From contig NZ_CP126095.1 of NCBI RefSeq assembly GCF_030123105.1, positions 5,332,001 to 5,396,000 on the forward strand: a stretch of 64,000 nucleotides of DNA, read 5' to 3'. Positions within the stretch are counted from its first letter, which is position 1. Every line of letters begins with the position of its first letter. This document shows positions 1 through 64,000 of the stretch, piece after piece. The stretch comes from Paenibacillus sp. G2S3. Its GTDB lineage: Bacteria > Bacillota > Bacilli > Paenibacillales > Paenibacillaceae. A program made the translations under genes and the position numbers. Below the pieces are notes generated by a model. That model was given only the letters and a program-made list of their open reading frames with translations. It was not told the origin of the DNA and did not search any database.

Positions 1-40
1 TTTTGAGCTATAGGAATTATGAAAGATTATGCAGATTCAG

Positions 41-68
41 TTTACATTACATGTACCTTTTATATACT
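41..68 (+). promoter_or_regulatory. Probable sigma-A promoter of ddh
   Basis: A -35 box TTTACA (41-46) and a -10 box TATACT (63-68) are 16 nt apart, each one mismatch from consensus, about 85 nt upstream of the ddh ribosome binding site. This is read from the sequence only. Confidence 0.4.
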
Positions 69-151
69 ATATAAAAAGAGCTAAAAGTGTGCACTATACT
101 AGGGAAACTAGGAATGGTACTTTAGTTCACTACTGATTAGGAGGGCTTTTT

Positions 152-1138
152 CTGAAACAAAAAATTCAAGCAGCTATTGTGGGCTACGGTAATTTAGGTA
201 AAGGTGTACGTAAAGCTATTGACCAAAGTGAAGATATCGAGCTAGTTGCGATCTTTACGCGCAGAGAACCAGGACAACTCGAAGCCGGAGAAGCCGGTGT
301 AAAGTTCGAGCACATCTCTGCCGTCGAACAATATAAGGGAAAAGTTGATGTTATGATTCTATGCGGAGGATCGGCTACCGATCTGCCAGAACAAACGCCA
401 GCTATTGCCCGGATGTTTAATACCGTGGACAGCTTTGATACGCATGCCAAAATCCCTGAGTTCTACGAGACCGTTGATGCCGCAGCTAAACAGGGTGGAA
501 CACTCAGCGTAATTTCTACTGGCTGGGATCCAGGCTTATTCTCAATGAATCGCCTGCTCGCTGAAGCCATCCTTCCACAAGGTAAAGAGTATACCTTCTG
601 GGGTAAAGGCGTTAGCCAAGGCCACTCCGATGCGATCCGCAGAGTGGATGGCGTTAAAGCTGGTGTACAATATACCGTTCCAGTACAAGAGGTTATTGAT
701 GCCATTCGCGCTGGTGAAACACCAGAGCTTACCACTCGCCAGAAGCACCTCAGAGAGTGTTTTGTAGTGGCTGAGGCAGGGGCAGATCAAGAACGCATTC
801 GCGAAGAAATCGTGAATATGCCGAACTATTTTGCAGATTATGACACTACGGTTACTTTCATCACTGAAGAAGAATTGGCAGCTCAACATAGTGGTATTCC
901 GCACGGTGGGTTTGTTATTCGCAGTGGTGTAACAGGGGAAGGCACGAAGCAGATTGTTGAATTCGGCCTGAAGCTGGAGAGCAATCCAGAATTTACGGCT
1001 AGTGTGCTCGTGGCTTATGCAAGAGCTGCTCAGCGTATGAGTCAAGAAGGTCAAAGCGGAGCGCGTACAGTATTCGATATTCCACTTGGAATGTTGTCTC
1101 CGAAATCTCCAGAAGAATTGCGCCGCAACCTGCTGTAA
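152..1138 (+). CDS. ddh: meso-diaminopimelate dehydrogenase, apparent CTG start
   Basis: NADP-dependent meso-diaminopimelate dehydrogenase makes meso-DAP in one step from tetrahydrodipicolinate, for lysine and peptidoglycan. The protein (328 aa) opens with beta-strand residues and the Rossmann motif G-Y-G-N-L-G at residues 11-16, and its length fits the family (about 320-330 aa). The first standard start in frame is a GTG at 179, inside the Rossmann motif, which would remove the first beta strand. An in-frame stop lies at 134-136. Between the two, the only start-like codon with a good ribosome binding site is CTG at 152, 6 nt after AGGAGGG (139-145). The gene is monocistronic, with a promoter at 41-68 and a terminator at 1158-1197. 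Function is confident; the CTG start is an inference. Confidence 0.9.
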   Translation: MKQKIQAAIVGYGNLGKGVRKAIDQSEDIELVAIFTRREPGQLEAGEAGVKFEHISAVEQYKGKVDVMILCGGSATDLPEQTPAIARMFNTVDSFDTHAKIPEFYETVDAAAKQGGTLSVISTGWDPGLFSMNRLLAEAILPQGKEYTFWGKGVSQGHSDAIRRVDGVKAGVQYTVPVQEVIDAIRAGETPELTTRQKHLRECFVVAEAGADQERIREEIVNMPNYFADYDTTVTFITEEELAAQHSGIPHGGFVIRSGVTGEGTKQIVEFGLKLESNPEFTASVLVAYARAAQRMSQEGQSGARTVFDIPLGMLSPKSPEELRRNLL

Positions 1139-1157
1139 AAACATGCAAGAATGAAAA

Positions 1158-1197
1158 AAACCGCGTAGGACCCTAAAACGTCCTCGCGGTTTTTTTA
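1158..1197. terminator. Bidirectional terminator between ddh and the convergent glycosyltransferase
   Basis: The stem ACCGCG-T-AGGAC pairs with GTCCT-CGCGGT and is followed by a T run on the plus strand. An A run before it gives a T run on the other strand, so it can serve both convergent genes. Confidence 0.85.
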
Positions 1198-1231
1198 TAT
1201 ACTGCAGGCAGAGCCTTCTCAGGCGTACCTT

Positions 1232-2416
1232 TTATACAAGACTAAGAATCTTATTCTTCACATAATTCACTTCGTAATCCTTCAACAAAGTGCGATGGGC
1301 CCGATCAGCAATAATCGTTGCCATCTCGGGATTCTTTAACAGCGTTATTACACTAGCAACAACATCAACCGAGGTATTAGCAAGCAAAATATTACGGTTA
1401 TGCTCACAGTTCAATCGCTCGCATACTGTAGAACTAGTAATCACCGGGGTTTTGAGTGCCCATGATTCCAGAATGTTTCTGGAGACTTCACAACCTTCAA
1501 GGATAGGTACTAGAACCGCTTTTGCACGACGTATATAATCAGCAGACGATTTCAAAGGTCCAGTGATAATGACCGATACATCATCTTTCACAAGCATCAA
1601 CACTTCCGTATGAACCTCCTGACTGGTGATGTAACACTTAATATCAGGCACTTGTTCTTTAATCAAAGGGTAGCTTTTCTTAAAGAAGTTTTGAGCAGCC
1701 TTAATCCCCTGTCTGGTGTTCATATTCCAGTGCAGAACCATTGAATTTTCTTTTGCAACAGGCTCAGTAAAAGCGTCGTATTCATTCATTTTTATGAAAT
1801 GAGGAACAACATGAACTTTACGAGCATCCGCAAAGGATAGAGATTTGAATGAAAGGGCATCCCATTCCGAGGTTGCCAAGAGTACACCCGTTTTATTCAT
1901 TAGTCTCCGCTTATTCCGCCGAACCCAAGCCTCATTTAGTTTATAATAAGGATTACTGCTGCTCGGCTTCCCCATTTCTTTTCCAACAGCAAGCTCGCTC
2001 TCAAAACGATACGTATCTGTAATAACACTGGCCTCAGGAAGCAGATTACGAACCATACCAATGCAATTTCCCAGCAAGCTATGCGATATAAACACATGTC
2101 TGTAATTATTCGATCTACAAAGTTCCACGATGGTACTCTTCATGTCTTTATCCGTATGACTTCTATTAGTGAAACTCCGTAATATATGTAAGGGACGCAG
2201 CATGGATCTCCATGAGGTAACGCACCCATTAATGTAATGAACCGTTAGTGCAGTTCCATCATCTGTAGACATATCCTTCTGCGTATTGGCATACGTCAGC
2301 AAATCAATATCAAATTTCCCAAGCAAAATCTCGAGAATACTCCCTGTTCTCATTTCTCCTTCTAGATCCTTTGCGCTTTGATTCTGGGCTGATAAGAACA
2401 GCATTTTTTCTCGCAT
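1232..2416 (-). CDS. Glycosyltransferase, group 1 / GT4-like
   Basis: A 394-residue cytosolic protein with the two-domain layout of GT-B glycosyltransferases. The C-terminal half has the nucleotide-sugar-binding region: a stretch ending VLVPILEGCEVSRN, then ILESWALKTPVI, matching the E-x7-E region of group 1 enzymes. No transmembrane segment or signal peptide is visible. The ATG start has AAGGAG (2425-2430) at 8 nt. It stands alone, convergent to ddh and downstream of the GGDEF pair, so genome context gives no substrate; an envelope polysaccharide or protein glycan is possible. I do not recognise a specific ortholog. Confidence 0.75.
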   Translation of the reverse strand: MREKMLFLSAQNQSAKDLEGEMRTGSILEILLGKFDIDLLTYANTQKDMSTDDGTALTVHYINGCVTSWRSMLRPLHILRSFTNRSHTDKDMKSTIVELCRSNNYRHVFISHSLLGNCIGMVRNLLPEASVITDTYRFESELAVGKEMGKPSSSNPYYKLNEAWVRRNKRRLMNKTGVLLATSEWDALSFKSLSFADARKVHVVPHFIKMNEYDAFTEPVAKENSMVLHWNMNTRQGIKAAQNFFKKSYPLIKEQVPDIKCYITSQEVHTEVLMLVKDDVSVIITGPLKSSADYIRRAKAVLVPILEGCEVSRNILESWALKTPVITSSTVCERLNCEHNRNILLANTSVDVVASVITLLKNPEMATIIADRAHRTLLKDYEVNYVKNKILSLV

Positions 2417-2751
2417 GACTCTGGCTCCTTGTATTCTTGTATTAATCCTCTCTACTTATCACTGCAACTTTAGATGCAGTTCAATAGTAACTCATTTTAT
2501 ATAAAATTATTGTCGATTTATAGGGAAAACATTAAATTTTTTATATATTTTTATACTTTATTCGAAATCCGTTACGAAAAACCTTTATAAATCGCCATTT
2601 TTTTGAAAATTGAACTAAAAAACTCTTTTTCCAGTCATACACGAACATGAATTTTCTTTTCAAAATTTCTATGCTCGTTAGGTATTATGGACTATTCCCT
2701 ATGCAAACAAAAAAAGTGTCTTCCTTATCTAATGACGAAAGGACGACACTT
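2417..2751. other. AT-rich intergenic region between the glycosyltransferase and the GGDEF genes
   Basis: About 335 nt with no credible gene. It holds the GGDEF terminator (2704-2751) at one end and presumably the glycosyltransferase promoter at the other. The rest is very AT-rich and I see no other structure. Confidence 0.6.
2704..2751 (-). terminator. Terminator after the GGDEF gene pair
   Basis: On the minus strand an AAGTGTC-type arm directly after the stop codon pairs with GACACTT and is followed by seven T residues. Confidence 0.8.
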
Positions 2752-3909
2752 CTATATTTCGTAGCTTCTAACAACGCAGTTCCGTCCCTTTTTCTTAGCT
2801 TGATACAATGCATTATCACAAAGTTTGTAGAGATTGTTCAGAGAATAAAGTTCGCCCGATTCTATCGTGATGACTCCAATGCTAATTGTGTATTGCATCG
2901 ATACGCCATGAATAATTGATCCTATAACAGCGTCGCGCATTCCTTCAGCAATAAGATCACTATTTTTTTCATCCGCTCTATGCAGGAGCACTGCGAACTC
3001 TTCTCCCCCAAATCTTCCGATCAGATCACCATGGCCAAGCTGTTGCTCTATTTTATAGGTCAGATCTCTCAGTACTTGGTCTCCCGTATTATGCCCGTAA
3101 GTATCATTTATGCTCTTAAAGTGATCCACATCCAGCAGTAAAAAAGAATAGGGTAGCTTCTTCATCGCTGAAGCAGCTATTAAAGGCCGAGCACGTAGCA
3201 CAAACGACCTGCGGTTCAAAATACCTGTCAGCTCATCATAAGTTGCCACCCGCTCCATTTCTGCAAAGGAATCCTCTCTATAAAGCAGCATAATTCCAGC
3301 GGTTCCTAAAAACATATACAAATAAATCCCGAGATAAAAAAACAAATAAAGGAATTGTGAAAATTGTGTATTGATTCCTAACACGGAATACAGCGGTTCC
3401 AAAGCTCTACCCGCCAATGATAAGATAACGATACCATACAGCAGTCCCATTATTATTTGTAGCGAAGTCTCCATGACCTTCAAACATAGAATATAAGCAG
3501 GATAAGCTATAATCAGGACTCCAGCCAGACAAGCGACTGGAATAACGAGTGGATCCTCTGACATCAACAAATACATAAGCACCACAGCGATAATGGATAC
3601 TCCGAATAATATAGAATAATATCTCTCCACCTTGCTCCCGAATACTCTAAGAAGCATTAGAAGCGCCAGGCTTTCGAGCGTGCCTCCAGCCAAAGCAAGA
3701 AGTGCTATGATCGATAGACTAAGTGGTGTATCTATAAAATCCTTCAGCAATAAGAGGATCAAGGCTGCTAGTTGCAAATATTTTGCTGTGATAAACAATG
3801 AAGAAGTCTGTTCCTGCGCATAACGCAAACGATACACCACGATAAGCAGCACCGTGAACGCTTGCCACAAAAAGAGACACACCAGCAGTGTCTGGAGATC
3901 CAGATGCAT
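2752..3909 (-). CDS. Membrane diguanylate cyclase (GGDEF), copy 1
   Basis: The first ~225 residues form six or seven hydrophobic helices; the last ~155 form a GGDEF domain with the active-site signature GRFGGEEFAV and the upstream LLDVDHFKSINDTYGH motif, so it should make c-di-GMP from two GTP. The inhibitory I-site is degenerate: its Asp is present (HGDLIG) but the usual Arg three residues before it is Gly. A GTG at 3924 could start the frame, but it overlaps the Shine-Dalgarno GGAGGTGA. The ATG at 3909, 11 nt after that signal, fits better (385 aa). It lies 36 nt downstream of a close paralog and is probably co-transcribed with it. The sensed signal is unknown. Confidence 0.88.
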   Translation of the reverse strand: MHLDLQTLLVCLFLWQAFTVLLIVVYRLRYAQEQTSSLFITAKYLQLAALILLLLKDFIDTPLSLSIIALLALAGGTLESLALLMLLRVFGSKVERYYSILFGVSIIAVVLMYLLMSEDPLVIPVACLAGVLIIAYPAYILCLKVMETSLQIIMGLLYGIVILSLAGRALEPLYSVLGINTQFSQFLYLFFYLGIYLYMFLGTAGIMLLYREDSFAEMERVATYDELTGILNRRSFVLRARPLIAASAMKKLPYSFLLLDVDHFKSINDTYGHNTGDQVLRDLTYKIEQQLGHGDLIGRFGGEEFAVLLHRADEKNSDLIAEGMRDAVIGSIIHGVSMQYTISIGVITIESGELYSLNNLYKLCDNALYQAKKKGRNCVVRSYEI

Positions 3910-3945
3910 ATGAGTGAAGTTCACCTCCCCAAGTATTCCTGACTC

Positions 3946-5112
3946 TCAGTATACATATCGGTATCTGATAACTCTATTTCTTCCCTCTTGTTTGGCTTGA
4001 TATAATGCCTTGTCGCTTAGCTTGTACAATTTATTTATGGAGATCTCCGGATCTGGCATGATCGTAATTACACCTATACTAACTGTGTACCCCTGAGGAA
4101 TTTTTTGAGTGGAAGCATTCATTATCGCCTCGCGAAGCGCTTCAGCTTTCTGATCACAGCTTTGTTCATCTACCCCACAGAGTATGACTGCGAATTCCTC
4201 GCCCCCTAGTCTGCCGAACAAATCGCCATTTCCGAGATTATCTTTAATCGTCGATGCGAAATCTTCCAGAACAATGTCACCGGTATCATGACCATAAGTA
4301 TCGTTGACCTTTTTAAAATAATCCAAATCCAATAGCAAAAATGAGAAATGCTCCTGCGCTCGAACTGCCTTTTCAAGCTTCATCTCCGCTTCCTGAAGAA
4401 ACGCCCCGCGATTTAGGATCGCCGTCAAATCATCATAACTGGCTATTCTTTTTAGTTTGACGAAGGAATGTTCATTTGAGAGTAGAATAAAACCGGCAGC
4501 CCCCACAATAAATAATAAATACATCCCCAGATAATACAAAGACTGCGTAAGATTTGTTGAGAACACATTCATTTCGGGCTCCCAAATTAGCGCAACAAGC
4601 GCCCGCATCAGCATAATCGCTGCAAATATATAAAATAATACACCTAAGATTTTTTGAAGAGGGGTAGCCTTTTTATTCACTGTTAGATGATAAGCCGGAT
4701 AAACTACAAACAGTATAGACCAGAGTGAGGTACAGGCGATGCGCAAGTTGGAATGATTAAAAAATAATGCGATGATACTAAAACTGATTGCGCTTAATAC
4801 CGAAAGAATGATGTAATATCGCTTGATTCTTGGCCCCAGTACTCCCATCATCAGCAGTAATGCTGTAATTTCTAGACAGCATCCCCCAAGAATCAGAGCA
4901 TTGCTAAGCGGAATGGACAACGCATGAGGTAGATAATTCCACAATAAAATCGAACACCAAAAGAGTAGCTGTACCTCCTTTGAGCGGATGAACAAGGTGG
5001 AGGCTGTATCTTTAACAGCGGTACTTCGATAATTGGTTATAAGCAGCAATATAAATAAATTTCCGAACATAAACAAATAAATTAGTGTTCTAATTTCAAG
5101 CAGGGAGCTCAT
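3946..5112 (-). CDS. Membrane diguanylate cyclase (GGDEF), copy 2
   Basis: 388 residues with the same plan as the downstream gene: an N-terminal membrane region of about seven helices, then a GGDEF domain with GRLGGEEFAV and LLDLDYFKKVNDTYGHDTG. The two proteins are clearly paralogous along their whole length (shared RSKEVQL/TAKYLQL region, ITIGSGE-type ends and A-L-Y-Q-A-K tails), so this is an old tandem duplication. The I-site Arg is again replaced by Gly (GNGDLFG). The ATG start has AGGTGGTG just upstream. It is the first gene of the pair. Membrane placement suggests an envelope or external cue, but nothing shows which. Confidence 0.88.
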   Translation of the reverse strand: MSSLLEIRTLIYLFMFGNLFILLLITNYRSTAVKDTASTLFIRSKEVQLLFWCSILLWNYLPHALSIPLSNALILGGCCLEITALLLMMGVLGPRIKRYYIILSVLSAISFSIIALFFNHSNLRIACTSLWSILFVVYPAYHLTVNKKATPLQKILGVLFYIFAAIMLMRALVALIWEPEMNVFSTNLTQSLYYLGMYLLFIVGAAGFILLSNEHSFVKLKRIASYDDLTAILNRGAFLQEAEMKLEKAVRAQEHFSFLLLDLDYFKKVNDTYGHDTGDIVLEDFASTIKDNLGNGDLFGRLGGEEFAVILCGVDEQSCDQKAEALREAIMNASTQKIPQGYTVSIGVITIMPDPEISINKLYKLSDKALYQAKQEGRNRVIRYRYVY

Positions 5113-5272
5113 ACGTCACCACCTATGCGAAAATAACCCCACAAATTGAGGCTTTGCTTCGATGCGTACTCAGGTACTTTGTCGGGGCCCAAATATAAGT
5201 TAAAAAATCGATCCTCTTCTGACAGCACTATAGCACTTTATAACTATATCAGTATATACGTTAACAATACCA

Positions 5273-5343
5273 AAAAACACTTCCCCCTAAGCTCCCTTCA
5301 GATGAACACAAGGATTATCTGAACGAAATTTGGGGGAAGTGCT
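5273..5343 (-). terminator. Terminator of the valS-folC-murC operon
   Basis: On the minus strand AGCACTTCCCCC pairs with GGGGGAAGTG across a loop of about 43 nt that holds its own CAGAT/ATCTG hairpin, followed by TTTTTTGG. It is the first strong terminator after murC. Confidence 0.75.
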
Positions 5344-5388
5344 ATTGAAGAGAGAATATAAATATCCTCGAATTGGCCTCAATTTATA

Positions 5389-6768
5389 CTATTGATGCTT
5401 CTTCAAACCGTCTGCCAGTGCGTATCCGACCTTCCAGATATCGCCTGCGCCCATCGTAATCACCAGATCACCTGGAGCAATACGAGGTGTCAAATCAGCA
5501 AGCACATCTTCTTTGGTTGGTAGATGTCTCGCGCCCGCATTACTGTTCTTAACGATAAGCTCAACCAGCTTCGCTGAAGTAACACCTTCGATCTGTTTCT
5601 CTCCAGCCGGAGAGTATATATCGGTGATGATGACTTCGTCGGCTTCGCTAAAGGCACGGCTGAAAGCATCTAACAAGAAGAACGTACGAGTATAGCGCTG
5701 AGGCTGGAATACTGCAATAATTCGTTTTCCTGTAGCCTTGGCAGCACTGATCGTTGCCTGAATCTCTGTAGGATGATGCGCATAATCATCAATGACCAGA
5801 ATGTCATTGACTTCTCCGAGCACTTGAAAACGGCGCTTCGCACCATGGAATTTCACAATCGCTTCAGCGATTTTCTCGAAAGAAATCCCTGATTTCAAAC
5901 AAGCGATTACCGCAGCCATTGAATTATAAAGATTGTACTGTCCGGGAACTGAGAGTTCAATCCGTCCAAGCACTTCTCCATTATGATTCATCGTGTAAGA
6001 TACCTGACGATCTCCCAGAACGATATCAGTGGCAATATAATCCGCCGTGTTCGACTTGATGCCATAAGTAATCACCTTACCTGATACTTCAGGTAAAAGA
6101 GAAATCACATTCTCGTCGTCAGCGCATACTATAGCAGTTCCATCTTCGCGCGTTTGGTTCATGAACTGTACGTATGCAGCCTTAAGACGGTTAAAGTCCC
6201 CATCGTAATTTTCCAAGTGATCGGCTTCAACATTCGTAACAATCCCAAGCCAAGGGTGGTAATGCAGGAAAGAGCCATCACTCTCATCCGCTTCCGCTAC
6301 TACAAACTCACCTTGTCCCGCCTTTGCATTCGTACCTACATTCATAATCTCTCCACCGATAATATACGTTGGATCAACGTCGCACTCTTCCATCACAAGT
6401 GCAATCATGGAGGAGGTGGTAGTTTTTCCGTGTGCTCCAGCAACGGCTACCCCTTTACGTTCATTCAATAAACGGGCTAACATTTGCGAACGATGCAGAA
6501 TTGGAATCTTAAGACGCTCAGCTTCCACCCATTCCACATTATCACTAGACAAAGCCGTAGAGTATACGACTAGATCCGCACCTTTTACTTGTTCCGCTGT
6601 ATGCCCGATATAAATCTTGGCACCTTTGGCAATCAATTTATCCGTTAATTCTTGGGCAGCCACATCGGAGCCCGTAACTGTATATCCCATTTCCAGCATT
6701 ACCCGGGCAATCGCGCTCATTCCGTAGCCGCCGATCCCTATAAAATGCACACGTTCAGTAGTATCCAA
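5389..6768 (-). CDS. murC: UDP-N-acetylmuramate--L-alanine ligase
   Basis: MurC adds L-alanine to UDP-MurNAc using ATP, the first peptide step of peptidoglycan synthesis in the cytosol. The 459-residue protein has the N-terminal UDP-binding motif G-I-G-G-x-G (11-16), the ATP-binding loop GAHGKTTT (111-118), the EADESDGSF segment and the late DDYAHHP motif, all diagnostic of MurC. The start is TTG, 7 nt beyond the folC stop, with only a weak GGTGA-like ribosome binding site, so translation is probably coupled to folC. The length is usual for the family. Confidence 0.96.
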
Positions 6769-6774
6769 CAGTCG

Positions 6775-8151
6775 TCACCAGCCTTTTTCAGTATCGGGTT
6801 GCTGCAAAAGTGTACCGCGTACGTCAGAGATTAAATACAGCGTACCAGATACGACGGCAAGGTCATCCTCCGCTGTAATCGACTTCAGTAGCTGCAGCGC
6901 TTTTCCCCAATTATGTTCTACTATGATTGCCAAGTTTTCCTTGGCATATTTCTCCCGCAGACTTTCTGCGATAACTTGCAGATTCTCCGCGTCCATTTTG
7001 TTCTGGAAATCCGGTTCGGTCAGGATGAGCGTATCCACTATAGGCAGTATATGCTTAAAGTAGGATTCATGATGCTTATTTGACAGCATTCCCATAAGTA
7101 AATTTAATTTACCGTATTGATAGAGCTGAGGCAGACTTTTTGCAAGACTCTCCGCGCCTTCCGGATTATGTGCACCATCCAGTACAATCCTTGGAGACGT
7201 ACTTACCTCTTCCAGCCTTCCAGCCCAGAATGCGTGGCGCAAACCATCAAGAACATCTTCATCCTCAAGCATAAAGGCCATATATTGACGCAGAACCTCA
7301 AGTACCATCATGGCAGCTGCCGCATTGCTAATCTGATGCTCGCCTTTCATTACGATCCCAAGTTCAAGCGAACGAAAGGGACCTTTGAAATGGAAAGTCT
7401 GCACACCCTCACGGATTCCATTTGCTTCATAACTAAAATCTTCTCCGGCAAGATAAAGAGTAGAGCGGCAAGCCGCTGCTTTCTCTTTCAGAACCGCCAC
7501 GACTTCCGGCTGAGTTACGCAGCTAACAACAGGTACCCCCGTCTTGATAATTCCGGCTTTCTCCATGGCTACCTTCTCTAGCGTATCTCCCAAAATATCC
7601 ATGTGATCATGACCGACATTAGTAATCACTGAAACAATCGGAGTAACGATATTCGTTACATCCAGCCTTCCCCCAAGCCCGGTCTCCCATACGACAACGT
7701 CAGGACAAGAGACGCCCGCAAAAAATAGAATGGCCACAGCTGTAGTTACCTCGAACATCGTAGGTGAGCCAAACTCCGTTTCCGAAATTTCTTGGACTAA
7801 TGGACGAAGTTGGTTAACCAGCTCGACAAGCGTTTCTTCAGAGATGTCCGTATTATTATATTGGAACCTATTCGTGAACTTTGTAATATACGGAGACGTA
7901 AAAGTGCCTACTGAATAGCCGCTTTGTATAAGTGCACTAGTCAAAAAAGCACAAGTTGAACCTTTGCCGTTCGTACCCGCCACATGAATAAATTTCAGCC
8001 GACGGTGCGGATTTCCCAGCTTGTCCATCAACATCTCGATTCTATCTAAACCTGGCCGGATCCCAAAAGGGATTAGGCTCTTGATCCAATCAACCGCTTC
8101 GGTGTATGTCGCAAGAGGGGCGGTGCTTCCGCCCCGATTTAGGTCATCCAT
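6775..8151 (-). CDS. folC: Bifunctional folylpolyglutamate/dihydrofolate synthase
   Basis: FolC ligates glutamate to dihydropteroate and to folates in an ATP-dependent Mur-ligase-like reaction. The 458-residue protein has the P-loop HVAGTNGKGST (57-66), the GLGGRLDVTN region with nearby SVITNVGHDHMDILG, and the C-terminal LDGAHNPE motif. The ATG lies 5 nt after the valS stop, and its ribosome binding site GAGGA sits within the last valS codons, indicating translational coupling. The valS-folC order is conserved in Bacillus; here murC follows. Confidence 0.95.
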   Translation of the reverse strand: MDDLNRGGSTAPLATYTEAVDWIKSLIPFGIRPGLDRIEMLMDKLGNPHRRLKFIHVAGTNGKGSTCAFLTSALIQSGYSVGTFTSPYITKFTNRFQYNNTDISEETLVELVNQLRPLVQEISETEFGSPTMFEVTTAVAILFFAGVSCPDVVVWETGLGGRLDVTNIVTPIVSVITNVGHDHMDILGDTLEKVAMEKAGIIKTGVPVVSCVTQPEVVAVLKEKAAACRSTLYLAGEDFSYEANGIREGVQTFHFKGPFRSLELGIVMKGEHQISNAAAAMMVLEVLRQYMAFMLEDEDVLDGLRHAFWAGRLEEVSTSPRIVLDGAHNPEGAESLAKSLPQLYQYGKLNLLMGMLSNKHHESYFKHILPIVDTLILTEPDFQNKMDAENLQVIAESLREKYAKENLAIIVEHNWGKALQLLKSITAEDDLAVVSGTLYLISDVRGTLLQQPDTEKGW

Positions 8152-8156
8152 GTCTC

Positions 8157-10886
8157 TTATCCTCTCAGCTCTGCGATGCGGGCAAGTACTTTCTCACGTT
8201 TAGCAGAATAATCTGCCTGCTTCGCCCGTTCCTCTTCGATAACTTTAGCCGGAGCTTTGGCTACGAAGCCTTGATTGCTCAGCTTTTTCTCTACGCGTTC
8301 TACTTCGCTGTTCAGCGTCTGTACTTCTTTTTCCAGACGAGCGATTTCTTGTTCAATATCGATGAGTCCCGACAATGGCAGAAGCAGTTCTGCTCCTGTT
8401 ACTACAGCGGACATTACCTTATCCGGCGTTTCCGGATTAAGGCCAGCTTCGAAAGAAGACGTATTACAGAAACGTCCAATGTAGTTGTCGTTACGAGTGA
8501 TAATACTCAGCGTCTCTTCATTACCCGCTTTGATGATCAATTCAACCTTTTTGCTCATCGGTACATTCACTTCAGCACGAATATTACGAACGGCCCGGAT
8601 TACATCCATCAGCAGATTCATTTCCGCTACCGCTTGCGGGTTCTCCAGAGCAGCATCATACTCCGGCCACGCAGCCAGGGTAATCGTCTCCCCTTCATGC
8701 GGAAGGTGCTGCCAGATTTCTTCCGAAATAAACGGCATAAACGGATGAATCAGGCGCATCGTGCGGTCTAGTACATAGGCAAGTACAGACTGAGTCTTCG
8801 CTTTGGCTGCGGCGTCTGATCCGTAAAGTGACAGCTTCGCGAACTCAATATACCAGTCACATAGATCGTCCCAAATGAAGTTGTACAGCTGGCGACCGGT
8901 CTCACCGAACTCGTACGAGTCAATTAGACGCGTAATCTCACGAGAAGTTTCGTTCAGACGGTGCAAAATCCAGCGATCAGCAGTACTTAGCTCACCCGAA
9001 ATGTCAATATTCTCAAAGCTTACGCCTTCCAAGTTCATCAAAGCGAAGCGTGATGCATTCCAGATCTTATTGGCGAAATTACGCGCCTGCTCAACCTTTT
9101 CCCAGCGGAAGCGTAGATCCTGTCCAGCTGTACTTCCGGTAGAAATCATGTAACGCATTGCATCTGCGCCATACTTCTCGATAACTTCAAGAGGGTCTAC
9201 GCCATTTCCGAGTGATTTGGACATTTTTTGACCTTCGGAATCCCGTACCAAACCATGCATCAATACATCTGAGAACGGTTTTTCTCCGGTAAATTCAAGA
9301 GCTGAGAAGATCATCCGTGCTACCCAGAAATAAATAATATCGTAGCCTGTTACGAGCACATCGTTCGGATAGTAGCGTTTGAAATCTGCACTGTTCTCAT
9401 CTGGCCATCCTAGTGTGGCGAAAGGCCACAGATTAGAGCTGAACCAGGTATCCAGTACATCCTCATCCTGTTTCAAGTCGGTTAGACCACTGATCCGGCG
9501 CGCTTCTTCCTCGTCATTTGCCACAACCAATTCACCAGTAGACTCGGAATACCATGCTGGAATACGATGTCCCCACCACAGCTGACGGGAAATACACCAA
9601 TCACGTACGTTCTCGATCCAGTTCAGGTAAGTTCTCTCGAAACGGTCAGGTACAAAGTTAACCCCGTTCCCATCCTTCTGTGCATTGATCGCAGCTTCAG
9701 CGAGCGGCTGCATCTTCACGAACCATTGTGTGGACAAGTAGGGTTCAACAACGGCTCCAGAGCGTTCGCTGTGTCCTACTTGATGCACATGATCTTCAAT
9801 ATTGATCAGTACACCTTGCTCCTTCAAGTCAGCAGTGATGGCCTTACGGCATACACTCCGATCTTGACCTTGGTAAGGTCCTGCTTCTTCATTCATCGTA
9901 CCGCTCTCATCCATTACGTTTATCTGCGGTAAGTTATGACGTTGACCCATCTCGAAGTCATTCGGATCATGAGCTGGTGTAATCTTAACCGCACCACTAC
10001 CAAACTCTTTGTCTACATAATCATCAGCGATAATCGGAATCTCACGTCCGATAATCGGCAGGATCAACGTTTTGCCGATCAGATCTTTGTAACGATCGTC
10101 TTCCGGATGAACAGCAACCGCTGTATCACCCAGCATCGTCTCCGGACGTGTGGTCGCTACTGTAATAAATCCGCTACCGTCTTTGAGCGGATAACGCAGG
10201 TGATACAAATGACCATTAACTTCTTTATATTCAACCTCGATATCCGACAATGCTGTACGAGCCGCCGGGTCCCAGTTGATAATGCGTTTGCCACGGTAGA
10301 TCAAGCCTTTATTATAGAGCTTAACGAATACCTCGCGTACAGCTTTCGACAACCCTTCATCCAGGGTAAACCGTTCACGGGAATAGTCAAGGGAGAGCCC
10401 CATCTTAGCCCACTGCTCATGAATGGTGTTCGCATATTTATCTTTCCACTCCCACACCTGCTCCAGGAACTTCTCGCGGCCGAGATCATGTCTTGAGATT
10501 CCTTGCTCACGCAGCTTTTGCTCTACTTTTGTCTGCGTTGCGATACCCGCATGGTCCGTACCCGGTAGCCACAACGTGTCGAAGCCCTGCATCCGTTTCG
10601 TACGAATCAGAATATCCTGAAGCGTAAAATCAAGCGCATGACCAATGTGCAGCATTCCCGTTACGTTTGGTGGCGGGATTACTATGCTATATGCTTTTGC
10701 ATCTGGACGCCCGCCTGCACGGAAATACCCACCTTCTGTCCAGTAAGAATACCACTTGGTTTCTGCTGATTTCGGATCATACGTTGTTGGCATTTCGCTC
10801 TTAGAGTCATTTGCAGCGGCAGCATCTGCCGCTGTATCTTGCAGGTTCGGCAACTCTGCCGCTGTTAGATTGTTTTGGTCAGCCAT
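8157..10886 (-). CDS. valS: Valyl-tRNA synthetase
   Basis: ValRS charges tRNA-Val. The 909-residue class I synthetase has the HIGH motif at residues 80-83 (in [15 protein letters not shown]), KMSKS in [12 protein letters not shown], the editing-domain motif [16 protein letters not shown], and a C-terminal coiled-coil arm over the last ~70 residues. The frame stays open 27 codons further upstream, but that stretch is the T-box terminator, not protein. The ATG at 10886 has GGAGG (10896-10900) at 9 nt. Expression should rise when tRNA-Val is uncharged, through the T-box leader at 10925-11240. Confidence 0.97.
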
Positions 10887-10924
10887 TCTCTGATACCTCC
10901 ACTTAGTTACTTGAAGTTGGTTTC

Positions 10925-11240
10925 TAAAAAACAAAAAGACCCCTCGTCTCAAAGGACGAAAGGCCATTCTTTCGCGGTACCACCTTTGTTTCGCGCCAAT
11001 GAAAAATAAACCTACACTTCTCTCACCCTACGGTTCAGAAGCTTAGCGCGACACTCGTACAGATAACGGCTGCTACCGGCCACATCCTAACTTATCTTTC
11101 CTATGAAGATAAGCTCAGAGGGGCGACTCCGGGGCGACTTCGGTGGCTGTATCCTACGGAATGTCACAGCACTTGCATTCCGCTCTCTGAAGGGCTGACC
11201 GCCTACTCTTCCCGTTCCCAGTCTTTACTTAGATATTGCT
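10925..11240 (-). promoter_or_regulatory. T-box riboswitch leader of valS, GUC (Val) specifier
   Basis: The conserved T-box AACAAAGGTGGTACCGCG lies at 10990-10973, followed by a terminator whose arms GGCCTTTCGTCC and GACGAGGGGTC precede a T run (10931-10964). In Stem I the loop-E halves AGTA (11207-11204) and GAA (11141-11139) flank the codon GTC at 11138-11136, which is a valine codon and matches the downstream gene. The specifier is my reading of the standard T-box layout. Confidence 0.93.
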
Positions 11241-11246
11241 TACTTC

Positions 11247-11275
11247 ATAATACATTTTGAGTCCCCCCTAGTCAA
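11247..11275 (-). promoter_or_regulatory. Sigma-A promoter of valS
   Basis: TTGACT (11275-11270) and TATTAT (11252-11247) are 17 nt apart, directly upstream of the T-box leader. Confidence 0.8.
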
Positions 11276-11294
11276 CCTGGATAGGCTATTACAG

Positions 11295-11360
11295 CGGGAC
11301 TTTTAGCGGAATTTCGACTTACACTTTCTTATATATGACAAAGGGACTTTCCCAAAAGTG
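11295..11360. repeat. Possible diverged copies of the GGNACTTTTNCC repeat
   Basis: GCGGGACTTTTAGCGG followed by TTTCGAC (11294-11318) and GGGACTTTCCC (11343-11353) resemble the repeat at 19731-19810, which has CGGTACTTTTACCG followed by TTCGACC. The spacing here is about 47 nt rather than 51. The match is short and could be chance. Confidence 0.35.
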
Positions 11361-11400
11361 CGAATGCTACTTATTGAGCAGCTGCTCTTTTTAATTAATT

Positions 11401-11584
11401 AGGGAAAAACCCCCTGATTATAGCCGATAATTGCTTTAAATGAATAGAATTAGGGAATTTGTCCCTAAAAAAAGAGGTAATTTCTATATTCGTAGGGAAA
11501 TCAGCTGATTTTCAGGGAGAAATTCCTTAATTATCAGTCTATTGAGCAATTATCTCTGAATTATAGGGAGATTTTCCCTAATTG
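11401..11584. repeat. Composite inverted-repeat element, copy A
   Basis: Cores begin at 11401 (AGGGAAAAACCCCCTGATTA), 11452 (AGGGAATTTGTCCCTAAAA), 11514 (AGGGAGAAATTCCTTAATTA) and 11565 (AGGGAGATTTTCCCTAATTG). The offsets are 0, 51, 113 and 164. The first two are in one orientation and the last two are their reverse complement type. A weak extra AGGGAAATC sits at 11494. It matches the geometry of the copies at 47109 and 55005. Confidence 0.75.
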
Positions 11585-11651
11585 TTGTCGCAAACCGGTC
11601 GCCGAGAATGTGATGGGTAAGGTCGGTTAGGTGGGCGAGCACAATTCAAAG

Positions 11652-11701
11652 AGGTCAGATTCAAGGGCAAGTAAAAGCTCCTACATCTGACCCCTTTTTT
11701 T
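11652..11701 (+). terminator. Orphan plus-strand terminator hairpin
   Basis: GGTCAGAT (11653-11660) pairs with ATCTGACC (11685-11692), then CC and seven T residues. No plus-strand gene lies upstream for more than 10 kb, so it may end a small RNA read through repeat copy A, or simply be part of the repeat region. Confidence 0.6.
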
Positions 11702-11708
11702 GATTTTT

Positions 11709-11757
11709 CAGAGAAAAAGAAGCCGTCTCTCAGTAAAAAATCTACTGTTGGGACAGC
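11709..11757 (-). terminator. Terminator of spoVID
   Basis: On the minus strand GCTGTCCC-AA-CAGTA pairs with TACTG-A-GAGACGGC, with G-U pairs, and is followed by TTCTTTTT. Confidence 0.75.
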
Positions 11758-11795
11758 CGCTTTATTTAATCATGTGAGTACGCATTGTAATTCCA

Positions 11796-13169
11796 TTACG
11801 GAATGTACAGCACTTGCCCTTCTTCTACACTCTGCCCAGACAATCGATTATACATTCCCAGCTCCCGCGCACTTAGCTGATACTTCTCTGCGATTGTATC
11901 CAGCGTTTCTTCACGCTGCACGATGCAAAGGCGAACCTTACGGAACAAGTTAGCACCATCTGCTCCCGTGATGAATCTGCTCTTCCACTCCGTATTATTT
12001 CCTACCTCTGGAATGATCGCTGCAGCCGATGCATTTCCTTCAGATAGGAGAGCCTCTTGTTCTTTACGAGAACGACTAGAGCTAAGTAATGAAGAGAAGG
12101 TGAGATGTTCTTTTGCGGGAACCTCTGCTTCTTTCTTACTTCCTAGCGCAATCTTAAGATCTTGTTTCTCCTCAGCATGTGGCACAGTCTCCTGAGAAAC
12201 TAAGCCTTCGTTCGTATTATCATTGATCGGCTGCGCATTCTCTTCTTGTGCGTGAAGTTCATTGTTTGCCACCTTTTCAGAAGCAAATACAGCTATATCT
12301 TGATCCGCATCAGCATTAGCTGCTGGAACAGCGGTTTCTCTTGAAGCAAAAGTATATTCAGCCTCTTGCTCTTGATCTGCTTCACTAGTCTGGCTAACTT
12401 GATTCAGCTGATACGCCTCAGCTTCCTCATTCTGTGACTCAGCTTTAAACCAGTAATCCGCTATTCCAGCTTTGGAATCCTCTGTTTGCGAATCCAGACT
12501 ATGCGTCCGAGCTTTCGCGCCCTTGTCCTTCTCATGAGCGGATGAGAAATTAACTATAGGGGACGAATGACCAGCTCCACTCGAGACCAGTGGAGCCTCT
12601 GATGCGTCTGCATTAGCTTCAGCATGCTCATGTTCTTCCACGGCAACCTCCGATGCATCCTCACCAAAGGTCCATTGTGAATTTTCATAAAGAGCATCAG
12701 TTTCGTGTTCTTGGTTCTCTGCAGATGCTTCAATTACTCTGTCATCACTGAGAGGGGAATAGGCAACTGTGTACTCTTCCTGCTGCCAGGTTGGTTGTGG
12801 TTGAGGCTCCGCACCACCGATTCCCCGTAGTGATAATACGCCTGTTATATTCACAGTGCGCATCGTGAGCAGATCGATATCAAAATTCTCGATCTCCACC
12901 CCAATATCTTCAATCGAGCTGACGCGTGTAAGCGGAACAGTGATTTCAACGGGAATGGCGTGCTCCAGACGCTGTGTTCGGTCATCTTCACTCCGATAGA
13001 GTCCGGTAAGCAACAGCTGACCATATAACTCGGCACGATCCTCCCGCTGAATCACCTGGATTTCCGGAAGTAGTTCAACCTCCTCCAGCTCAGCTATTCC
13101 CGGAAGCTCTTCCGATAGGTGAATGCGTTCATAAATATCAAACCGCAAGCCGTGGGACTGATCAAACAC
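11796..13169 (-). CDS. spoVID: Spore morphogenetic protein SpoVID-like, C-terminal LysM
   Basis: SpoVID directs spore-coat encasement around the forespore. The N-terminal ~120 residues match the SpoVID amino-terminal domain (SHGLRFDIYERIHLSEELPG, a GQLLLTGLY strand and an IDLLTMRTVNITGVLSLRG end). A long acidic Glu/Ala/Gln-rich linker follows, then a final LysM domain of about 45 residues ending GQVLYIP. An ATG at 13193 opens the frame, but AAGGAGG (13185-13179) lies inside that extension. It sits 9 nt before a GTG at 13169, which I take as the start (457 aa). The position between hemL and valS is as in Bacillus, though no ysxE-like gene follows. A sigma-E-like promoter lies upstream. Confidence 0.85.
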   Translation of the reverse strand: MFDQSHGLRFDIYERIHLSEELPGIAELEEVELLPEIQVIQREDRAELYGQLLLTGLYRSEDDRTQRLEHAIPVEITVPLTRVSSIEDIGVEIENFDIDLLTMRTVNITGVLSLRGIGGAEPQPQPTWQQEEYTVAYSPLSDDRVIEASAENQEHETDALYENSQWTFGEDASEVAVEEHEHAEANADASEAPLVSSGAGHSSPIVNFSSAHEKDKGAKARTHSLDSQTEDSKAGIADYWFKAESQNEEAEAYQLNQVSQTSEADQEQEAEYTFASRETAVPAANADADQDIAVFASEKVANNELHAQEENAQPINDNTNEGLVSQETVPHAEEKQDLKIALGSKKEAEVPAKEHLTFSSLLSSSRSRKEQEALLSEGNASAAAIIPEVGNNTEWKSRFITGADGANLFRKVRLCIVQREETLDTIAEKYQLSARELGMYNRLSGQSVEEGQVLYIP

Positions 13170-13245
13170 GGGATATGTCCTCCTTCTTGGCATAATCTAA
13201 CCCTGAGACAGGCCCAGAGCATAAGCCCAAAATGTTACTCCCAAC

Positions 13246-13275
13246 ATGTATATGCTTCAAACAGGAAGGCATGAC
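13246..13275 (-). promoter_or_regulatory. Sigma-E-like promoter of spoVID
   Basis: On the minus strand GTCATGC (13275-13269) and CATATACAT (13254-13246) are 14 nt apart, close to the sigma-E pattern of a GTCATAT-like -35 and CATACA-T -10. It lies about 75 nt before the chosen GTG. In B. subtilis spoVID is sigma-E dependent. Confidence 0.45.
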
Positions 13276-13468
13276 AACTTTGGTAGTACTAACCGGACGG
13301 GATGCTAATTATTTTCATAAATCTAGGGGCTAATCGAACCTATCTGCCAGCCAATAATGCACTACTCCGCATGAACAAATTATTATATGCTGCTCTTGCA
13401 AATAGGACATGGATAGATGTTTCTTTCTGAAAAAAGAGAAAATTATATACTCTACGAAAAATAGATAA

Positions 13469-13512
13469 AAAAGAACCGCAAAACCAGCTTTTGCTGATTC
13501 TACGGCTCTTAA
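13469..13512 (-). terminator. Terminator of the hem operon
   Basis: On the minus strand AGCCGTAGAATCAGC pairs with GCTGGTTTTGCGGTT across an AAAA loop, followed by CTTTTTT. It falls just after the pseudouridine synthase stop and separates the hem genes from spoVID. Confidence 0.85.
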
Positions 13513-13528
13513 GTTTATAACGTAATGA

Positions 13529-14464
13529 TCAAGGTGCTTCAGCCAGCAGCTCCCGCAGCTGCAGCATATCCTCCGGCCACGGATCGCTCACTTCCAGTTG
13601 TTCACCGCTCCAAGGGTGGCGGAAAGACAGCATCTCGCCATGGAGCGCATGACGACCGGAAGCGCTGGAAGCCCAGACCGGGCCGCCATATAGCGCATCC
13701 CCATACAAGGGATGACCCATATGGCTGAGATGGACGCGAATCTGATGCGTCCGTCCGGTCTCCAGCTGCACATGCACCAGGCTCCCGCCAAGCAGTGCTT
13801 CGCATCCGTGGATTCGAGTCACGGCGGACTGTCCGCCGGGTGAGACTCTTCTCCGCGCCGCATGATGACGATCGCGCCCTATCGGCGCGTCGATCACTTT
13901 AAGCGTAGGCGGCACTGTGCCTTCGATGATCGCGGCGTAGAGCCGCGAAATGCTTTTTTCACGCATATTCTCGTCTAGGACAAGCTGTGCGAACTCATTC
14001 TTCGCGTACATCACCGGGCCTGTTGTATCCTTGTCCAGGCGGTGAATATGCCTTACAGCTACACTATCACCAGAGGCGACATAATGCGCAGCTACAAGGT
14101 GATCCAGCGTTACACCTAAGCCACTGCCATCCGGATGAACCGCCATGCCTGCCGGCTTGTGGGCAACCAAGCAAAAATCATCCTCATACAACACTTCAAG
14201 CTCTTCCCATACCGGTTCAATGCCGGCTTCACGATCCGGAAAAAGTGCCAATCGCAGTCGATCTCCCTTCCACTGAATGCCCCCCTCGCGGCGCAGACGC
14301 AGATGAAGCTTCTCAGGCATACCTACAGTTTCCAGCAGCCACTTGTCAATCGCAGCTTCAGAATCCTCGGCTCCCGTAATGATTTTGCCGGGGGTTACTT
14401 CCAGCCACTCTCCACGTCTAGTCCAAGCTCCACCACCGGTTCGTTCTCCGGCTCCAGTACTCAA
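13529..14464 (-). CDS. RluA-family pseudouridine synthase
   Basis: The protein converts uridine to pseudouridine in ribosomal or transfer RNA. The RluA signature HRLDKDTTG is at 141-149 with catalytic Asp144, and the usual [20 protein letters not shown] block follows. The first ~75 residues resemble the S4-like RNA-binding domain found in RluD-type enzymes. At 311 aa it is of normal length. It overlaps hemL by 4 nt (TTGA), giving a TTG start with no good ribosome binding site, so it probably depends on hemL translation. The exact start and RNA target are uncertain. Confidence 0.88.
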
Positions 14465-15762
14465 AGAGCCTTCAGGGCATTATAGTGGCCCTCAATGGTA
14501 TCATCAATATCCTGCTCACTATGCGCAGCCGATACGAACATGCCTTCAAACTGTGAAGGTGGCACGCTAATGCCTTGGCTCAGCATATGACCAAAATAAC
14601 GACGGAAAAGATCCGTGTTGCTAGTCTTGGCCGTCTCAAAGTTAGTTACAGGTCCTTCCGTGAAGAACGGGCAGACCATCGAGCCCACGCGGTTAATCGT
14701 CAGCGGAACACCAGTCTCGATAGAATTCTTTTTCAATCCAGCTTCCAGACGCGCACCTAATTGCTCCAGACGATCATATACTTCCGGTGTCAGCAGCTTC
14801 AGCGTAGTGAGTCCTGCCGCCATCGCTAATGGATTACCACTAAGTGTGCCAGCCTGATAGATCGGTCCCGTAGGAGCGATTTGCTCCATAATCTCTCTTT
14901 TGCCGCCATAAGCGCCTACTGGAAGTCCTCCACCGATGACTTTGCCGAAGCAGGTAATATCCGGAGTAATGTTGAACAAGCCTTGAGCACAGCCACGATT
15001 GACACGGAATCCTGTCATTACCTCATCAAAAATAAGCAAAGCTCCATGGTCTGAAGTTAACTTGCGAAGTCCTTCTAGGAATCCCGGAAGTGGTGGTACA
15101 ACACCCATGTTGCCGGCAATCGGCTCAACGATCACTGCGGCAATCTCACTGCCAAAACGTTCAAAAGCAACCTGAGTGGACTCTAAATCATTGTATGGAA
15201 CTGTAATCGTATTTACTGCCACACCTTCGGGAACACCCGGGCTATCCGGCAAACCTAATGTGGCTACACCGGAACCCGCTTTAATAAGCAGACTATCCGC
15301 GTGACCATGGTAGGAGCCTTCGAATTTCAAAATTTTGCTGCGTCCCGTGTAACCACGTGCCAAACGAATTGCACTCATCGTCGCTTCGGTTCCGGAGTTA
15401 ACCATACGTACGATATCTACTGAGGATACACGTTCGACAACCGTTTTTGCCATTTCAGTTTCAAGCAAAGTAGGTGCGCCAAAGCTTGTCCCTTTTACCG
15501 CGGTCTCCTGCAATGCCTTTACAACCTCAGGATGCGCATGACCCATAATCAGCGGTCCCCATGAGCATACATAGTCAATAAAGCTGTTGCCGTCGATATC
15601 ATAAATACGCGAGCCGATCCCATGATCCACATAAATCGGAGTCAGACCTACGGATTTGAACGCCCGTACCGGGCTATTCACCCCACCGGGAATATATTGT
15701 TTTGCTTCATCAAAAGCCTTGCGGGACGCTTCTTCTTTACGCGCCATTGGCTCATTACTCAT
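14461..15762 (-). CDS. hemL: Glutamate-1-semialdehyde 2,1-aminomutase
   Basis: A PLP enzyme that makes 5-aminolevulinate from glutamate-1-semialdehyde in the C5 heme pathway. The 433-residue protein has the [14 protein letters not shown] opening, the [16 protein letters not shown] motif, the [10 protein letters not shown] segment, and the PLP lysine in [16 protein letters not shown] near residue 270. The ATG start has GGAG at 9 nt. It follows hemB by 42 nt and overlaps the pseudouridine synthase gene. Confidence 0.97.
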
Positions 15763-15804
15763 CTATCTTCACTCCTATTCTGTTCTTGGTCACACAGGTA
15801 TAGA

Positions 15805-16803
15805 TTAACCACGCAGCCAGCGCGCAGCATCTTTTGCAAAATAAGTAATAATAATATCTGCTCCAGCGCGTTTCATGCCAGTCAGCATTTCCAGCACAAC
15901 GGCTTGCTCGTCAATCCAGCCTTGCAGCGCTGCTGCTTTTACCATGGAATATTCACCACTCACATTGTAAGCCACAAGAGGCAAATCGAACTGGTCGCGG
16001 ATCGTACGAATTACGTCCAAGTAAGCCAGAGCCGGCTTCACCATTAACATATCTGCGCCTTCCAGCACATCGGATTCTGCTTCACGGAGCGCTTCGCGCA
16101 GATTGGCAGGGTCCATTTGATAGGTTTTGCGATTTCCGAACTGTGGTGCTGAATCCGCAGCTTCGCGGAAAGGGCCATAAAATGCCGAAGCATATTTGAC
16201 CGAATACGACATAATCGGCACATGTTCAAAGCCATTCTCATCCAGTCCCGCACGAATCGCGTGTACGAATCCATCCATCATATTCGAAGGGGCAATAATA
16301 TCTGCTCCAGCTTTAGCTTGGGATACAGCCGTACGAGTCAACAGCTCTAGCGAAGCATCGTTAATGACATCACCGTGTACCACACCATTTACCGTATGCG
16401 TATGCACCATCCCACAATGTCCGTGATCCGTAAATTCACAAAGGCAGGTATCTGCAACGACCAACAGCTCAGGGTACCACTGCTTGATCAAGCGAGTAGC
16501 CTCTTGCACAATTCCATCCTCTGCGAAACCGGAAGAGCCGATAGCATCCTTCGTTTCAGGAATCCCGAATAACAACACAGCCGGAATGCCTAGTGCGGCA
16601 ATCTCGTCCACTTCTGCTTTTAAAGTATCCAGCGAAAAATGGTACACGCCCGGCATCGAGCTAATCTCATTCTTCACACCTGTTCCATAAGTCACAAATA
16701 TAGGCTGTACAAAATCCAGCACATTCAGTACGGTCTCCCGCACCATACCGCGAATTCCAGCAGAACCGCGTAGACGACGGTGACGTGTAATTGGAAAGCT
16801 CAT
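15805..16803 (-). CDS. hemB: Porphobilinogen synthase (delta-aminolevulinic acid dehydratase)
   Basis: HemB condenses two 5-aminolevulinates to porphobilinogen. The 332-residue protein has the zinc-type [14 protein letters not shown] cysteine cluster, the first active lysine in [16 protein letters not shown] and the Schiff-base lysine in [11 protein letters not shown]. The frame is open 27 codons further upstream, but the ATG at 16803 has AGGAGG at 7 nt and matches the family start ([12 protein letters not shown]). A 325-nt gap separates it from cobA-hemD, so it may have its own promoter. Confidence 0.96.
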
Positions 16804-17128
16804 TGGTTCATCCTCCTGAAAATAAAATATATAGACACAACGGACATTTATAGTTTGCCCGTCTAACTGCCAGTTAGTTAACAATCTGATTTCATTGCAG
16901 AATGTGCAATAGAAAAGACTTAGAATGCTTCGAAATCATATTCTAATGCACTCTATACAACTGTTTGACTACTAGATGAGTCATTTTGTGCTTATACCCA
17001 GCTTTTGAGTGTAAAGAGTGCAGTAGAATTGAAATAGATTCTTAATTTAAGAGATTCTAATGTACAAACTACAACCAGTCTAAGGTTACTTATATTAATA
17101 TGGCTATTGCTCACCTATCTCTATGAAA
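16804..17128. other. Intergenic region upstream of hemB, with small palindromes
   Basis: No gene is visible. Two inverted repeats stand out: CTAACTG-C-CAGTTAG at 16863-16877, about 60 nt before the hemB start, and TTAGAAT/ATTCTAA with a TTCGAA-containing loop at 16919-16945. A TATAAA-like box (16852-16847) may be a -10 element, but no good -35 accompanies it. The first palindrome could be a regulator site; nothing identifies the regulator. Confidence 0.35.
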
Positions 17129-18685
17129 CTACTTGAGCCTAGTCTCCGCATTCCAGCGGCAGAGTTCCTGCACCAGACTATTAATAGTTGCTTCTTCAGG
17201 TAGCAGTCCCGGGGTAAGCCCCGCTTCCACGGCAGTCTGCTCGGTTAATGGCCCGATGCAGGCTATTTTCACGTTAGCTAGCAATGGGAGTGGATCTTCG
17301 ATCCCCATTCTTTTTAGAATGTGGATGAAATTGCGCACCGTTGAAGAACTAGTAAAAGTCACCGCGTGAACGCGCCCCTCCTCCAGCAGCTTCAACAGCT
17401 CGTCGTCATCCTCACCCGTCACAACCGTCTCATAGGTATCGACGTCTGTGACTTGAAGGCCAAGCTCTCTCAGCTTGTCCGGCAGCCAGTCGCGCCCCAG
17501 ATCGCCGCGCGGCAACAGCACGTTCTGCCCCGGTAGCAGCTGGGGACCGAACGTCTCAATCAGACCTTCCGCCTGAAACTTCGCCGGAAGCTCCTCAGCA
17601 ATCACCCCGCGCTGCGCCAGCGCGGCTGCTGTGCCTGGCCCCACCGCTGCAATTCTTGCGCGGTGAAGCCCCCGAATGTCCGCCCCCTGCTCCGCCAAGT
17701 GGCGCCAAAAAAACTCCACGCCGTTCGGGCTAGTGAAGAATACCCAGTCGTACGATTCCAGCGCGCCAAACGCCGCTGCAATCTTCTCCTTCTTCTCTGC
17801 GCCTTCAGGCATGACCGTCTCGATCACCGGGAACTCGTAGGGTTCCCCGCCGAGTTCCTCAATCATATCCACGAGCTCGCTCGCTTGGCTGCGAGCCCGT
17901 GTTACCACGATGCGTGTGCCGAACAACGGCATCGCCTCGGCCCACTTCAGCTGCTCACGCTGAAGCACCACGTCGCCAACGACGATGACCGCCGGCGGCT
18001 GAAAATCTGCCGCCTTCACCTTCGCCTCAATATCGGCGAGGGTTCCCGTCAGCGTCTCCTGATCTGCGCGAGTACCCCAGCGCACCAGCGCCACCGGTGT
18101 TTCTGGCGGACGCCCATGCTTGATCAGCTGGGCGCTGATATATCCTATTTTAGCTACGCCCATCAGGAACACTAACGTCCCCGTAGCATTCGTTACTTTA
18201 TCCCAATGAATGGAATGATCCAGTTTATCTGGACTCTCATGTCCGGTGATAATCGACAGGGAAGAAGCATGATCGCGGTGCGTGACAGGAATACCCGCAT
18301 AGGCAGGTACGCTGATCGCCGACGTGATGCCCGGTACGATTTCGTAATAGATCCCATTTTTGCGCAGCAGCTCCGCTTCTTCACCTACGCGGCCAAAAAT
18401 CGTAGGGTCCCCACCCTTAAGCCGCACCACTGTTTTCCCTTGTAAAGCCAGATCAACTAACAATTGATTAATCTCTTCCTGCTTCATCGTGTGGCGATCC
18501 GGCAGCTTGCCAACATAAATCTTCTCGCCGCCGGGCTTCATGCATTTCAGCAATCTAGGACTTGCCAGCCGATCGTACACCAGCACGTCGCTTTTTCGAA
18601 TACATTCGAGGCCTTTTACAGTAATCAGCTTTGCGTCCCCGGGACCTGCACCTACCAAATAAACCTTCCCCGTCAATCCCCTCAT
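17129..18685 (-). CDS. cobA-hemD: Fused uroporphyrinogen-III C-methyltransferase / uroporphyrinogen-III synthase
   Basis: The first ~250 residues are a SUMT/CobA domain ([12 protein letters not shown] at 11-22, [39 protein letters not shown]) that methylates uroporphyrinogen III to precorrin-2 for siroheme or cobalamin. The last ~260 residues are a HemD domain, with the weakly conserved [16 protein letters not shown] and [13 protein letters not shown] segments, which cyclises hydroxymethylbilane. One 518-residue polypeptide thus makes uroporphyrinogen III and diverts it. It overlaps hemC by 4 nt (ATGA). This fusion is common in Paenibacillus and clostridia and replaces the separate hemD of B. 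subtilis. Confidence 0.93.
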
Positions 18686-19635
18686 CCCCTAACGTCTGAC
18701 AGTATCTTCTCCGCTCCTCTTGCGATCAGCTTCTTAGCGACTTCTTCGCCGAGCTGTACCGGGTCTACCCCAGTGCAAGTTTCTTTCAAAATCGTTGAAC
18801 CGTCAGGTGTTCCCACCATTCCGGTTAAGGAGATTATTTTGTGCTCCGCGGTAGTGGCTTCCGCGGCTGCGTCAAGTACCGCATAAGCGCCAATTGGCAC
18901 TTGGCAGCCACCGTTCAGCGCGCCAAGGAATGTGCGCTCCGCCGCCACCGTCAACGCTGTATCGGCGTCGTTGTATAACGCCAGCAGCTTCCGCAGGTCG
19001 GCGTCATCTGCGCGGCACTCGATGCCGAGTGCGCCCTGCCCTACAGCGGGCAGGCAAACTTCCGGCGGCAGGTACGCGCTCACGCGATCCTGCCAGCCCA
19101 TGCGCGACAGCCCCGCTGCTGCAAGCAGGATCGCGTCGTATTCGCCGCTCTCCAGCTTGCCCAGCCGCGAGTCAATGTTGCCGCGCACGGGCTCAATGAC
19201 CAGATCAGGCCGCAGCGCAGCTAGCTGGCTGGAGCGGCGTAGGCTGCTTGTGCCTACGCGTGCGCCCTGAGGCAGCTCGTCCAGCGAGACGCCTCCGTTA
19301 GAAATCAGCGCGTCACGCGGATCGACGCGCTTCGGCACAGCACCGTTGATCAGTCCTTCCGGTAGCTCGGAGGGCATATCCTTCATGCTGTGCACCGCCA
19401 TGTCGATTTCTTCGTCCAGCATCGCTTGCTCGATTTCCTTCACGAACAACCCTTTACCGCCTACCTTGGACAAGGTGACGTCAAGGATACGGTCCCCTTT
19501 GGTAACAATCTTTTTCACCTCAAAAGTGAATCCAAAACCATGCTCCTCGCTCAGTCGCTCCAAATCCGCAATCACATGCCCTGTTTGCGTCAACGCAAGC
19601 GCACTCTGTCTACTCCCCACAATAATCTTACGCAT
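18682..19635 (-). CDS. hemC: Hydroxymethylbilane synthase (porphobilinogen deaminase)
   Basis: HemC polymerises four porphobilinogens into hydroxymethylbilane. The 317-residue protein starts with the family motif [17 protein letters not shown], contains [15 protein letters not shown] and has the dipyrromethane-cofactor cysteine in [13 protein letters not shown] near residue 240. The start is ATG, and the gene end overlaps the cobA-hemD start, indicating coupled translation. Confidence 0.97.
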
Positions 19636-19882
19636 TGTCCATTCCTCCTGATTACGTCTGCCTCTTACTCTTCACCGAAGACCGTATATAGTAATCCAAA
19701 CTAACCAAAAGCTACTCCGCACTATTAAAAGGGCATTTTTGCCCTTCTTTCGACCAATCCCGCCACTTCAGCCCAATTCAACGGTACTTTTACCGCTTAT
19801 TCGACCATTTCAGCCACTTTAAGCGTACTCATATCATTAATCTAACCTAATTTTGTAATCTTCACAGTGTCCACACGCACTT
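19636..19882. other. Intergenic spacer between the siroheme synthase gene and hemC
   Basis: A 247-nt gap inside the otherwise compact hem operon. It is largely filled by the 51-nt repeat at 19731-19810. No promoter or gene is recognised. Confidence 0.5.
19731..19810. repeat. Two-copy 51-nt tandem repeat with palindromic cores
   Basis: GGGCATTTTTGCCC (19731-19744) and CGGTACTTTTACCG (19782-19795) start exactly 51 nt apart. Each is followed at similar offsets by TTCGACCA and GCCACTT. Each core is a short hairpin. On the minus strand the units read as 17-codon repeats interrupted by stops, so they are probably not coding. Confidence 0.7.
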
Positions 19883-20530
19883 TTACTCTACCCGATGACT
19901 AGCAATCCAAGCATCCATATCCTCCGGGCTCCATGCAATAAAGCTACCGTTTTTCATCTCATTCAACACATCGAGCGCCCCAAGCTTCCGCAAAAGCCTT
20001 CCACGAACTTCAGCAGAAGATTCTGTTTCCTTAATCCGGGTTCGCATGGTATGTACAAAATCCAAATATGGCTCATACGCCGCATCCAGCGCATCTTCAA
20101 GCACACTTTTAATCTTCGCAGCCGCAAGCGGACCAGCACCCGAAGTAGATACAGCTACCGTCAAACGCCCCCTACGTACAACTCCGGGCGTGATAAAATT
20201 CCCCGCTTCCGCATGGCTAGCCACATTCACATGAATACCAAGTTGCCTAGATTCCTGTGCAACCTCTTCATTAACCGTTCTATCGTTAGTGGCTGCATAT
20301 ACGAGAAAGGCCCCACGGAGATCTCCGGGAGCATAAGGGCGGTCATGCCAGGTCATGAGACCCTTTTTCACTAGTGAGGCAAGCATATCTGTCAAAGAGG
20401 GACTAATCATCTTAACCACCGCTCCAGCTTCCAGTAGTCCACTCACCTTCCGTTCAGCCACGACACCACCGCCAATAACCACAACCTGTTGCCCTTCACA
20501 ATTCAGCATTATGGGCAAATACCGAGTCAT
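19883..20530 (-). CDS. Precorrin-2 dehydrogenase / sirohydrochlorin ferrochelatase-like
   Basis: A 215-residue protein of the CysG N-terminal / Met8 / YlnF type that oxidises precorrin-2 to sirohydrochlorin and may insert iron. It begins with a hydrophobic strand and the NAD-binding motif VVVIGGGVVAERK, then shows VYAATNDRTVNEEV, IHVNVASHAEAGNFITPGVVRRGRLTVAVSTSG, all typical. The frame could start at a TTG (20551), but the ATG at 20530 has GGGGAG at 8 nt and follows the hemX stop by 5 nt. With cobA-hemD in the same operon it completes a siroheme branch. Confidence 0.9.
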   Translation of the reverse strand: MTRYLPIMLNCEGQQVVVIGGGVVAERKVSGLLEAGAVVKMISPSLTDMLASLVKKGLMTWHDRPYAPGDLRGAFLVYAATNDRTVNEEVAQESRQLGIHVNVASHAEAGNFITPGVVRRGRLTVAVSTSGAGPLAAAKIKSVLEDALDAAYEPYLDFVHTMRTRIKETESSAEVRGRLLRKLGALDVLNEMKNGSFIAWSPEDMDAWIASHRVE

Positions 20531-20535
20531 GCTCT

Positions 20536-21372
20536 TCACTCCCCGCTCCAACCGTGAAAACCAGATAAAGAATTCAACAAAAAATTCAAGATAATAAAAG
20601 CATATCCTAAAATCGCCCAGCGAGCCATACTTACTCCACTTTTCCGCCCGGATTTCTTAAAGATAATATAAAATATGTAAATTCCAAGGCCAATAAGTGT
20701 CGTTAGTACTTTTAAATCCTTCAATAATAGTGTCCGTCCCTCAGAAACAATAGATAAGCTAGCCACCACCAGAGAGATTGCCAGCAAAGGAGTCCCCACC
20801 AGAATAGCGGTGTAAGAATATTTATCTGTAGTCTCTAAGTTTGGTAAACGGCGAATTCGGTCACTCCATTGCTTGCTTTTGAGTCTGGTGTGCAGGAATA
20901 AGTACAATATTGCAAATACCGTCCCAAGCGTCAGTGCAGCAAAACTCAAATTGGCCAAAATCACATGCATCGTCAACCAGCCATACACCGAGCTCCAAGT
21001 CTCAAGCGTATGTCCCCCCGCCGTCAGCCACACCCGATTTAGGAGAAAAACACAGAATCCAGCCACACTAAGCAGCAGAATCGTAAACTCGCCTCCACGT
21101 GTGAAAGCCACCGCAAGCGAAGTCAGCACAATACTAAATGCAAACCAGAACAAGAAATCATAAGGTGTGAAAATGGGCAGTCCCTTCTCCTGAGAGAAAC
21201 GAATCCCCAGTCCTGCAGCTTGCAAAAGACCCACAACAACAAGAAGCCCCGTGCCTAACCGCTTCCCACTCGGGTTGCGATAAAGGCAATCCGAGAAAAC
21301 AAACAGCAGGCTCAGGGCATATAGCAGCAGAGCGGCATCATATATTCCGTTCAGCAGTTGCATATCACTCAC
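20536..21372 (-). CDS. hemX: HemX / CcsA-type membrane protein
   Basis: A 278-residue integral membrane protein with about eight hydrophobic helices, of the cytochrome c assembly (CcsA/CcmC) family. The conserved YGWLTMHVILANLSFAALTLG segment carries a His in a membrane helix, as in heme-handling relatives. In Bacillus, HemX lowers HemA protein level. The gene overlaps hemA by 4 nt and ends 5 nt before the siroheme gene, so the three are tightly coupled. Direct heme binding is not shown. Confidence 0.88.
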   Translation of the reverse strand: MSDMQLLNGIYDAALLLYALSLLFVFSDCLYRNPSGKRLGTGLLVVVGLLQAAGLGIRFSQEKGLPIFTPYDFLFWFAFSIVLTSLAVAFTRGGEFTILLLSVAGFCVFLLNRVWLTAGGHTLETWSSVYGWLTMHVILANLSFAALTLGTVFAILYLFLHTRLKSKQWSDRIRRLPNLETTDKYSYTAILVGTPLLAISLVVASLSIVSEGRTLLLKDLKVLTTLIGLGIYIFYIIFKKSGRKSGVSMARWAILGYAFIILNFLLNSLSGFHGWSGE

Positions 21373-22766
21373 CTACCCAACAGGCCTGCCGGAGCAAGCA
21401 CCGTCTTAGGCACAGAAAAATCGCCGCTACCGGCAGTACGTTCTGTGGAACTAGACTGCTTAACCGGGGCGGAATCTCCGCCATCTGAATTGGATTCGAG
21501 CTGTTCCTGTAGCGCAAAGATTTTGGAGAAATAATCAAGGGCTTCATTCCCCTGCTTGCCACCGGACATCTCTTTAATTACATTGATTGGATCGTGCATC
21601 ATCTGGTTCACAATGCTTTTGGTCAAACGACGGATCACCTTGCGCTGATGCTCGTCCAGCTCAGGCAGCTTATTGAACAGACTCTCCATCGTTTCCTCAT
21701 GAATCGCATTCGACTTATCCTGAAGCGCCCGGATCACGGGTCTCACGCCTAGCGTCTTAAGCCACAGCTGGAACTCATCCATTTCCTCACCGATCATCAC
21801 TTCAATCTTCGCAGCTTCACTCCGGCGCATTTCCAGGTTACTCTCCACAATGCCCTCCAGATCGTCAATATCATACAAAAAAACATCTGGCACATTAGCC
21901 GCTGCAGGATCAATATCACGGGGTACGGCTATATCAATCATAAAAAGCGGCCGCGAAGGGCGACGCTTCATAGCATTCGCTACCTGATCTGCCGAAAGTA
22001 CATAGCCGTCAGCTCCCGTTGAGCTGATCACGATATCTACCTCATTAAGAGTTTTTAGCGCATCTTCAATCGTGCTCGGCTTACCCGAGAACTTCTCTGC
22101 CAGTTCAATCGCACGCGACAGCGTACGGTTAGCGACAATCACTTCAGCCGCACCACTACTATATAGATGCTTTACAGTGAGCTCGCTCATTTTGCCGGCG
22201 CCGAGAATCAGTACTCTTTTACCAGTGAACATGCCAAAAATCCGCTTGCCCAGTTCCACTGCCGCATAACTAACAGATACTGCGCTTTCGCCGATTGACG
22301 TTTCACTATGTGCTCTTTTGCCGAGTGTCACCGCTTGTTTAAATAACCGATTGAACCAAGTTCCAGTTACACCCTCAGCCTGAGCCGTGAGAAAAGAACT
22401 TCGTACCTGTCCCAGGATCTGCGTCTCGCCAATCACCATGGAATCCAGGCCGCAGGTCACGCGGAACAAATGCGCAATCGCCTGCTCGTCTTCATATATA
22501 TACATATGCTGTGCAAATTGCTCGTTTTTCACTCCAAACCACTGCTCCATAAAGCCGCGGAGGAAATAACCTCCCATATGAAGGCGGTCCATGACCACAT
22601 AAATTTCCGTACGGTTGCAGGTGGCTACTACGACCCCTTCCAGCACACCCTTCGTCTTCATCAGTTGATGAAGCGCTGCCGGAAGATCACTCTCCGCAAA
22701 AGCAAACTGTTCCCTAACCTCCACGGGAGCCGTACGATAATTCAGGCCAACGACGACGATGTGCAT
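21369..22766 (-). CDS. hemA: Glutamyl-tRNA reductase
   Basis: HemA reduces glutamyl-tRNA to glutamate-1-semialdehyde and commits glutamate to tetrapyrroles. The 465-residue protein has the catalytic cysteine C50 in VVVATCNRTEIYVV, the VIGETQILGQVR motif, the NADPH site VLILGAGKMSELTVKHL and ANRTLSRA. The last ~45 residues form a Ser/Gly/Pro-rich tail with no known role. It is the first gene of the hem operon; a palindrome overlaps its likely -10 region. Confidence 0.97.
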   Translation of the reverse strand: MHIVVVGLNYRTAPVEVREQFAFAESDLPAALHQLMKTKGVLEGVVVATCNRTEIYVVMDRLHMGGYFLRGFMEQWFGVKNEQFAQHMYIYEDEQAIAHLFRVTCGLDSMVIGETQILGQVRSSFLTAQAEGVTGTWFNRLFKQAVTLGKRAHSETSIGESAVSVSYAAVELGKRIFGMFTGKRVLILGAGKMSELTVKHLYSSGAAEVIVANRTLSRAIELAEKFSGKPSTIEDALKTLNEVDIVISSTGADGYVLSADQVANAMKRRPSRPLFMIDIAVPRDIDPAAANVPDVFLYDIDDLEGIVESNLEMRRSEAAKIEVMIGEEMDEFQLWLKTLGVRPVIRALQDKSNAIHEETMESLFNKLPELDEHQRKVIRRLTKSIVNQMMHDPINVIKEMSGGKQGNEALDYFSKIFALQEQLESNSDGGDSAPVKQSSSTERTAGSGDFSVPKTVLAPAGLLGR

Positions 22767-22819
22767 CGATAGTTCACCATCCTAGTCTCTATTCATTACT
22801 GTAATAAAGTTATATTAAC

Positions 22820-22839
22820 GAATATTTTACATAATATTC
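22820..22839. promoter_or_regulatory. Perfect 7-6-7 palindrome in the hemA promoter region
   Basis: GAATATT-N6-AATATTC lies about 55-75 nt upstream of the hemA ATG. On the minus strand a possible promoter TTTGAG-N16-TATTAT places the -10 box inside the palindrome. This would suit repressor binding (the hem operon of B. subtilis is PerR-controlled), but the sequence is not a clear PerR box. Confidence 0.35.
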
Positions 22840-22942
22840 ACTTTCACAACATCTCAAAACACTGTGTTAAGTATATCACACGAAAATACGACTTTTTACA
22901 GATTTTTTGAACGCTTTATGAAATCCAGATAATAATTATTAT

Positions 22943-22972
22943 AAATAAAAAACCGCAGGTTCGCTACGGTTA
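22943..22972 (-). terminator. Terminator of the capsule/EPS operon
   Basis: On the minus strand AACCGTAG pairs with CTGCGGTT across a CGAAC loop, then TTTTTTATTTAT. It lies ~90 nt after the last EPS gene and upstream of hemA. Confidence 0.85.
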
Positions 22973-23060
22973 GGATGGGTTATTTTGTGATTAATTATTA
23001 GTTGGTGGGAGTGAGAAGGGAATTTAATAGCTACTAATTCATAAATTAAAGAAATTTATT

Positions 23061-24287
23061 TTATAGTTTATAAACATCGTTAAAATCACAAATATTTCTA
23101 GTATCTAAAATCAACTTACCTTTTAATAAATCCATATTATATTTTATATGTTCATGAGCAACCATAATAACAATTATCTCTATCTCATTTATAAAATCCT
23201 CGAAATTCATGAATTGATGTTCTACCATTCTTGTTTTTACAAAAGGATCAAACACTTTAACTCCAAAAGCTAAATGTTCATCCATTTTTTCTAAAAGTTG
23301 TAAGGTAGGACTTTCTCTTATATCATCAACATTTTCTTTATAGGTTAATCCATATAATCCCACTTTTGATGTATCTTTAATACTATTTGCTCTCATAATA
23401 TCCCTAACTCTTCCTAATACATGTGTTGGCATTGCATCATTTGTCTTTCTTGCCATTAGTATCATATTAGTTAAATCTGGATAGTCCCCAACTAAAAACC
23501 ATGGGTCTACAGAAATACAATGACCACCAACCCCCGGGCCAGGTTGTAGAATATTAACTCTTGGATGTTTATTCGCAATTTTAATGATCTCATACACATC
23601 CATATTGTCCGTACGACAAATTTTTGCTAATTCATTTGCAAACGCAATATTAATATCTCGATATGTATTTTCCACCACTTTTGACATTTCTGCAGATCTA
23701 ATATCGGTAACTACAATTTCACTCTTGCAGAAACTTGAATATAGATCTTTAACTTTCTCTCCTATTTCCAGATCATCTACACCAATAGTTCTAGAGTTAT
23801 ATTCAAGTTCATGAATCATATTTCCTGGTATTATTCTTTCCGGTGCATGAACTAAATGTACATCTTCTCCTATTAAAAACCCTCTCATCTCTATCTCAGG
23901 CCGTATATATTTATCGATAGAACCAGGTGAAACTGTTGATTCAATGATAATTATTGAACCTTTTGCACAAATATCTAAAACACTATTAACTGCTGAGATA
24001 ACATATTTAGGATCAAGTTTTTTACTCTCTTTAATATACGGTGTTGGTACTGCAATTATATAAATATTAGATTTATGATATTTCGTTGTAAATTCAATCC
24101 CACTAAACAGAGCTTCTCTAAAAAGTAATTCTAGCCCTTTTTCTTCGAAACTAAGAATTCCATCTTTTAAGGAATTCACTAATTTCGCATTGTAGTCAGT
24201 GGCAATTACTCTTACACCGCTCTTTGCAAACATCAAAGCTGTTGGTAAACCTATATACCCTAGACCAATGACAGAAATTTCTCTCAT
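23061..24287 (-). CDS. UDP-N-acetyl-D-mannosamine dehydrogenase-type nucleotide sugar dehydrogenase
   Basis: A 408-residue enzyme that should oxidise C6 of a UDP-HexNAc to the uronic acid with two NAD. The N-terminal Rossmann motif is VIGLGYIGLPTA. The active-site block IANKHPRVNILQPGPGVGGHCISVDPWF, with its nucleophilic Cys, is closest to what I recall of WecC (UDP-ManNAc to UDP-ManNAcA). An ATG at 24293 is only 3 nt from the ribosome binding site. The ATG at 24287, 9 nt after AAGGAG, is preferred. No UDP-GlcNAc 2-epimerase gene lies in the cluster, so UDP-ManNAc would come from elsewhere. It is the last gene of the operon. Confidence 0.82.
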   Translation of the reverse strand: MREISVIGLGYIGLPTALMFAKSGVRVIATDYNAKLVNSLKDGILSFEEKGLELLFREALFSGIEFTTKYHKSNIYIIAVPTPYIKESKKLDPKYVISAVNSVLDICAKGSIIIIESTVSPGSIDKYIRPEIEMRGFLIGEDVHLVHAPERIIPGNMIHELEYNSRTIGVDDLEIGEKVKDLYSSFCKSEIVVTDIRSAEMSKVVENTYRDINIAFANELAKICRTDNMDVYEIIKIANKHPRVNILQPGPGVGGHCISVDPWFLVGDYPDLTNMILMARKTNDAMPTHVLGRVRDIMRANSIKDTSKVGLYGLTYKENVDDIRESPTLQLLEKMDEHLAFGVKVFDPFVKTRMVEHQFMNFEDFINEIEIIVIMVAHEHIKYNMDLLKGKLILDTRNICDFNDVYKL

Positions 24288-24307
24288 AATCATCCACTCC
24301 TTAAAAG

Positions 24308-25945
24308 TTATTTATTTCCATATAAAATTCTCCTCAATTTCACAGAACCATATTTTTTTTCTGACCACCAAATAGCATTCATCTGATGGAAATTTATAGT
24401 TTTATAATCTAATAATCTTTTGTTTTTAATTTGTTTATGTAGTAAGAATGCTGCTTTACTATAATTATTCACATCAAAGTAGTTCCATGAACTCCAACCG
24501 GTTATAAACGCTATGCGTACTAATAATATATAAACAAACCTTCTAGTCCGCTGTTTAAAACTTTTGTATTTTATTTTTGGTTTTGAGTTAACGAAACTAG
24601 GTTTTTTAAAATCAATTCCAAGAGGAATAAATAACTTATTAAATAAAAATTTTTCATAAATAAAAGAATTACGGCGAAATTCTGTTCTCAAACTGTAGAA
24701 AAGATCAACAAACTCATTATCCCATAAAGGCATTCTCCACTCCATCCCGTTGATCTCATACAATCGGTTGGAATTAACAACCCACCTAATAGGTCTACTA
24801 TTTGTAAACCAAGCTTCATATAAACTCGTAAATGATTCGAAATCTTTCAACTCTTCATTCATATCCACAAGGAATTTCTTTATCTTCTTTTTTATATCAT
24901 TAACTTTAAATTCTGGTATTTTGACAAATTTATAATGTTCATTAAAAATATAATTTACTAACCAATCCATTTCATATTGAAGACCATTTTCATCCTCTTT
25001 AGCCAATACAAAACTTCCAGCTGGTAAATCACCACAAAACCCTGTAACAACAACTGAATTTTGAGGGATTTTGTCCATCTCTATGAGTTTCTTAATAGCA
25101 GGATAATCCTGAAAGTGAGGAATAGTACAATAATTATGAGAATACTCCCCATAACTAATGCAATCTTTATCCAGAAGTTGATCCCATACTTTTTCATCAT
25201 ATTCGATATAATGCCACTCAAATCCCAAGATCTCTGCTACCGATTTAGATGTCTCAACCTCATAACTACCTATTTGACCGTAGGTATAACAAATTACCTT
25301 TTCATATCCCTTTTTCTTTAACATGGCGGCTATGTATCGTGAGTCATAGCCGCCACTCAAGGGCAATATTACCGTTTTACCCTCTAAAGATTCTATTAAT
25401 CTATCAAACAGATTACTGCTTATATTACTAATTTTCTCGATAACGTCTTCAAATTTATAATCCACATATTTATGAGTATGCTTATAATAATATTCGAGGT
25501 GTATATTATTCAAATTAACTCTTAATATTTGTCCAGCTGCTAATTGAAGTATCATATTAAACACAGTGTCATTATTTTGTGAATAACCACATGATATTAT
25601 TTCACACAACACTGTTTCGTCAGCATCATCTGTACTGATATTATATTTTTCTTTAAGGGTTTCTACAGAGTCACTTATAGATTTACCATCAGAAGTAAAA
25701 AAAATAGGGAATGAGCGCACTCGATCTACAACTGCAAAAGTTTCATTCCCCCTGTAAAGAACTATAGAGAAAAATCCATTCACACGTTTTACTATATCGA
25801 GCAAAGTTTCATAATCCTCAATTTCTGCGCAGAAATCATTCAAGTCGTTGTCTTTATAAAAAATGCCTTCGTAAAAAAAATAGCCTTTTGTTATCGTATT
25901 ATTTTTATCAAACCACTTAAACCCTTTATTGTTATCAATAATCAT
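24308..25945 (-). CDS. Asparagine-synthase-like protein, probable sugar-acid amidotransferase
   Basis: 545 residues. The N-terminal ~140 resemble a class II glutamine-amidotransferase fold (FFSIVLYRGNETFAVVDRVRSFPIFF) but lack the catalytic Cys at position 2. Residues 190 onward form an ATP-pyrophosphatase/synthetase domain with P-loop LPLSGGYDSRYIA (195-207). Such proteins in O-antigen clusters (WbpS, for example) are thought to amidate uronic acids. Next to a dehydrogenase making a HexNAc-uronic acid, amidation of that sugar is a reasonable guess. Without the Cys it may use free ammonia or a partner. The ATG has GGAGG at 7 nt. Confidence 0.75.
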   Translation of the reverse strand: MIIDNNKGFKWFDKNNTITKGYFFYEGIFYKDNDLNDFCAEIEDYETLLDIVKRVNGFFSIVLYRGNETFAVVDRVRSFPIFFTSDGKSISDSVETLKEKYNISTDDADETVLCEIISCGYSQNNDTVFNMILQLAAGQILRVNLNNIHLEYYYKHTHKYVDYKFEDVIEKISNISSNLFDRLIESLEGKTVILPLSGGYDSRYIAAMLKKKGYEKVICYTYGQIGSYEVETSKSVAEILGFEWHYIEYDEKVWDQLLDKDCISYGEYSHNYCTIPHFQDYPAIKKLIEMDKIPQNSVVVTGFCGDLPAGSFVLAKEDENGLQYEMDWLVNYIFNEHYKFVKIPEFKVNDIKKKIKKFLVDMNEELKDFESFTSLYEAWFTNSRPIRWVVNSNRLYEINGMEWRMPLWDNEFVDLFYSLRTEFRRNSFIYEKFLFNKLFIPLGIDFKKPSFVNSKPKIKYKSFKQRTRRFVYILLVRIAFITGWSSWNYFDVNNYSKAAFLLHKQIKNKRLLDYKTINFHQMNAIWWSEKKYGSVKLRRILYGNK

Positions 25946-25960
25946 ATTTAAGCCTCCTCA

Positions 25961-27286
25961 CTATAAAAGCATAATTCTAAAGAAATAAGATATTACAAAT
26001 AATAAAGTAAAAAAGGCTATGCTTTTATATAAATATACCCAAACCTTAATTCCCGTCAAATTAGCTATATAAATAGAAAATATATACCAAAGAAAAAAAC
26101 CAACAATTCCAAATAGAAGTATTGTGCTTTTATAGTCTGTAAATATTGTTGCCCCGATACTTATAGCAATTAATCTTGTAAATAACATAATTACATTCAT
26201 TATTAAATTCTGTTTTTGCTTTTTCAATACAATAAGTACATTTGATAAAGGTGATGCTACGAATACCATTAAAAACCAGGGAACTAAATATCTCGCAATA
26301 TTCCCTGCTTCAACCCACTCATTTCCAAATACAATGCCGAAAATCTTATCACCGGCACTTAAAATAATTAACATAGGTATAAAAGCTATTATAAAAGAAT
26401 TAGTTAGTAATTTTTTCGTTAGTGAATGCAAACTTTCATTGTTATTGTAAAGAATTGCAGCTTTTCTAAAGTAAACTTGAGCTACTGCACTCCCTATAAT
26501 TGTAAGTGGAAGTAGCAAAACTCTTTGGGACATTGAATACCAACCTGTTACAGAATCATTAAAATAATAAGAAAATGCGAAAATAGGGAATTGAACCGAT
26601 ATTGTATTCAATAAAATTGCAGGCATTTGGTATAAAGGAAAATCAGAAAACTCTTTAGTTGTTTTAATTATTTCTGGCTTTATTTTAGGTATTCTATATA
26701 TTCTCATAAGAACAATTGTAGAGATTAGTTGTCCTAAAATCAGTCCATAGATCAATCCGTAGCCTGTTATCCCTGCTAATCCTAAGATTATATTCAAGCA
26801 AGTTGCTGACAAAGTGTTAATTATCGGTACCCACATCATAACTCTATAATCCATTTTTCGGTTAGCCAAATTGCTGAAGGTACTATTAGAACCTCCTAGT
26901 AATATTGAAAGCAGTAATAAAGTTATGAGTAGAATATTACTACCTGAGCTAAATAAATGAATACCAGTTTCGTTTAATACGAGCATAAAGAAATACATTA
27001 ATATTGCAAAAAGGCTTGTATAGAACAATGAGATAATAACTAATTTGTTTGCCTTCTCTTCACTTTTAGAGACTATAATTGCGCTATCTAATTTAAGTGT
27101 ACAAACAGCAAGTAAAATACTACTTATTGACTGAAAAAAAACGCTAACACCAAAATCTTCTGGGTTAAATAAGCGACTTAGTAGTGGAGAAAAAGAAATA
27201 TTAATTAGTTGACTAATTAAAGTTCCTGTTGCAAGCTTGGTGACATTTGAATATAAAATTCTCTTGAGATTTAATTTACCAAACAA
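25961..27286 (-). CDS. Wzx-like polysaccharide flippase
   Basis: 441 residues with about 12 hydrophobic helices and an N-terminal LATGTLISQLINISFSPLLSRLFNPEDFG segment typical of the MOP-superfamily polysaccharide transporters. It should flip the undecaprenyl-linked repeat unit across the membrane. The start is TTG with AGGAG 11 nt upstream. The gene is AT-rich like its neighbours and follows the polymerase gene. Confidence 0.88.
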   Translation of the reverse strand: MFGKLNLKRILYSNVTKLATGTLISQLINISFSPLLSRLFNPEDFGVSVFFQSISSILLAVCTLKLDSAIIVSKSEEKANKLVIISLFYTSLFAILMYFFMLVLNETGIHLFSSGSNILLITLLLLSILLGGSNSTFSNLANRKMDYRVMMWVPIINTLSATCLNIILGLAGITGYGLIYGLILGQLISTIVLMRIYRIPKIKPEIIKTTKEFSDFPLYQMPAILLNTISVQFPIFAFSYYFNDSVTGWYSMSQRVLLLPLTIIGSAVAQVYFRKAAILYNNNESLHSLTKKLLTNSFIIAFIPMLIILSAGDKIFGIVFGNEWVEAGNIARYLVPWFLMVFVASPLSNVLIVLKKQKQNLIMNVIMLFTRLIAISIGATIFTDYKSTILLFGIVGFFLWYIFSIYIANLTGIKVWVYLYKSIAFFTLLFVISYFFRIMLL

Positions 27287-27310
27287 ATTACTTACAACTC
27301 CTAGTAGAAA

Positions 27311-28579
27311 TCAGACATTTTTTTCACTAATAAATCGCATCAGAAACATCACAATAAATAGTATGAGAGTAGTATAAAAGTATTGAGAAAAAAAAGTTTG
27401 AAAACCACCTCGAAAAGCCATTCCAAAATTCAATACAAAGAAAATATTCCAATATCTTAAAAATTTGATATTTTTCATTGCATTAATAATCACTCCACAA
27501 AAAATCGCAATAAACAAGGCATAAATCCATGTTCCTGATTTGCCAAGCATCATAATTCCCTCACCAAACGCACTTGGAAGTAGTATATAAAAGTTTCTTC
27601 CTCCATACTCAATTCCAGTAATGGCTGTCGAGAAGATGTACGACAACACTGGGAAATTATTATCTGGGTAAAAAGGGACCATGTTAAAGAGCCATCTTTC
27701 TATCATTTTAAGAAAATTCAATCGTCCAGCAAACAATTCAGTAATGTATAAATAACTTTGGGAAATAGATTCTTGTCGCAAAAAATCATTCAAAGTTTCA
27801 CTAAAACTAAATTTCGCTACATCAATCCCTTGACGATAATAGAATAAAAAATTCATTACTGGTATTAAAAAGGTTAGTGTTACTAGTATTAGTATAAATA
27901 ATGTTCTTTTTTTAATAATATTCTCAGTATAAAAATAAATTAGGATTATACTAAGCCACAATAACATCTCAGTTCGTCCAACATAACCAGTTTGTACAAA
28001 AGAAATATAAGGGTATAGCATTATAAATAATATAAAAAGAAAAGGCTTTTTCCGAAGAGAATAAAGAAATATAAAATAAAAAGGAAGCATTATAATTGAA
28101 AGTGAATTCAAAAAACTATATATAGGATCATTTCTTTGCTCTAATCGAACTATAAAAGTATCATTAGCAAAGTGATATCCATTGAATTGAAAGATATCAA
28201 ACAATCTAAACTCAGGATAAAGCAATTTTGCAAAATGAGTTAGTAAAGCTAAAATACCTAAAACAAAGAACAATCTCTTAAAGTTAGTAAATATTTCATC
28301 ATAATTTTTTTTTGCAACAAATAAATTAGACCTTATTATAATTGATAAAGGAACTACTAAAAAAACCATAAAAATCAAGAATGAAATTAAATATTCTGTG
28401 TTATCAGCGAAATTCGTAAAAATTCCAACACCAGAAAAAAAAGTACACATTGTTATTGCAATAATAATTAATAATTTTTCAATAAATTTATTCAAAAACA
28501 AATAACTCACGAGAATTAAAAAACAATCAAATATAATAATTATTGATAAGTTGTCATAATTCACCATTAAATGACTCAT
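27311..28579 (-). CDS. Wzy-like oligosaccharide repeat-unit polymerase
   Basis: 422 residues with 10-12 predicted membrane helices and one large extracellular loop in the last third (about FAGRLNFLKMIERW to TGIEYGGRN), the layout of Wzy polymerases. No sequence motif defines this family, so the call rests on topology and on its place between glycosyltransferase and flippase genes. It overlaps the upstream glycosyltransferase by 26 nt and has AAGGAAA before the ATG. Confidence 0.8.
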   Translation of the reverse strand: MSHLMVNYDNLSIIIIFDCFLILVSYLFLNKFIEKLLIIIAITMCTFFSGVGIFTNFADNTEYLISFLIFMVFLVVPLSIIIRSNLFVAKKNYDEIFTNFKRLFFVLGILALLTHFAKLLYPEFRLFDIFQFNGYHFANDTFIVRLEQRNDPIYSFLNSLSIIMLPFYFIFLYSLRKKPFLFILFIMLYPYISFVQTGYVGRTEMLLWLSIILIYFYTENIIKKRTLFILILVTLTFLIPVMNFLFYYRQGIDVAKFSFSETLNDFLRQESISQSYLYITELFAGRLNFLKMIERWLFNMVPFYPDNNFPVLSYIFSTAITGIEYGGRNFYILLPSAFGEGIMMLGKSGTWIYALFIAIFCGVIINAMKNIKFLRYWNIFFVLNFGMAFRGGFQTFFSQYFYTTLILFIVMFLMRFISEKNV

Positions 28580-29762
28580 CTAATTTCCTTTCTCTGATTT
28601 TACTTGCAACTATACTCATTTGTTTTTCCCAAGTAAAATTATCTTCAGCAAATTTTCTTAATGTCTCTTCAATGGGTAGTTCAGCAATTCTCTCTAAAAA
28701 ATTCATAACAGTATTCATATTTAAAGCTTCCTCATTATGCGGTATTTTTAAAGCATAAGTGAAATCTTCTGGGATCTGTTTTTCATTGTACGCATATACG
28801 AAGGGAATCCCTCTAGCACAATATTCTTTAGTCTTTAAGGTAGACCCTTGTAAAACCCCTATTCTATGCATTCCTAATGAGGAAATTCCTAAATCAGCTT
28901 TATCAAATAGATTATCAAGTTCCTTACCACTACGCATTCCGCAAAAGCACACATTTCCCTCTAATGATAACTTCGAACTAAGTAACTTTAAATTCTCAAT
29001 TTCTCTTCCCTCTCCTACAATATAAAATTTAATGTTTCTCATATTAGATCGTTGATCACTCTGATAATAATTAGCTAATCCATGAAGCACTCTATCATAT
29101 CCATGCCATACATCAACATTCGCAACTCCTAATAATACTAAATTATCAGCATCAGTAGTTCTCTCTATTGATTTTGTTACTATAGGAATATCTTCAATTG
29201 TTACACCATTTTCGATCTCTATAACATCTATTCCCCATATTTTTTTATAAGACATGAAAGTGACTATATATGAGACAAATTTTTTAATTTTTCTACTTAA
29301 CAACTTATGTATAAGTCCTCCGATTATTTGGAAAATTAATCGTTTGATTTTTCTATTTTTAAAAAGCTGTTTGCAATACATAATATATTCTTTTCCAATA
29401 GGATATGTTGGCATTTCTAAATATACGTCAATCCCTTTCCTTTTAAATAAATTCAAGGTTTTATAGAACGCTGGGTCTACAAAACCAGGGGTCCTAATAT
29501 ATACAACATCATACACATTATGGGATAGAAGTATTTTTAAGGATTTATAAATACTTGAACGATACCATAATCCCGAAATATTATATTCTTTTAATACAGC
29601 TTCTGCGGTATTAATAAATATTAATTTATCTTCCTTTCTATAAGCTAATTCTATTTCAAATCCTTGTTTCTCCATTGCTTTAAACTGCCATAATACTTTT
29701 TTTCGAATTCCAATAGAAGATGTATCGAACAAATCAAAGTATACTAAATATAAGATTTTCAC
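28554..29762 (-). CDS. Glycosyltransferase, group 1 / GT4-like
   Basis: 402-residue GT-B-type glycosyltransferase. The C-terminal domain shows LVLLGVANVDVWHGYDRVLHGL, FYIVGEGREIENLK, and ADLGISSLGMHRIGVLQGSTLKTKEYCARGIPFV, the donor-binding region. It should add one sugar to the lipid-linked repeat unit on the cytoplasmic side. The start is GTG with GAGGTGG nearby. It is AT-rich, and its 3' end runs 26 nt into the Wzy gene. Donor and linkage cannot be told from sequence. Confidence 0.83.
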   Translation of the reverse strand: MKILYLVYFDLFDTSSIGIRKKVLWQFKAMEKQGFEIELAYRKEDKLIFINTAEAVLKEYNISGLWYRSSIYKSLKILLSHNVYDVVYIRTPGFVDPAFYKTLNLFKRKGIDVYLEMPTYPIGKEYIMYCKQLFKNRKIKRLIFQIIGGLIHKLLSRKIKKFVSYIVTFMSYKKIWGIDVIEIENGVTIEDIPIVTKSIERTTDADNLVLLGVANVDVWHGYDRVLHGLANYYQSDQRSNMRNIKFYIVGEGREIENLKLLSSKLSLEGNVCFCGMRSGKELDNLFDKADLGISSLGMHRIGVLQGSTLKTKEYCARGIPFVYAYNEKQIPEDFTYALKIPHNEEALNMNTVMNFLERIAELPIEETLRKFAEDNFTWEKQMSIVASKIRERKLDESFNGEL

Positions 29763-29780
29763 ACTCCACCTCTATTTTCA

Positions 29781-30581
29781 TCATGTTGTCCTTTCGTTTC
29801 GCAATACATTAATAACTCTATAAGGTATTAGCCCCACTATTATTGGTTTAAGTACATAAATCAAACCTAATGGTAATAATCCAAGTTGTTTAAATCCTTT
29901 ATATTTCACCTTAGCCTCATCAATGCGAAATTTGTATTTCCGCCTTTTATAAGCACTAGAATCTTCTCTGTACCTATATAGAGTTTCATTCAAGTTAAAA
30001 CCCTTCATTCCTAAGCTATATAGTCGCATAAATAAATCGTAGTCTTCGCATCGTAATGTTTCTTTCGAAACTCTATATCCATCTACTTTCATTAAAGCGT
30101 TTTTTCGGATCATTATGCTCGGATGAATAAATGGAGAGTTAAATAGGAAACTCTTATCTATTGGTTTTTCGATCATTTTTCTATGTCCCCAGTCACCACT
30201 ATCATCAAATAAAACCGCACTACATCCTACTAACGCATATTCATTATTATTATCTAGAAAATCAACTTGATTTTGAAACCTTTTTTCCGTTGAGATGTCA
30301 TCAGCATCCATTCTAGCAATGTATTCCCCTTTTGCTATTTGAAGACAACTATTTAATGTCGCTGCTAAGCCTTTATTTATATCGTTTTTCAAAAGAATAA
30401 TTCTATTATCTTTGCGACAAACAAATTGTAAGAACTCAAACGATTCATTATTAGAACCATCATCACATATAATAAATTCAAAATCCGAATATGTTTGATT
30501 TAAAATAGAATTAATAGCCTGTAACAACATCTCTTTATTGCTTGGATTATAAACTCCCATCACAACCGATATTTTTGGCAA
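29781..30581 (-). CDS. Glycosyltransferase family 2
   Basis: 266-residue GT-A enzyme. The N-terminal motif ISVVMGVYNPSNKEMLLQAINSIL and IICDDGSNN bind the nucleotide, and MDADD (91-95) is the metal-binding DxD motif; CEDYDLFMRLYSLG follows as the acceptor-side ED motif. A short hydrophobic C-terminal segment may contact the membrane. The start is TTG with a strong GGAGG at 8 nt. Its role is one sugar transfer in repeat-unit assembly. Confidence 0.88.
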   Translation of the reverse strand: MPKISVVMGVYNPSNKEMLLQAINSILNQTYSDFEFIICDDGSNNESFEFLQFVCRKDNRIILLKNDINKGLAATLNSCLQIAKGEYIARMDADDISTEKRFQNQVDFLDNNNEYALVGCSAVLFDDSGDWGHRKMIEKPIDKSFLFNSPFIHPSIMIRKNALMKVDGYRVSKETLRCEDYDLFMRLYSLGMKGFNLNETLYRYREDSSAYKRRKYKFRIDEAKVKYKGFKQLGLLPLGLIYVLKPIIVGLIPYRVINVLRNERTT

Positions 30582-30636
30582 TTAAAGCACCTCCCCATTT
30601 TTTCTATCAAACTAAATCACTACTAAAGAGCATCGT

Positions 30637-31752
30637 TCAAAACATATTATAAATATCTTTCATTTCTTCCATAACATTTTCAAGTATATATGGACTGGAA
30701 AATTCCAAACTCATTTGACCCATTTCAAGCTTCATATTCTTCAAATTATAAATTTTTTCTATAAATTTGCTTAAATCTTGAGTTTTATTTAAATCGAATA
30801 AAAAACCGTTTTGAAAATCCTTCACCAATTCAAGGTGACCTCGATTAACAGATGCCACAATTGGCAGAGCACAGCACATACTCTCAATAATATTCAGTCC
30901 TAATCCTTCGCGAATACTAGATGCTACAGCAATGTCGCACATTGGATATATATCACTTAAGTCCTTTCTATATCCTAAGAATTTAACATTATCCTGCAAA
31001 CCCAGTTTCTCAACTAAAATTTTGTACTCTTGAGTAGATGATCCTTCACCAACTAATAATAGCTTTATCTCAGGAATGCTGGCCTTCAGATTCATAATTT
31101 CTTCTATTAGGATTCTTTGGTTCTTATTCTTATTTAACTCCGCTGCGTATATTAATAAAAAATCTTCAACATCAAACTCATACCTAGCTCTTAATTCTTG
31201 TTTTCTTTCAATAGTGATTGGTCGATAAATTGATTGATTCACCCCAACTCCATGCACGTGCTTTATATTTTCAGCTTTAAATTTATATTTCAAAGCGGAA
31301 TTGAAATCTTCAGTATTTATTGTTATTAAACAATCCGTATATCTTGACAAATATTTTTCCACAGGTAAATAAATAAACCAATTCAAAAAATTGGCACCCT
31401 TGTAAAAATGAAATCCATGTGCGGTATAAATTATATTTGTTCCATTCTTACGAGCAGCTTTAGCAGCTAAACGAGTGACAACACCTCCGACAGGTGTGTG
31501 GCAATGTATAATATTGTATTTATTTTCATTAATAATTTTTCTTAGATTAAAAAAAGCTTTCAAGTTACCACTTTTAAATGGTGACCGTTCAAAAGGCACA
31601 TTAAATTGCTTATCTACTAATTCGAGTTTTTCGCATCCATTAGTTGCCACATGAACTTCCCATCCCTGTTCTCTAAACCACTGTAGATAAGGTAGATGAA
31701 ATGCTTTAATATGAGAAATAACAGTTGCACAAAATAAAACCTTTTTTGACAC
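30637..31752 (-). CDS. Glycosyltransferase family 4 (EpsD-like)
   Basis: 371-residue GT-B enzyme resembling EpsD-type transferases: KVLFCATVISHIKAFHLPYLQWFREQGWEVHVAT at the N-terminus, IIHCHTPVGGVVTRLAA, TAHGFHFYKG, and the C-terminal VASSIREGLGLNIIESMCCALPIVAS with the E-x7-E donor site. As the first glycosyltransferase gene after the initiating enzymes in transcription order, it may add the second sugar. The start is GTG with AAGGATGA upstream. Confidence 0.87.
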   Translation of the reverse strand: MSKKVLFCATVISHIKAFHLPYLQWFREQGWEVHVATNGCEKLELVDKQFNVPFERSPFKSGNLKAFFNLRKIINENKYNIIHCHTPVGGVVTRLAAKAARKNGTNIIYTAHGFHFYKGANFLNWFIYLPVEKYLSRYTDCLITINTEDFNSALKYKFKAENIKHVHGVGVNQSIYRPITIERKQELRARYEFDVEDFLLIYAAELNKNKNQRILIEEIMNLKASIPEIKLLLVGEGSSTQEYKILVEKLGLQDNVKFLGYRKDLSDIYPMCDIAVASSIREGLGLNIIESMCCALPIVASVNRGHLELVKDFQNGFLFDLNKTQDLSKFIEKIYNLKNMKLEMGQMSLEFSSPYILENVMEEMKDIYNMF

Positions 31753-31859
31753 TTTACGCTCATCCTTACTTTATCAATTTCAAAAAACCGTAATTAATAA
31801 TAATGTCTTTCTATTAATAGGCCTATACTTACCAAAGTTTAAAAAGTCACTTCATAATT

Positions 31860-32831
31860 TCATCTTACATTTCCAAGGTACCATTGTTTGCAATCTCTAA
31901 ATCCATCTACAAAGCCAAATTCAATATAATCCCCAATCAATTCTTTACTATAAGAAGCATCATATTTCGTTTCTTTTATTAAAGCCTTAGCTTTGTACGA
32001 TAGATTGCGTTTGAAGAACTTGTCAATCAATAATAGAACAAAAAAAGACACTTTATAGGGAATACGAATGATATAAAGTTTAGTATTTATTTCATTTGAA
32101 ACTTGTCGTATCAAATTAACAAAAGAAACCTCTAATGAATCCGAAATAATAAATCGTTCCCCCAAAGTCTTATCAGTGAGAATAGTTGAAACAATTCCAT
32201 TAACTGCATCCTTTACATAAGTGAACGATTTTACATTTTTACCAAACCCAAGTATAGGGAATATTCTCTTTTTTATAATTTTTATTAACCCTCCAAAATT
32301 CCCTCTATCGTATTTCCCAAACAACGTCCCTAATTGCACTATACTAACAGGAAATCCAAAGTCACTGAAATATCCCAGAGCAATTTCTTCAGCTGCAAGT
32401 TTCGATTTTCCATATATACTGGCTGGAATACGCTTGGATGATTCACTTACAATTGAACTATCTTCATATGTAGCCACTGTACTTATTAAAATAAACCTGG
32501 AAATATTATTTGCCATACTTAATTTCATAAGATTATCAGTTTGTGTTACATTAATTTGAATAAAATCTTCTTCAGAAGAATTATATGAATGGACTTGAGC
32601 TGCACAGTTAATAACAATGTCAACATTACTTAATGCCTGGTTGATTACATCTTCTGAAGAAAGATCGCCATGAATAATGACGACTCGTTCATCAGAAGAT
32701 GACAAAAAACCTTTATTTCTAACTAAGCATCTAATTTCTTTGCAATCAAAATCCAACAATCTATCTAATAAATGATTACCAACGCATCCAGTAGCACCAG
32801 TAATAAATATCACCTTACCTGTTAATTCCAT
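31860..32831 (-). CDS. NAD-dependent SDR epimerase/reductase of the WbpV type
   Basis: 323 residues of the extended short-chain dehydrogenase family: FITGATGCVGNHLLDRLL for cofactor binding, a catalytic SIYGKSKLAAEE (Y-x3-K) and a preceding LISTVATY Ser/Thr site. In many clusters such a protein sits next to the initiating sugar transferase and reduces the 4-keto sugar made by a WbpM-type dehydratase, giving UDP-QuiNAc or UDP-FucNAc. A WbpM-like gene is present four genes upstream, which supports that role here; the product isomer is not predictable. Confidence 0.8.
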   Translation of the reverse strand: MELTGKVIFITGATGCVGNHLLDRLLDFDCKEIRCLVRNKGFLSSSDERVVIIHGDLSSEDVINQALSNVDIVINCAAQVHSYNSSEEDFIQINVTQTDNLMKLSMANNISRFILISTVATYEDSSIVSESSKRIPASIYGKSKLAAEEIALGYFSDFGFPVSIVQLGTLFGKYDRGNFGGLIKIIKKRIFPILGFGKNVKSFTYVKDAVNGIVSTILTDKTLGERFIISDSLEVSFVNLIRQVSNEINTKLYIIRIPYKVSFFVLLLIDKFFKRNLSYKAKALIKETKYDASYSKELIGDYIEFGFVDGFRDCKQWYLGNVR

Positions 32832-32837
32832 CCGGTT

Positions 32838-33392
32838 TCACCCACTTACACCTCTTGCTCTAATAACAGAAGAGATAGTTATTAATAAAATTTTAAAATC
32901 AAAACGTAAGGATCGATGTTTTAAATAATACTCATCAAAATCAGCTTTCTGATAATCACTGATCTCATCTCGTCCATTTACTTGTGCCCATCCTGTAAGA
33001 CCAGGCACTAATGAGTGAATTCCCCTTTTTGTTCGATCAGTAATCAAACCTTCTTGATTATATAAGGCAGGTCTTGGACCTACAAAACTCATATGACCCA
33101 ACAAAATATTCATTAGTTGTGGTATCTCATCAAGACTTGATTTTCTAAGCCACTTACCAGTAGCAGTTATGTAACCTTTCGACTCAATTAAATGTGTAGG
33201 TAGATTTGGTGTATTTATAGCCATTGTTCTGAATTTAAATATAGTAAATATACAATTGTTTTTCCCGATTCGTTGTTGTGTAAAAAAAACTGATCCAGGA
33301 GAATCCAACCTTATTAAAATAGGTATAAATATAAAAAAGGGAGAAAACAAAATTAATAAGAAGGTCGCTAAAAAAATATCAAAAACACGTTT
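32838..33392 (-). CDS. Initiating undecaprenyl-phosphate sugar phosphotransferase (PglC/WcaJ type)
   Basis: A small monotopic phosphoglycosyltransferase (184 aa) that transfers sugar-1-phosphate to undecaprenyl phosphate and starts repeat-unit synthesis. It has the N-terminal reentrant helix (MKRVFDIFLATFLLILFSP), FFTQQRIGKN, KFRTM, the catalytic Asp-Glu pair in LRKSSLDEIPQL, and SFVGPRPALYNQ with PGLTGWAQVNGR. An ATG at 33455 would add 21 residues, but its ribosome binding site is poor and the family begins at the ATG at 33392. It lacks the large N-terminal membrane domain of WcaJ/WbaP. Confidence 0.9.
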   Translation of the reverse strand, partial: KRVFDIFLATFLLILFSPFFIFIPILIRLDSPGSVFFTQQRIGKNNCIFTIFKFRTMAINTPNLPTHLIESKGYITATGKWLRKSSLDEIPQLMNILLGHMSFVGPRPALYNQEGLITDRTKRGIHSLVPGLTGWAQVNGRDEISDYQKADFDEYYLKHRSLRFDFKILLITISSVIRARGVSG

Positions 33393-33491
33393 CATAATAA
33401 TCACCCGACTAATTATTTTTTCCCGCTTATTTAATAGTCCATCTACAATACTCATTCCTTGAATCTGTGAAAAATTCTCCTTACTGCTTTC

Positions 33492-34517
33492 TTAGTTAGC
33501 CATTCCCTCGGCAATTTCCTTACCCAAATTAAGCTGTGCCTCAAATTCACTTCTATACTGACTAATGATTGCCGTACTATAACCATTGCTGTTCAGTTTT
33601 TGTTCAGTGTCAGCAACTATACTATTGAAGCTAGCTCTAAACGCTGATAGTTGTTGTACACCTTTAGCCTTAATGCTTTTCTTACTGGCCTCATCTTTTG
33701 CTCCGAGATACTCTAACGCAATGCTCATTAAAGTCGATTGGCTTTGACCTTTAAGCGCAATAAGCTTGGCTTCCGTTTCACTAGTAATGGTTTCATAAGA
33801 AACTTTACCAGTTCCCGCTGAACCACCATTAACTGCACCAGTTGAATCCGTTGGTGCTGGTGTCGCTACTGGAGATGGGTCCTTGCCATTGTTACCAGTC
33901 GAACTATTAGTGCCACCTTGCTCTTGATACGCCTTAGAAGCAGCAGTAACGGTCTTCGTCTTCTGATCCCAGCTAATGTTATGACCTACAGATTCCGATA
34001 AGAAACGTAGAGGTACATATAAAGAGCCATTCAGAATGAAGCTGGACTGGCCCGTAGGTAATGCCTTGGTTGCACCATTAAATACATAACTCGCCTTAAC
34101 TTGATTGAGTACAAGATTCTTAGATACTGCTGAAGCACTATTCCCGTTTGTTGCGTTCATTAAATACTCTTTAATCACAACTTGTTCTGAGCTGTTAGGC
34201 TCTGCTACGGTAACTTTAACGTTTTTAGCATCCCAGCTCACGCTCTTCTGCAATGCATATGACATAAAGCGTAATGGAACATAAGTTGTATTGTTGTACA
34301 TGAATACATATTGACCTGCAGGGGTCCCAATACTCACTCCATCAAAAATCATATTCACGTTCATGCTCTGCACTTTAATCGTAGGATTTGCAGCCTTAGT
34401 TGTTGTACTTGGGACCGCCGCTGCTGATACGGAAATAGGAGCGGATGCCGTTAAGGGTGCTAACCCTATTGAAGCTATTAATGATAGAGCTATGACTGGT
34501 AGCGTTGCTTTAGACAT
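33492..34517 (-). CDS. Secreted protein with two copper-amine-oxidase N-terminal-like domains
   Basis: 341 residues. A signal peptide (cleavage near ISVSA-AA, residue ~33) is followed by two repeats of the copper-amine-oxidase N domain, each with a YVPLRF motif (FMYNNTTYVPLRFMSYALQ and FILNGSLYVPLRFLSESVG). A Ser/Gly/Thr linker and a helical C-terminal domain come next. These domains are common in Paenibacillus surface proteins and do not imply amine oxidase activity. It sits inside the EPS operon, directly after a membrane-anchored unknown, which suggests a cell-surface or matrix role. Function is unknown. Confidence 0.8.
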   Translation of the reverse strand: MSKATLPVIALSLIASIGLAPLTASAPISVSAAAVPSTTTKAANPTIKVQSMNVNMIFDGVSIGTPAGQYVFMYNNTTYVPLRFMSYALQKSVSWDAKNVKVTVAEPNSSEQVVIKEYLMNATNGNSASAVSKNLVLNQVKASYVFNGATKALPTGQSSFILNGSLYVPLRFLSESVGHNISWDQKTKTVTAASKAYQEQGGTNSSTGNNGKDPSPVATPAPTDSTGAVNGGSAGTGKVSYETITSETEAKLIALKGQSQSTLMSIALEYLGAKDEASKKSIKAKGVQQLSAFRASFNSIVADTEQKLNSNGYSTAIISQYRSEFEAQLNLGKEIAEGMAN

Positions 34518-34519
34518 AC

Positions 34520-35203
34520 TTATTCACTTCCCTTTTCTTTCGCTTTTAATTGCTCTTCTTCTTTAAGAATTTGATCACGTGTCTTCCCTTGACTCACACC
34601 ATACTTCTTAGCAACCTGTGACAGTTCATTGTATTGTTCTTCGGATACTTTACCGAGGATGATACTGCGTGCTTCCTGCTTCTCGTCAAGCGTTAGGCCA
34701 CCCTTGGCTAACTCTTTTAACCGATTAATATCAGATACACTTAGTTGACCGAGCACAATAGCAGCTACGTCTGCTTTATCCTTCATCGTTACATTATCTT
34801 GAATTTCTTTAGCTTTATCTGTTGAGATCTGTGCCGTATAGCCATCTGAAGAGCTATCTTTCGAATCTGTTGATGGGGCTTTCGTAGGTTGACTAGTAGT
34901 AGAAGCTGTTGTATCTTTTCCAGTTTCCTCAGTACCTTTGCTAGCCATATCATCTGTTGGTGGAGTAGTAGGTGCTACAGATGCTACAGGTTCGACATTA
35001 TCATCCACAACTGTATCTCCTGGTGTGATTCCTTGATCTTGACCACCACTAACTTGATCCTCAGACTCCAGATCAAAGCCATCTGCCATTGAATTCATCA
35101 GCTTATCCACAGCATAATTAGCAGCGAACAGACCACCTACACCCAAAACTACAATGATTGACAGCGTCCATAAAAGGATCTTTTTCCATCGTTTGTTGAA
35201 CAT
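34520..35203 (-). CDS. Membrane-anchored hypothetical protein in the EPS operon
   Basis: 227 residues: a short basic N-terminus, one membrane helix at ~9-29 (ILLWTLSIIVVLGVGGLF), a Ser/Thr/Asp-rich disordered extracellular linker (~40-125), and a helical C-terminal region with two similar segments, VAAIVLGQLSVSDINRLKELAKGG and ARSIILGKVSEEQYNELSQVAKKYG. I do not recognise the family. It ends 2 nt before the copper-amine-oxidase-like gene, so the two exported proteins are probably made together and may act on the polymer or its attachment. Confidence 0.8.
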   Translation of the reverse strand: MFNKRWKKILLWTLSIIVVLGVGGLFAANYAVDKLMNSMADGFDLESEDQVSGGQDQGITPGDTVVDDNVEPVASVAPTTPPTDDMASKGTEETGKDTTASTTSQPTKAPSTDSKDSSSDGYTAQISTDKAKEIQDNVTMKDKADVAAIVLGQLSVSDINRLKELAKGGLTLDEKQEARSIILGKVSEEQYNELSQVAKKYGVSQGKTRDQILKEEEQLKAKEKGSE

Positions 35204-35227
35204 TTAAGTATCCCCTTTATGAATAAA

Positions 35228-37060
35228 TTAGCTGATAGCAACTTGGGCAACGGGCTGCATGGGTACAATCTGATTGATCACTTCACGTATAACTTCAGGT
35301 TCTTCAGCTAGGACACGATCCAATCGTTTAAACTCCAGTTCTAGCTGATTCAGACTTATCACATTAGGTCTACCGATAAATATTCTTCCGTGATCTGTAG
35401 AGCCTAAATTCTCTTCATCTGTTAACAGTTCTTCATATAACTTCTCGCCCTCACGAATACCGGAGAACTGAATATCAATATCCCTATAAGGTTCATAACC
35501 AGAGAGCGTAATCAAATCTTCCGCTAACGTTAGAATCTTTACGGGTTCTCCCATATCCAGAATGAACACTTCGCCACCTTTTGCAAAAGAACCCGACTGG
35601 ATTACAAGCTGAACAGCTTCTGGAATCGTCATAAAATAACGGACCATTTCTGGATGAGTAACAGTGACTGGTCCACCAGCAGCAATCTGCTCTTTAAAGG
35701 CCGGGATTACACTTCCACGACTACCAAGCACGTTCCCAAAACGCACGGCTGAGAACTTCGTGCTACTTGTGGTATGCAGACTTTGCACATACATTTCAGC
35801 AATACGCTTAGTTGCGCCCATCACACTCGTTGGGTTAACCGCTTTATCCGAGGAGATCATTACAAATCTCTCCGCACCATATTTATCTGCACAATCCGCA
35901 ACATTCCTTGTTCCGAAAACATTATTCTTAATGGCTTCGGAAGGGTTCCGCTCCATTAATGGGACGTGTTTATGTGCTGCCGCATGAAAGACAACATGTG
36001 GCTTATGGCTGCTGAATACATCCATCATCCGACTGCGGTCCTGAACATCCGCGATTACGGTAACAATATTCAGATCAGGAAACTTCTTACGAAGCTCCAT
36101 TTCAATCATATAAATGCTGTTCTCCCCGTGTCCAAGTAGCATTAGCTTATCGGGACCAAATGGGGCAATCTGCCGACAGAGCTCTGAACCAATAGATCCA
36201 CCAGCCCCCGTAACTAACACAGTCTTGTGGTGTACATAACCTAGAATACTGTTCAAATCTGCTATAATCGGCTCACGGCCTAGTAAATCTTCAACGCTAA
36301 CATCTCGCAGTTTCTTCACTGATATTTTTCCCGCGATCAGATCGTTAAGCGCCGGTATAATCTTTAACTTGGCCCCTGTCTTCTTCGCAAGATTAATAAT
36401 TTCAGAGATTTCAGTACGTGAAACGGAGGGCATAGCGATAATAATCTCATGAATTTCCCGTTCTTTCACAATAGCGGGAATCGCGTAACGATTGCCCAAC
36501 ACTGGTACACCCAATATAGACAAATGATATTTATTGATACTATCATCAATGAAACCTACTAGCTTGGTATGAGCAAAAGAAGGTCCCATCATTTCCCTGG
36601 CAATTAATATTCCGCAATCGCCTGCACCTACAATAAGTGTATGGGTCTTAGTGTCTTTGTAATTAATTCGGTCATTATGGAGTACTCTCCACAAAAACCG
36701 AACCCCACCTACTAATAAAAGAATAGTCTCCATCGACCTAACTTCTATTGCAAGGGGAACTCTATCTGGCAAAATCAGATACGCCAAGGCAAACGAAAAC
36801 AAAGACCCTACTACAATCGCTTTAGAAACCGATATAATCTCACCGATGCTGGCATATTGCCACATTCTTCGATAGAGGCCGAAATATATCAAACTTCCCC
36901 CGAATGCAAATGTTGCAATCAAACCAAATTGCAGCATCTGTGCACCGTATTCCTGAAGAGCGTGGTTAGGGTACCGAAATAAATAGGATGTTACAATGCT
37001 GAACCAGATGATTGCAAGGTCAATGAAGAATAAGAGAACTACTCTAGATTTCGCTGTCAT
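35228..37060 (-). CDS. WbpM/CapD-like nucleotide-sugar 4,6-dehydratase
   Basis: 610 residues: four membrane helices in the first ~110, a CoA-binding-like domain (TLIVGAGDCGILIAREM), then an SDR dehydratase with VTGAGGSIGSELCRQ and the active site SSDKAVNPTSVMGATKR. A Met stands where most SDRs have Tyr, as in WbpM. It should make the UDP-4-keto-6-deoxy-HexNAc used by the downstream SDR. The ATG at 37060 has GGAGG at 8 nt; an upstream ATG lacks a ribosome binding site. It follows the tyrosine kinase gene. Confidence 0.92.
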   Translation of the reverse strand: MTAKSRVVLLFFIDLAIIWFSIVTSYLFRYPNHALQEYGAQMLQFGLIATFAFGGSLIYFGLYRRMWQYASIGEIISVSKAIVVGSLFSFALAYLILPDRVPLAIEVRSMETILLLVGGVRFLWRVLHNDRINYKDTKTHTLIVGAGDCGILIAREMMGPSFAHTKLVGFIDDSINKYHLSILGVPVLGNRYAIPAIVKEREIHEIIIAMPSVSRTEISEIINLAKKTGAKLKIIPALNDLIAGKISVKKLRDVSVEDLLGREPIIADLNSILGYVHHKTVLVTGAGGSIGSELCRQIAPFGPDKLMLLGHGENSIYMIEMELRKKFPDLNIVTVIADVQDRSRMMDVFSSHKPHVVFHAAAHKHVPLMERNPSEAIKNNVFGTRNVADCADKYGAERFVMISSDKAVNPTSVMGATKRIAEMYVQSLHTTSSTKFSAVRFGNVLGSRGSVIPAFKEQIAAGGPVTVTHPEMVRYFMTIPEAVQLVIQSGSFAKGGEVFILDMGEPVKILTLAEDLITLSGYEPYRDIDIQFSGIREGEKLYEELLTDEENLGSTDHGRIFIGRPNVISLNQLELEFKRLDRVLAEEPEVIREVINQIVPMQPVAQVAIS

Positions 37061-37101
37061 TTTCAGTGCCTCCAAAAACAACATTATTGTTAAAGAACAA
37101 A

Positions 37102-37788
37102 TCAATTTCCATAGTAGTAGTAATAGTAACCTTCGCTGGCTTTACGTTTTACATTATTAAGAACCACGCCAAGCATTTTCGCACCAACACGATCGAGGTT
37201 AGCTTTAGCTTTTACAGCAATATCCCGCTTTACCTTGCCATAGCTGACAACCATAATGACACCATCACTCTTGGAAGCCATAATCTGCGCATCTGTAACC
37301 GCCAATAACGGTGGAGTATCAATAAGAATGACATCATAACGCTGGCGCAAGTCCTGCAAAAGAGTACTCATCCGATTAGAAGCCATCATTTCTGCTGGAT
37401 TTGGAGGAATCGGTCCCGAGGTCATAATGGAAAGATTGGAAACACCAGAATCTTGAACAGTATCCTCAAGAACCGCCTGCTGCGACAGTAGTGAAGATAA
37501 TCCAAAACGGTTACTAAGCGAAAAAGTCTTATGTGCTGTCGGTTTCCGCAAATCCGCGTCAATCAACAATACTTTCTTATCTGCCTGTGCATAAGCCGCA
37601 GCTAAATTAGCAGAAACTGTTGATTTACCTTCTTCCGGTCCGGACGAAGTTACCATAATTACTTGAATAGTCTCATCTACAGAAGAAAAATCAATATTCG
37701 TGCGTAGCGCACGAAACGCTTCAGATACAGGGGAGCGAGGGTTCGTAACGGTAATCAGATGTCTTTGTTTATTTGGCAGCTGTGACAT
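37102..37788 (-). CDS. Bacterial tyrosine kinase (CapB/EpsB type)
   Basis: A BY-kinase that controls polysaccharide chain length with its membrane activator. Of 228 residues, Walker A is SSGPEEGKST (48-57), Walker A' is VLLIDADLRKP (~73-83) and Walker B is VILIDTPPLL. The C-terminus is a tyrosine cluster of six consecutive Tyr ending GN, the autophosphorylation site. An in-frame TTG at 37794 is the alternative start; the gene overlaps the end of the activator gene either way. Confidence 0.94.
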   Translation of the reverse strand: MSQLPNKQRHLITVTNPRSPVSEAFRALRTNIDFSSVDETIQVIMVTSSGPEEGKSTVSANLAAAYAQADKKVLLIDADLRKPTAHKTFSLSNRFGLSSLLSQQAVLEDTVQDSGVSNLSIMTSGPIPPNPAEMMASNRMSTLLQDLRQRYDVILIDTPPLLAVTDAQIMASKSDGVIMVVSYGKVKRDIAVKAKANLDRVGAKMLGVVLNNVKRKASEGYYYYYYGN

Positions 37789-38548
37789 GTTCAAGTTCGC
37801 CCGCCTTTCTGGATGTTTGCGGCTGTGCCTGTGTTGCGCCTTGTTTGCTCTCTTCTGAACCCAATCTTGTAATCATAGCTATCGTTGGTAAACCAAGATA
37901 TTTCTCAATATCGGCTTCAGTCTTCAGCGTATCGTCCATGTATTCCAGCAAGAAAGCAATCCCTAAACCAATCATCAAGGAAACGATGAAAGCTATAGCC
38001 ATATTCATTAAGACATTCGGTTCTACCGGTCTTGGATCGACAAGTGGATTTACTTTGGCTTCATTTAGAATCGATACGTTCTCCACGTTAAATAGGTTAG
38101 GAATCTCATCCTTGAATACTAGTGAAATGGCATTCACGATTTCAGCGGCTCGCTGATACGAGTTATCTCGAACGACAAGTGTCATCACCTGCGTATTATT
38201 GACGGAGCTCACATTAACCTTCTTCAACAGCTCTTCTGCAGTAATATTGAACTGCGGATAATCTCTCGTAACAATATCAAGGATGGCCGGAGTCTTAATA
38301 ATTTCCTTATACGTATTAATCAATTGAATATTAGTATTAATCTGGTTCAAATCAAGCTGCGCTGCTGCCGATTGAGTCGGAGTCTGGTTAACAATAATCT
38401 TAGTGGATGCTTCATACACCGGATTCTTTATATACAGACTGTACACACCAGCAACACCGCACACCAAAACAACTATGCTAACAATCAGCCATAGTCTCTT
38501 CCTGACGATCTGAAAATAATCGCGAAGATCCAATTCTTGTGATGACAA
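37769..38548 (-). CDS. Wzz/CapA-type chain-length regulator and kinase activator
   Basis: 259 residues with two membrane helices (~17-37 and ~180-202) around an extracellular domain that begins PVYEASTKIIVNQ, the Wzz family signature. The PVEPNVLMNMAIAFIVSLMIGLG segment is the conserved proline-rich second helix. The cytoplasmic tail should bind and activate the tyrosine kinase encoded next. The start is TTG with GGAGG at 9 nt. It is the first gene of the EPS operon, with a promoter at 38587-38615. Confidence 0.92.
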   Translation of the reverse strand: MSSQELDLRDYFQIVRKRLWLIVSIVVLVCGVAGVYSLYIKNPVYEASTKIIVNQTPTQSAAAQLDLNQINTNIQLINTYKEIIKTPAILDIVTRDYPQFNITAEELLKKVNVSSVNNTQVMTLVVRDNSYQRAAEIVNAISLVFKDEIPNLFNVENVSILNEAKVNPLVDPRPVEPNVLMNMAIAFIVSLMIGLGIAFLLEYMDDTLKTEADIEKYLGLPTIAMITRLGSEESKQGATQAQPQTSRKAGELEHVTAAK

Positions 38549-38586
38549 GTGTAATTACCTCCAAGCTATTTCTGAAATATTTCGTT

Positions 38587-38615
38587 ACTATATTACAGCA
38601 CTTCCCTATTGGCAA
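38587..38615 (-). promoter_or_regulatory. Sigma-A promoter of the EPS operon
   Basis: On the minus strand TTGCCA (38615-38610) and TATAGT (38592-38587) are 17 nt apart, each one mismatch from consensus. The -35 box overlaps the T run of the upstream SLH-gene terminator, so stop and restart signals are packed together. Confidence 0.65.
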
Positions 38616-38649
38616 AAAATTGCCTCCTCTCACCTACATGAGAGGAGGC
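38612..38649 (-). terminator. Terminator of the SLH protein gene
   Basis: A perfect 10-bp stem, GCCTCCTCTC with GAGAGGAGGC and an 8-nt loop, is followed on the minus strand by AATTTTTTG. Confidence 0.9.
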
Positions 38650-38673
38650 TGTATACTATACTTTTTAATTTAC

Positions 38674-40659
38674 TTACTTGAAGTTAATAGTACGGTAGAT
38701 AATTACTGCTGCTTCAGCACGAGTTGCCGTATCGTTCGGGTTGAACTTACCAGCATTTCCGATAACCAAGTTATGATCTGCTGCAAATGCTACGCCATCT
38801 CTCAAAGATGCGCTAATCTTAGCAGCATCGGAGAATTGGCTAATTGCCGTTGCATTCGTTGTTGCAGCAGGATTGATAGATTTCACTGCGCGGGAGATCA
38901 TCGTTGCCATCTCTGCACGTGTGATGGTTGCATTAGGATCGAACTTAGCTGCACTGCGTCCAGTAATGATTCCTTTTTCTGCTGCAACTGCTACATATGG
39001 TGCATACCAAGCCGTTGAACTTACATCGCTAAAGCTTTGTACAGCTGAATTGTTCTCCAGATTAAGCGCACGAATCAGCATTTTAGCGAACTCTGCACGA
39101 GTTACATTGCTCTTCGGTGCGAATTTGCCTTCGCCTACACCTTCAATCGCGCCTTTTGCAGCTACGACTTGAATTTGTTTGCCAGCCCAAGCTTGTACAC
39201 TAGCAATATCTGTAAAGTTTACTTTATTCTCAAGCACTGCATAGGATGAGAAAGTATCACGTGGTTCTACGATGAACTCTCCGTCAAGCACACCACCTTG
39301 GAATTGCAGGCTGCCATATACAAGCTTCGCAACGGACAGTAATTCTTTATCAAGACCATCAGTATTCTTAAGCGGAAGTTTAATGGTAATTGGTTGTTTG
39401 AATGTACTTGTTGCTACACCGTTCACGCTAAGTGCAAATTCATACACATCCGAAGCCAATTTCAGTTTGGTAACGGAAGTTACAACTTCTGGTTTAGCAG
39501 TTGTTACTGTCAATGCGATTGCTGTGCTGAACTGACTCACAGGGATCGTTACAGTTACACCATTGAAAGTAACTGCGATATTCGCAATCCCTTTAGCTTT
39601 GGCAGCTTCAATAATCGCTTGGGAAAGTGGAACTTCAACTGTAGTAGCGTTTACTGTTCCAAGATTCAGGGTCAAAGTGAGACCAGCTTTACCAGGATTC
39701 GCTGCAATTAGCTTATCCAATTCTTTAATTACATCGGCGTCAACCAATTTCACTGTTGCTTTACCGTCAACAATACTTACGAGCTTGGATACGTCGTAGA
39801 TCCCTGGAGTTGGAGCAGGAGTTACAGGAGTTGTAACATTTCCATTCCCACCATTACCATTACCATTACCATTACCATTACCGTTGCCATTATCGCCCAA
39901 TCCATAAGCTTTAACGTAAGCAAGTGCAAGTGATTTTGCCGCAGGCTTCGCGGATTTAATCGTATTATTCAAGTTCTTCAATGTTTGCTTCACATCACCA
40001 GCAGTAACTCCAAGATTTTGCAACGCTTGGCTTACTGTAAGAGCTCCTGCTCCTGTAGTATGACTCAATACTTTTGCAATAGCTTCATCCAACAAAGTAT
40101 CGTAACCAGATTCAGATGTGAGAATTTCCAACAACTCTGCAGTTGTCTTGCTGCTAACCAGTGTACGAAGTTCTGTTTCTACACTGATTAAGAATTCAGA
40201 AACACTATCTACAGTAAGACCAGACACACCCGCTTTAGTTGCAATTTTGCTCAGCAGGGCAATGTTTTTGTCGTCGTTACGGATAATTTGAATTCCAGAG
40301 AAATCGTTTCCATAGACATCATATACTACACTAGTAACGCTTTGGAACAATTTAAGTGATGTCTTTGTTTCTACTTCATCCAATGAAAGCTTGTTCAAGA
40401 CTGGAGCAAAAATTTCTACGAATTCTGCCTCACTGAGTGCTGCAACCTCAGTCTTCAAATTGTAGAGATAGACTGCATCTGTTGCGGATAATTGTTTGTA
40501 AACAGCAATAACCTTATCCTTAACTGCTGTACTACTACTAACTGTAGCAGCAGATGCTGTACCCACCGCTCCAAGGCTACCCAACGGAAGACCCGCTACG
40601 GATGCTGCTACCATACTTGCTGCCAATGTTGATACTACTAGTTTCTTTTTCAAAGTCAC
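38674..40659 (-). CDS. S-layer-homology (SLH) domain surface protein
   Basis: 661 residues. A signal peptide (cleavage near TASA-AT, ~38) is followed by a helical domain to ~250, an (Asn-Gly)n linker with a VTTPVTPAPTPG stretch, a beta-rich middle domain, and three C-terminal SLH repeats from ~480 (NFTDIASVQAWAGKQIQ, SFSDVSSTAWYAPYVA, QFSDAAKISASLRDGVAFA, with repeated ITRAEMA-type motifs). SLH domains bind pyruvylated secondary wall polymer, so it sits on the cell surface. The start is GTG with GAGGTGG. It separates the capC-like phosphatase gene from the rest of the EPS operon. Confidence 0.9.
   Translation of the reverse strand: MTLKKKLVVSTLAASMVAASVAGLPLGSLGAVGTASAATVSSSTAVKDKVIAVYKQLSATDAVYLYNLKTEVAALSEAEFVEIFAPVLNKLSLDEVETKTSLKLFQSVTSVVYDVYGNDFSGIQIIRNDDKNIALLSKIATKAGVSGLTVDSVSEFLISVETELRTLVSSKTTAELLEILTSESGYDTLLDEAIAKVLSHTTGAGALTVSQALQNLGVTAGDVKQTLKNLNNTIKSAKPAAKSLALAYVKAYGLGDNGNGNGNGNGNGNGGNGNVTTPVTPAPTPGIYDVSKLVSIVDGKATVKLVDADVIKELDKLIAANPGKAGLTLTLNLGTVNATTVEVPLSQAIIEAAKAKGIANIAVTFNGVTVTIPVSQFSTAIALTVTTAKPEVVTSVTKLKLASDVYEFALSVNGVATSTFKQPITIKLPLKNTDGLDKELLSVAKLVYGSLQFQGGVLDGEFIVEPRDTFSSYAVLENKVNFTDIASVQAWAGKQIQVVAAKGAIEGVGEGKFAPKSNVTRAEFAKMLIRALNLENNSAVQSFSDVSSTAWYAPYVAVAAEKGIITGRSAAKFDPNATITRAEMATMISRAVKSINPAATTNATAISQFSDAAKISASLRDGVAFAADHNLVIGNAGKFNPNDTATRAEAAVIIYRTINFK
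39850..39883. repeat. ACCATT hexanucleotide microsatellite in the SLH gene
   Basis: Five perfect ACCATT units plus degenerate flanks encode the Asn-Gly run of the SLH protein. The unit is a multiple of three, so slippage would change linker length but not the frame. Confidence 0.85.
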
Positions 40660-40795
40660 TAAATATCCACCTCTTTATATGTATTTAAATTCTTTTGTTA
40701 CTATAGTCCTAGAATATTTCACCTTATGTCTACACTATTACGTATATCAACGATTCACCCAATAAAACCCATTCTACCACTATTAGGTAGATTAG

Positions 40796-41578
40796 TCAGC
40801 CCTTTCGGGAAAAAATGCCAAACAATTTGTGTCGATTCCTCCTTTTTTGTACGTGATTACCATGATTAACCTCACCATTTACCACAATTTGCTGAGAATT
40901 CTCGCGCATATAGTCTCGCATCTCAGGACCTAATTCTTTCTCTAAAACCACATAAGCAGCGTTTAACCCAAATGGACGATGAACACTGTCATGTGCATCC
41001 GAGGCCAACACATGTACTGCATTTCTACGACATAACTCCAGGGATAGCTTCTGAAGTTTATTCCCGAAGACGCCTGCAAGACTTTGTGCGGTTACCTGAC
41101 CGAGTGATCCCAGCTCTATCAATCTTTCTAACTTAGAAGGATCGGCAGCTACTTCAGCATTACGCTCCGGATGGGCGATAACCGGAACGAACCCTTGAAT
41201 GATCAACTCGTGACAGATTTCTTCCATGTTGCGTGGGACTCGTGAAGAAGGCATTTCTAGTAAAATATACCGCGAGTCTGCAAGACTTAGCAGTTGCCCC
41301 CGCTCCAGATCATCCAGTAAATCTCCGTACACTCTGATTTCCTGACCTGGAAGAACAAGCAGTGGATTCCCATGCTGACGAAGTTTTTCATTCATCAAGT
41401 CCACTGCTTCTCTTATACTGGAGGCGTTATTCATATATTGACCGTTGGCGTGATGTGGTGTGGCAATGACGGATGTAATTCCGTCCCTATAGGCGTCTTG
41501 CGCCATGGCGAGAGCGGATTCCCAATCAGTAGCTCCGTCATCCATAAAGGGTAAGATGTGGCAATGGATATCTTTCAT
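40796..41578 (-). CDS. PHP-family protein-tyrosine phosphatase (CapC/YwqE-like)
   Basis: 260-residue metal-dependent phosphatase that reverses BY-kinase phosphorylation. It starts with DIHCHILPFMDDGATDW, has VIATPHHANGQYMN, a central PVIAHPERNAEV and HVLASDAHDSVHRP, the four metal-binding PHP motifs. A Lys/Arg-rich tail (KRRNRHKLFGIFSRKG) is unusual. It lies upstream of the SLH gene, apart from its likely partners, the kinase and activator. The ribosome binding site is weak. Confidence 0.92.
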   Translation of the reverse strand: MKDIHCHILPFMDDGATDWESALAMAQDAYRDGITSVIATPHHANGQYMNNASSIREAVDLMNEKLRQHGNPLLVLPGQEIRVYGDLLDDLERGQLLSLADSRYILLEMPSSRVPRNMEEICHELIIQGFVPVIAHPERNAEVAADPSKLERLIELGSLGQVTAQSLAGVFGNKLQKLSLELCRRNAVHVLASDAHDSVHRPFGLNAAYVVLEKELGPEMRDYMRENSQQIVVNGEVNHGNHVQKRRNRHKLFGIFSRKG

Positions 41579-41623
41579 ATGTTATCTATCGGTCCCTTCG
41601 CATAGAAAATTTAGTTTTAGCGA

Positions 41624-41661
41624 CAAAAAAAATACAACCATTCCCATAAGGAGTGGTTGCT
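41624..41661 (-). terminator. Terminator of lon-engB
   Basis: On the minus strand CAACCACTCC pairs with GGGAATGGTTG across TTAT, followed by TATTTTTTTT. Confidence 0.85.
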
Positions 41662-41683
41662 TGATTGTAAATGAGTTCTTGTT

Positions 41684-42352
41684 TTATGCTTCCGTAGGTG
41701 CCTCTTGCTGAGATTCATTTGCATCTATTTCAGCGTCCTCAGAATCTGGCGTTTCATTCTTCGAGGAGAAAACATACCCGTCGATTAATCCCCAAAGTTC
41801 TTCTTTACCAAGGCCAATCTCTGAAGAGAATGGAATGAAGTTATCCCCTGGCAGCACGCCAAGCTCCTGCTTCATGATCTTGATATGCTTTTGCCAGCGA
41901 GTCTTCGGAATCTTATCCGCCTTCGTCGCTACCACACACATAGGAAGATCATAATGCTTCAACCAGTCGAACATCATCTTATCATTGCTGGTAGGAGGAT
42001 GACGTAGATCCACGATGAGCAGAACAAGCTTCAACGTATCGCGCTCAGAGAGATATTTTTCCACCATCTTCCCCCATGTCGCACGTTGCGTCTTCGACAC
42101 TTTAGCATATCCGTAACCTGGAAAGTCAACAAAATACATGCTGTCTTCATTGATACGGTAATAGTTCATATGCTGGGTCTTACCTGGAGTGGAGCTTGTC
42201 CGAGCCAGATTCTTGCGGTTAATCATTCGATTAATGAGGGATGACTTCCCTACATTGGAGCGCCCTGCCAGAGCAACCTCTGGCAAAGCATCATCAGGGT
42301 ATTGATCAGGGCCAACGGCACTGATTATAAATTCGGCAATATTAACTTTCAT
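41684..42352 (-). CDS. engB: Ribosome biogenesis GTP-binding protein EngB/YsxC
   Basis: An essential GTPase for 50S assembly. The 222-residue protein has G1 GRSNVGKS (30-37), G3 DFPGYGYA, and G4 TKADK with FSSE as G5. The last ~25 residues are an acidic Glu/Asp-rich tail not needed for the fold. It follows lon by 12 nt. In Bacillus this gene directly precedes hemA; here the EPS island intervenes. Confidence 0.95.
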
Positions 42353-42364
42353 AGGACTTCCTTT

Positions 42365-44728
42365 CTAATGCACACTACTCGGTGGCTCACTGCTAATTTC
42401 ATTATGATGCTCAACTAACGCATGATGCAAGACCTGATCCATGTTAGATACTGGGATGAACTCCACATCATTGCGTACGCTCTCTGGAATTTCTTTCAGA
42501 TCACGTTCATTGTCTTTGGGAAGAAGGATCTTTTTATATCCAGCACGGTGTGCAGCTAAAGATTTCTCTTTCAGTCCACCGATCGGCAATACACGTCCAC
42601 GTAGGGTGATCTCACCGGTCATGGCCACATCCTTCGAAACATAACGTTTCGTAAGTGCGGAGATCAAAGCAGTAGCAATCGTAATCCCTGCAGATGGACC
42701 ATCCTTCGGAATCGCACCTTCAGGAATGTGGATATGAATATCAATCTTCTCATAAAAATCGGGCTGGAGCCCCAACTCCTCCGCCTTCGAACGTGTATAA
42801 CTGAAAGCGGCCTGCGCCGACTCCTTCATTACATCGCCCAGTTGTCCAGTAAGTGTCAGCTTGCCCGTTCCCTGCACGACAGTCACTTCGATCAGCAGCG
42901 TATCGCCACCAACCTCAGTCCAAGCCAGCCCAGTTACTGTGCCAATCTGATCTTCAAGCTCCGCCATACCGTAACGGTATTTCGATGCACCTAGGTAATC
43001 CTTGATGTCATCTGGCAGAATGACTACACTTTCTTTTTCCTTGGACACAATCTGTTTCGCGGCTTTGCGGCATAACGCTGCAATCTGCTGCTCCAAATTA
43101 CGCACACCGGATTCACGAGTATATTCACGCACGATACGCAATAAACTGTCGTCTTCGATGATCAGTTGATCTTCTGCAAGACCGTGGTTCTTCTTCTGCT
43201 TCGGCAAAAGATAACGGCTACCGATCTGCAATTTCTCCAGTTCCGTATAACCCGGAATGAACAGCATTTCCATCCGATCAAGTAGCGGACGCGGAATGTT
43301 ATGCACAACATTCGCTGTTGTAACAAACATAACGTTCGACAAGTCAAACGGCAGCTCTACAAAATGGTCACTGAACGTATTGTTCTGTTCTGGGTCCAGT
43401 ACCTCAAGCAATGCGGAGGATGGATCGCCACGGAAATCTGCAGCCATTTTATCAATTTCATCTAGCAAGATAACTGGATTAATCGTTCCTGCCGTCTTCA
43501 TCCCTTGAATGATTCGGCCTGGCATCGCACCCACATAAGTCCGGCGATGACCACGGATCTCAGCCTCATCACGCACACCGCCAAGCGAAATGCGCACGAA
43601 CTTACGATTGAGTGAACGGGCGATGGAACGAGCCAGTGAGGTTTTGCCCACACCTGGAGGCCCTACAAGACATAGGATCGGACCTTTTAGCTTCTTCACC
43701 AGTTGCTGAACGGCTAAATATTCCAATACCCGCTCCTTTGGTTTTTCCAAACCGTAGTGGTCCTCATCGAGTACTTGTTCTGCCTTCTTAATGTCGAGGT
43801 CATCTTCTGTCTGTTCATTCCAAGGAAGACCCAGCAGCCAATCCACATAATTGCGAATTACGCCACCTTCCGCTGAGCTCACTGGCATTTTTTCCAGACG
43901 ATCGATTTCCTTCTCCATCTTCTCTTTCACGCGTTCCGGCAAATTCTTCTCTTCCATGAGATTCCGCAGCTCTTCCGCTTCTCCCACCCGGCCTTCCTTC
44001 TCGCCGAGTTCTTTCTGGATCGCTTTCATTTGCTCGCGCAAATAATATTCCTTCTGCGTCTTCTCCATCTGCTTCTTCACACGTTGATTGATCTTGCGTT
44101 CAAGCTCCAGCACTTCACGCTCATTATTAAGAATATCAAGAAGCTTCTCTAGCCGTTTACTGACATCAATCGTCTCTAGAATTTCTTGCTTATCCTTAAT
44201 CTTTAGCGATAAATGACTCGTAATAACATCCGCAAGACGACCAGGCTCCTCAATATCGGATACAGCAGCCAGTGTCTCCGGTGTCACTTTTTTGGATAAC
44301 GTTATATAGTGTTCGAACTGATTAAGTACTGTACGCATCAGCGCGTCACACTCTTGATCGCCATCTTCCTCTTCTGGTAGCTCGCGCGCCATAACCTCAT
44401 AATACTCATCATTATCGATATAATTAATAATTTCGGCTCGTTCTACACCCTCAACCAGTACACGAATCGTACCGTTTGGCAGCTTCAGCATTTGCCGCAC
44501 ATTCGCGACAGTACCGACCCGAAAAATATCGTCCTGACCAGGCTCTTCAATATTCACTTCCGACTGTGAACACAGAAGAATTAAATTATCTTCAACCATA
44601 GCTTTTTCTAGTGCCCGAACTGACTTCTCACGGCCCACATCCAAGTGAAGAACCATGCTTGGGTACACAAGAAGACCTCTTAGCGGTAATAAAGGAAAAC
44701 GACGACCTTTTGTTTTATTTGTCATCAT
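42365..44728 (-). CDS. lon: ATP-dependent protease Lon (LonA)
   Basis: 787-residue LonA: an N-terminal substrate-binding domain ([23 protein letters not shown]), coiled coil, AAA+ module with Walker [14 protein letters not shown] and ILLDEIDK, and a C-terminal Ser-Lys protease domain with KDGPSAGIT and the Lys in [12 protein letters not shown]. The frame begins earlier at 44755, but GGGAGGTG lies inside that extension, 10 nt before the ATG at 44728. It degrades misfolded and regulatory proteins. Confidence 0.97.
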
Positions 44729-45011
44729 CGCTTTCGCACCTCCCATGGCTCTCAATTAATCTCATATGCATTCATTCTAACAAAAGCAGCCCCAAAACAC
44801 CAACAAAGTACTTGCAATTTAAGAATAAACAACCTTATTATCCTTAAAAAACGGCAACGTTTCTCAAAGAAATGGAAAGTGTGAAATCTATACTTTAAAA
44901 AAGGAAGCAGCAGACACGCCTGCGGCTCCCTTTATTTTACAGTGGCATGTCTCGATTTACTCCTCCAAACCATAACACACCTTAGCTTACATTCTAGGTA
45001 ATAATTTAAGC
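44729..45011. other. Intergenic region between lonB and lon
   Basis: 283 nt with a lonB terminator at 44896-44935 and presumably the lon promoter. No gene or other structure is seen. Confidence 0.5.
44896..44935 (-). terminator. Terminator of lonB
   Basis: On the minus strand AAGGGAGCCGCAG pairs imperfectly with CTGCTGCTTCCTT and is followed by TTTT, 75 nt after the lonB stop. Confidence 0.65.
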
Positions 45012-46721
45012 TCAACCCTTAGCAGACTCTCCAGCTGCATCGGCCTTCAGAAGTGAAGGTGCTGCTGAGAAAAGCTCGCCTGCTACTGCAGGAAGCCTTA
45101 CGTCTGCTGTATCGGCACCAAACAGATGACGGAATACTTCTTCCACCGTTTCCATAGGAATGACGCGTAGTGGGGCGAGGTCAGCGAATAGGGACTGCCA
45201 GTTTTCTTTTGGAATAAGCACCGTAGTAGCTCCCGCTTGAAAAGCAGCCTCCACCTTCGCAATTACACCACCAACAGGCTTCACTCGCCCATGTATGCCT
45301 ATCTCGCCAGTGATCGCTACGGTATTATCCACGGGAAGTCCACGAATGGCGGAGACAATAGCAACTGCCATCGCAACACCTGCTGATGGTCCGTCAATGG
45401 GTGTTCCGCCTGGGAAGTTCACATGCAGATCATAACGGTCTGGCTCCAGATTCATGGTACGCAGTACGGTCAATACGTTCTCAACGGAGCCTTTAGCCAT
45501 ACTCTTTCTCCGAATCGTGCGAGAACCTCCACCGATCTCTTCCTCATCTACTACTCCGGTTACGTTCAGTCTACCTTGACCGTTCTGTGCAGGCGCTGCG
45601 GATACTTCAATCTCGAGCAAGGTGCCCATTCCCGGTCCATACACTGCAAGTCCATTAACCAATCCAATCTGCGGCGCCGAAGGAATCTTGCGTTCTGTTC
45701 GAAGTGGAAGCTGGCTACTGCCTGCTACCCATTCTACATCAGCAGCACTTAGCGTATCTCTCTGCTCCGTTAACGCTAATCCAGCAGCGAGCTGAATCAT
45801 ATTGACTGCCTCCCGGCCATTTGTTGCATATTGCTGCACAACAGTGACTGCTTCGGGGCTTGGCTTCAGTCCGATCTTCTGTATCGCGTCACGCGCGATG
45901 ACCGCAATCTCATCCGGCAATAGCGGACGGAAATAAATCTCCATGCAGCGCGAACGCAGCGCGGGAGAAATCTCATCCGGGGAACGTGTAGTCGCGCCAA
46001 CTAACCGGAAATCAGCGGGTAAGCCATTTTGAAAAATATCATGAATATAAGCCGGAGTATTATTGTCCTCCGAATTATAATATGCGCTCTCTAGTAGAAC
46101 CTTCCGGTCCTCCAGCACCTTTAGCAGCTTGTTCATCTGAATGGGGTGAAGCTCACCGATCTCATCCAAAAAAAGAATCCCGCCATGCGCCTTCGTCACC
46201 GCTCCCGGTTTCGGCTGCGGCACACCTGCCACGCCCATGGCTCCGGCGCCCTGATAGATAGGATCATGCACCGATCCGATTAACGGGTCGGCAATACCAC
46301 GCTCATCAAAACGAGCGGTCGTGGCGTCGATCTCTGTGAACTTGGCGTCACTTTTAAAAGGAGAAAGGACATTTTTTTTCGCCTCTTCCATGACAACGCG
46401 TGCCGCTGCAGTCTTGCCGACTCCTGGCGGACCATAAATAATCACATGCTGCGGATTAGCACTACATAGTGCGGCCTTCAGGGCACGTAGCCCATCTTTT
46501 TGTCCGACAATATCTCCAATAGAAGCCGGCCTAGTTTTCTCCGACAATGGTTTGGTTAGTGAAATCATACGCATCTTCCGTAGTTTATCCAGTTCCTTAC
46601 GCGACTCTCGGTCTACCGCCGTCTTGTTTGTCTTCTGACCCCGCAGCAGATTCCAAAAGTATACGCCGATAACCAGCGCGAAAAAGAGCTGCACGATCAT
46701 CACAACTATACTTAATTCCAT
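45012..46721 (-). CDS. lonB: Lon-like membrane-anchored protease LonB
   Basis: 569 residues. One N-terminal membrane helix (~4-24), then AAA+ with Walker [12 protein letters not shown] (96-106) and GGILFLDEIGEL, a QPKPGAVTKAHGG stretch, and a Lon protease domain with IDGPSAGVAMA (catalytic Ser) and IAKVEAAFQAGA (Lys). In Bacillus, lonB next to lonA acts in the forespore. The ATG has AGGAGG at 7 nt. The upstream region holds a GGC-TACTA/TAGTA-GCC hairpin and repeat copy B. Confidence 0.93.
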   Translation of the reverse strand: MELSIVVMIVQLFFALVIGVYFWNLLRGQKTNKTAVDRESRKELDKLRKMRMISLTKPLSEKTRPASIGDIVGQKDGLRALKAALCSANPQHVIIYGPPGVGKTAAARVVMEEAKKNVLSPFKSDAKFTEIDATTARFDERGIADPLIGSVHDPIYQGAGAMGVAGVPQPKPGAVTKAHGGILFLDEIGELHPIQMNKLLKVLEDRKVLLESAYYNSEDNNTPAYIHDIFQNGLPADFRLVGATTRSPDEISPALRSRCMEIYFRPLLPDEIAVIARDAIQKIGLKPSPEAVTVVQQYATNGREAVNMIQLAAGLALTEQRDTLSAADVEWVAGSSQLPLRTERKIPSAPQIGLVNGLAVYGPGMGTLLEIEVSAAPAQNGQGRLNVTGVVDEEEIGGGSRTIRRKSMAKGSVENVLTVLRTMNLEPDRYDLHVNFPGGTPIDGPSAGVAMAVAIVSAIRGLPVDNTVAITGEIGIHGRVKPVGGVIAKVEAAFQAGATTVLIPKENWQSLFADLAPLRVIPMETVEEVFRHLFGADTADVRLPAVAGELFSAAPSLLKADAAGESAKG

Positions 46722-47048
46722 AGGTCATCCTCCTGTTTCGTTCAGTCTACCTTTCCACCTTTGGCTACTATTAGGTAGTATAGCCGTTTCGGTAATTAGT
46801 AAACGCACAATTGAGGATTTGTTGAATTGTTGGTGTAGGACAAGCAGTAGGAAGTTATTATTGGGGGGTTGAAAGTTCTAGGGAGTGCTAGATGCACCTC
46901 AGATTCTTCCCCCAGTGGGAACACAAGAGCAAGAACAGTAGTGAACCTTGCAGCTAAGTTCAGTAAGTCCCTAGTTCCGTCGACTGTGTCGCTCGGGGGC
47001 TCGGGGCGTTGACTCATCTATAGAAGAAACTTAAGTTAGTTCTCAAAG

Positions 47049-47292
47049 CTGATAATTAAGGGAATTCTTACTAATTATCAGTTGTTTATAGCCTTTAAGC
47101 AGATAATTAGGGAATTCCTCCCTGATTATCCGGTGTTCATGACCTCCAAGCTAACAATTGGGGAAAACCTCCCTGATTATTCGCTGATTAGGCTATAAAC
47201 AGGGGAAATCGCCTATTTTTTAGGGAGGTTTTCCGTAAAAAGCTCGATTTGGAGCGATTTTAAGATTATTTCAGGGAGGTTTTCCCTAATTA
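47049..47292. repeat. Composite inverted-repeat element, copy B (best preserved)
   Basis: Cores begin at 47109, 47160, 47222 and 47273: offsets 0, 51, 113 and 164, identical to copy A. The first pair reads AGGGAATTCCTCCCTGATTA-like and the last pair AGGGAGGTTTTCCCTAATTA-like, which are reverse complements, so core 1 can pair with 4 and core 2 with 3. An extra core at 47059 lies 50 nt before the first and is flanked by a perfect CTGATAATTA/TAATTATCAG palindrome (47049-47081). GTTTATAGCC (47084-47093) and GGCTATAAAC (47191-47200) form a further perfect inverted pair. Confidence 0.8.
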
Positions 47293-47482
47293 CTTTTTAT
47301 TGATCCAGACCTCGCTACACACTACGCACCTTATTGCCTACTCTCTCCATACCACGATACTTATCACGCAATTAACCACATTCCTTATCACATCCCTATA
47401 ACACGTTCCAAACCAAGCATATTACCAAGCTTCTATCTCACTCCTACCGCGCTCCATACCAAACTCCTTATCACAATCTTTA

Positions 47483-47512
47483 TCACTCTTTATCACTCTT
47501 TATCACCCCTTA
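47483..47512. repeat. Short tandem repeat, unit TTTATCACTC
   Basis: About three copies of a 10-nt unit lie within the G-poor tract; related TTATCAC words recur through 47350-47512. Confidence 0.7.
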
Positions 47513-47615
47513 CTTCGCACCTTACCGCGCCTTACATCCCTCCATTCGTGCCTCCAACATCCCATACGTATATTTCGCCTAAATTAACATCCAATTAACC
47601 CTCAAACTTATCAGC

Positions 47616-48287
47616 TCAATCCCAGTAATAAAGGACATCTCGTGCCAGCCTATACTCAACATTTTTAACACCAATCCCTCTTCTCACAGGCTTCAACCAG
47701 CCCTTTTCACACAATTTTATCAGCATTAAACGTACCGTTTTAGGGTCGAGCGTAAAATAATCTGCTACATCTTTAGGACGGACTGTCCCCGCTTGGCGAA
47801 CCACTAATCGCATAATTTCCTTCTCAGCAAGTAGCAGTTGACCCCGTGGTGCATCAACAATTAAGTAACGGCTTAGCACCACACGCAGCAGTGTAATACA
47901 TAACTCAGGACGCTGTTCCACATCATCGTAGGCAAATGAAATTACTTGGTAACCCATTCCGTACAGAAACGTCTCACGATTTAGCTCATTACAATATTTC
48001 AGTCTATCCATGTCTCTTACGTGTGTAGCATACCCTTTGATCTCGAACAAGAGCTTAATAGGCCCCGGCAAAAAAGCATAATCCGCGAAATAAGATCGCC
48101 CGCGCCAATCCAGCACCTCATACTCCGGATGTAGATCATTGAAATCCCCACGAAGCGGCCACCATACATTCTGCAAAAACATTTCTTCGGCATGACGATG
48201 CCCTCTCTCCAATCTCCCTCGTCGTTCTCCGGTCCTGCTCGCCAGATGCTGCTCAATAAATGCTTCATGGGCTTGTTCATAATTCAT
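47616..48287 (-). CDS. PD-(D/E)XK nuclease-like protein with C-terminal winged helix
   Basis: A 223-residue protein I cannot assign to a named family. Residues 55-86 (YEVLDWRGRSYFADYAFLP...LLFEIKGY) fit a PD-(D/E)XK nuclease core with Asp69, Glu82 and Lys84 as candidate metal ligands. Residues ~150-220 (MRLVVRQAGTVRPKDVADYFTLDPKTVRLMLIKLCEKGWLKP) look like a winged helix-turn-helix. The ATG at 48287 has GGGGGAG at 6 nt; an earlier in-frame start lies inside the ispG terminator. No methylase or other restriction partner is adjacent. It might be a DNA repair or regulatory nuclease, or a catalytically dead DNA-binding protein. Confidence 0.7.
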   Translation of the reverse strand: MNYEQAHEAFIEQHLASRTGERRGRLERGHRHAEEMFLQNVWWPLRGDFNDLHPEYEVLDWRGRSYFADYAFLPGPIKLLFEIKGYATHVRDMDRLKYCNELNRETFLYGMGYQVISFAYDDVEQRPELCITLLRVVLSRYLIVDAPRGQLLLAEKEIMRLVVRQAGTVRPKDVADYFTLDPKTVRLMLIKLCEKGWLKPVRRGIGVKNVEYRLARDVLYYWD

Positions 48288-48318
48288 TGGCCACTCCCCC
48301 TCAATCATTAATTCCACG

Positions 48319-48375
48319 CAAAAAGAACGCCCCGTTCCCACCACCGGATGTACCGGAGTGTAACAGGGCGTTCTT
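48319..48375 (-). terminator. Terminator of ispG
   Basis: On the minus strand AAGAACGCCCTGTTA pairs with AACGGGGCGTTCTT, with a CCGG-rich inner hairpin, followed by TTTTTG. It also overlaps the 5' region of the nuclease-like gene. Confidence 0.85.
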
Positions 48376-48418
48376 CGCCACTTATTATTAACGAATCATA
48401 AATTCGTAAAAGACCAAA

Positions 48419-49546
48419 TTACTTCGATTGCACCGGAGGTGCAAGGTTAGCATGAGCGCGACCTGGGATTTCTCCTGTTTCCTCATACGCTACAACAATC
48501 GCATCAATTTCTTTCTTCAGTTCGTTCACTAGTTCCGCTTCAGGCACCTTACGAATCATCTGGCCGTAACGGAACAACAAACCTTCCCCACGGGCGCCAG
48601 CAATACCGATATCTGCTTCACGCGCCTCACCAGGACCATTAACAGCACAGCCGAGAACGGAAACTTTAATAGGCACCTTAAGCTTCGAAATGTACTCTTC
48701 CACCTCATTAGCGATAGAGAAGAGATCAATATCGAGTCGTCCGCAAGTGGGACAGGAAATGAGTGTAGCCGCATTAGAGATCAGACCAAAGGTCTTCAGC
48801 AGCTCGCGTGCCACCTTAACTTCTTCCACTGGATCTGCGCTAAGCGAGATACGAAGGGTGCTGCCGATGCCCATAGAGAGCAGTGCACCGATACCCGCGG
48901 AGCTCTTTACTGTACCGGCAAACAACGTGCCGGATTCTGTAATCCCAAGGTGCAGCGGATAAGGAATAACTTCCGCAGCCTGACGGTAAGCTTCGATGGC
49001 CATTGGCACATCGGATGCTTTTAAGGAAACGATAATGTCGTGGAAATCCAGCTCTTCCAGAATCCCAATATGGTACAATGCACTTTCTACCATAGCTTCC
49101 GGAGTCGGGTATCCGTATTTCTCCAAAAGATGATTCTCCAAAGAACCGGCGTTTACACCAATCCGAATCGGAATTCCTTTTTCTTTACACGCTTTAACTA
49201 CTGCTTCTACCTTCTCCCGACGACCGATATTGCCCGGATTAATCCGTACTTTATCGATGCCGTTCTCAATAGCCATCAGCGCGAGCTTATAGTTAAAATG
49301 AATATCCGCTACGAGTGGGATATGAATCTGCTTCTTGATCTCCTTAATCGCGGCGGCTGCCTCTTCATTGTTGACAGTAACGCGTACCAGTTGGCAGCCT
49401 GCTTCCTCAAGCCGTAAAATTTCAGCTACAGTAGCCTCCACGTCAGCTGTTTTGGTTGTACACATGCTTTGAATCGCAACCTCGTTGTTTCCCCCAATAA
49501 TGAGCCCGCCAACATTGACAGGACGGGTTTGGTGTCTCAAGAACAT
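48419..49546 (-). CDS. ispG: 4-hydroxy-3-methylbut-2-enyl diphosphate synthase
   Basis: IspG (GcpE) converts MEcPP to HMBPP in the MEP isoprenoid pathway using a 4Fe-4S cluster. The 375-residue protein starts [18 protein letters not shown], has IQSMCTTKT, and carries the cluster cysteines in [11 protein letters not shown] and [12 protein letters not shown]. The ATG at 49546 has GGGGGAG at 7 nt; 14 upstream in-frame codons are untranslated. It follows clpX and has its own terminator. Confidence 0.96.
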
Positions 49547-49655
49547 GATTTTTCTCCCCCATAACGCCAAAGCTCCACCCCTTCGCAACCGCTAGTGAAG
49601 CGGGATAAGCGGAAGAAAGGTGGAGACAGTGACATGTATTGTTAAGGTAAGCGAC

Positions 49656-50912
49656 TTACGCGCTTTCCTCTTTCTTCTTGTCTTTCTTTAGGTTCAATTC
49701 AGGCAAAGCCTTCTCTTGAACAACCTGCTCCGTGATCACACAATCTTTAATATCATCGCGTGAAGGAACTTCATACATCACATCAAGCATGATGCTCTCA
49801 ATAATCGCGCGCAGTCCACGGGCTCCCGTATTGCGTTTGATCGCTTCCTTGGCAATCGCTTCGAGTGCCAACGGTTCGAACTTCAACGCTACGTTATCCA
49901 TTTCCAGCAGCTTGATGTATTGTTTCGTGAGTGCATTCTTAGGCTCAGAAAGGATACGTACCAGCGTATTCTCATCAAGCGGCTCCAAAGTCGAGATGAC
50001 TGGCAGACGGCCTACAAATTCAGGAATTAATCCGAATTTGAGCAAGTCTTCAGGCAATACCATCGACAAATATTCGCCAGGCTTGAGATCCTTTTGTCCT
50101 TCAACCGCTGCGTTGAAGCCAATGACTTTTTTACCGATACGGCGTTTAATCATTTGCTCCAGACCATCAAAGGCACCGCCCACGATGAACAAGATGTTCG
50201 TCGTATCAATTTGAATAAACTCTTGATGAGGATGCTTACGTCCACCTTGTGGAGGTACAGAAGCAACCGTTCCTTCCAGAATCTTCAGAAGCGCCTGCTG
50301 CACACCTTCACCGGATACGTCACGAGTAATGGACGGATTCTCGGATTTACGTGCCACTTTATCAATCTCATCAATATAGATAATGCCGCGTTCGGCTTTC
50401 TCCACATCATAATCTGCCGCTTGAATCAGCTTAAGCAGAATGTTCTCAACATCCTCGCCGACATAACCAGCTTCCGTTAGGGAAGTAGCATCTGCAATCG
50501 CAAAAGGAACGTTGATAATCTTCGCCATCGTCTGTGCGAGCAAAGTTTTACCCGAACCTGTTGGACCGAGCAAAAGAATATTACTCTTCGTCAGTTCAAC
50601 ATCTTCGATTTTGCTTTGGCTGTTCACACGTTTATAGTGATTGTAAACCGCAACAGACAGCGATTTTTTCGCTTGCTCTTGACCGATTACATATTGATCC
50701 AAAATATCGCGGATTTCCTTTGGTTTCGGAATATCCTTCAGATCAAGCTCTTCCTCATGACCGAGCTCTTCTTCCACGATTTCCGTGCAAAGCTCGATAC
50801 ATTCGTCACATATATAAACGCCCGGTCCTGCTACAAGCTTACGAACCTGCTCTTGTGATTTGCCGCAAAAAGAACATTTCAATTGCCCTTTTTCATCATT
50901 AAATTTAAACAT
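49656..50912 (-). CDS. clpX: ATP-dependent Clp protease ATPase subunit ClpX
   Basis: 418-residue unfoldase that feeds ClpP. The N-terminal zinc domain has Cys13, Cys16, Cys35 and Cys38 (CSFCGKS...[10 protein letters not shown]). The AAA+ module has Walker [29 protein letters not shown], and the ClpP-binding IGF-type loop in [10 protein letters not shown]. It begins 12 nt after the clpP stop, so the two form an operon, unlike B. subtilis where they are separate. Confidence 0.97.
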
Positions 50913-50924
50913 CTAACCACCCCT

Positions 50925-51515
50925 TTAAGATTTCATCGGTGAAGAAAGAACCTGGTCAATAAGCCCATATTCCTTGGCTTCTTCCGCGCTCATGAAGTTA
51001 TCGCGGTCTGTGTCCCGTTCGATTTTTTCAAGGGGCTGACCTGTGCGATCTACATAAATTTGATTCAACTTCTGTTTCGTCTTAAGGATCCAGTCCGTAT
51101 GAATCCAAATGTCAGACGCTTGACCTTGAACACCGCCGAGCGGTTGATGAATCATAACTTCGCTGTTGGTCAGCGCATATCTTTTACCCTTAGCCCCAGC
51201 TGTTAGAAGGAGCGATCCCATGCTTGCCGCCATTCCTACACAAATGGTTGAAACATCCGGTTTGATATATTGCATCGTATCGTATATACCCATGCCGGCT
51301 GTTACTGAACCACCGGGTGAGTTGAGGTACAAGTGAATGTCCTTCTCGGGATCATCTGCTGCAAGAAACAGCAATTGAGCAATAACCAGATTGGCGACAT
51401 CATCGTCAATCGCACTGCTTAAGAAGATAATGCGATCCTTGAGCAATCTGGAATAGATATCGTATGAACGTTCCCCACGACTTGTTGATTCCACAACCAT
51501 TGGTACCAGACTCAT
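50925..51515 (-). CDS. clpP: ATP-dependent Clp protease proteolytic subunit ClpP
   Basis: 196-residue serine peptidase. The catalytic Ser98 is in GMAASMGS, His123 in MIHQPLGG, and the Asp near 172 in the [11 protein letters not shown] segment. Length and motifs are standard. The first gene of clpP-clpX, with a promoter at 51565-51593. Confidence 0.97.
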
Positions 51516-51564
51516 GCCACCAACCTCTTTTCTCTATACAGATTAGTCTTATCGTTTCAAAAAT

Positions 51565-51593
51565 ATTTTAACACGTTCACGGCGCGATGTCAT
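51565..51593 (-). promoter_or_regulatory. Sigma-A promoter of clpP-clpX
   Basis: On the minus strand ATGACA (51593-51588) and TAAAAT (51570-51565) are 17 nt apart, about 50 nt before the clpP start. I see no CtsR heptamer pair beside it. Confidence 0.55.
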
Positions 51594-51712
51594 TTTTTCA
51601 CTACAGCTGACCTGTCCACTCCTTGTGAATAGTGACATTACTACGCCAATACCACTAATACCATACGCTCATTCGATACCTATGTAATCACATATATCTG
51701 TGGCCGAGGATA

Positions 51713-51748
51713 AAAATAAGGCACGTAACGAAACTTACGTGCCTTATC
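51713..51748 (-). terminator. Terminator of tig
   Basis: On the minus strand ATAAGGCACGTAA pairs perfectly with TTACGTGCCTTAT and is followed by TTTTA. Confidence 0.9.
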
Positions 51749-51800
51749 ATATCTGTATGGAGGCCGACTAACTTGGCCGTTCTAGGTAGTTTAAAAAATC

Positions 51801-53135
51801 TTACTCAGCTTTAGTGTCTTCAGCAGCTGGTGCTTCTTCTACTGCTTCAACTTCTACACTATTGCTAACAAGGAAATCAATGGTTTTGCGCAAAGAAAGT
51901 TCTTCGCTCAAGCTGCCCAGTGAACCGTTAGCTGCCAAGATGCTGCGAATTTCTTCAGGAGTACGTTTGTAAGCTTCAGCCATAGTAGCCAACTCTTCGT
52001 TAACTTCTTCTTCGGAAACTTCAATCTTCTCTTCTTTAGCAATAACTTCCAATACCAAGTTGTTGCGAACGCGTTTTTCAGCATCGCCTTTCATTTGGTT
52101 CTGCAAGTCTTCACGTGTTTGGCCGGAGAAGCTAAGGAACATATCCATGTTCATACCTTGTTGACGAAGACGAGTGTCGAAGTCACGAACCATGTTCTCA
52201 ACTTCGCTGTTGATCATTGCTTCTGGGATCTCAACTTCAGCGTTTTCTGCTGCTTTATCAACAACTGCGTTCTCACGAACACCTTTCAGTTCATCCTGTT
52301 TACGGGATTCAAGCTGAGCTTTCAGATCTGCTTTGTACTCTTCCAAAGTTTCGAATTCACTTACATCTTTAGCGAACTCATCATCGAGTGCAGGAAGTTG
52401 CTTGCGTTTGATTTCGTGCAGCTTCACTTTGAATACTGCTTTCTTACCCGCAAGGTTCTCTGCATGATATTCATCTGGGAAAGTAACTTCGATATCTTTG
52501 AAATCTCCAGTGCCCATTCCCACTACTTGCTCTTCAAATCCAGGAATGAAGGAATTGCTACCAAGCTCAAGAGAATGACGCTCAGCTTTTCCGCCTTCGA
52601 ACGGTACGTCATCAACGTATCCGTCAAAATCGATCACAGCGATGTCGCCGTTAGCTGCTGCTTCTTCTTCAACTACTACGAGTTCAGCATGACGCTCTTG
52701 CAGACGAGCAAGCTCAGCGCTCAGCTCTTCTTCAGTCACTTCAGCTTTTTGTACTGGAACTTCCAGACCTTTGTAATCGCCAAGCTTCACTTCAGGTTTA
52801 ACCGTGATCTTCGCTTTGAAGATAAAGGATTGACCTTTAGCAAATTGCTCAATATCAACTTCAGGACGGTCTACAGGGAAGATGTCAGTTTGTTCAACTG
52901 CTTCACCGTAAGCTTCAGGAAGAAGAATGTCGATTGCATCTTGGTACAAGCTTTCTACACCAAAACGGGATTCAAAGATCGGGCGTGGTACTTTACCTTT
53001 ACGGAAGCCTGGTACGTTAGCTTTCTTAACGACTTTGTTAAAAGCTTTATCAAGTGCTGCTGCAACGCGTTCTGCGTCAACTTCTACTTCAAGAACTCCA
53101 AGGTTCTTCTCTATTTTTTCCCATGTTGCTTTCAT
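51801..53135 (-). CDS. tig: Trigger factor
   Basis: A ribosome-associated chaperone and prolyl isomerase. The 444-residue protein has the ribosome-binding loop VPGFRKGKVPR (~41-51), a central FKBP domain (~150-250, with GDIAVIDFDGYVDDVPFEGG) and a helical C-terminal chaperone region ending in an acidic tail. The ATG has GGAGGG 11 nt upstream. A terminator separates it from clpP. The ysoA-like gene lies just upstream. Confidence 0.97.
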   Translation of the reverse strand: MKATWEKIEKNLGVLEVEVDAERVAAALDKAFNKVVKKANVPGFRKGKVPRPIFESRFGVESLYQDAIDILLPEAYGEAVEQTDIFPVDRPEVDIEQFAKGQSFIFKAKITVKPEVKLGDYKGLEVPVQKAEVTEEELSAELARLQERHAELVVVEEEAAANGDIAVIDFDGYVDDVPFEGGKAERHSLELGSNSFIPGFEEQVVGMGTGDFKDIEVTFPDEYHAENLAGKKAVFKVKLHEIKRKQLPALDDEFAKDVSEFETLEEYKADLKAQLESRKQDELKGVRENAVVDKAAENAEVEIPEAMINSEVENMVRDFDTRLRQQGMNMDMFLSFSGQTREDLQNQMKGDAEKRVRNNLVLEVIAKEEKIEVSEEEVNEELATMAEAYKRTPEEIRSILAANGSLGSLSEELSLRKTIDFLVSNSVEVEAVEEAPAAEDTKAE

Positions 53136-53233
53136 ATTATACTTTTCCCTCCAAAATATAGGTTCACAAGTTTACTTCAAAAAATGATACAATCCACGCA
53201 CAGAATAACCATTATATTATATACAACATTACT

Positions 53234-54166
53234 TTATTTATCAAGTAGAGAAGTCTTTACAAAACCCTTGATCGCACGATAAGCCCCCTCAAATTGAAAG
53301 CGCATGCCGTCGGTAATGCCGTACATTCCACGAGTCTCTTCCTCTTGCCGTGTACCGTTTAAGCTCTCAGATACGAACTGGTGTAACGCCCCTGCCCATA
53401 TATCGAGTAGCGCGTCTTCTCCATCCAGTAATTTCCGATACTCTTCCGATCCATAAATCGACATAACGAACTGGCCCCAGAGCTCCTGTGCAAAATAATA
53501 CAGCGTAGGCTCGTGTACCTCTGCTTGCTCGGCTACCCGCTCCAGCACCTGACTCACCTGCGGTGGAAAATCCTCTGTCTGCAGCGGCACACTTTCAATC
53601 TCTACCCATGCTGTTTCATGTCCACGAATCAGCTTGACCGTTCCCTGCATCCCACGCCGCCGAAGGGTCTGCAGCGTCCGAAATTGCAGCAGTGGGTGAA
53701 TATTATCCCCCTGCAGCCAAGCTGTCAGCGCCTCATCGACTCCGCCACCTTCCAGATAAGAAAGCTGCTCTAATGCTAGGATTGTCGCCTCTGACAGTGG
53801 CTCATTCATTACCCGCTGCAGCAGCTTTTGAGGATACCCCGCATCCTCAGTCATTTTTGATTTGGCCAAGAGACGGGCCATATCTTCTTCCCTCAAATCT
53901 TCGTCTTCGGGGTGAACGGCTCCCTCCGCATCTCCATTCTGGGAGGCATAAGGGAAAGCCGTTTCGAGCCATTCCAGCAGAGAACGCCATTCCTCGTAAT
54001 TTCGCTCTTCCTGTCCTTGACACTGCAGCAAAAAGCGAAGCAGCTCCATCGCTTCCCCGTATCGTTCACTCTCCAGCATCACCGTAAGCTGGATTTGATA
54101 ATAGTCCAGTGTCTTGGGAAACAGGACGATATTCTCTTTTGTGGCGGGGGAATCTGAATCTTTAAT
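53234..54166 (-). CDS. YsoA-like helical protein upstream of tig, apparent ATT start
   Basis: A 310-residue soluble protein of mostly helical, TPR-like composition (YYQIQLTVMLESERYGEAMELLRFLLQC, then ALEQLSYLEGGGVDEALTAWLQG), corresponding in place to the TPR protein YsoA next to tig in B. subtilis. No standard start gives a sensible N-terminus: the first GTG (54082) lies inside a predicted helix and has no ribosome binding site. An in-frame TAA occurs just upstream of AAGGAGG (54180-54174), and the codon 7 nt after that signal is ATT at 54166, giving IKDSDSPATKENIVLFPKTLDYY. An ATT start is inferred from this. Function is unknown. Confidence 0.75.
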   Translation of the reverse strand: MKDSDSPATKENIVLFPKTLDYYQIQLTVMLESERYGEAMELLRFLLQCQGQEERNYEEWRSLLEWLETAFPYASQNGDAEGAVHPEDEDLREEDMARLLAKSKMTEDAGYPQKLLQRVMNEPLSEATILALEQLSYLEGGGVDEALTAWLQGDNIHPLLQFRTLQTLRRRGMQGTVKLIRGHETAWVEIESVPLQTEDFPPQVSQVLERVAEQAEVHEPTLYYFAQELWGQFVMSIYGSEEYRKLLDGEDALLDIWAGALHQFVSESLNGTRQEEETRGMYGITDGMRFQFEGAYRAIKGFVKTSLLDK

Positions 54167-54359
54167 GAGGGCACCTCCTTATAGCTAATTATGTGAATTG
54201 AATTCTAAAACGTCATAAATGTTATTAAGACCTTAAGCTTCATCCGAAACTTAATAATTGTAGATTATAGCATACCCCGTACTCTTTTTAAAAAACAGCT
54301 TGAAAAACATCAACATACATGATATGATAATCCCTGCTTGCTTTTCAGCCAGCAATCAT

Positions 54360-54433
54360 GTCCCGGTAGCTCAGCTGGATAGAGCATGCGCCTTCTAAGC
54401 GCACGGTCAGGGGTTCGAATCCCTTCCGGGACG
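54360..54433 (+). tRNA. tRNA-Arg (anticodon TCT)
   Basis: A full cloverleaf: acceptor GTCCCGG with CCGGGAC, D arm AGCTCAGCTGGATAGAGC, anticodon stem TGCGC/GCGCA around CTTCTAA (anticodon TCT, reading AGA), and T arm with GGTTCGAATCC. The discriminator is G and the CCA end is not encoded. Confidence 0.97.
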
Positions 54434-54440
54434 TCAATTA

Positions 54441-54470
54441 GAAACAGCCTTCCTTCGGGGAGGCTGTTTC
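54441..54470 (+). terminator. Hairpin after tRNA-Arg with UUCG tetraloop
   Basis: GAAACAGCCTTCC and GGGAGGCTGTTTC form a perfect stem (one G-T pair) around TTCG. Only a weak T-rich tail follows (TGCGTTC), so termination is possible but not certain. Confidence 0.5.
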
Positions 54471-54561
54471 TGCGTTCAGGGGATGCGAAGCACAGAGGTT
54501 CGTCGGAGTATAGGCATCGAAAGCATACGCTTCGCAGTCAGCCCTTTAGGGCTGTATACCG

Positions 54562-54613
54562 CTCTGGACTCGTTAACAGCCTTCCTTCGGGGAGGCTGTT
54601 AACGAGTCCAGAG
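54562..54613. repeat. Long perfect hairpin sharing its core with the tRNA-proximal hairpin
   Basis: CTCTGGACTCGTTAACAGCC (54562-54581) is fully complementary to 54594-54613. The loop region repeats the AACAGCCTTCCTTCGGGG core of the 54441-54470 hairpin. The stem is about 26 bp with a UUCG tetraloop and has no T run after it on the plus strand. Confidence 0.85.
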
Positions 54614-55004
54614 GTAAAAAAACGGCTCAACAGACGAAATTAAAGTATCAATCATTGGACAGGTAGTTGAATTATTTGTGGCTGGACCCGACAGCTGGTG
54701 ATGCTTCTCGGCGCATCTTAGGGTAGTGTTTCGGATGGTCTACGATCAGTGCATTAGGCTTGTTGAGTAACTAAGGTCGGCCGAGTACAGTTGGCGTTCC
54801 TCAGAGCATCCTTGGGTGCTGTATCAACTGTGGTACGCTCGATACACTAGATTGGTTGAGGGAACTAGGGGCTCGACGGTAGCGGACTATGAGCAACTGG
54901 GTATCGGATTCGTGGCGGCTTACATTGGACGAGGACCTTTCAGTTTTTGCAGCTACATAGGATGAACAGATCGAATGGTTATTTCCTGCCGAGACTATAG
55001 TTTT

Positions 55005-55187
55005 AGGGAAATCCTCCCTGATATTTACCTATAATCTCAAAAAAACAAACTTTTTAGGGAATTCCTCCCTAAATATTACCTAATAACCGCTAATCATGAG
55101 TAATCAAGCATATTTCAGGGAGGTTTTCCCTAATTATGCTTCTAAAGAGCCTAAAACGCTGAATTTTCGGGAGATATTCCCTAATTA
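55005..55187. repeat. Composite inverted-repeat element, copy C
   Basis: Cores begin at 55005 (AGGGAAATCCTCCCTGATAT), 55056 (AGGGAATTCCTCCCTAAATA), 55117 (AGGGAGGTTTTCCCTAATTA) and 55168 (CGGGAGATATTCCCTAATTA): offsets 0, 51, 112 and 163. The last pair is in the opposite orientation to the first, as in copies A and B. Confidence 0.8.
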
Positions 55188-55245
55188 CGAATAAACACTT
55201 CAATCCATTACTAATCCATCGACAACCCATCAATAACCCTACAAA

Positions 55246-55278
55246 CTATTAAAGGCCTACAGGTTTCCCCCGCAGACC
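55246..55278 (-). terminator. Terminator of the pst operon
   Basis: On the minus strand GGTCTGCGGG pairs over 10 positions (with G-T pairs) with CCTGTAGGCC around GGAAA, followed by TTTAATAGTTT. It lies directly after pstA. Confidence 0.6.
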
Positions 55279-55286
55279 CCAATTCA

Positions 55287-56162
55287 TTACTTCCGGCGAT
55301 TGCTAAGCCACAGCGGAAATCGAAATACAAAATTGATAAACAAAACTACAAATACGAGTACGGCTGCCGACTTATCAGCAATTTGACGTGCATCTTCTAC
55401 AATCGCCTCGGATTGTACATACCAAAGGTGTACGGCTAGGGTTTCACCCGGCGAGAACAGATTGAAATCCCACATTTCGCCTGAGGTACTGAGACCAGCG
55501 GTAAGGATGATAACCGCAGATTCCCCGAAGGCGCGTCCAGCAACGAGACATATCCCAGTAACAATGGCAGACATTGCAACGGGTAGAACTACCGTCCGGA
55601 TCACGTGGAATTTAGTCATCCCAAGCGCATAACCAGCCTCGCGTATATCCCCAGGAACGGCACGTACCGCTTCCTCTGTTACTCGCGCAAGCATAGGTAG
55701 ATTCAGCAACGCCAAACTGACGCCCCCGCCAATAATCGTCAGACCGATATCGAAATACTCCGCAAAAATCGCAAGTCCGAGCATACCGAACACAATCGAA
55801 GGAACCGATGACAGTGATTCTACGCAAATACGTAGTGCCCCTGTAAATTTATTATCTGGCGCATACTCAGCCATATAGATTCCCGCACCCAAACCAATTG
55901 GAACGGAAATAATCAGCGAGATGAACAAAATGTAAAAGGAGTTAAACAGCACCGGGCCAATCCCACCACCTGCGTCAATCTCTTCAGGCTGTTTAATCAA
56001 GAAATCGGGCCGAAGTGCCGGTAGACCTTTACTAAGAATCGTGAAGAGCAGCCAGAAGATCAGCAGCATGACTAAAGCCCCAAGGGTATAAAACCCTATG
56101 GTGGCAATTTTATTGTTTCTTTGAGCACGCGCTGTATGCTTAGTACTTGCGAATCCGTTCAC
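55287..56162 (-). CDS. pstA: Phosphate ABC transporter permease PstA
   Basis: 291-residue inner-membrane subunit of the high-affinity phosphate importer, with six helices. It has the ABC-permease EAA loop (VRAVPGDIREAGYALGMTKFHVIRTVVLPVAMSAIVTG). The GTG start overlaps the pstC stop (GTGA) and has AAGGAGG upstream. It is the last gene of the operon; a terminator follows at once. Confidence 0.95.
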   Translation of the reverse strand: MNGFASTKHTARAQRNNKIATIGFYTLGALVMLLIFWLLFTILSKGLPALRPDFLIKQPEEIDAGGGIGPVLFNSFYILFISLIISVPIGLGAGIYMAEYAPDNKFTGALRICVESLSSVPSIVFGMLGLAIFAEYFDIGLTIIGGGVSLALLNLPMLARVTEEAVRAVPGDIREAGYALGMTKFHVIRTVVLPVAMSAIVTGICLVAGRAFGESAVIILTAGLSTSGEMWDFNLFSPGETLAVHLWYVQSEAIVEDARQIADKSAAVLVFVVLFINFVFRFPLWLSNRRK

Positions 56163-57106
56163 GCTGCATCCCTCCTTTTTCTACCCAGCACGCGGATGAT
56201 CAGAATTAATACAAATGATATTACTAGCAAGAGAAATGCCATCATATGTAGCGCATAGTTCCAAGTAGAGTCAAACTCTACGTTGGAGATTTGCATAACG
56301 ATGTTACTAGTCAGCACCGATGCTGGCGTAAATAACGTTTTCGCCAATTGCGGTGTATTACCGATAACCATAACTACAGCCATCGTCTCACCCACAGCAC
56401 GAGTCATACCTAGAATAACCGCAGAGATAATTCCCCGGCTAGCCGCAGGCAGTACTACACGCATGATTACCTGTAAACGGGTAGATCCAAGAGCATATGC
56501 AGCATCCCGATATTTGCGCGGCACAGAAACAATGGCATCATCACTGATTCGGCAAATCGTTGGCAGCACCATTAATGCGAGCACAAGTGCAGCAGCTAAC
56601 AAGCCATCGCCTAAGCTCTCCCCACTAATTCTGCGCAAGAAAGGAAGTAAAACCGTTAAACCTATATATCCGTAAACAATTGAAGGAATACCTACCAATA
56701 AATCTAGCACTGGACGGATAAAAGTCTTCATCCATTTTGGAGCAATCTCTGCACAAAGCACTGCCATCCCTACCGAGATAGGAACTGCGATCAGCAGCGT
56801 TAATGCAGTTAGTGAAAGTGTATTTACAATGAAGGCAGCCGCTCCAAAAGAATCCTCTTCCGGCGTCCAGTTAAAGGAAAAGAAAAAGTCCGCAGGCGAG
56901 AGATGGCCGAACAGAAGCATAGCCGTTTTGCCGATAAATAGAATTACAAGTCCAAGCACGAAGCAAAGCGCAAGAATGCTGAATAAAAAATAAAACTTAA
57001 ACAATTTGTTGCTAAATAAATGTCTACCATGACGTTTAGAGTTAGCGCTAACCTGCGTTACACTCTCTTTTCCCCTAGTTGCCAAGCCGTGGACTGGTGC
57101 CCCCAT
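56159..57106 (-). CDS. pstC: Phosphate ABC transporter permease PstC
   Basis: 315-residue permease with six helices after a ~35-residue basic cytoplasmic N-terminus. The conserved GIPSIVYGYIGLTVLLPFL and the EAA loop ISVPRKYRDAAYALGSTRLQVIMRVVLPAASRGI are present. The ATG at 57106 has AGGAGG at 6 nt; eight earlier in-frame codons are untranslated. It lies between pstS and pstA. Confidence 0.95.
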   Translation of the reverse strand: MGAPVHGLATRGKESVTQVSANSKRHGRHLFSNKLFKFYFLFSILALCFVLGLVILFIGKTAMLLFGHLSPADFFFSFNWTPEEDSFGAAAFIVNTLSLTALTLLIAVPISVGMAVLCAEIAPKWMKTFIRPVLDLLVGIPSIVYGYIGLTVLLPFLRRISGESLGDGLLAAALVLALMVLPTICRISDDAIVSVPRKYRDAAYALGSTRLQVIMRVVLPAASRGIISAVILGMTRAVGETMAVVMVIGNTPQLAKTLFTPASVLTSNIVMQISNVEFDSTWNYALHMMAFLLLVISFVLILIIRVLGRKRRDAA

Positions 57107-57188
57107 ACTTTCCCTCCTGTAAGCGGCCACCCCCGCATCAAGATCGGAGCTGGCCGCTGTTACCGTTCAATATGATCTTTAGATGTTA

Positions 57189-58049
57189 TTAGCCATTCAT
57201 TGCTGCGATCGGAATAAATTTAAGCTTTTTCAGGGAACCTTGTTGGAACTTCTTGCTTTGTACGTATTCGATAAATTCTTTTGTAGCGCCAGTAGGTTGG
57301 CCTTTAGTCATGTAGTAGCCATAAGCCCAGATCTTATAAGATCCATTGATTACATTGTCTGTAGTAGCTGCTACACCGTTGTGTTTAACAGCTTTTACGT
57401 CGCCACTTACATATACAAGGTCGATATAACCGATAGAGTTAGGAGTTGTTCCTACGGCAGTCTTCATGTCACCGGATGAACCTGTTTCTTTGTAGTTCTT
57501 AGCTTTTTTAACGATATCTCCGCCATCCAAAGCTTTAGCTTGATAGTTAACGCGTGTACCGGAACCGAAAGAGCGAGTGATAACCACGATGTCAGCATCT
57601 GCACCGCCTACTTCTTTCCAGTTCGTGATTTTACCTGCGAAAATACCTTTAAGCTGTTCTGTTGTAAGGTTATCTACACCAACATTTTTGTTAACGATTG
57701 TAGCAAAAGGAATAACAGCTACTTTGTTTGCTACTTGACCGTCAAAAGCTTTGAAGCCTGGTACGTCGATGCTAGCATCCCAGTCGCAAGCGCCGATATC
57801 GGCGATGCCTTTTTTAACAGCTTGAGGTCCAGTTACAGAACCTTTACCTGATGCTGCGATTTTTACTTTAGGGTGCAGCTTTTGGAATTCTTTTGCCGCT
57901 TGAAGCGTCAATGGAAGAAGTGCGGTTGAACCGTTAACTGTGATTTTACCTTTTAGTGAATCGGCTGCTGCTGCAACCCCTGCGAAAGATGCGGTTACCG
58001 CAATTACAGCCGTTAGAGCCGTTACTGTTAGCTTTTTGAAAATCTTCAT
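57189..58049 (-). CDS. pstS: Phosphate-binding protein PstS
   Basis: 286-residue extracellular phosphate receptor. A signal peptide (MKIFKKLTVTALTAVIAVTASFAGVAAAA) is followed by the binding-protein fold: ITVNGSTALLPL, ASGKGSVTGPQAVKKGIADIGACDWD, ITRSFGSGTRVNY (phosphate contacts). There is no lipobox cysteine, unlike most Firmicute PstS, so it may be released or held some other way. The ATG has GAGGAGA upstream. Confidence 0.93.
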   Translation of the reverse strand: MKIFKKLTVTALTAVIAVTASFAGVAAAADSLKGKITVNGSTALLPLTLQAAKEFQKLHPKVKIAASGKGSVTGPQAVKKGIADIGACDWDASIDVPGFKAFDGQVANKVAVIPFATIVNKNVGVDNLTTEQLKGIFAGKITNWKEVGGADADIVVITRSFGSGTRVNYQAKALDGGDIVKKAKNYKETGSSGDMKTAVGTTPNSIGYIDLVYVSGDVKAVKHNGVAATTDNVINGSYKIWAYGYYMTKGQPTGATKEFIEYVQSKKFQQGSLKKLKFIPIAAMNG

Positions 58050-58104
58050 TTGTATTATTTCTCCTCTCGGCTCTACGCCGTTAAAATATGATTAGGGATA
58101 TTTA

Positions 58105-59541
58105 TTATTTCGACAGTTGCAATGCTTTACCGCCTTGAACCACCCATACACCGCCGTCACTTACGATAGCAAGCTTACTTCCATCATTCGAAACAGCTAC
58201 TTCAGATACATCTTCAGTGGAGCGGAACAGCTCAGTCTTAGCTCCATTGTTATCAATGGAATAGACTACTGTGCTTCCATCTGCCGCTGAACCTGCTACA
58301 ACCAGGCCGTTCTTAACGCCAGTAGACCAAGTTACTTCAACATCAAGTGCAATGTTGCTGCTTTTTCCGTCTGCTTTTACAACCTTCAATGTGTTAGCTG
58401 CATTCCCCTCAGCATCTGCACTCAGGTATACAACGCTACCATCCGCTGAAATTTCAGGGTACAGCTTGTTATCTGGTGTAGTTGTCAGCGCAGCTGGTTT
58501 AGCATCCTTTGTAGCCAGGTCAAGCTTGTAAAGCTGCTCTCCAGCTGAGCTGAAGTCTACAGTAAGAGAATCTTCTGTGCTGTCCGCATCGTTTTTAGCA
58601 ACACCCGTCAAGTTAACGATATAAACGGCGCTCTTTTCATCAGCAGAAATGCGCAGTTCGGATTTATTTTCTACTTTGTCTGCCAACACGGTTTTAACTT
58701 CACCAGTGTCTACAGCGATTTTTGCGATTTTCTCTTGCTTGTCACCTTGGATGAAGTAAATACTTTTACCATCGTTAGACCAAACCAGATCTGTTTTTAC
58801 ACTATTGTCCGTACCCAGTTTCTTAGTAGCTCCGCTAGACAGGTTAATCAGGTTCAACAAACCAGTCTCATCATTGAAAGCTCCCCACTGCCCATCCGGC
58901 GATACTGCAAAATCTACTGCACTGTCATTTGATGAAAATACTTCGTAGTTACCTGGCTCTGTGCTGAACTTGATTAGTTGAGCAGATTCAGCATCACTTT
59001 TATTCGCAATCAGACTTCCAGCTGCTGTCCAGTGCAAAGTATCAAACAATCCTTCAGGACGAGCAAAGCTTAGAATCGTGCTAGCATCAGCATCCAGTTC
59101 TCCACCTAATGCATAAACTAACTTAGTAAGCTCCACATAGGTTTTACCGTTATAAAATACTGGAGCAACTGTGAACGTCTCGGAATTACCATCTACTTGA
59201 TAGCTCTTCGAGCCTGTTTTGAGTTGGACATTATGTAATCCTTTGCTGTCATTAAGTTCAAACCCGCCAGCTCCAAGTACTAACTTAGCTCCAATTTCAC
59301 CAGCTACCTGATTCAGCGAGTACAGCTTGTAACCACTGCTATTAATGGTGTTAAACACAATCGGCGTACCATTTACATTCCAAGTAGCTGTACCTTCTTT
59401 AACTGCTGTTTTTGCAGCGGTTTGATTGGTAGCCACAGATTTTACATTACTGCCGATGCTAGCTGCAGATACACTCCCAACGCCTACTGTTGCAAGAAGT
59501 GCTGAAGCCAACGTTGCGCTAATCCATTTACTGTTTTTCAA
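58105..59541 (-). CDS. Secreted protein: copper-amine-oxidase N-like domain plus beta-propeller-like repeats
   Basis: 478 residues. A signal peptide (cleavage near VSA-AS, ~28) is followed by a copper-amine-oxidase N-like domain (~50-160, with FYNGKTYVELTKLVYALGGELDADA). Then come TolB/WD40-like propeller repeats such as VDFAVSPDGQWGAFNDETG, DLVWSNDGKSIYFIQGD, LRISADEKSAVYIV and EVAVSNDGSKLAIVSDGG. The start is TTG with AAGGGTGA at 7 nt. It lies 55 nt before pstS behind a possible Pho box, so it may be part of the phosphate-starvation response. The role is unknown. Confidence 0.8.
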   Translation of the reverse strand: MKNSKWISATLASALLATVGVGSVSAASIGSNVKSVATNQTAAKTAVKEGTATWNVNGTPIVFNTINSSGYKLYSLNQVAGEIGAKLVLGAGGFELNDSKGLHNVQLKTGSKSYQVDGNSETFTVAPVFYNGKTYVELTKLVYALGGELDADASTILSFARPEGLFDTLHWTAAGSLIANKSDAESAQLIKFSTEPGNYEVFSSNDSAVDFAVSPDGQWGAFNDETGLLNLINLSSGATKKLGTDNSVKTDLVWSNDGKSIYFIQGDKQEKIAKIAVDTGEVKTVLADKVENKSELRISADEKSAVYIVNLTGVAKNDADSTEDSLTVDFSSAGEQLYKLDLATKDAKPAALTTTPDNKLYPEISADGSVVYLSADAEGNAANTLKVVKADGKSSNIALDVEVTWSTGVKNGLVVAGSAADGSTVVYSIDNNGAKTELFRSTEDVSEVAVSNDGSKLAIVSDGGVWVVQGGKALQLSK

Positions 59542-59571
59542 TTAGATTCACCCTTTTCGTATAGGTAACTG

Positions 59572-59633
59572 CTAATGTCATTTTCGTCTACAATTGTCAA
59601 CTCTGTTGCAGAGGAATGTTATGGAAATATTAA
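59572..59633 (-). promoter_or_regulatory. Candidate PhoP box and promoter upstream of the pst operon
   Basis: On the minus strand the hexamers TTAATA, ATAACA, CTGCAA and TTGACA start exactly 11 nt apart (59633, 59622, 59611, 59600), close to the TT(A/T/C)A(C/T)A direct repeats bound by PhoP in Bacillus; three fit well, one poorly. A weak -10 (CATTAG, 59577-59572) follows the TTGACA at 17 nt. Confidence 0.45.
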
Positions 59634-59713
59634 CTATAATTATTTTTTTGAAAAAGTAGGTATATTAGCGTACTAGACTGCTAAATTCAGATAAACCAAA
59701 TGGACTAGACACG

Positions 59714-59775
59714 AAAAAGCCTCATGGGGGATTGCTCTGCGATGTGCAGTAGCCTTTACTCCATGAGGCTTTTTG
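59714..59775. terminator. Bidirectional-type terminator after uxuB
   Basis: AAAAAGCCTCATGG pairs perfectly with CCATGAGGCTTTTT around a ~33-nt loop, with T runs on both strands. It ends the uxu operon. Confidence 0.85.
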
Positions 59776-59785
59776 TAAATGTGAT

Positions 59786-61408
59786 CTACACTAACTCTTC
59801 ATTTAAATGTTTTTCCAACGTTCTCCGTACAGCTCCTGGGCCTTTCAGCATCTCATAGAAGTAACCTTCAATCTTGCTACCCAGACCGATTTCATATAAA
59901 GGTACTCCAAAAATCTTCTCATTTTCTAGAATTCTATGCACATTAGAGGTCGAATCCCCTAAAGTCACTCCCTGCAGATGCGATTGAAGCGACTCCATTA
60001 ACGGATCGGGACTTAGCTCAAATGAATTCCCTTCGTCATCCACTCCGATCAAATAGCGGCACCAAGCAGCAATTGCTAATGGAATCGCCGTTAATTCAGC
60101 TGGATTTAGATCCTCGCGTTGTACATACGACTTGATCGTTTCCCCATAACGAATGCCTACCTTCTGGGACGTATCTGTTGCAATTCGCTGCGGGGTGTCC
60201 GGAATAAATGGATTCGTGAGTCGCTCTTGCAGCACTTCATCCAAGAACTGCTGAGGACGTAGAATGATAGGATCTACAACTACAGGCAATCCTTCCTTGT
60301 ATCCAATCCGCTCGACTAATGTTCGTAGTGTCTGATCCTGCATCTCATCCGAAATCTGCGTGTACCCTAGTAGACAGCCAGTAACCGCTAATGCAGTATG
60401 CAAGGGGTTTAGACAGGTGGTAACTTTCATCGTTTCTACCCTGTTCACGGTCTCACGATCTGTAAATATAATGCCGACTTCTTCTAATAAAGGTCGCCCA
60501 TTCGTAAACTTATCCTCAATGACCAGATATTCACTAACTTCTGCGTTAACAAAAGGTGCGGTATAAGCGTTTCTCGAGGTAATAAGTATATCCATGCCCC
60601 CAATCCCTTGCTCCTGTAAAGCATTACGTACTACCTCGGATGGACGTGGTGTGATTTTATCGATCATCGACAAGGGGAATGTTATGCGACTCTCGTCTTC
60701 GAGGTACGCAACAAAACCTTCCTCCACAACCCCTTTCGTAGCCCACGCCTTGGCGATTGTAATCACGCTATTTTTCAGCATATCCCCATTGTGCGAACAG
60801 TTATCCATACTAACAAAAGTCATCGGATACTGACCTTTAAGATATCGACGGTAAACAAGAGAAGTGATAACACTCATACTGTGGGAAGGCTGCTCTGGCC
60901 CTTGCTCCATATCATTCTTCACGATATCAAGGTACATTCCATTAGGACCCGTCAAGGTATAACCTTTCTCTGTAATGGTGAAGCTGGCCATTTGCAGGCT
61001 CGGGTTTTCAAAAATTTCAACTAAACGGCAGTAATCTTCCGCTCGGTTCTTGTTTGCCAGAATAGCTTCGGTAATACTGCTAATGACCTTTTTCGTAAAC
61101 TCGCCACTCGCATTCATTAGCACGAGAAGTGTTAAATGATCATGCGGTTTATAAATCTTGTCAATCAGCTCGTAGTCAGAGGAGGTGGCGGCGATAATAC
61201 CAGTATCTACTTTTCCAAGCTCCAACAGCTTCTGGTGAGCATTCGCAACAAATCCTCGAAAAATATTACCCGCTCCAAAATGAACCCATTCCGGCCTAAC
61301 GCGCGTATTCTCCGCCACCTGCTCATAATCAAACTGAGGAAGCTCCACGTCAGCGTCCTTCCACGCCTCTGCACATGATTGAATACTCTCTCTTGTCAGA
61401 AGCAGCAT
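59786..61408 (-). CDS. uxuB: D-fructuronate reductase (mannitol dehydrogenase family)
   Basis: 540-residue NAD-dependent polyol dehydrogenase of the mannitol dehydrogenase family: VHFGAGNIFRGF for cofactor binding, SMDNCSHNGDMLKNSV, and VTTCLNPLHTALAVTGCLLGY with the catalytic region. It should interconvert D-fructuronate and D-mannonate. The adjacent uxuA (same direction, next base after the stop) supports UxuB rather than tagaturonate reductase UxaB, to which it is also related. Confidence 0.88.
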   Translation of the reverse strand: MLLLTRESIQSCAEAWKDADVELPQFDYEQVAENTRVRPEWVHFGAGNIFRGFVANAHQKLLELGKVDTGIIAATSSDYELIDKIYKPHDHLTLLVLMNASGEFTKKVISSITEAILANKNRAEDYCRLVEIFENPSLQMASFTITEKGYTLTGPNGMYLDIVKNDMEQGPEQPSHSMSVITSLVYRRYLKGQYPMTFVSMDNCSHNGDMLKNSVITIAKAWATKGVVEEGFVAYLEDESRITFPLSMIDKITPRPSEVVRNALQEQGIGGMDILITSRNAYTAPFVNAEVSEYLVIEDKFTNGRPLLEEVGIIFTDRETVNRVETMKVTTCLNPLHTALAVTGCLLGYTQISDEMQDQTLRTLVERIGYKEGLPVVVDPIILRPQQFLDEVLQERLTNPFIPDTPQRIATDTSQKVGIRYGETIKSYVQREDLNPAELTAIPLAIAAWCRYLIGVDDEGNSFELSPDPLMESLQSHLQGVTLGDSTSNVHRILENEKIFGVPLYEIGLGSKIEGYFYEMLKGPGAVRRTLEKHLNEELV

Positions 61409-62485
61409 TCACTTCACCCCTATCGTATTATCGAGACTGTCCCATACACCAAGTAAATACATGATCCCCATTGCTCTATCGTACAGTCCGTATCCAGGGC
61501 GGCAATTCTTCTCTTCACCCCACAAATGACGACCATGATCTGGACGCACATACCCCGTATATCCATTCTCATGATACGCTTTAACAACCTCTGCCACATC
61601 CACACTGCCATCCCGTCCACGATGAGACACCTCAATAAAATCACCGTTCTCAAAGACCTTAACATTTCGAATGTGAGCAAAATGAATACGATTACAGAAT
61701 TCCCGAATCATAGCCGGCAGATCGTTCTTCGGATTCGTACCGAGCGACCCAGTGCAGAAGGTTAATCCATTATAAGGACTATCTACTGCGTCAAGTAGAC
61801 GACGAATCGTATCGCGGCTGCGGACAATGCGGGGCAAGCCAAAGATCGGCCAAGCAGGATCATCGGGATGAATAGCCATTTTGATATCGACTTCTTCACA
61901 GACAGGAATAATGCGCTTCAGAAAATAGACCAAGTTCTCGAAAAGCTTCTCTTCCGTTACGTCTGCATAAGCGGCAAATAGCTCATCGAGCTTCGCAAGA
62001 CGCTCCGGCTCCCAGCCAGGCATCGTGAATTCGCCGGCCCCCTCGAGAATACGATTCACCATGTCGCGCGGGTTCTCATTAATGGCCGCATTTTCATAAA
62101 AAAGAGCATTCGAGCCATCTGGCAATTCCTTGTACAGCTCCGTCCGAGTCCAGTCAAAGATCGGCATGAAATTGTAACAGATCACTTTAGTACCGACCTT
62201 GGCTAGCTTCCGTATGGTGTCTATGTAAATATCGATATATTTATCACGCGTCGGGAGTCCAATCTTGATATCATCATGGACGTTCACACTCTCTACTACG
62301 GCAGTGCTAAACCCTTTGCTCGTAATTTGATCCGCAACCTTTTGAATGTCATCCATTTCCCACACTTCGCCCGCTACCTTATGATGTAGTGACCAGACAA
62401 TGCCCATTACCCCCGGAATTTGCCGGATATGATCAAGCGTAATGTTGTCATTGCCTTCCCCATACCATCTCCATGTCATGTTCAT
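61409..62485 (-). CDS. uxuA: Mannonate dehydratase
   Basis: UxuA dehydrates D-mannonate to 2-keto-3-deoxygluconate. The 358-residue protein has the family start MTWRWYGEGNDNITLDHIRQIPGVMGIVWSLH and the metal-site regions MAIHPDDPAW, FCTGSLGTNPKND and VRPDHGRHLWGEE. The first gene of the uxuA-uxuB operon, with an operator at 62521-62534 about 35 nt before its start. Confidence 0.96.
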   Translation of the reverse strand: MNMTWRWYGEGNDNITLDHIRQIPGVMGIVWSLHHKVAGEVWEMDDIQKVADQITSKGFSTAVVESVNVHDDIKIGLPTRDKYIDIYIDTIRKLAKVGTKVICYNFMPIFDWTRTELYKELPDGSNALFYENAAINENPRDMVNRILEGAGEFTMPGWEPERLAKLDELFAAYADVTEEKLFENLVYFLKRIIPVCEEVDIKMAIHPDDPAWPIFGLPRIVRSRDTIRRLLDAVDSPYNGLTFCTGSLGTNPKNDLPAMIREFCNRIHFAHIRNVKVFENGDFIEVSHRGRDGSVDVAEVVKAYHENGYTGYVRPDHGRHLWGEEKNCRPGYGLYDRAMGIMYLLGVWDSLDNTIGVK

Positions 62486-62520
62486 CTAGATAAAACCTCC
62501 TATAATTTCATATGTCGAGA

Positions 62521-62534
62521 TCTTGTATACAAGA
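62521..62534. promoter_or_regulatory. Operator palindrome 1 (uxuA side)
   Basis: TCTTGTATACAAGA, a perfect 14-bp palindrome, lies between the uxuA -10 and its start codon. An identical site lies 80 bp away; both fit a GntR/FCD dimer site. Confidence 0.85.
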
Positions 62535-62546
62535 TAATATACTCAA

Positions 62547-62576
62547 ATATTAGATTTAAATAATACCTTTTGTCAA
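62547..62576 (-). promoter_or_regulatory. Sigma-A promoter of uxuA-uxuB
   Basis: On the minus strand TTGACA (62576-62571) and TAATAT (62552-62547) are 18 nt apart. Its -35 overlaps that of the divergent regulator promoter. Confidence 0.65.
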
Positions 62577-62598
62577 TGACATGAAATCATTAATTATT
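62570..62598 (+). promoter_or_regulatory. Promoter of the GntR-type regulator
   Basis: TTGTCA (62570-62575) and ATTATT (62593-62598) are 17 nt apart, just upstream of operator 2. Confidence 0.5.
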
Positions 62599-62600
62599 AA

Positions 62601-62614
62601 TCTTGTATACAAGA
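62601..62614. promoter_or_regulatory. Operator palindrome 2 (regulator side)
   Basis: A second perfect TCTTGTATACAAGA, directly after the regulator's -10. It would allow autorepression. Confidence 0.85.
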
Positions 62615-62707
62615 TTAAAAGATTATATAATGAAATCACTATCTTATATCAGGATCCCGTTTCAGATATCCGCATTACAAAATCAATGGCAATGGAGACG
62701 TAACCTC

Positions 62708-63361
62708 ATGTCCACCAAAAATGATATTTTGAACCTATTAAAGCACGAAATTCTTAACCTAACGCTAAAGCCTGGAACCATTCTAAGTGAGACCGTGTTA
62801 TCCGAACGGTTTCAGATATCCAGAACACCTTTGCGCGATGTACTAAAGCAGCTATCCCTCGAGTCCTATATTGATGTGTATCCGAAGAAAGGGAATCTTG
62901 TTTCATACATTGATTTGGAATCTGTCGAGCAAATGATCTATTTAAGAAGTGTTTTGGAAAAAGACATTATCAAAGGTCTATGCGGCAGCCTTACTCTTAA
63001 AGGAATTATAGAACTTAAGAAGAACCTAGACGAGCAAAAAAATGCCATACATCAAGAACATGCCATTGAGCACTTTTTTGCTTTGGATGACGCCTATCAT
63101 AAGACGCTATTCACCTTAGCAGGACATGAATTTTTGTGGGAGCAAATTAAGTTCTCCCATGTGCATTATGAAAGATATCGACGCTTGCATACCCTAAAGC
63201 AAGAAAAGCTGGAGAAAATTTTGAGCGAGCATCACATGATCCTGGATTGTATGACAAACCATGAACCAGACAAAGTAGATGAGCTAGTCCAGCATCATTT
63301 GCGTGAAGACATGAGCTCCTTATACCTATTGGAGAATTTTGCAGATTATATTAAAGCGTAA
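62708..63361 (+). CDS. GntR-family regulator with FCD domain, probable repressor of uxuAB
   Basis: 217 residues. The N-terminal winged helix contains LKPGTILSETVLSERFQISRTPLRDVLKQLSLESYI, the GntR signature. The C-terminal FCD ligand domain has metal/effector residues in FALDDAYHKTLF, the HVHYERYR stretch, EHHMILDCM and HHLREDM. The frame is open from 62603, but the ATG at 62708 with GGAG at 10 nt fits the family start. It is divergent from uxuA, and operators lie between; fructuronate or mannonate is a likely effector. Confidence 0.88.
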   Translation: MSTKNDILNLLKHEILNLTLKPGTILSETVLSERFQISRTPLRDVLKQLSLESYIDVYPKKGNLVSYIDLESVEQMIYLRSVLEKDIIKGLCGSLTLKGIIELKKNLDEQKNAIHQEHAIEHFFALDDAYHKTLFTLAGHEFLWEQIKFSHVHYERYRRLHTLKQEKLEKILSEHHMILDCMTNHEPDKVDELVQHHLREDMSSLYLLENFADYIKA

Positions 63362-63364
63362 TAC

Positions 63365-63630
63365 GCGAAGAGGCTGTCCTACAGTAGAAAGATTTGTCCA
63401 ACTTGGCATATCTATGTGTCTTCGGTCTCGTTATTTTTGTTGAAACTTCCCCCTCTAAAACAGCGGAGAGGACGGACTGATTGTGGAAAAGCGATAGCGT
63501 TCGCCTTGGTCTCCGGATTTTTACCACGTAGGGAAAATAAATTAAATCTGGAGACCACAGCGATTGGAACAACGGTCCGTTCGCGGAGCGTCCATATAAA
63601 AAGCAATAGTTGCTCCTACGTAAACACAAA
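63365..63630. other. Structured intergenic segment, possible repeat element
   Basis: No gene is supported. GGTCTCCGGATTT and AAATCTGGAGACC (about 63510-63562) are near-perfect inverted arms, and other GC-rich inverted words occur. Frames on the minus strand (up to 92 codons) lack a ribosome binding site. Its composition differs from the flanking genes. Confidence 0.5.
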
Positions 63631-63685
63631 AAGACCGCCTCAAGCAGCCATTTTTATGGCTTTTGGGACGGTCTCTTTTTTTTCA
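63628..63685. terminator. Bidirectional terminator between the regulator and the alcohol dehydrogenase
   Basis: AAGACCG...CGGTCTC outer arms enclose GCCATTTTTATGGC, with eight T residues after it on the plus strand and TTTTTG on the minus strand. Confidence 0.85.
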
Positions 63686-63694
63686 TAACGCTCA

Positions 63695-64000
63695 TTAAGG
63701 CATATTCGGATAAATCATTACCTTAATGCTGGTATCTTTCTCTTTACGTGCTACTTCAAGAGCTGCTTGAGTATCTGTAAGCGCAAAGCGATGCGATACT
63801 ATTTTCTCAATATCTAATGAAGAATGCTGCAACGCTTGGATCGCAGCCGGATAGGTATTCGCATAACGAAAAACACCATAAGCATCAATCTCACCATCGA
63901 TAAATTGTCCCATATCCATCGGAATAACACTATCAGCTGGTAAACCGACAAATACAATTCTCCCACCACGGCGAACCAACTTAATGGTATCCGCCATCGC
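63695..64000 (-). CDS. Zinc-dependent alcohol (sorbitol-type) dehydrogenase, C-terminal part
   Basis: Only the last ~102 codons lie in the window; the frame continues past 64000, so the Met at 63997 is internal. The fragment LVRRGGRIVFVGLP is the end of the Rossmann fold, and AYGVFRYANTYPAAIQAL is typical of sorbitol/xylitol-type medium-chain dehydrogenases. It converges on the regulator and may belong to a sugar-acid or polyol pathway, but this cannot be told from the fragment. Confidence 0.85.
   Translation of the reverse strand, partial: AMADTIKLVRRGGRIVFVGLPADSVIPMDMGQFIDGEIDAYGVFRYANTYPAAIQALQHSSLDIEKIVSHRFALTDTQAALEVARKEKDTSIKVMIYPNMP

Follow-up and report, generated by a model that had tools for sequence, protein, structure and literature searches.

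A dispersed repeat with four helically phased palindromic cores in Paenibacillus: a probable platform for a DNA-bending or DNA-wrapping protein

Three copies of a dispersed element family, with GGGA-N5-TCCC cores spaced 51/62/51 or 51/61/51 bp, were found in a 64 000-nt stretch of the Paenibacillus sp. G2S3 genome (here, the window). The element is probably a two-fold symmetric platform for a protein that bends or wraps DNA; the protein itself is putative. Spacers are 88% A/T at positions predicted solely from core spacing, versus 53% elsewhere, and sequence comparison points to DNA mechanics, rather than pairing in an RNA, as the property under selection. A topological role for the element at 3′ ends is a more tentative proposal.

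The core is AGGGA-N5-TCCCT (15 bp), and some cores have one or two mismatches. Element B (47109..47287) has cores at 47109-47123, 47160-47174, 47222-47236 and 47273-47287, spaced 51/62/51 and running forward, forward, reverse, reverse. Element A (11401..11579; cores at 11401, 11452, 11514 and 11565) has the same spacing, and element C (55005..55182; cores at 55005, 55056, 55117 and 55168) is spaced 51/61/51. None is assigned a strand. A preliminary description of this DNA had given all three copies the offsets 0/51/113/164, which holds for the four cores from 47109 and for the copy at 11401 but not for the one at 55005, where the centre is 61 bp. A further degenerate core near 47059 (47058..47073, two mismatches, no strand), about 50 bp upstream of element B, lengthens the array by one unit. 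Tandem Repeats Finder called 47042-47180, overlapping element B, as a 51-bp tandem array of 2.7 copies. The outer spacers of element B (47124..47159 and 47237..47272, 36 bp each) have A/T phasing at the family level. The central spacer (47175..47221, 47 bp) holds the element dyad, and the family periodicity crosses it (profile columns 66-69, 77-79 and 87-88).

Two other features of the window lie close by. A T-box leader (10949-11228, minus strand) adjoins element A, and short pyrimidine-rich ACTCTTTATC repeats occur at 47463-47512 in the long intergenic region beside element B.

The genome under study (G000) is a single contig of 6.70 Mb. The core-pair pattern (two cores 51 bp apart, at most two mismatches) matched it at 50 places, versus one for the reversed control, and with at most one mismatch the counts were 47 and 0; copies arising by chance are thereby excluded. 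A single-core pattern that assumed no spacing matched at least 95 forward and at least 76 reverse places (12 and 10 in the control). The preliminary description had allowed that the genome might hold no further copies; there are at least 32 loci with two or more cores, and 23 of these have four cores at up to two mismatches. Compared pair by pair, 17 full genomic copies are on average 85% identical in cores, 53% identical in spacers and 28% identical in flanks, and the family boundary is sharp. Inter-core sequence, said earlier to be almost completely diverged, is indeed diverged but not random, given the 53% spacer identity and the helically phased A/T. As side observations, the copies at L055 and L076 are alike over 372 bp at 79% identity, far past the element ends, and the largest element-free stretch among the 32 loci runs from 2.92 to 4.11 Mb; no depletion at the terminus is claimed, as a largest gap of this size has a chance of about 0.07 with 32 points (hand estimate).

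The distribution is very patchy, both across the genus and across families. Core pairs with at most one mismatch were present in 40 of 100 Paenibacillus genomes, 11 of which had at least 17 places; ten of these 11 had no control match and the other, G098, had 6, and overall the control was positive in 6 of the 100. Some genomes with 1-4 places (e.g. G011, G025 and G028) hold, by sequence, other repeats or chance matches. The exact four-core pattern, with a centre of 61 or 62, was found in 26 stretches of a collection of 84 980 species genomes, from which near relatives of the window are possibly absent. The carriers were Paenibacillus (including P. agaridevorans and P. wynnii), Peribacillus kribbensis, Mesobacillus persicus and Bacillus sp. 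P14.5, the last three having 52, 52 and 54 core pairs in their genomes (control 0). By eye the Bacillaceae spacers look unrelated to those of Paenibacillus, and the geometry is common to both. The spacing, whose loss in relatives the preliminary description had named as a weak point, persists in other species and in Bacillaceae. The centre-62 pattern, with at most three mismatches, occurred in 8 of 398 Bacilli genomes, all eight among the 12 of Paenibacillus (centre 62 only), and the centre-61 pattern in 1 of 43 genomes of the P. kribbensis family, namely P. kribbensis itself (19 places). Such frequencies are odd for the site of a ubiquitous host factor, a point against the bending-platform reading. 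In Bacillus sp. P14.5 two near-identical elements with identical 30-bp flanks lie 1663 bp apart (L136:193-368 and 1856-2031), and it looks as if a gene had been duplicated in tandem together with its element.

A literature search with six literal core sequences found no paper, and none of the papers listed by further searches describes the element, as judged from titles and abstract openings. The main texts of PMC3733652 and PMC5217627 are without the word 'Paenibacillus'.

Selection on structure, which the preliminary description had proposed from conserved spacing and diverged sequence, is borne out between orthologues. We compared 25 loci with their orthologues in the relative G057. In the 17 full copies, indel events number 15 in 3054 aligned positions inside elements versus 137 in 6404 flanking intergenic positions (Fisher 1e-10), while substitutions are about equal (7.0% inside and 8.2% in flanks). 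All 25 pairs together give 39/4491 inside versus 182/9242 in flanks, and a comparison with G058, which has 21 places, gives 16/2483 versus 162/5477. The GGGA/TCCC letters of the cores change at 3.9%, versus 8.2% in spacers, in 21 of the 25 G057 pairs (L048, L060, L061 and L066, with more than 10 gaps in the element, being omitted). The corresponding rates in the G058 replicate, which used 14 pairs out of 15 loci, are 3.4% and about 12%.

Length differences between orthologues are often core-to-core units of about 51 bp (L050, L057, L058, L059 with two units, L060, L061, L066 and L069; eight of the 15 pairs listed). Same-half cores are direct repeats, and recombination between them would account for copies with two, three or five cores; units would most simply be gained or lost in this way. 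The centre, which lies between inverted cores, is usually retained; L047 and the G057 partner of L062 have lost it. The locus orthologous to 47109 has an element in G057, G044, G081, G069, G058, G038 and G039, with three cores detected in G044 and G038, and none was detected in G075. G081 (L180) and G058 (L182) have two tandem elements there, about 0.4-0.6 kb apart, where G000 has one.

Core spacing alone set the helical phase beforehand: counting starts at the core centres, with 51/5 and 62/6 bp to the turn. A deduplicated set of 65 copies was the basis of the symmetry, column-composition, periodicity, phase and core-flank tests. With cores masked, the G/C periodicity of spacers peaks at 10.2 bp, with z 46 in the 62 type (50 copies) and z 21 in the 61 type (15 copies). 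The refined period is 10.14 bp in 48 deduplicated Paenibacillus copies of the 62 type (bootstrap 10.12-10.16), 10.38 bp in Bacillaceae (10.30-10.43, n = 6 copies) and 10.40 bp in P. kribbensis (10.36-10.44, n = 11 copies). At the preset phase, more A/T was found in phase than out in 57/57, 8/8 and 11/11 deduplicated copies. In the window the counts are 44/53 in phase versus 29/60 out for element B, 49/53 versus 34/60 for element A and 50/52 versus 33/60 for element C; these differences (0.35-0.41) were reached by none of 5000 stretches drawn at random from the window, whose maximum was 0.34. Columns such as 47, 48 and 66 have a commonest base at only 54-61%, but are A or T in 98-100%.

The coherent spectrum owes part of its strength to shared descent, and a test between orthologues answers that. 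It used 15 of the 25 G057 pairs, omitting L047, L048, L050, L052, L058, L059, L060, L061, L066 and L069 as partial copies, IS insertions or whole-unit differences. Changes from A/T to G/C number 14/696 in phase, 35/474 elsewhere in spacers and 178/3382 in flanks (Fisher 1e-5 for in phase versus other spacer), while A-T swaps are not depleted in phase (2.7%, versus 2.3% and 2.2%). The 14 pairs of the G058 replicate, from a second species, give 20/642, 33/449 and 217/3068 for changes to G/C, and swaps are again not reduced (7.3% in phase, 5.3% in other spacer, 4.6% in flanks). Since the A/T class is kept but A-T swaps are free, one-sided bendability would be what is selected, not a base or a base pair. 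When in-phase columns were taken from Bacillaceae copies only, the G057 pairs still gave 16/609 versus 33/561 A/T-to-G/C changes (p 0.008), and shifting the phase by 4-5 bp raised the rate to 7-9%. The lowest value lies +1 bp from the predicted phase (10/686), and this offset is a point against the bending-platform reading. Among the natures that the preliminary description had offered for the element, a protein-binding array is the best supported, in the form of a DNA-bending array, by the phased A/T and by the orthologue tests with G057 and G058.

Core orientation can be read from N5, which is asymmetric (A..C or G..T). In 57 non-Bacillaceae copies partner cores are opposite in 71/71 comparisons and same-half cores alike in 73/73, and by this rule the element is two-fold symmetric. 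Bacillaceae copies tend to the reverse order (RRF-, 3/8), with partners opposite in four of five comparisons and alike in one; that they follow the dyad rule less cleanly is another point against a bending platform. Flanks of 316 cores, a set with some register duplicates, are A/T-rich around GGGA/TCCC by column composition.

Inverted symmetry also invites a reading as structured RNA, in which cores would pair 1-4 and 2-3 in a fold-back, or form four hairpins, and serve as a bidirectional terminator or a stabiliser of mRNA 3′ ends. We consider this very improbable. Predicted folds are strong (z -7.3 for one strand of element B, -6.6 for the other, and -4.8 for L051), the 3′-end location suits such an RNA, and in the 17-copy alignment the fold-back covariation score (0.134) exceeds all 500 shuffles and all slid versions. 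These energies and this covariation point against the platform. The folds, however, are what inverted symmetry alone yields, and the covariation is hardly specific: the non-nestable control pairing 1-3/2-4 scores 0.126, also above all 500 shuffles, and local hairpins, at 0.117, exceed shuffles too. Two-sided changes fill 48 cells for the fold-back versus 37 for the control. We read the shared excess as subfamilies with common flank types at all four cores. The RNAalifold covariation term is 0.01, and mutual information across the columns of the 17 copies gave no interpretable pairs. The N5 letters of a core do not correlate with those of its partner (z -0.4 and -0.7, 49 copies), and within a core N5 is anti-complementary. 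The smallest p among 28 tests of core-flank positions is 0.012, for 2R-4L, and 1R-4L gives 0.71. Between 11 orthologous pairs, fold-back pairs in or near cores come and go by single changes, with 22 broken, 34 newly formed and one kept through a double change; placement was ungapped, and some pairs match poorly (L068, L071). The 10-bp phasing of A/T is without evident role in RNA, and at gathering scores Rfam matched only the T-box and the tRNA in the window, with no match for the element. Under shuffling, sliding, cross-pairing and the count of changes between orthologues, neither fold-back nor local hairpins stood out from the control, and both were rejected; the non-coding RNA first offered as an option is disfavoured by the near-equality of fold-back and control and by the uncorrelated N5 letters.

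By ORF calls that were mechanical and then hand-corrected, the elements are located at gene 3′ ends. The 32 counted loci of G000, a minimum, include 20 convergent, 12 tandem and no divergent contexts, versus 12 convergent, 19 divergent and 52 tandem among 83 background gaps of at least 150 bp (from the window and 14 other G000/G057 stretches), a convergent excess with Fisher 8.6e-7. L052 and L055 were corrected to convergent. L048 (mechanically -/+) and L061 are interrupted by an IS, so their context was taken from the G057 locus. L072 (element C) was recast from convergent to tandem, its left ORF being merely 85 aa, though the adjacent tRNA gene (window 54360-54433, plus strand) points toward the element. 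Bacillaceae and a few further Paenibacillus loci give 8 convergent, 9 tandem, 0 divergent and 3 open; the P. kribbensis set, which overlaps the Bacillaceae set, gives 6 convergent, 8 tandem and 1 between apparently divergent ORFs, of 15. That one copy is a point against the bending platform. The position between convergent genes fits the putative topological role.

The same position, at 3′ ends and between convergent genes, would suit strong gyrase or topoisomerase IV sites, a Bacillales counterpart of BIME-2 whose phased arms wrap on GyrA C-terminal domains where positive supercoils collect between convergent genes. We hold this to be unlikely. In E. coli the gyrase motif is a long, degenerate sequence with G/C periodicity, and cleavage sites are enriched in BIME-2 (PMC6379681, excerpt). 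The B. anthracis enzyme prefers DNA with a period of 10-11 bp, the more so when that DNA is positively supercoiled (PMC12324340, excerpt), for which reason gyrase remains a rival. On the other side, the E. coli motif is 130 bp long with a period of 10.75 bp and a 36-bp centre outside its periodic arms (PMC6379681, excerpt), and fits the element imperfectly. Neither size class (62 or 61 type) has much power near 10.8 bp, but the small Bacillaceae sets retain amplitudes of 8.5 out of 14.2 and 6.9 out of 13.0 at 10.75. A ubiquitous enzyme would also leave the patchiness unexplained. We used the E. coli definition for this comparison; the Bacillus period is given as 10-11 bp (PMC12324340, excerpt).

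Patchiness across families, dispersed copies, inverted halves and the sharp boundary are features of a MITE, in which cores 1-2 would form one end and cores 3-4 the other, with a pair of transposase-binding sites at either end and mobilisation in trans. The terminal inverted symmetry of a MITE is indeed present, in the dyad orientation and the sharp ends. We rate a MITE as distinctly unlikely as an account of the element. At the five polymorphic G000/G057 loci read (L202/L221, L215/L224, L199/L220, L210/L222 and L062/L225), the site lacking the full element appears to be a deletion that also removed some flanking DNA, or to be a remnant; there is no target duplication and no clean insertion or empty site. 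Among the best 25 neighbour clusters of 58 element loci, the sole transposase is an IS110 pair, and no autonomous partner with matching ends was seen. Copies moreover remain constrained after insertion, which mobility would not explain, as it bears on origin. The miniature mobile element of the preliminary description is possible as an origin, but no target duplication, clean insertion or partner transposase was seen at the loci compared.

Two other candidates were set aside. A recurrent neighbour gene was rejected, since the largest of the best 25 clusters, an ABC transporter-like protein (named from its sequence by eye), covers just 12 of the 58 loci. Mobilisation by RAYT was rejected for G000, where no Y1 transposase (PF01797) was found; of five genomes, G000, G486 and G489 had 0 matches, and G487 and G488 had matches.

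An IS110-family element lies at a core edge of two different elements, L048 and L061. The two copies (L048:2169-3690, G000 about 575.7-577.2 kb; L061:2462-3985, G000 about 4108.2-4109.7 kb) are 99.6% identical over 1.5 kb and match Pfam DEDD_Tnp_IS110 and Transposase_20. In L048 the transposase reads as two ORFs, of 178 and 133 aa, that do not share a frame. These two insertions suggest that the IS110-family element targets the core. IS110 elements use a guide RNA (PMC11208160, excerpt).

We return to the DNA-bending or wrapping platform. Four palindromic sites of about 25 bp each (an A/T-rich flank, GGGA-N5-TCCC and an A/T-rich flank) lie on one face of the helix, 5/6/5 turns apart, with the A/T-rich stretches between them turned to the same side as one another. 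Some 17-18 turns (about 180 bp) would be bent or wrapped around a putative two-fold symmetric assembly that recognises the cores, either a dedicated protein or a DNA-binding protein of the host. A period below 10.5 bp is suggestive of a left-handed wrap, as in nucleosome geometry, and the period of the element would fit such a wrap. Its putative task would be to constrain or insulate supercoils where transcription units end. The fullest version, a patchy and probably horizontally spread system in which a putative sequence-specific protein on the four phased palindromes wraps about 180 bp left-handed, nucleosome-like, as a programmed topological insulator at transcription-unit ends, is speculative, and we put it forward with considerable doubt.

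If the platform reading is true, this would be a dispersed bacterial repeat whose selected property reads from sequence as DNA mechanics, the positions singled out by the helical phase of its four recognition sites being kept as 'A or T' rather than as one particular base. The element is a concrete bait for the protein (about 180 bp, with tens of natural copies and a 5-bp insertion as control). It offers a way to ask how bacteria handle supercoils between convergent genes, and would be an added Gram-positive REP-like target of an IS110-family element.

Known systems share some of these features. REP/BIME sequences of enterobacteria and pseudomonads are likewise short palindromes in inverted mosaic arrays, intergenic and targets of insertion sequences (PMC1525189, excerpt), and BIME-2 is linked to gyrase (PMC6379681, excerpt). 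The element differs in its core sequence, its rigid 5/6/5-turn spacing and its helically phased spacers, and, unlike RAYT-linked REP/BIME, it occurs without a Y1 (RAYT-type) transposase in G000, G486 and G489. GTAG and CGTC are REP tag names (PMC3733652, excerpt); neither tag was seen at the palindrome in the column composition of the 316 core flanks. Bacterial MITEs such as bcr1, ERIC, RUP and NEMIS (listed in PMC3733652, excerpt) are also dispersed, non-coding and of inverted symmetry, whereas the element is free of target duplication or clean insertion in the loci read and has spacing and phase constrained after insertion. Strong gyrase sites (the Mu SGS and the E. coli gyrase motif) are likewise long degenerate DNA with a G/C-A/T periodicity for wrapping, and gyrase wraps DNA positively (PMC12393610, excerpt). 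In place of a 10.75-bp period in two arms around a 36-bp centre, the element has peaks at 10.14, 10.38 and 10.40 bp (overall 10.1-10.4 bp), about 180 bp of length, a periodic centre and four specific cores.

We do not file the element as a REP, a MITE or a gyrase site, because defining features of these classes were looked for and not found. Nucleosome rotational-positioning sequences extend over some 150-180 bp and have their A/T stretches phased at about 10.2 bp. The element resembles them in its phased A/T stretches, and differs in being bacterial and in having four conserved palindromic cores; we know of no histone-like partner. Set beside all of these systems, it appears to work like a phased-bend wrapping site.
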